This document shows positions 1 through 21,261 of a stretch of DNA of 21,261 nucleotides, piece by piece; positions within the stretch are counted from its first letter, which is position 1; the number at the start of each line of letters is the position of its first letter. Both the position numbers and the translations under genes were made by a program. The notes beneath the pieces are model-generated. The model did no database searches, was not told the DNA's origin, and worked only from the letters and a program-made list of their open reading frames with translations. Origin of the DNA: Saccoglossus kowalevskii (Eukaryota > Hemichordata > Enteropneusta > Harrimaniidae); the NCBI RefSeq assembly GCF_000003605.2, contig NW_003115993.1:1-21261 (forward strand), written 5' to 3'.

Positions 1-1186
1 GCACGTCATTTTTTTTTTCCGGATCAAGTTCGAAACGGCCGACTGGCGGCCATTTTGTTTTAAAGAATTCAGTTCTGGATCCGTATCCGAGACATGTCTG
101 GATTGATCAAGTTCAAACTTCACACACAAATAGATATGTGCATTTGTTTCATAATCCGTTTAACAATAGCTGTATGATGGCCATTTTAAGGCCGAAAATG
201 CATCAAAATCACGTATTTTCACAATTCCGGAACCAGATCTCAGTCATGCATGGATGGATTTTGTTCAGATTTAGTACAATGTGTTGTACATATGCAGGTG
301 CATTTCGGTCATGATCTGCTTTGAATGTATATGTCACTCAAATATGAACTGAACGGAACGGGGAAATGTCATTGACAATGACTTGCTTTCACTGATTATG
401 TTCAAATTTTAAATATTCATTATACATCATGTCATAGATAGACAGATATATTGGTTTGATGATCCTATTCAAAATGGCCAACTGGTGGCCATTTTTGTGC
501 TAAAAAATCATCAAATATCAAGCATTTCTGGCATTTATGGATGGATTTCAGTCAAACTTGGTACATATATTAGACATTACAGGTTCCTAATGCACATCAT
601 TTATTTTTCAGATCGGATTCAAAATGGCTGTCTGGCGGCCATTTTGTTTTAATGAATGGGCTTCTAGGCTTCCATATCTCAGACTTGTTTTAGCTGATTA
701 TATTCAAATTTTAAATATTCATTATACATCATGTTGAATATACAGATATATTGGTTTGACGATCCTATTCAAAATGGCTGAATGGTGGTCATTTTTGTGT
801 TAACAAATCATCAAATATCAAGCATTTCTGGCATTTCTGGATGGATTTCATTCAAACTTGGTACATACATTAGACATTACGGGTTCCTGATGCACTTCAT
901 TTTATTTTTCAGATTGGATGGCGGCCATTTTGTTTTAATGATTGGGCTTCTAGAGCCATATCTCTGAAATGCTTTGACTGATTATATTTAAATTTTATAT
1001 ATTTGTTATACATGTATTCAAAATGGCTGATTTTGAATGCTGTTCCAGAGCAATATCTCTCAATATGGACAATGTCAAATGTCAATTTTAATGTTAAAAA
1101 ATCATATTCCTGACATGGTTATATTCCAGGCATATTACTATAAACAAAACTATTTATCTTAAATTTGATAACTAACAGGGACTGTG
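1..1186 (+). repeat. Array of ~150-bp CAAAATGGC/GCCATTTTG modules ending in TAACAGGGACTGTG
   Basis: About seven diverged copies of a ~150-bp module. The clearest starts are AAAATGGC at 471, 621 and 771, exactly 150 apart. Alternate modules resemble each other more, giving a 300-bp higher-order period (GATCCTATTC at 461 and 761). Each good module holds an inverted repeat, CAAAATGGC..GCCATTTTG (for example 620-628 with 638-646), followed by a TTCAAACTTGGTACAT-type segment. The block ends near 1173-1186 with TAACAGGGACTGTG. That is the exact reverse complement of 18896-18909, the edge of the insertion inside the LINE at the other end of the window, so both are copies of one family in opposite orientation. 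The other terminus of this copy lies left of the window. I see no coding capacity. Confidence 0.8.
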
Positions 1187-1399
1187 CCATGCATGGCTTG
1201 TTAATTTATAACTTAGAGTCTTTAAAGTTTCTTAACAAATATTTGACTCGAGTGAGTAGCCTAATTTGCATATTGCAATAACGTATTCTGTCGCAAAAAA
1301 AAAAAATGGTAATATTTCATAATGATTTATTATATCATGATTGATGTTATTTGAGCAGATACAGCATCTAAAAACATCAAATGTATGAGAGTATGGGGA
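1187..1399. other. Unassigned AT-rich sequence
   Basis: Nothing recognised. It contains an A13 run near 1296 and no open frame of note. Confidence 0.5.
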
Positions 1400-1400
1400 G

Positions 1401-1484
1401 TACGCATGCGCAGTTACAAAAGTGATGCGGCCATTTTTTCAGTTTGACGAAAAGGCAGTACCCTTTCCGAAGACAAAATGGCGG
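1401..1484. promoter_or_regulatory. Promoter-like patch: NRF1-like and paired YY1-like motifs
   Basis: In otherwise CpG-poor surroundings there is TACGCATGCGCAGT at 1401-1414, close to the NRF1 palindrome. GCGGCCATTTTTT (1427-1439) and CAAAATGGCGG (1474-1484) are YY1-type cores in opposite orientations. Several CpGs follow to about 1540. Such combinations are known from animal promoters, often near the start codon, and the second YY1-type core overlaps an ATG that opens 27 codons ending in TTT-rich sequence. No gene with a matching first exon was found on either strand. The paired cores could also be a decayed piece of the adjacent repeat family, which carries the same words in the other order. 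Weak call. Confidence 0.25.
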
Positions 1485-1540
1485 TAGTTTTGTGTAGGGT
1501 CGATCGCGATCTTCGGTTTGTATCAAAAGCACGTCTCACA

Positions 1541-2490
1541 AGTGAAATATTTTTTTTTTGAGTGATAATTTGATAGCAAGTAAACAAGATTTCAATCGTT
1601 GGCATATGTAAGGGCTGGATCACTTACTTTCAAGGGCTCAAAGTCCGGACGAACATTAAACTACAATGTTTTTATTTATCTGTTCTAGGTATGTTGTACA
1701 GACTTTTTAGTTGTACTATTTTGATGATTTAATTTCAAGAATCTGTCAAGGAAACAATCTGTTGTTACTTTACATGTTCACGTAGGTTTAATTTAGCAGA
1801 TTTTGCGTCTAGAAGATCTATCCTGATTTGCTGCACTGAGGTTAATTGCGGTTTTTACTACTCCATCGCTAATGACACTAATTACCAAGAATTAAAAAAA
1901 AACAAGTGAAATTAAGTCGCATTGGGAAAAAAACCCATAAGAAAATCAAAGCAAAAATTATTCAACTACAGACTAGACAAACCCCGACCTCTAGAAATAC
2001 CTCATTCATAGAGTGCCTCATTAGTGCCCTTTGTTTACAAGTATAGTGTCCTTGCATGTTTTTCAAAATGCCCATATCAAAATCATATGTTTCCATATAC
2101 AGTATGTCATAGATTCTCAGACATCTTGATCAATTTTATTGATGGATTGACCTACATGAAATTACATTCACTTATTAGGCAAAGCCTATACCTATATAAT
2201 ACATGCTTTGATCACACGAGAGCTATTTACAGTTTAACTTTGATTTTAGATTAAGTCAGGTTTTTACTGCATATTGCATTTATATAGACACAGAAGAGGT
2301 ATACCGGTACTCAGTGAAAATCGAAAATGTAAACCATATAACGTTTACATATATTTTATTTTGTAAAAACCTAAATTTTCAGTAAAAGTTAATATTACAA
2401 TTAATATTAAATGAATAATTAGTTGTAAATATTTTTAACTTGGCTCCATTCTCCACTTGCACACTAATTTTTGAACTTATCTTTTTTCAG
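1541..2490 (+). other. Non-coding stretch upstream of the ABCG terminal exon
   Basis: No exon of an ABC transporter or other family was recognised. The 3' end is a proper acceptor (a T-rich tract, then CAG at 2488-2490). At least the right part is therefore the last intron of the ABCG gene, with the preceding exon left of the window or missed. Confidence 0.5.
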
Positions 2491-2695
2491 ATGCAACATG
2501 GAATATTCAAACTATGAGGAGTGTAATCTCTTCTACAATGGAAGCAACATCGTTGAAATTCAACCACAGTCAATACTTGATTTCTATCAAGTTTATCTCC
2601 CAGTTTGGTTTAATGTGGCCATTCTTGTTGCTGTTGCTATCACTTTCAGACTTATTGCATATCTTCTACTCAGATATCTCCGGAAACCAAAATGA
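2491..2695 (+). CDS. ABC transporter G family, C-terminal exon
   Basis: Terminal coding exon of an ABCG half-transporter (White/ABCG type), plasma- or internal-membrane pumps for sterols, lipids or xenobiotics. The exon follows CTTTTTTCAG, and its first base completes a split codon. It encodes about 67 residues and stops at TGA 2693-2695. A cysteine pair, CNMEYSNYEEC, lies in the position of the extracellular loop between the last two helices. A hydrophobic segment, VWFNVAILVAVAITFRLIAY, is followed by a short basic tail, LLRYLRKPK. The 'FRLIAYLLLR' ending before a basic tail is typical of ABCG1/ABCG4-like and White-like proteins and less like ABCG2. The ATP-binding domain and earlier helices are not in the window. 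Substrate cannot be inferred from this fragment. The gene converges on the acyltransferase gene downstream. Confidence 0.8.
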
Positions 2696-2884
2696 GAACT
2701 TTTCCAAAACAATGATGAACGACCAGCCAACCCATAATAGGCGAAAGCTCACTTTGAGCGATGTATATGTATGTACGAGGCGTGAGGTAGATGTTATTGG
2801 CAACCGTGGGGATCCATTATACTAAACAACAGGTGTACCTATTTTATATTAAAATTAGTAATATATCATATCATATCATATCTG

Positions 2885-2914
2885 GTGTGTGTGTGTGTGT
2901 GGGGGGGGGGGGGG
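2885..2914. repeat. (TG)n microsatellite followed by a poly-G run
   Basis: About eight TG units run directly into about 14 consecutive G. This is a simple low-complexity tract and is prone to sequencing error. Confidence 0.9.
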
Positions 2915-2980
2915 CTATACATCTATGTATCAGGGGACTACATAGCGTATATCTTGGGAGTATGTATATATCTACATTTC

Positions 2981-3040
2981 AAGGAACCATATATCTTATA
3001 TCAAGGAACCATATATCTTATATCAAGGAACCATATACAT
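2981..3040. repeat. 22-bp tandem repeat, three copies
   Basis: AAGGAACCATATATC recurs at 2981, 3003 and 3025 with period 22. The last copy is incomplete. It lies in the presumed ABCG 3' UTR. Confidence 0.85.
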
Positions 3041-3664
3041 AGACTCATCTATTCTATTTGTGGGTCTTCTCCAATTCATATGTGGTTTTCTTAGGCTTGA
3101 TTACAGAAACAATGTAGTTTCTAAAAGATTATGTATTCTATTGCACTAATTTATTGTCAGAAAAGAGTATTTATGTATGATCCTAGTGGTACCATCATTT
3201 ACATCAGATTATCTATAAATGTAAACAAATGGATGACTGAAAATACAAAACAATAAGAATAAGTGTCTCTATTGTTGAAGAAGCCTGATATCTATTTCAT
3301 ATTCTTGAGACGTATTTTCTTTAATAATTATTGATTTCATGTTCAAGGTAAACAAAATATCAGCATTAATTTCAATAATTTACTCATCTAGGGAAAGCAA
3401 ATTCAAAATAAATATACCGTGTTTGTATATACGCTGACTGGTCAAATACATATTTTTTTTTTTCATGTACCATTTCTAGCTCAAGTTACAAACAGAGCTT
3501 GGTTATATTAGATGGGGAGATTCATGTACACCTAAAACAGTTATATTAGCTATGTTGTAAATATGTAAGCCAGATTACATACAAGATGTTAACACCTTCA
3601 ATTTACATATTTTTAAATGTCAAACTGTGACTTCTCATGCACAAGTTTTTCAAAACCAACTGTG

Positions 3665-3670
3665 TTTTAA
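3665..3670 (-). promoter_or_regulatory. Candidate poly(A) signal ATTAAA of the acyltransferase gene
   Basis: TTTAAT on the plus strand reads ATTAAA on the minus strand, about 190 bases after the stop. No AATAAA was seen on the minus strand nearer the stop. If both candidate signals are used, the two convergent transcripts end about 250 bp apart. Confidence 0.25.
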
Positions 3671-3856
3671 TAACATTAAAAGAGACGTACTATAACCTGA
3701 GCTGGCCTGATATAACACAAGGGTGTTACGAAACACGCGTCACTAATGATTCAAATCAAGCAAATAAGAGGTAAATAATTACAAGAATATTACAATCAGA
3801 TAATTTTTGGTTTCAATCTACATTATAAATAAAATTTTATGTTGAGCTCTTTGTAT

Positions 3857-3973
3857 TCATTTCTTCCTTTTCAATACTATTTTCTCCCAGCCAATGGTCG
3901 GGTTTTCTAAAAATACCGATATTGCAAACGCCACGGTAAACGTCAAAAGGATTCCCCCAAGTACCAAATAAAC
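3857..3973 (-). CDS. Acyltransferase gene, terminal exon
   Basis: Follows acceptor TTTGCAG. It starts at phase 0 with GTT and encodes 38 residues plus TGA. It holds the last transmembrane helix (VYLVLGGILLTFTVAFAISV) and the family-typical short tail FLENPTIGWEKI ending in basic KRKK. Confidence 0.9.
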   Translation of the reverse strand, partial: VYLVLGGILLTFTVAFAISVFLENPTIGWEKIVLKRKK

Positions 3974-6900
3974 CTGCAAATGAGAATTTAGAGAGCATTT
4001 TATTTTGTGTTTTTTTTTTGTTTGTCGCTCCTGGTACAGTAAAACTGTGTTCATGCCACCAGCAACGAACCCAATAAAGTGTAGGCCGGATTCTAATTTC
4101 ATTTCACTCACACTTTTAAAGCGCGGTAGTCGTTGCGCTGCGCACGTGCCACATTTGTGTTGATAAACATTGATTTTCACGCAATCGCTCTTCAAATGGA
4201 AATTGCAAGTATGTGGTTTGACCTGGACGCGACTTGCACTGATTACCGCTGGTGACACCTTCGATGCCTTCCAATAACATGAAAATTACTTAATTAAAAG
4301 CTTGGAAACGTCTCAGTTTGTACAGTCAAAGTCGCCATCTTTGTTTATATGAGACCCGCGACAGCTACCACGCTTTAAGTAAGAACATAATCTCAGCTGA
4401 GTTGCCGCTTTCCCCCTGTTTTACATACTTCTGTATGGAATATCTAGTTGTAGAGTGACATTATAATGCGATATTTATAAAATATATTTTCGTTATCATA
4501 TGCTTAACAAGTGAATGTAACACAGTCCAAAATACATGTCAAAATTAGCAGAATCTGGGTATTTTCAATATACAAATATAATTTACCATGAACTCGGCAA
4601 ATATGGCTAATCTAAATACATGTAGGGGTGGACATTTTTAAGTATAAATATACATAGAATACATCATCATATTAAGTAAGTACTGTCTAGATTAAAAAGC
4701 CGTGGTCATCTTGCCAAGTGATATATGGGTCCCATACGACCAAAAATGGTGAACAGATGGAAGACTAACGCATCTATGAATATTCATGATCAAAATCTTG
4801 GTATATAGTGAACACTCCCATCTAAATCAAAACTTGCATTAGAAAATCAACCTAAATCCACGACCATCGCCTTTTATGAAGTGCACTTTGAAAACAAATT
4901 TAGAATTGGTCTTGGGTGAATTTACTCACCAGATTGTATACGTCATAGAATAACAATCTATCACGAATGAATTCACTCATCAGATTGTATACGTCATAGA
5001 ATAACAATCTATCACGAATGAATTCACTCACCAGATTGTATATGTCATAGAATAACAACCTATCACGAATGAATTCACTCACCAGATTGTATACGTCATA
5101 GAATAACAACCTATCACGAATGAATTCACTCACCAGATTGTATACGTCATAGAATAACAACCTATCACGAATGAATTCACTCACCAGATTGTATACGTCA
5201 TAGAATAACAACCTATCACGGCTCATGTATCCCATGGCAATGACAGGAAGATGTATCATGTACGCACTGAACGTGAGTCGTGACAGTGGTATCCAAATCT
5301 TCCATGACAGAATAGCGTTGACTGGACCTGGAGGATAAAATCATGTGATTATTATGTATTGTTTCTTGTTGGAAAACATTTTGTGCAAAGATACCGCAAT
5401 ATGAATTACGCTATTGATACAAATACGATAGTGCCAGACATCAAATTTATCAGTTTAGGCGTAAAGGCTTCCATGATTCTCTGGCCCTAAGACACTTTAC
5501 ACAACACATGGTCCTAAATTCAGGACACCGGAACTTGAAGGCTGCACGTTGGGTAGTCCATGTGGCTTCCAAATACCCAAGCCAGCCAAGAAAGCCTTAA
5601 TAATATAAGCATAGGAACTGTAAAACGTAGGTTTTATTTTAATATAGTTTCTAGTCATAGAATTAAAAAAAATCGGTTGCTACAATCAGCCGACGTCTTC
5701 TTTTTATTTTATTTAAACTACAAAAACAAATTAATCGCCTCGACTGCGCCATTCTTGGTTCTTGCAAGCCTGTGCTCTAACGTGAAGTTGAAGTTGAACT
5801 TCTAAAACGAACAGAGCAAGTAACCAACTGTAATATTTGCTTAAACTGTGATATTTTGCCCTGGCCAAACTAACTCATAGACCGCAATGCGCAAGTCCTG
5901 GATCGAACAAGTCACCCATATAACTGCTGGGCTGAACTATTTTGCAAGTTTCCTACCGAAATCCTTGGCAAAATTGTGATTGTTGGCCAAACTGAACAAG
6001 TTACCCAAAAAAACTCATTAGTAGAACAGTATAATTCACCCATCAAACTCCTGGCCGAACTGTGCAAGTTTAACAACGGTGCAAATTACCCACCCAATTC
6101 CCAAAAGTGTGCAAATTACACAACCAAATCATTGGTTAAACTGTGCGAGTTTCCCGACAAACCTCTGGGCTAAACAATACAATTTACCGATAAGCCATAT
6201 TCCGCGTTAAGCGAGATCATACGAAATCTCGTGTGATCTAAATCACGCACTTAGCAACCGGGCGACAAAGGTCAAGCTTTTCATTCACGACGGTGGCAAC
6301 CATATTGATTGCAGTGTTGTAAACAACAATCACTCAACAGTATCGGCATTTAAAGCATCAATGGGAGTTAAACGTTGTGCGTATGACGAATGTAAGAGTG
6401 ATTCGAGGTTTGAAAAGAAGGATTACATGAATGGAGTGTTTTTTGCACGTTTTCCGAAGCCGAAACGTCAACCGGAAAAATGTGATCGGTGGATCAGTGC
6501 GTGTTCTCGTGGTGACGACTTCGGAAGACATTGAATCAAACAAGACACGTACGTGTGTTCTTTACATTTTGTTGGTGGTAATGGTCACACAAGACCAAGT
6601 AAGAGCATCTCTGCCAGCAGCATTTCGACACTTCAAAAGAACTGTGGCCATTATTGACTGCACAGATTTCACAAAGGATTACCTGGTCATCTTATAAGCA
6701 CCACAATACATTCAAGGCACTTGTAGCAATTTCACCCAGTGGAGCTTTTACCTTTGTGTCTGATTTGTGGACTGGATCAGTGTCTGACAAGCAGATTGTG
6801 AAAGATAGTGGTTTTTTGGACAAAGTGAAGACAGGTGATGATATTATGGCTGATCGGGGATTTTTGATACGTGACCTACTTGCCTTTCAAGGAGCCACTT

Positions 6901-9900
6901 TGAACATTCCCCCATTTGATTTTGGAAAGCAACTCAGCAGTGCAGCAGTACCCAAGACAAGGCGAATTGCCAGTGCACGCATTCATGTTGAGAGAGCAAT
7001 TGGTCGTTTAAAAACTTTCAAAATTCCACAGGGTAGTTTGTAGTCTTCAAATGATTTGTATGCTCGGAGCTTCTACCGGTCATAGTCAGACCTGTGGCAC
7101 ATAAGATAATTAAAACATCGCTCAAACCAAAGTCAGGAACATCTGAAAAGTCAGTACTGTAACCGGGGAGGGTAAGAGGGTCTGTAAAATCACATCCTAG
7201 CTGTTTTAGTCGGTCACTGACGTCCCTTTTTGGATCGCGTCTTGTCATATCCGGGTCTTCGTCTAGCCCTAAACTGTGGACTGCTTTTGCCAGCGAAACT
7301 AAAATATTCTTTCTATAATTTGCAGTGGACACGCCAAATTTGCGAAGAAAGTCTTTTAGCCTCGGGACTGTGAGCTTTTCAAAAGCATCCATAATCAATT
7401 AATAGCGAAAATCAGTTCTAAATATTGCCGAGTCGCGTGTGTGGTCTACATGTCACGACGCCATTTTGTTCTAAAGCTTGACCTGCCAGCAACCGTTGCT
7501 ATGGCGTAATCTCACTCTCGCGCGATCCCGCAGTTGGCGGAATATCCATTATTGAATTCCTATGCCGAGTTGTGAAAGTTACCCATCAAACACCTGAGCC
7601 AAGCAGTGCAAAATGCCAACCGAACTCCAGGGCCAGATTGTGCAGGTTGCCCAGCTGACTTCTGGGCTGAACTTTGCAAGTTGCCCATCAAACTCTTGAG
7701 TCAAATAGTACAAATTCCTTACCGAACTCCCGAAAAATGATCGCTCTTGCTCGCATGGCAAATCAATAGATGTATAATGTTTACCTGGCTATGTAATGAT
7801 GAATTTATTACCTCCATATCCTGTGACACATGCTATTGTCATCCAACCCAATGCTACAGCCCATGCTGGACGACTAAGTGTGAGATATAACACGGCTAAC
7901 CATTGTGGCATATAGTGTCCTTCTACTGTGTACCATAAACCATAGATAATAGCCAATCCTGTAGCAATGGCTGCACACCAACCACTAACTACATATGCCT
8001 TCCATTCGGAGAATAGAAATAAGAACTATTATAATTGCTGACACATTTCAATTAAATTGAATACTGTAAAATGACTAATTTTCACTGGGTTTAAATTTCA
8101 CTGATTTACCATTTCAGGCATATTCAGTGGGTTTTAAATTCACGGTTTCGTCATTTAGATAATGTGTTCTCTGCTAAATTTTACACATTCACTGGGTTTT
8201 AATTTAGCGCATATTCTAGTCAGCGAAATAAGCTAAATTAAAACCCAGTGAATAATTACCCCCTTTACAGTATCACATAAATGGATTTATTTCAAAATGA
8301 TAAACCATTTTTTTCGACTAATTATCATCTATTATTGGGGGTATAGCTTCTCAAAGTTTCATAATTAAATTCGTGTTAATCATATGTAATTATGCATTTT
8401 TGTCATACAGTGCTAACCTCTCAATACTGTCATTACTTACCAATCTCATTTTGAATTTTTCCCCCTCCAATCTATAGAGTATATATCCTGTAACCATGCC
8501 AACCATGTACACAGGCCACCTTGTGTATGTTTTCCCATATATAACGTCAATACCATTAGCATCTTCTATGTTATCATTGTACCTCCTTAGAAAGTGAGTG
8601 AAACAATATGCTAGTTCATATACTCGAACACTCGAACCACAGAAAAAATGCATTTATTTTCAATGCACCAATTTGTAAGAATCTGAAAACGACCATGCAG
8701 GTATATGTGCGTTCTCTTATCATATGACAACATGTGTTGTTATTTTGGCCAAATCGACTGAATGAAATGAAATATTATAAAAACTTTACTCTTGAAACAT
8801 TGAAGCAACTTCTCCGAAGTATGTAGCAATAAAAGCGACGACACACCAACACGCCACACACAGCAATGCGATCAACCCCATGCCCAATTTCCAAGACCTG
8901 TAAAACAAAAGGACTTGAGTGGTTGATAGTTGTTTTATTGCTATGTAAATTAGGTAAGAATAACCGGAAGTCCATCTTTTATATATGAATGTTTTTTTCT
9001 TCTTTGTTTAGATTGTTAGTTTGTTTGAGACAAACACTGAACACTAGTCACAGCCAATCTATCTAGGTTTGGGTCTTTTATTTTTATTTGTTTGTCAATG
9101 AGTAGCTTATTTGAGACGATAACTGAACATTGTAAATTGTGCTTTGTAATCAGGGCAAATAAAGAAGAAAATCAAAATGAAGTACCTGTAAAGCAGAATA
9201 AGTATTGGTGGACTGAGCCAATAGAACTGCATATCACATGCCAGATACCACACCCATCCAATACACTACGTACAGAAAAATACACTAAATCTGGCATTAC
9301 TGATCACATTCATAGATCCAGTCACAGTCCCTCTAGAGGAACTGTGATTCAGTCTATTAAATTCCAAGTTTTATTCGTTTAAACGAGTCAAATCTCATTA
9401 TTGTCATGAAGGGTTCAAGGAATTTTCTATACTTTTGTAATCACTTGTATATACACACACCATTATTTAAATACATATTGCTGTGCTAAAAAAACACACT
9501 TTCTGTTAAGAAATTCGTACATAATTGCTGACAGAACTCACTAAAAGTAGACAGGACTCACTGAATGCCATCACTAAAACTAGATAGGACTCACTGAATG
9601 CCCTTACTAAAAGTATACAGGACTCACTGAATGCCCCCAATAAAACGAGACAGGACTCACTAAATGCCCTCACTAAAAGTAGACAGGACTCACTGAATGC
9701 CATCACTAAAAGTAGACAGGACTCACTGAATGCCATCACTAAAACTAGACAGGACTCACTGAATGCCCTAAATAAAACTAGACAGGACTCACTGAATGCC
9801 CTTACTAAAAGTAGACGGGACTCACTGAATGCCCCCAATAAAACGAGACAGGACTCACTAAATGCCCTCACTAAAAGTAGACGGGACTCACTGAATGCCA

Positions 9901-12900
9901 TCACTAAAACTAGACAGGGCTCACTGAATGCCCTTACTAAAAGTAGACGGAACTCGCGTGAATACCCTCAATAAAACGAGGCAGGACTCACTAGATGCGC
10001 TCAATAAAACTAGACAGGACTCACTGAATGTCCTCAATACAACTAGACAGGACTCACTGAATGTCCTCAATACAACTAGACAGGACTCACTAAATGCCAT
10101 CACTAAAAGTAGACAGGACTCACTGAATGCCATCACTAAAAGTGGACAGGACTCACTAAATGTTCTCACTAAAAGTAGACAGGACTCACTAAAAGTCCTC
10201 ACTAAAAATAGACAGGACTCACTGAATGTTCTCACTAAAAATAGACAGGACTCACTGAATGCCATCATTAAAAGTAGACAGGATTCACTGAATGTCGTCA
10301 ATAAAACTAGACAGGACTCACTGAATGCCCTCACTAAAACTAGACAGGACTCACTGAATGCCCTCACTAAAAGTAGACGAGACTCACTGAATGNNNNNNN
10401 NNNNNNNNNNNNNNNNNNNNNNNNNNNNNNNNNNNNNNNNNNNCTAAAAGTAGACGGAACTCGCGTGAATACCCTCAATAAAACGAGGCAGGACTCACTA
10501 GATGCGCTCAATAAACTAGACAGGACTCACTGAATGTCCTCAATACAACTAGACAGGACTCACTGAATGTCCTCAATACAACTAGACAGGACTCACTAAA
10601 TGCCATCACTAAAAGTAGACAGGACTCACTGAATGCCATCACTAAAAGTGGACAGGACTCACTAAATGTTCTCACTAAAAGTAGACAGGACTCACTAAAA
10701 GTCCTCACTAAAAATAGACAGGACTCACTGAATGTTCTCACTAAAAATAGACAGGACTCACTGAATGCCATCATTAAAAGTAGACAGGATTCACTGAATG
10801 TCGTCAATAAAACTAGACAGGACTCACTGAATGCCCTCACTAAAACTAGACAGGACTCACTGAATGCCCTCACTAAAAGTAGACGAGACTCACTGAATGC
10901 CATCACTAAAACTAGACAGGACTCACTGAATGCCCTCACTAAAACTAGACAAGACTCACTGAATGCCCTCACTAAAACTAGACAGGACTCGCTGAATGCC
11001 CTTACTAAAAGTAGACGAGACTCACTGAATGCCCTCAATAAAACTAGACAGGACTCGCTGAATGCTCTCACTAAAACTAGACAGCACTCGCTGAATGCCC
11101 TTACTAAAAGTAGACGAGACTCACTGAATGCCCTCAATAAAACTAGACAGAACTCACTGAATGCCCTCACTAAAAGTAGACAGGACTCGCTGAATGCCCT
11201 TACTAAAAGTAGACAGGACTGACTGAATGCCCTCAATAAAACTAGACAGGACTCACTGAATGTCCTCAATACAACTAGACAGGACTCACTGAATGTCCTC
11301 AATACAACTAGACAGGACTTACTAAATGCCCTCAATAAAAGTAGACAGGACTCACTGAATGCCATCACTAAAAGTGGACAGGACTCACTAAATGTTCTCA
11401 CTAAAAGTAGACAGGACTCACTAAAAGTCCTCACTAAAAATAGACAGAATTCACTGAATGTCGTCAATAAAACTAGACAGGACTCACTGAATGCCCTCAC
11501 TAAAACTAGACAGGACTCACTGAATGCCCTCAATAAAACTAGACAGGACTCACTGAATGTCGTCAATAAAACTAGACAGGACTCACTGAATGCCCTCACT
11601 AAAACTAGACAGGACTCGCTGAATGCCCTTACTAAAAGTAGACGAGACTCACTGAATGCCCTCAATAAAACTAGACAGGACTCACTGAATGCCCTCACTA
11701 AAAGTAGACAAGACTCACTGAATGCCCTCACTAAAACTAGACATGAGTCGCTGAATGCCCTCACTAAAAGTAGACGAGACTCACTGAATGCCCTCAATGA
11801 AACTAGACAGGACTCACTGAATGCCCTCACTAAAACTAGACAGGACTCGCTGAATGCCCTTACTAAAAGTAGACAGGACTCACTGAATGCCCTCACTAAA
11901 AGTAGACGAGACTCACTGAATGCCCTCATTAAAACTAGACAGGACTCACTGAATGCCCTCACTAAAACTAGACAGGACTCGCTGAATGCCCTTACTGAAA
12001 GTAGACAGGACTCACTGAATGCCCTCACTAAAACTAGACAGGACCCACTGAATGCCATCACTAAAAGTAGACAGGATTCACTGAATACCCTCAATAAAAG
12101 TAGACAGGACTCGCTGAATGCCTTCAATAAAACTAGACAGGACTCGCTGAATGCCCTTACTAAAAGTAGACAGGACTCACTTAATGCCCTCAATAAAACT
12201 AGACAGAACCCACTGAATGCCATCACTAAAACTAGACAGGACTCGCTGAATGCCCTTACTAAAAGTAAACGAGACTCACTTAATGCCCTCACTAAAACTA
12301 GACAGGACTCACTGAATGCCCTTTCTAAAAATATTCAAAATAATATTTTATGTTTTAAGCTTATTCTGTGAGTTTCACATAATTTTGAAGTGCGACTGTC
12401 AGTCCCAAATACACATTATACTTACTGGACCGTTAACACCAGGAAAAGGGTACAAGTTGTTTATATACAGAATATTCGTCCACCAATAATCTTTGCAGTT
12501 CTTTCTTCCTCCTTCATATGCCAACTGATACAATGGTCCGTCAAATATGTGTAGAATGAGGTATGTATAAAACAACATTACAAACAACAACACCCATGTT
12601 ATTCTCCAATATCGATGAATGTAATACACCAACCAGTTCATTTTACCATTGTTTCTAGCCATCTGTTTCATTGATAGGTATGTCACTAACAAACCACTGC
12701 AACCAGAAAATATCACACAGTAGGTAGGTTACACCTAGGAAAAATACCTTCAGCAATTGTACCTACGTTAGTGGGTAAAAAACGCGGATTATTATGTTCA
12801 AAATTATCCAGTACATGTAATTAGTATGCAACGCATATCTGCGAGTGTTATTCGTAAATCGTTTTCATCTGAACTGGTACTGGCTGAGGAGGTAGAAGTG

Positions 12901-14810
12901 GTGTTATTTATGTTAACATCGACATCTCGACCGCATGAAATGAATTCATAAAAAGCAACTATGAAAATATTTTGATAACTCAATTAGTATTTTCTCATCT
13001 TTAATTCCCGTTTTTCTTAGTCCGTTTTGTTGTTTTGATAAATTTTAAGTTTGTTTATGAAAATGTTTATTTCAAGTTTGTCAAGAATGCATTGAACAAT
13101 ACATGTGTTTCATCTTCGATGTTTTGATTTTTACAAATAGACCATTTTCTTTCTGAAAGTATGAGAAAGATATGGATGGACATGCATAATTGACGGACAG
13201 TTGAAATATTTCTTTGTTTTTACCTTTATGTATAAAAGAACCGAGATCAACCCATGATAAATGGCTTCCAAACGTTTTCGTACAACTATAATTGGTATTC
13301 TATTTTTTATTGCAAATAATTTGTTTTATTTGACAGTCGTATTTATTGTGCTATTCCATCGTGGTAAATGACGACCCTATGTATTCTAGTTAGAGTGTAC
13401 TAGTGCCTTTAGGGTTAAAATATTCATCCTCTTTATTGTCGTAAACCACGGCCTATTTGCGGCAACTGACTCTTGTCTCTCGACGGAGCTGGTAAAATAA
13501 GCTTACGTTGCTGTGGTAAGGCAGCAACTAGGACTAACATCTCACATTTGTGATCGACTTTTACATCTATATATAAACTTCTATATTGTATATGATTAAT
13601 CGTGCAGTTTTCCACATTTGATTTTCGATATAAAGATACACAATTTACCAACCTTAAATAAAAGAAGGAGTCCACAGAATACGTTGCATTCCATATCACT
13701 TGATACCAAAATCCTTTGAAGCTGTTGAGTAAATAATTGAAGTTCTCTGTTCCAAAAAAACAACAAAAATCGAAGTTTGTTTAAATTATTGTTACTAAAC
13801 TAATGTCTTAATCTTTATAGGAACAATAACATACTGTGAAATAAAAAAGTTAGTCTAGCGGAAAACAAAACAGTATCGGTTTGATAGCATGTGTACGTAC
13901 CAATATTTTCTGTTCATGACTTTTTGAAGCCAAAAAGAAAACTTCAAATCCTATTGCCTTTTTGATGTTAACATTTCGGATTTATACTACAAGCACAGCA
14001 TAGAAATTTTTAATAAAGTGTTTGTCTGTTCTTTCGATTTACAGTTCACTCAAAATAGCGTAATTTTGTAAAACATTATATGTATATATATATTTACGTA
14101 CCGGTAACATTCACCAGTGCCGTAAATATATGACCAATGAACACCCATGAAAAACTGAGTACACGTATTCCGTTCAAACACAGCAGATATGGAGAGGTTA
14201 CTTTGGCTGACAGAATCTTACGACCATTTTCCAGGAACGAACACGCCAAGATGAACTGATGGATATACCCTTATAAAATGAAAACCATATACATTATCAT
14301 TCCAGTACACAACAGATTGATTCATTCGACGACAACTTGACATCTTTTGTTGGAAAGTGCAGGCAAGTACTTGTAGTTCCAATTTTCAGTCAGGTCCCGT
14401 TTTACTATGTTTAATACCAGTGTCGTCCAATGAAGTTCTCCAGACAGTACTTTGAAAATGTTGTTATTATATGTTATAACACTACTAGTATTTGCTTACG
14501 TACTGTTAATGTTGACCTACAAATGTGATATACGATATAAGCTAATAATTATATCTAGTGATATATCTATATATATATATATTGTGAAACACGATACCTA
14601 CATGTATACACTATTGTCTTACTATATAGTAAGTAGCTTTGCGTTTGTTTTTCGTGTTTGTTTTATTTAAAAAAACTACGAACAAAATTTACTCTATGTA
14701 AAGTACCTTGACGTGCAGCTCTGTTACCGGAATTATGCCGTTTAATTTTAATATATATATCATATATTGTACCTACGAGGACCATGGCACCAAATACGGC
14801 ACAGAAACAT
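3857..14810 (-). CDS. Acyltransferase-3 / NRF-6-like multipass membrane protein (10 exons, 5' end missing)
   Basis: Gene-level entry. Coding exons in transcript order: 14810-14773, 14269-14102, 13746-13653, 12696-12426, 9265-9186, 8897-8790, 8585-8441, 7998-7812, 5327-5185, 3973-3857. All nine introns are GT..AG and every junction keeps codon phase, giving about 449 codons. Family landmarks appear in order: LNGIRVLSFSWVFIGH, SVDSFFYL joined to GLLVTYL, HRYWRITW, WWTNILYINN, WVWYLACDMQFYWLSP, TRWPVYMVGMVTGYIL, LSRPAWAVALGW, WIPLSRLTFSAYMIHLPVI, and a last helix ending near FLENPTIGWEKI. These match the nose-resistant-to-fluoxetine (NRF-6) group of membrane acyltransferase-3 proteins. In C. elegans NRF-6 acts in drug response and lipid/yolk transport; the acyl substrate is not established. 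The cysteine-rich NRF domain and signal peptide expected upstream were not found. They may lie beyond 21261 or in exons too short to spot among the retroelements. Confidence 0.88.
4259..4899 (-). other. Intronic sequence, nothing recognised
   Basis: Part of the last intron (3974-5184). No repeat family, RNA or exon was recognised. Confidence 0.5.
4920..5222 (-). repeat. Six-copy 51-bp tandem repeat spanning an exon end and its splice donor
   Basis: A 51-bp unit is repeated six times. On the minus strand each unit translates to 17 residues (RDRLLFYDVYNLVSEFI) and contains CTG followed by GTGAGT, the donor of the exon that starts at 5327. Exon ends would be 5185, 5134, 5083, 5032, 4981 and 4930. 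The copy at 4981 has ATGAGT, so its donor is lost; the other five keep GTGAGT. Copies differ at only a few positions (AATCTATC versus AACCTATC, one Val/Ile change), so the expansion is recent. All six copies stay open in the exon's frame, ending in a stop beyond the last. Confidence 0.92.
5185..5327 (-). CDS. Acyltransferase gene, second-last exon (shortest form)
   Basis: Follows acceptor TATCCTCCAG. Two bases complete the glycine begun in the previous exon, then 47 codons. It carries the family signature WIPLSRLTFSAYMIHLPVI and ends in YDVYNL at the first donor of the 51-bp repeat, at phase 0, matching the terminal exon. Using the later donors at 5134, 5083, 5032 or 4930 would add 17, 34, 51 or 85 residues without changing frame. 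The proximal donor is taken as the ancestral boundary because the protein then passes straight to the last helix, as in relatives. Confidence 0.88.
5338..5895 (-). other. Intronic sequence, nothing recognised
   Basis: Left part of intron 5328-7811. No recognisable element before the minisatellite that begins near 5900. Confidence 0.5.
5896..6190. repeat. Degenerate ~36-bp minisatellite, left part
   Basis: Diverged tandem copies built on GAACTGTGCAAGTTACCC and CCAAACTCCTGGGC words, period about 36 bp (for example GGGCTGAACT at 5930 and TTGGCAAAAT at 5966). The same unit resumes at about 7558, so the Harbinger remnant inserted into this array. Confidence 0.7.
6361..6534 (+). pseudogene. THAP zinc-finger N-terminus of the Harbinger transposase (fragment)
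   Basis: ATG at 6361 opens 57 codons to TGA. It begins MGVKRCAYDECKSDSR, the CxxxxC half of a C2CH THAP finger, followed by the family 'F-FP' element (FFARFPKPKR) and the conserved Trp (CDRWISAC). The later Cys/His pair, the AVPTF box and the following helix-turn-helix region are missing. THAP domains bind the transposon ends. The reading frame breaks before the DDE part. Confidence 0.72.
6580..7043 (+). pseudogene. DDE_4-type (Harbinger/ISL2EU) transposase core, broken
   Basis: Two reading-frame pieces. The first (about 6580-6680) has VTQDQVRASLPAAF and AIIDCTDF, the region of the first catalytic Asp. A frame change and small loss at about 6675 lead into the second (6681-7043), which starts TWSSYKHHNTFKAL. 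It continues ISPSGAFTFVSDLW with the second Asp, then DIMADRGF with the third acidic site, LNIPPF, and RIHVERAIGRLK. After GRLKTFKI the frame runs into foreign sequence and stops, so the C-terminus is deleted. The element is not autonomous. Confidence 0.85.
7018..7398 (-). pseudogene. Second ISL2EU gene: SAP-like N-terminus (YqaJ-type protein), 3' truncated
   Basis: Minus-strand frame of 126 codons. Met at 7398 or, more likely, the second Met at 7392 (MDAFEKLTVPRLKDFL). Residues 5-45 resemble a SAP-type helix-extension-helix (FEKLTVPRLKDFLRKFGV), which precedes the YqaJ/lambda-exonuclease-like domain in ISL2EU second proteins; that nuclease domain is absent here. The frame ends where the transposase also breaks, consistent with one deletion. 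The SAP/YqaJ link rests on family knowledge, since the diagnostic domain is gone. Confidence 0.55.
7558..7740. repeat. Degenerate ~36-bp minisatellite, right part
   Basis: Continues the array interrupted at 6195, with GGGCTGAACTTTGCAAGTTG and CAACCGAACTCCAGGGCC style copies. It shows that the transposon target was the minisatellite. Confidence 0.7.
7812..7998 (-). CDS. Acyltransferase gene, exon 8 of those found
   Basis: Acceptor GAATGGAAG after a pyrimidine-rich stretch; donor GTAATA. Phase 0 at its start and one base over at its end. It encodes AYVVSGWCAAIATGLAIIYG (a transmembrane helix), a short loop, then LSRPAWAVALGW and CVTGYG, a strongly conserved block of NRF-6-like proteins. Confidence 0.88.
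8061..8273. mobile_element. 213-bp MITE with ATACTGTAAA terminal repeats
   Basis: ATACTGTAAA at 8061-8070 is the exact inverse of TTTACAGTAT at 8264-8273. Inside, variants of TTCACTGGGTTTTAAATT occur at 8081, 8122 and 8188, and inverted at 8234. The last two form a perfect 22-bp stem (8187-8208 with 8232-8253). There is no coding capacity. It lies in the intron between exons 8585-8441 and 7998-7812. The target duplication is unclear. Confidence 0.8.
8441..8585 (-). CDS. Acyltransferase gene, exon 7 of those found
   Basis: Acceptor CTTTCTAAG, donor GTAAGT. One base completes a Glu codon, then 48 codons to phase 0. It contains TRWPVYMVGMVTGYILYRLE, matching the family's 'Y.(R)..PY..G...GY.L' helix. 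The acceptor was chosen by the phase of the previous exon; the AG three bases further in would break it. Confidence 0.87.
8790..8897 (-). CDS. Acyltransferase gene, exon 6 of those found
   Basis: Acceptor TTTTACAG, donor GTAAAG. The 108-nt exon encodes a long hydrophobic helix (LGMGLIALLCVACWCVVAFI) and ends MFQ plus two bases. A single in-frame TAA would follow immediately if the donor were not used. Confidence 0.85.
9186..9265 (-). CDS. Acyltransferase gene, exon 5 of those found
   Basis: Acceptor TTTCTGTACGTAG, donor GTACTT. The 80 nt encode CIGWVWYLACDMQFYWLSPP, one of the most diagnostic NRF-6/acyltransferase-3 blocks ('W.YL..DMQ(F).L.P'), then ILILLY. Phase 0 at its start and two bases over at its end. 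Confidence 0.9.
9323..9346. repeat. 24-bp near-perfect palindrome
   Basis: CACAGT and ACTGTG flank a perfect CCTCTAGAGG core, with one mismatched pair in between. It is intronic, and no function is evident. Confidence 0.6.
9528..12331. repeat. 33-bp minisatellite array (~80 copies) inside an intron
   Basis: The unit is 33 bp with words GGACTCACTGAATGCC, CTCACTAAAA and ACTAGACA or AGTAGACA. It fills most of the 3.16-kb intron between exons 12696-12426 and 9265-9186. Because 33 is divisible by three and the unit lacks stops, long frames are open on both strands: AFSESCLLLVR repeats on minus, TKSRQDSLNAL repeats on plus. The flanking exons join in phase without it, so it is intron and not protein. 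Variants (TCCTCAATACAAC, GTTCTCAC, TCGTCAATAA) recur in fixed order, showing block duplications. The copy number is uncertain because of the N gap. Confidence 0.95.
10394..10443. other. Assembly gap (50 N)
   Basis: Exactly 50 N inside the 33-bp array, with near-identical ~458-bp sequence on both sides (9936-10393 and 10444-10900). The size is probably a placeholder. Confidence 0.99.
12426..12696 (-). CDS. Acyltransferase gene, exon 4 of those found
   Basis: Acceptor TCTGGTTGCAG, donor GTAAGT. One base plus 90 codons, ending at phase 0. It starts within the 'SGLLVTYL' helix, then KMNWLVYYIHRYWRITW (conserved HRY-R block) and a hydrophobic helix, VLLFVMLFYTYLILHIF. Next come GPLYQL, a Cys and WWTNILYINNLYPFPGVNGP, the diagnostic lumenal-side block. 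It is the largest exon and the firmest family evidence. Confidence 0.93.
12697..13652 (-). other. Intron, nothing firm
   Basis: Intron between exons 13746-13653 and 12696-12426. No repeat family was recognised. A 36-codon plus-strand frame (13261-13371) preceded by TATAAAA is the only item noted; see findings. Confidence 0.6.
13653..13746 (-). CDS. Acyltransferase gene, exon 3 of those found
   Basis: Acceptor TTTTTTTGGAACAG, donor GTTGGT. Two bases, 30 codons, then two bases. It encodes ...FWYQVIWNATYSVDSFFYL, matching the family's 'N...SVDtFF.lSG' motif, which is completed by the next exon. Confidence 0.9.
14102..14269 (-). CDS. Acyltransferase gene, exon 2 of those found
   Basis: Acceptor CATTTTATAAG, donor GTACGT. 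Two bases, 55 codons, then one base. It contains YLLCLNGIRVLSFSWVFIGH, the conserved start of the acyltransferase-3 domain with the invariant Arg and the catalytic-candidate His at the end of the first helix. Confidence 0.93.
14275..14772 (-). other. Intron, nothing recognised
   Basis: It includes short (TA)n stretches near 14565-14582 and 14751-14766. A hydrophobic 72-codon plus-strand frame at 14452-14670 is probably chance in AT-rich DNA. Confidence 0.5.
14773..14810 (-). CDS. Acyltransferase gene, most upstream exon found (tentative)
   Basis: A 38-nt segment between TATTTCAG and GTACAA. In the phase required by the next exon it reads CFCAVFGAMVLV, a hydrophobic stretch fitting the helix that precedes the acyltransferase domain. 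The short length makes this less sure than the others. Exons further upstream were not found. Confidence 0.6.
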
Positions 14811-15063
14811 CTGAAATAGATAATTAAATATGTGACCATGGTCCGTGGTTAATGACGGCCATGTCATATCGCTCATGGGCGTAGTCAGGATTCCCATGGG
14901 TGACGCTTGTATTGAAACAATATCAAGCGTATCTTCACAGTGCTATCAACAAGCGTGGTTTCTAAAACAATATCCGTGTCGCTTTTAGCAAGTAGGTGGT
15001 ATATGGGCAGCTGACAGTGTATGGCACAATGTGTACTAATATAATTCGTAAGACATTATCACC

Positions 15064-15600
15064 TGTGACAAATCAGCCTGTAAAGCATTTAACCACGATG
15101 TGGAGGTACTAAAATCACTTTTGTATTTTTATTCAACGTATTTTCGGGAAACTTATGCGAGTGTATTGAATCACTGTCCTATCATAAAAGAGTAATGTGA
15201 TGTATCAATTTGGATCACGTGATTTACCTTATAAAAAGACATGTTACTTTGGACAGATTAAAATAGAGAGACATACCGGACCTGGTCCACTTGTTTGCTC
15301 TCTGGGCTTGGACGTTTGGCCAACGCCCAGATAAAACTTTTGTACTCCATGCTTCGTTATCCTGATGTCACCATCCGAATAAAGATCATATTATAGAATT
15401 TTGGTTTCTAACGTGATTTCAATTGATGTATTGGAGGTAAATCGTCAACATTTAGATTGTAGCTGTGATTATAGAAGTTATGCCTGTGGTTACTACATTG
15501 TACATTGTGTTTTAATAAAATGTTGAAATCCTATTTTCATTGTGAAACCTTTCATTTTATTGATTCGCTAGGGGGCCTTTCCGATTATTTGCACATTTCA
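15064..15600 (+). mobile_element. LTR-like block of a Ty3/gypsy-type element (tentative)
   Basis: It starts TGTGACAAATC and ends near ...TTTCA. TATAAAA lies at about 15230 and AATAAAG at about 15379, the order expected of U3-R-U5. Shortly after comes TGGCGACCCCCCGAAAC (15606-15622), which has the TGG start of a primer-binding site, and 170 bp later reverse-transcriptase sequence in the same orientation. A second LTR was not found to the right of the pol fragments, so the LTR identity is inferred, not shown. Confidence 0.35.
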
Positions 15601-15699
15601 GTTGATGGCGACCCCCCGAAACAAATGATAACATATCAAAGACAAGCGCTGATTTGTGGAGATTGACATGTTTACACTGAGTATATCAGCGCCGTTGTC

Positions 15700-16086
15700 A
15701 ACCAGGGAATTCTCACGACGAAATCTGTTGGCCACTCAGTATCCGAGCAGTGAAAAAAACGTGCGATGATAAAAGTGAATGGGCCTACACCATGTTCAGT
15801 CCAGTTGTAGTTGTGCCAAAACAATCGGGAGATGGTCAGACTATGGTAGCTATGCGCCAGGCAAATCAGGCGGTAGTCAGAGAGAGACATCCATTACCTA
15901 CTGTAGATGAAATATTAGAAAGCATGAACCAAAATCCCAGTATTCACAAAGTTAGACCTTGAGTGGGGTTTTCATCAGATCGAGTTGGAGGAATCATATT
16001 ACAACATTCGCTACACATAGCAGTTTGCCTGACATTAATTCTGAACTGTACTGACACATCAACAAGTATTGAACGGGTGTGTTGGA

Positions 16087-16140
<54 letters not shown>

Positions 16141-16760
16141 CGTGGACAGAGAAATTAAGACACGACTACGACTACCCATGATCAACGATTAATTGTTCTT
16201 AAAAGCTTTGAAGAAATGCTGAGAAATGGGTATTTCGAATTTCGAAAATTCATCGGAACTATGCTAACCAGGCATGGTACCCGTCCTACTACGGAAAAAA
16301 ACAGAGAAATCAACAGAAGGAAGAAGTTTCTTAGTATTTGTAAATTCTTCTGCCCATATAACAAGCCTGGCCACAGTTGCCAATCCACTCTGCAAAGTAG
16401 CCTACTTGGATCAGAATGACTAGAGTGATTACAGATGCTAGTATGAGGTGCAATCTTGATAAAAATACACCGGTAGAAGTCTTTCAAACATAGAAAGGTG
16501 GTACCCACGAACAGAGAGAAATCCCTTTCCAATAGATTGGGTTTGTGAGAGATTCAATTTATACCAGTGTGGTTTTGACATATTCACATATATATTCACA
16601 GAGGTCAAAAATATCAAACCAATTAAACGTTGAGTTCTTCGTTTACAGCAAAACAACTTTACTGTGGAATACATATCTGGGTCAAAGAACGTCGCAGATG
16701 CAATGTCTATACTCGTTGACAATAATAGTAAGAGTGTTCGTAAGGGCCACGTATGACAAC
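15700..16760 (+). pseudogene. Decayed Ty3/gypsy-type pol: reverse transcriptase and RNase H fragments
   Basis: Old retroelement copy with fragments in several plus-strand frames. The RT N-part is at about 15760-15960 (SPVVVVPKQSGDG, then MRQANQAVVRERHPLPTVDE). After a one-base frame change at about 15957 comes WGFHQIELE. An ATTFATH-like fragment follows at about 16000, then a (TA)n tract. FIGTMLTRHGTRPTTEK lies at about 16248, then TVANPL-type sequence. RNase H pieces include VCERFNLYQCGFDIFT near 16540 and NFTVEYISGSKNVADAMS near 16660. The order matches K02A2.6-like/Ty3 pol. Gag and protease are missing between the putative PBS and RT; integrase was not seen. Stops and shifts throughout make it non-functional. 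Confidence 0.82.
16090..16136. repeat. (TA)n microsatellite
   Basis: About 23 TA units inside the decayed pol, interrupting it. Confidence 0.95.
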
Positions 16761-17057
16761 AATGTGAACCGAGTTTTTTGTCGCCGCTCCTAGAACCTCA
16801 CCGAAATTTTATCACCGTGATTATGAGTGATTGACCTTGTCAAAATACTGTTAAATATATATGGATTGAATATGGCAAGTGGAAGGAAATAACGTGACAG
16901 AGTAAAGAAAGGTATTAATCAATAGAAGATTACAAGCTTCACTACAGTAGATGAACCAGGGGATCATGGCAATTCCAACCACAAACCAAGTGACAAATCA
17001 ATCGACGATGCAATGGCTTAAAGTAATGTGTGACCGATAGAAAATCTAACAAAGATT

Positions 17058-17530
17058 GTGCAAGATGGGTTTCGAGACCTGAATACCGTAGAGGAGGGAT
17101 TCAGAGATCTGGCCAAATTAGTACAGAGAATGAAATCCGCTGAACAGAAACAGCGAGATCTGGACGAGGCTGTTATTCAAAACAGTGCAGACGTTCGAGA
17201 AATTCCACGGGAAGTCGATACACTGCAAGACGAGTTACAACTGCTTTGTAGAGACGACAGCAAAATCCAAAAAGAAAATATCCAAATATCAAGGTGTTGA
17301 GATACTAACATGGGAACAACCTTTGCTTTTACGGAACCCCCAAAGATGGAGAGGGCAAACAGTTGGATAGGGTGCAAGAGCTTGTTCGGAAAAATTGGTG
17401 TGGACTGGAATCTCTCTCAGTGGAAAACGCCCACCGATGGCCGCGCAAAATTGATAATAAACAGAAAAGACCCTGACCAGTGATCGCCAAGTTTCTATAC
17501 CGCCTGTTGAACGATGTATTTGTAACATTC
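17058..17530 (+). pseudogene. LINE ORF1 remnant (coiled coil plus RNA-binding-like part)
   Basis: The first 80 codons are charged and heptad-like (DLAKLVQRMKSAEQKQRDLD...), fitting the trimerising coiled coil of L1-type ORF1 proteins. After stops and frame changes come DGEGKQLDRVQELVRK, then AHRWPRKIDNKQKRP and VIAKFLYR. These match the conserved 'ER.HR.G' and 'RP(I)I.KF..' blocks of the ORF1 RRM/C-terminal region. It is clearly degenerate. Confidence 0.7.
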
Positions 17531-18032
17531 ATGATTGTCTTCACTCGGGCAACAACGGGTAGAACAACACCTTATGGTATTATGAACTCCTGTAAGCTTT
17601 TAAAGTGAAGATGTCTGTCTGTATTACAGGGATTTATTACATGGATTTTACCACTTTACTGTATTTTTCATTTTATGAACGATGGTTGTTTGTATTTTGT
17701 AATTTATTCATCAGGGTTTCTATCAGCACAGTGGGGGATGGTGAGTAACGATTTCTTTCGCAACATACTTTTCATTTGAAGGTGATTGGCCAGAAGTAGT
17801 CTCGTGACTTTGTCAACATGCTTAACCGCATTCGTGTGATTTTCGCTGCTCTCTTTTTGGATACTGGCCTCCCGGGGTCGTCAGTCTCTAAATATGAGAT
17901 TTTTTTTGTGTGGTTTTTTGCGTGTTTGCGTTTTTTGTGATTGTGTTATCTGTATTCATGCAAAACCGGAGTTCAAATTAGAGTGAAAACATGGGTCTTA
18001 TTATTAGATAATGAAAACTATACAATATTATT

Positions 18033-18400
18033 ATGCGAACTAAAAATCTTATCTTTGAATGTAAGGGGCTGGGTAACTACAAAATGCTAATATCATTATT
18101 ATTCAGGAAACTCACAGTAGCCCAAAAAAATAGGAAATATTGGGAAAGGCACGTTGTCAAAATAATAGTAGAGGGTTTCTTAAATTTTTTAGAAATGTTG
18201 AGTTTGAAATTAACCAAGATGAAGAGGGAAGATTTTTGATCATTGATCAGGTAGCCGATAAACGTCTTATTCTAGTTAATTCCTATGCCCAAAATAAGTA
18301 GGTGGCCTTTCTTAAAGACATAATCAAAACAATAAAACAAAACACCTCCAATTCAGATGCCCAAATCGTGTGGGTGGAGACCATAACGTTGCATTAAATG
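18033..18400 (+). pseudogene. LINE ORF2 endonuclease remnant
   Basis: Starts with FECKGLGNYKM, matching the 'N..GL...K' opening of AP-type endonucleases. It continues through REDF, IDQVADKRLILVNSYAQN and, after a frame change, VGGDHNVALN (the 'GGDFN' catalytic block with D retained). Several stops are present. Confidence 0.7.
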
Positions 18401-18599
18401 TAGAATTAAACAGAAGAGAGTTTCAATATTATTAAATTATTAACACCAGTGGCAATGTCATCAGATATACACATAGGTCAATCGTGAAATTAAATCATTC
18501 TATGAAAATTTTTATTTAACATATTTGAAAGAAACTAACAGCAATGCGGAAACTTGATGTTTAACAAATATTACAAAGTTGACAAGAAACAAAGCAAAA

Positions 18600-18880
18600 C
18601 CTGTGAAGGCTCTATTTAATTGGAGGAGGCATACAGTGCTCTAAAATCACTTCCAACAAACAAAACCCAAAGCAATGATGACATATCAGCTGATTTTTAC
18701 AAATTGTTTTGGACATTTGTCGGTACCCATGTGGTAAACTCTATAAACTATGCATTTTAGAAGGACGAGTTCTCAACATTTCAGAGGCAAGGGATAATAA
18801 CCCTGTTAAAGAAAAGATAGAAGATTTATTAAAAACTGGAGGCCAATATGTTTACTATGTTTAATATTGACTATAAAACA
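18600..18880 (+). pseudogene. LINE ORF2 reverse transcriptase, N-terminal part
   Basis: Reads EEAYSALKSLPTNKTQSNDD, then ADFYKLFW, FQRQGIITLLKK and NWRPI (18833-18847). These are the 'K.(P)G.D(G)...F(Y)K.FW', 'Q(R).G.I.L..K' and 'NWRPI.LL' blocks of L1/Tx1-clade RTs. The frame is lost at about 18881, where another repeat was inserted. Confidence 0.78.
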
Positions 18881-18884
18881 AGTC

Positions 18885-19660
18885 ATTGAAAATGACACAG
18901 TCCCTGTTAAATTTTTGAAAGTTCTTTTTGTGCTCGTCAAATTAAAGCGGAGGGGTTGTCGCGAGCATGTCCTTGAAACTTGAGTTCCAAGTGGCGTATA
19001 CAACAGATTGTTTATTTACATCAAAGCACGTATTCAGTGTTGTAGTAATATGGCCAAAAATAAAAACATTCGGCCATCTTTTATCTGATTATGAAACACA
19101 CTGATATGTATGATGTATGTGCCAAATACGAATGAAAATGGTACATAAATTGTGGAAAGCCAAAAAGTCAGATGGCTCTCAATCGGCCATCCTTGAACAG
19201 ATTTTGAAACAAATTGTCATGGACATGCATTCTAACATGTATAAAGTACATGTATGTGCCAAATTTGAATGAAAACTGAGAGAGCATGTCCAAGATACCA
19301 CATAAAAAAAAACAAACAAGATGCCTGCCAGTCGACCATCTTTGATTCAATTGCGAAATAAATTGTACTGGACATGTAACCTAACATGTATAATCTATGT
19401 ACCAAGTTTGAATGACAACTGACAAAGCATGTCCAAAATACAACATTTTCAGAAAACAAGATGGCTGCCAGTCGGCCATGTTGAATCGAATCGCTAAACC
19501 ACTGCATGTGCATATGTCCCAGATAAAGTACTTGGCACATGCAAAGAATGAACGGAATCGATCCAAGGGATTCTGAGATATGACTCTGGACGGACGCACG
19601 GACGGAGACCGAACTATAAGTCCCCGTTTTCGGACTTCGTCCAAACGGGGACTAATTAGG
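18885..19660 (-). repeat. Nested insertion: second member of the CAAxATGGC module family
   Basis: Splits the LINE RT. The left edge carries CACAGTCCCTGTTA (18896-18909), the exact reverse complement of 1173-1186. The right edge is a hairpin with AGTCCCCGTTT / AAACGGGGACT (19619-19653), preceded by GGACGGACGCACGGACGG. In between are about three modules of 137-143 bp (starts at 19121, 19258 and 19401: 'TATGTGCCAAATTTGAATG'), each with an AAGATGGC..GGCCATCTT-type inverted repeat. It lies in the opposite orientation to the array at 1-1186. AGTCCC(T/C)GTT at both ends hints at short terminal inverted repeats. Confidence 0.8.
19619..19653. repeat. Terminal hairpin of the nested repeat
   Basis: AGTCCCCGTTT pairs with AAACGGGGACT (11 bp). 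After a two-base bulge GGAC pairs with GTCC around a TTC loop. Confidence 0.9.
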
Positions 19661-19689
19661 ACAAAAAGTCTTGCCAAACACATGGAAAG

Positions 19690-20480
19690 GGAGGGTGTTA
19701 TCGTCTACTATTACGAGAGTCAGTTGGCCTTTGAGAAAACAGAGACGTAGTCAGACTAATAGTATGTGTGATGGGATCCACAGACAAACTAAATTTGTCC
19801 GGCATTCTACTGATTGATTTTGAAAAGGCCTTTGACTCCTTGGTGTGGAAATCAGGACACTGGAGGCATTCACTGGATCAAAACACTTAATACAAATATT
19901 ACCAGCTGTGTTATGAAAAAGGGCTTTAGTACTGGATACTTTGCTTTGCATCGGGGGTAAGGCAGAGTGACTGTATTTCACCAATGTTGTTCATTCTAGT
20001 TTAGTTTGTTAAACAAATATATGGGGAAACTGAAAAACTACTGGGATGGGAGGAGATTCTGAGCAAAAGAGTACACGTGTCATGCTTTCTAAAATGATAT
20101 GGCCTCATGCAATCGCACCTTACTCTGATTTGGATAAACCAGTTAGACTTAAACATGGTAATACATCGGTTGATTTACAAAAGTGTACTACAAGAACTGT
20201 GGCTAAGAGTATTGTGAACTACAAACTGATATCACTTTTACTGTATCAATGAATATCTCGCACTGGATTTCCATTCTACCATGTACCTTTTTGTATCAAA
20301 ATTGTCACTCTTTTCAGAGAATTTCAACTCAAAATAATTCATAACATTCTGACCACAAACAACATTATTCAAGATGAACCCTCACATTGTAGAATCTGAT
20401 CTGTGTACTTTCTGATAATCATGTTCTGAGTCTCTTATACATTTGTTTTACCAATGTTAATGTACCAAATATTTTGTTGA
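19690..20480 (+). pseudogene. LINE ORF2 reverse transcriptase, catalytic and C-terminal part
   Basis: Resumes after the insertion with ESQLAFEK ('...Q.GF..GR' block), then LIDFEKAFDSLVW (about 19813), which carries the first catalytic Asp. IKTLNTNITSCVM and GYFALHRG follow, then, after a shift, a 'SPMLF' block. The catalytic 'ADD' motif was not found. Near 20280-20400 comes KIIHNILTTNN, typical of the C-terminal region of Tx1/L1 ORF2, followed by a Cys-containing stretch. Multiple stops and shifts. Confidence 0.75.
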
Positions 20481-20498
20481 AACAATGAATATGCTTTA

Positions 20499-20510
20499 GG
20501 GGGGGGGGGG
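20499..20510. repeat. Poly-G run
   Basis: Twelve consecutive G just past the last recognisable LINE ORF2 sequence. Confidence 0.9.
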
Positions 20511-21261
20511 AGAACTTGGCCTGAGAATCATTCCCAAACGCACAACAAATCTTTCTCGAGGATGCAAATTTTACAAGTTTAGTCAACTTCCTCAGGTTGC
20601 AAAAAGTTATATTTACTCGTGTATACTTAAAAACTGAAAAGCCAGATTTCATGCCATATAAAAGATATATATACAAGATGGCTGACTTCCTGTCAGTACC
20701 ATGAATTTTTTTCTCTTCAAAATACTTCAGTTTTATGCAGTATATCATAAGGTGGACAACAACAATTATCCAGAGAAGTTTTATAAACATCTAGTCTTTG
20801 GAGCTGATAAAGATATAATACACTATATACAACCAGAGAAGAGTTATTTGGGATAACTAAATGCAAGCAACGAGGAAAAGACTGACAACTGGCAGACAAA
20901 GGAATGTTTACAAGTAAACAACTGCAAGGTCAGCAAATCAACTAGGAAAATAGTCTAAGTTTCTGTTCTATTACATCTACTGGAATTAATTCATGAATGA
21001 TTAGTAGAAGAGGTGAGACACTTTGTGAAGTATAGCAGCCACTTAGAGAGACATATATTCTATGGATTTAAATACTCTGCACTCTATACACTGGAAATGT
21101 GTGCTGGAATCCAGGGTTAAAGAACAAAGACAGCAGCAACTGAGATCTAAGTGAGATATAACCATATGCTATAACATGTAAGTCACCTATTACTAAAGAA
21201 CTGTAATTTCTACATAAAGAATTTTCCTCATTATACTTGTTGTGTGATTATTTGTGTAATG
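20511..21261. other. Unassigned sequence at the right end
   Basis: No exon, RNA gene or known repeat was recognised. The open frames here show no family motif. A CAAGATGGCTGAC word at about 20673 recalls the module family but stands alone. Confidence 0.5.

Follow-up and report, generated by a model that had tools for sequence, protein, structure and literature searches.

A 51-bp tandem repeat with five in-frame splice donors at the end of an acyltransferase-3 exon in Saccoglossus kowalevskii

The acyltransferase-3 gene and its surroundings

The window, a stretch of 21,261 nucleotides, carries on its minus strand a gene of the acyltransferase-3 type that may belong with the NRF-6-like animal acyltransferases, in which an N-terminal NRF domain precedes the acyltransferase part. 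Ten exons running from 14810 to 3857, with none identified upstream of 14810, were placed from sequence only, by reading frame and splice signals and with NRF-6-like motifs as a guide. All nine junctions are of the GT-AG type with consistent phases, and on this placement the gene keeps its coding capacity across all ten exons. Frame and splice signals set the first placed exon (14707..14810) and the upstream exons at 13653..13746, 9186..9265 (CIGWVWYLACDMQFYWL), 8790..8897 and 8441..8585, while the start of the exon at 14102..14269, with acceptor TTTTATAAG, was set by phase. The exon at 12426..12696 has an open reading frame that by itself weakly matches Acyl_transf_3 (E 0.0017, below the cut-off). 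The exon at 7812..7998 ends in phase 1 and is joined to the penultimate exon, which is entered at 5327, after TCCTCCAG. When it ends at its first donor (CTG followed by GTGAGTGAA), the penultimate exon spans 5185..5327, measures 143 nt and contains no extra blocks of the kind described below; it is then flanked by introns of 2,484 nt (7811-5328) and 1,211 nt (5184-3974). The terminal exon (3857..3973, phase 0) supplies the last hydrophobic segment and the stop codon (VYLVLGGILL...KRKK-stop).

The 471-residue protein obtained in this way reaches 80.0 bits (E 2.2e-22) against Acyl_transf_3 (PF01757), whose curated cut-off is 31 bits, and the match covers the profile almost completely (3-325 of 326). 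A search of solved structures with the same protein gave no match. The open reading frame containing the array alone gave six Pfam matches, all below the curated cut-offs and none of them to an acyltransferase, and neither Rfam (at gathering thresholds) nor a tRNA scan gave any match.

The window also contains other repetitive and mobile sequences. One intron of the gene houses a minisatellite in which a 33-bp unit recurs about 84 times (9537-12330, with 50 of the bases unread); it starts about 95 bp past the exon ending at 12426. On the strand of the gene it contains 61 occurrences of GTGAGT, 37 of them as TCA followed by GTGAGTCC. It thus has dozens of donor-like sites, and the length of its unit, too, is a multiple of three. 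The intron preceding the array exon harbours one open reading frame on the plus strand (6603-7043) that matches the DDE_Tnp_4 transposase (E 1.5e-34) and another on the minus strand (7018-7398) with a SAP-domain match below the cut-off; together they presumably represent a transposon of the PIF/Harbinger type. A further open reading frame (15681-15962, plus strand) gave no Pfam match and resembles, by its motif, part of a reverse transcriptase from a retrotransposon. An (AT)25 dinucleotide run is found at 16090-16140.

Six copies of an exon-intron boundary

Six 51-bp copies occupy 4915..5220 on the minus strand, each made up of 36 nt from the end of the exon and 15 nt from the start of the intron. 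Copies 1 to 6 extend over 5220-5170, 5169-5119, 5118-5068, 5067-5017, 5016-4966 and 4965-4915, respectively. Tandem Repeats Finder reports the array at 4917-5220 with period 51, 6.0 copies, 97% matches, 0% indels and a score of 573, and this size, regularity and score exclude a chance match. An earlier note on this DNA had described a 51-bp unit repeated six times on the minus strand across the end of an acyltransferase-3 exon and the start of its intron, and had explained it as a tandem duplication of the exon-intron boundary; both its coordinates and its statements were confirmed, and the make-up of the six copies supports the explanation. Compared with the first copy, copies 1 to 6 show 0, 0, 0, 1, 2 and 4 differences, which means that the three 5'-most copies are identical to one another. 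The two 3'-most copies have AGATTG in common, whereas the remaining copies have AGGTTG.

GTGAGT stands directly after the exon ends 5185, 5134, 5083, 5032 and 4930, that is in five of the six copies, and is preceded by CTG each time, while the copy ending at 4981 has ATGAGT in its place. The count of five intact donors and one broken donor given in the earlier note accordingly held copy by copy. From -3 to +9, the intact donors share one sequence except for the last, at 4930, which is followed by AAATTCACC instead of GAATTCATT. Its agreement with the U1 complement is therefore 8 of 11 bases, and that of each of the other four is 7 of 11. At the end of the last copy the sequence is GTGAGTAAATTCACC, compared to GTGAGTGAATTCATT at the other intact junctions. 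Copies 1-4 contain a second donor-like site as well, TAG followed by GTTGTTAT (5213, 5162, 5111 and 5060, minus strand; seven of 11 U1 matches), which is missing from copies 5 and 6, where AGA replaces AGG.

All five donors are in phase 0 and join the terminal exon (3973-3857) in frame. Counted from the first placed exon, the joined proteins have 471, 488, 505, 522 and 556 residues, and the final stop is the only one in each. Since the unit consists of 17 codons without an in-frame stop, every donor is joined correctly to the last exon. These proteins bear out the view taken before, that all copies stay open and that any donor reaches the terminal exon at phase 0, and the frame allows each of the products then proposed, with 0, 1, 2, 3 or 5 blocks of 17 residues. 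Block 1 (5134..5184, minus strand like the rest) encodes VSEFIRDRLLFYDVYNL and ends at the intact donor 5134; block 2 (5083..5133) and block 3 (5032..5082) likewise end at intact donors, at 5083 and 5032, and block 3 has DIYNL for DVYNL. Block 4 (4981..5031) runs into ATGAGT, which is no standard donor. Block 5 (4930..4980) starts with MSEFI in place of VSEFI and ends at the intact donor 4930 (CTG followed by GTGAGTAAA), the best U1 match of the five. Read as coding sequence, the blocks show only three kinds of change, namely AGG to AGA (silent), GTA to ATA and GTG to ATG, too few for a substitution test of constraint to be run on them.

The peptide VSEFIRDRLLFYDVYNL has a mean hydropathy of 0.21 and a low helical moment (0.15). 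The best mean over 19 residues is 0.61 inside the blocks compared to 2.41 in the terminal exon, which rules out the blocks as an added membrane helix. The same peak agrees with the earlier placing of the blocks just before the last hydrophobic segment, and judged from this profile extra blocks would lengthen the loop ahead of the last helix. Peptides such as LLFYDVYNLVSEFIR are expected only from the use of a downstream donor.

All tandem duplications of 20-120 bp over the nine donors of the gene were also simulated, provided that they reached 9 nt or more to either side of the donor and stayed within the exon lengths. Among the 47,494 cases, 33.9% were multiples of three, and 16.7% were both a multiple of three and open in the frame of the exon. 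As an in-frame, open outcome arises in about one of six simulated events, the ladder-like property of the array is no evidence of selection.

Donor choice and the origin of the array

Donors were scored by the number of matches to an 11-base U1 complement. The four identical donors score 7, the last donor 8 and the broken copy, which is without GT, 6, while the other eight placed donors of the gene score from 5 to 9, those at 14707 and 8790 being below 7. Scores of at least 7 were found at 46 of the 877 GT sites of the pre-mRNA, 11 of which are placed or array donors; since such scores are not rare, the U1 measure cannot decide donor use. With regard to the family profile, the best PF01757 match of the protein with five blocks ends at profile position 292 (75.8 bits), before the last helix. 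The profile thus favours the product with 0 blocks, and the interruption of the match by the blocks points to 5185 as the likely ancestral exon end.

The long introns on both sides make it most likely that the splicing machinery recognises the exon as a whole (exon definition). PMC9225289 reports that exons between long introns obey a rule of cross-exon proximity, the upstream one of near-equal donors being favoured in human data, and that each of five exon-defined minigenes carrying a pair of identical strong donors was spliced from the upstream one only. When both donors were made very weak, the larger exons (L and XL) were mostly skipped and the M and S constructs kept the upstream preference, and the intron-proximal rule held for short introns (PMC9225289). 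Use of the intron-proximal donor is promoted by SRSF1, and hnRNP A1 acts in favour of the intron-distal donor (PMC5585400), so that regulators could shift or reverse the order of the donors.

The reading that we favour, with a probability of roughly 0.6, is that the array is a young minisatellite and that most of the mRNA is spliced from its first donor, 5185. By analogy with the minigenes, we would expect 5185 to be dominant and the remaining donors to be weakly used. IFI6 points the same way, in that its 130-residue form predominates although two repeat units further downstream act as donors (PMC4526556). The first tandem duplication would have spanned the exon-intron junction, with 36 nt from the exon side and 15 nt from the intron side, later rounds would have raised the copy number to six, and a complete 5' splice site would have come with each copy. 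Judged from the tail of the last copy, 49 bp may have been copied and two T added at the join, as happens in end joining, giving 51; two C-to-T changes would explain this tail equally well. The donor at 5185, nearest to the acceptor across the exon, would then win, so that most of the mRNA would encode the ordinary acyltransferase with 0 extra blocks, and the downstream donors would be redundant and rarely used, giving minor isoforms with 1, 2, 3 or 5 blocks. That one of the six donors is already lost is as expected without constraint. The earlier note had added the caveat that the array could be neutral, and for the main product this appears the likelier case in view of the profile, the long introns and a frame accident of one in six. 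Counting against 5185, donor 4930 is the best U1 match and is favoured by the older intron-proximal rule, the minigene evidence comes from transfected cells and human exons, and the strong predicted fold of the array could disturb donor choice.

If instead the intron-proximal donor 4930 were the one used, the array would have been exonised and the main protein would be longer by 85 residues, in five blocks ahead of the last helix. The 8 of 11 U1 matches of this donor and the frame that is open through all copies are consistent with such an outcome, and SRSF1 could, by analogy, promote an intron-proximal donor here (PMC5585400). However, the PF01757 match breaks at the blocks, the exon would measure 398 nt compared to 80-271 nt for the other eight non-terminal placed exons, and the upstream donor was favoured in the exon-defined minigenes (PMC9225289); we regard exonisation as unlikely, though it fares best among the alternatives.

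A true splice ladder would imply that several donors are in sizeable use, that the protein changes in steps of 17 residues and that copy number varies among individuals. Near-identical copies are, as a general matter, prone to copy-number change, four of the five intact donors cannot be told apart from -3 to +9 and all five share phase 0, and there is a precedent in IFI6, where several units of one repeat serve as donors (PMC4526556). On the other hand, identical strong donors gave an all-or-none choice in the minigenes (PMC9225289), neutrality of frame came without selection in the 16.7% of simulated duplications given above, and the loss of the donor at 4981 speaks against a ladder as well. 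We consider it rather improbable that such a ladder operates.

A combination of ladder and variable-number repeat, in which a choice among five donors and differences in copy number between individuals would change the loop before the last membrane helix in steps of 17 residues, with no frameshift, and might be tuned by hairpins pairing donors between copies, seems to us more doubtful still. For the 306-nt array the predicted folding energy is -98.9 kcal/mol. The predicted chance that the nine bases at a donor are all unpaired is 0.0014-0.0025 for the five intact donors and 0.0002 for the broken copy, compared to a mean of 0.023 over the stretch. When the array was put through 200 plain dinucleotide shuffles, the lowest energy was -86.4, so that all of them fell short of -98.9, which would point to structure; this control, however, destroys the repeats, and tandem arrays were used as a second one. 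The energy of a perfect six-copy array of the unit, -99.8, was reached by 27 of 300 tandem arrays whose unit had been shuffled, by 19 of 300 made from random 51-mers of the window and, when DNA parameters were applied, by 50 of 200 made from shuffled units. Judged by these controls, a fold of this strength comes mostly from tandem repetition as such, and the idea that the array exists for its RNA structure was rejected.

Two explanations appear highly improbable. Tandem repeats are often misassembled, and the repeat count could be wrong or the array absent from the genome, but 306 bp is short enough for many spanning reads, three copies have private differences unlike simple stutter, and misassembly more often collapses repeats. 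A nascent small intron, formed by the donor of one copy and the AG of GATAG (present in all six copies) in a later one, would have a parallel in boundary repeats that can form new introns (PMC2812944), but the acceptor would be poor, with pyrimidines at eight of the 15 bases before that AG, and a phase-0 CTG joined after GATAG reads (G/A)TT GTT ATT CTA TGA, a stop after four codons that closes the frame in every copy and by which a new intron inside the array was rejected.

Comparison with known systems

By analogy, the nearest known kind of array is the minisatellite with several donors in human IFI6 (6-16), compared to which the unit found here is longer. The IFI6 repeat has a 12-nt unit in about 26 copies, the isoforms stay in frame, and the form of 130 residues is the shortest. 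Its step is 4 residues, compared to 17 residues, 51 nt and six copies in the acyltransferase array. Two repeat units lying downstream act as donors for IFI6 isoforms, the 130-residue form being predominant (PMC4526556). Both arrays have a repeat at the end of an exon with donors in successive units, and three features of the IFI6 type were found here: the array spans the end of the exon, as placed, and the start of the intron, its units are donor-like, and their length is a multiple of three and open. For IFI6 the use of the donors in mRNA is reported, whereas for the acyltransferase array it is predicted.

Tandem repeats at exon-intron boundaries were reported to account for 27 intron modifications in human genes lying in segmental duplications (PMC2812944). 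These repeats, too, alter transcript structure at the boundary, but the cases described there are new introns or retained repeats, whereas the acyltransferase array consists of repeated donors with no new intron evident. In Drosophila, introns have been gained by tandem duplication, and alternative splicing is described as tolerated when the duplicated length is a multiple of three (PMC2891723). The duplications described in that source carry splice signals, as does our array, but they start from an AG/GY proto-splice site within coding sequence rather than from a copied exon-intron junction. The array gives no new in-frame intron of the AG/GY type, since TGA follows four codons past GATAG. 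The minigenes of PMC9225289 resemble the array exon in having equal donors in one exon between long introns; they were, however, designed with two donors of the strongest type, whereas the array is natural and has five donors with a weaker U1 match. Among the matches listed in a literature search of titles and abstract starts, no such array in an acyltransferase was found, which given the incomplete coverage is weak evidence that none has been described.

The array offers a natural competition experiment, with four donors identical from -3 to +9 at 51-nt steps in one exon, a broken one and a slightly stronger one, and junction counts would tell a preference for proximity across the exon from one for proximity across the intron in this species. 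It also illustrates that intron sequence can become reading frame through a repeat without obvious cost, and if several of its donors are used, it would be an example with a much longer unit beside IFI6.
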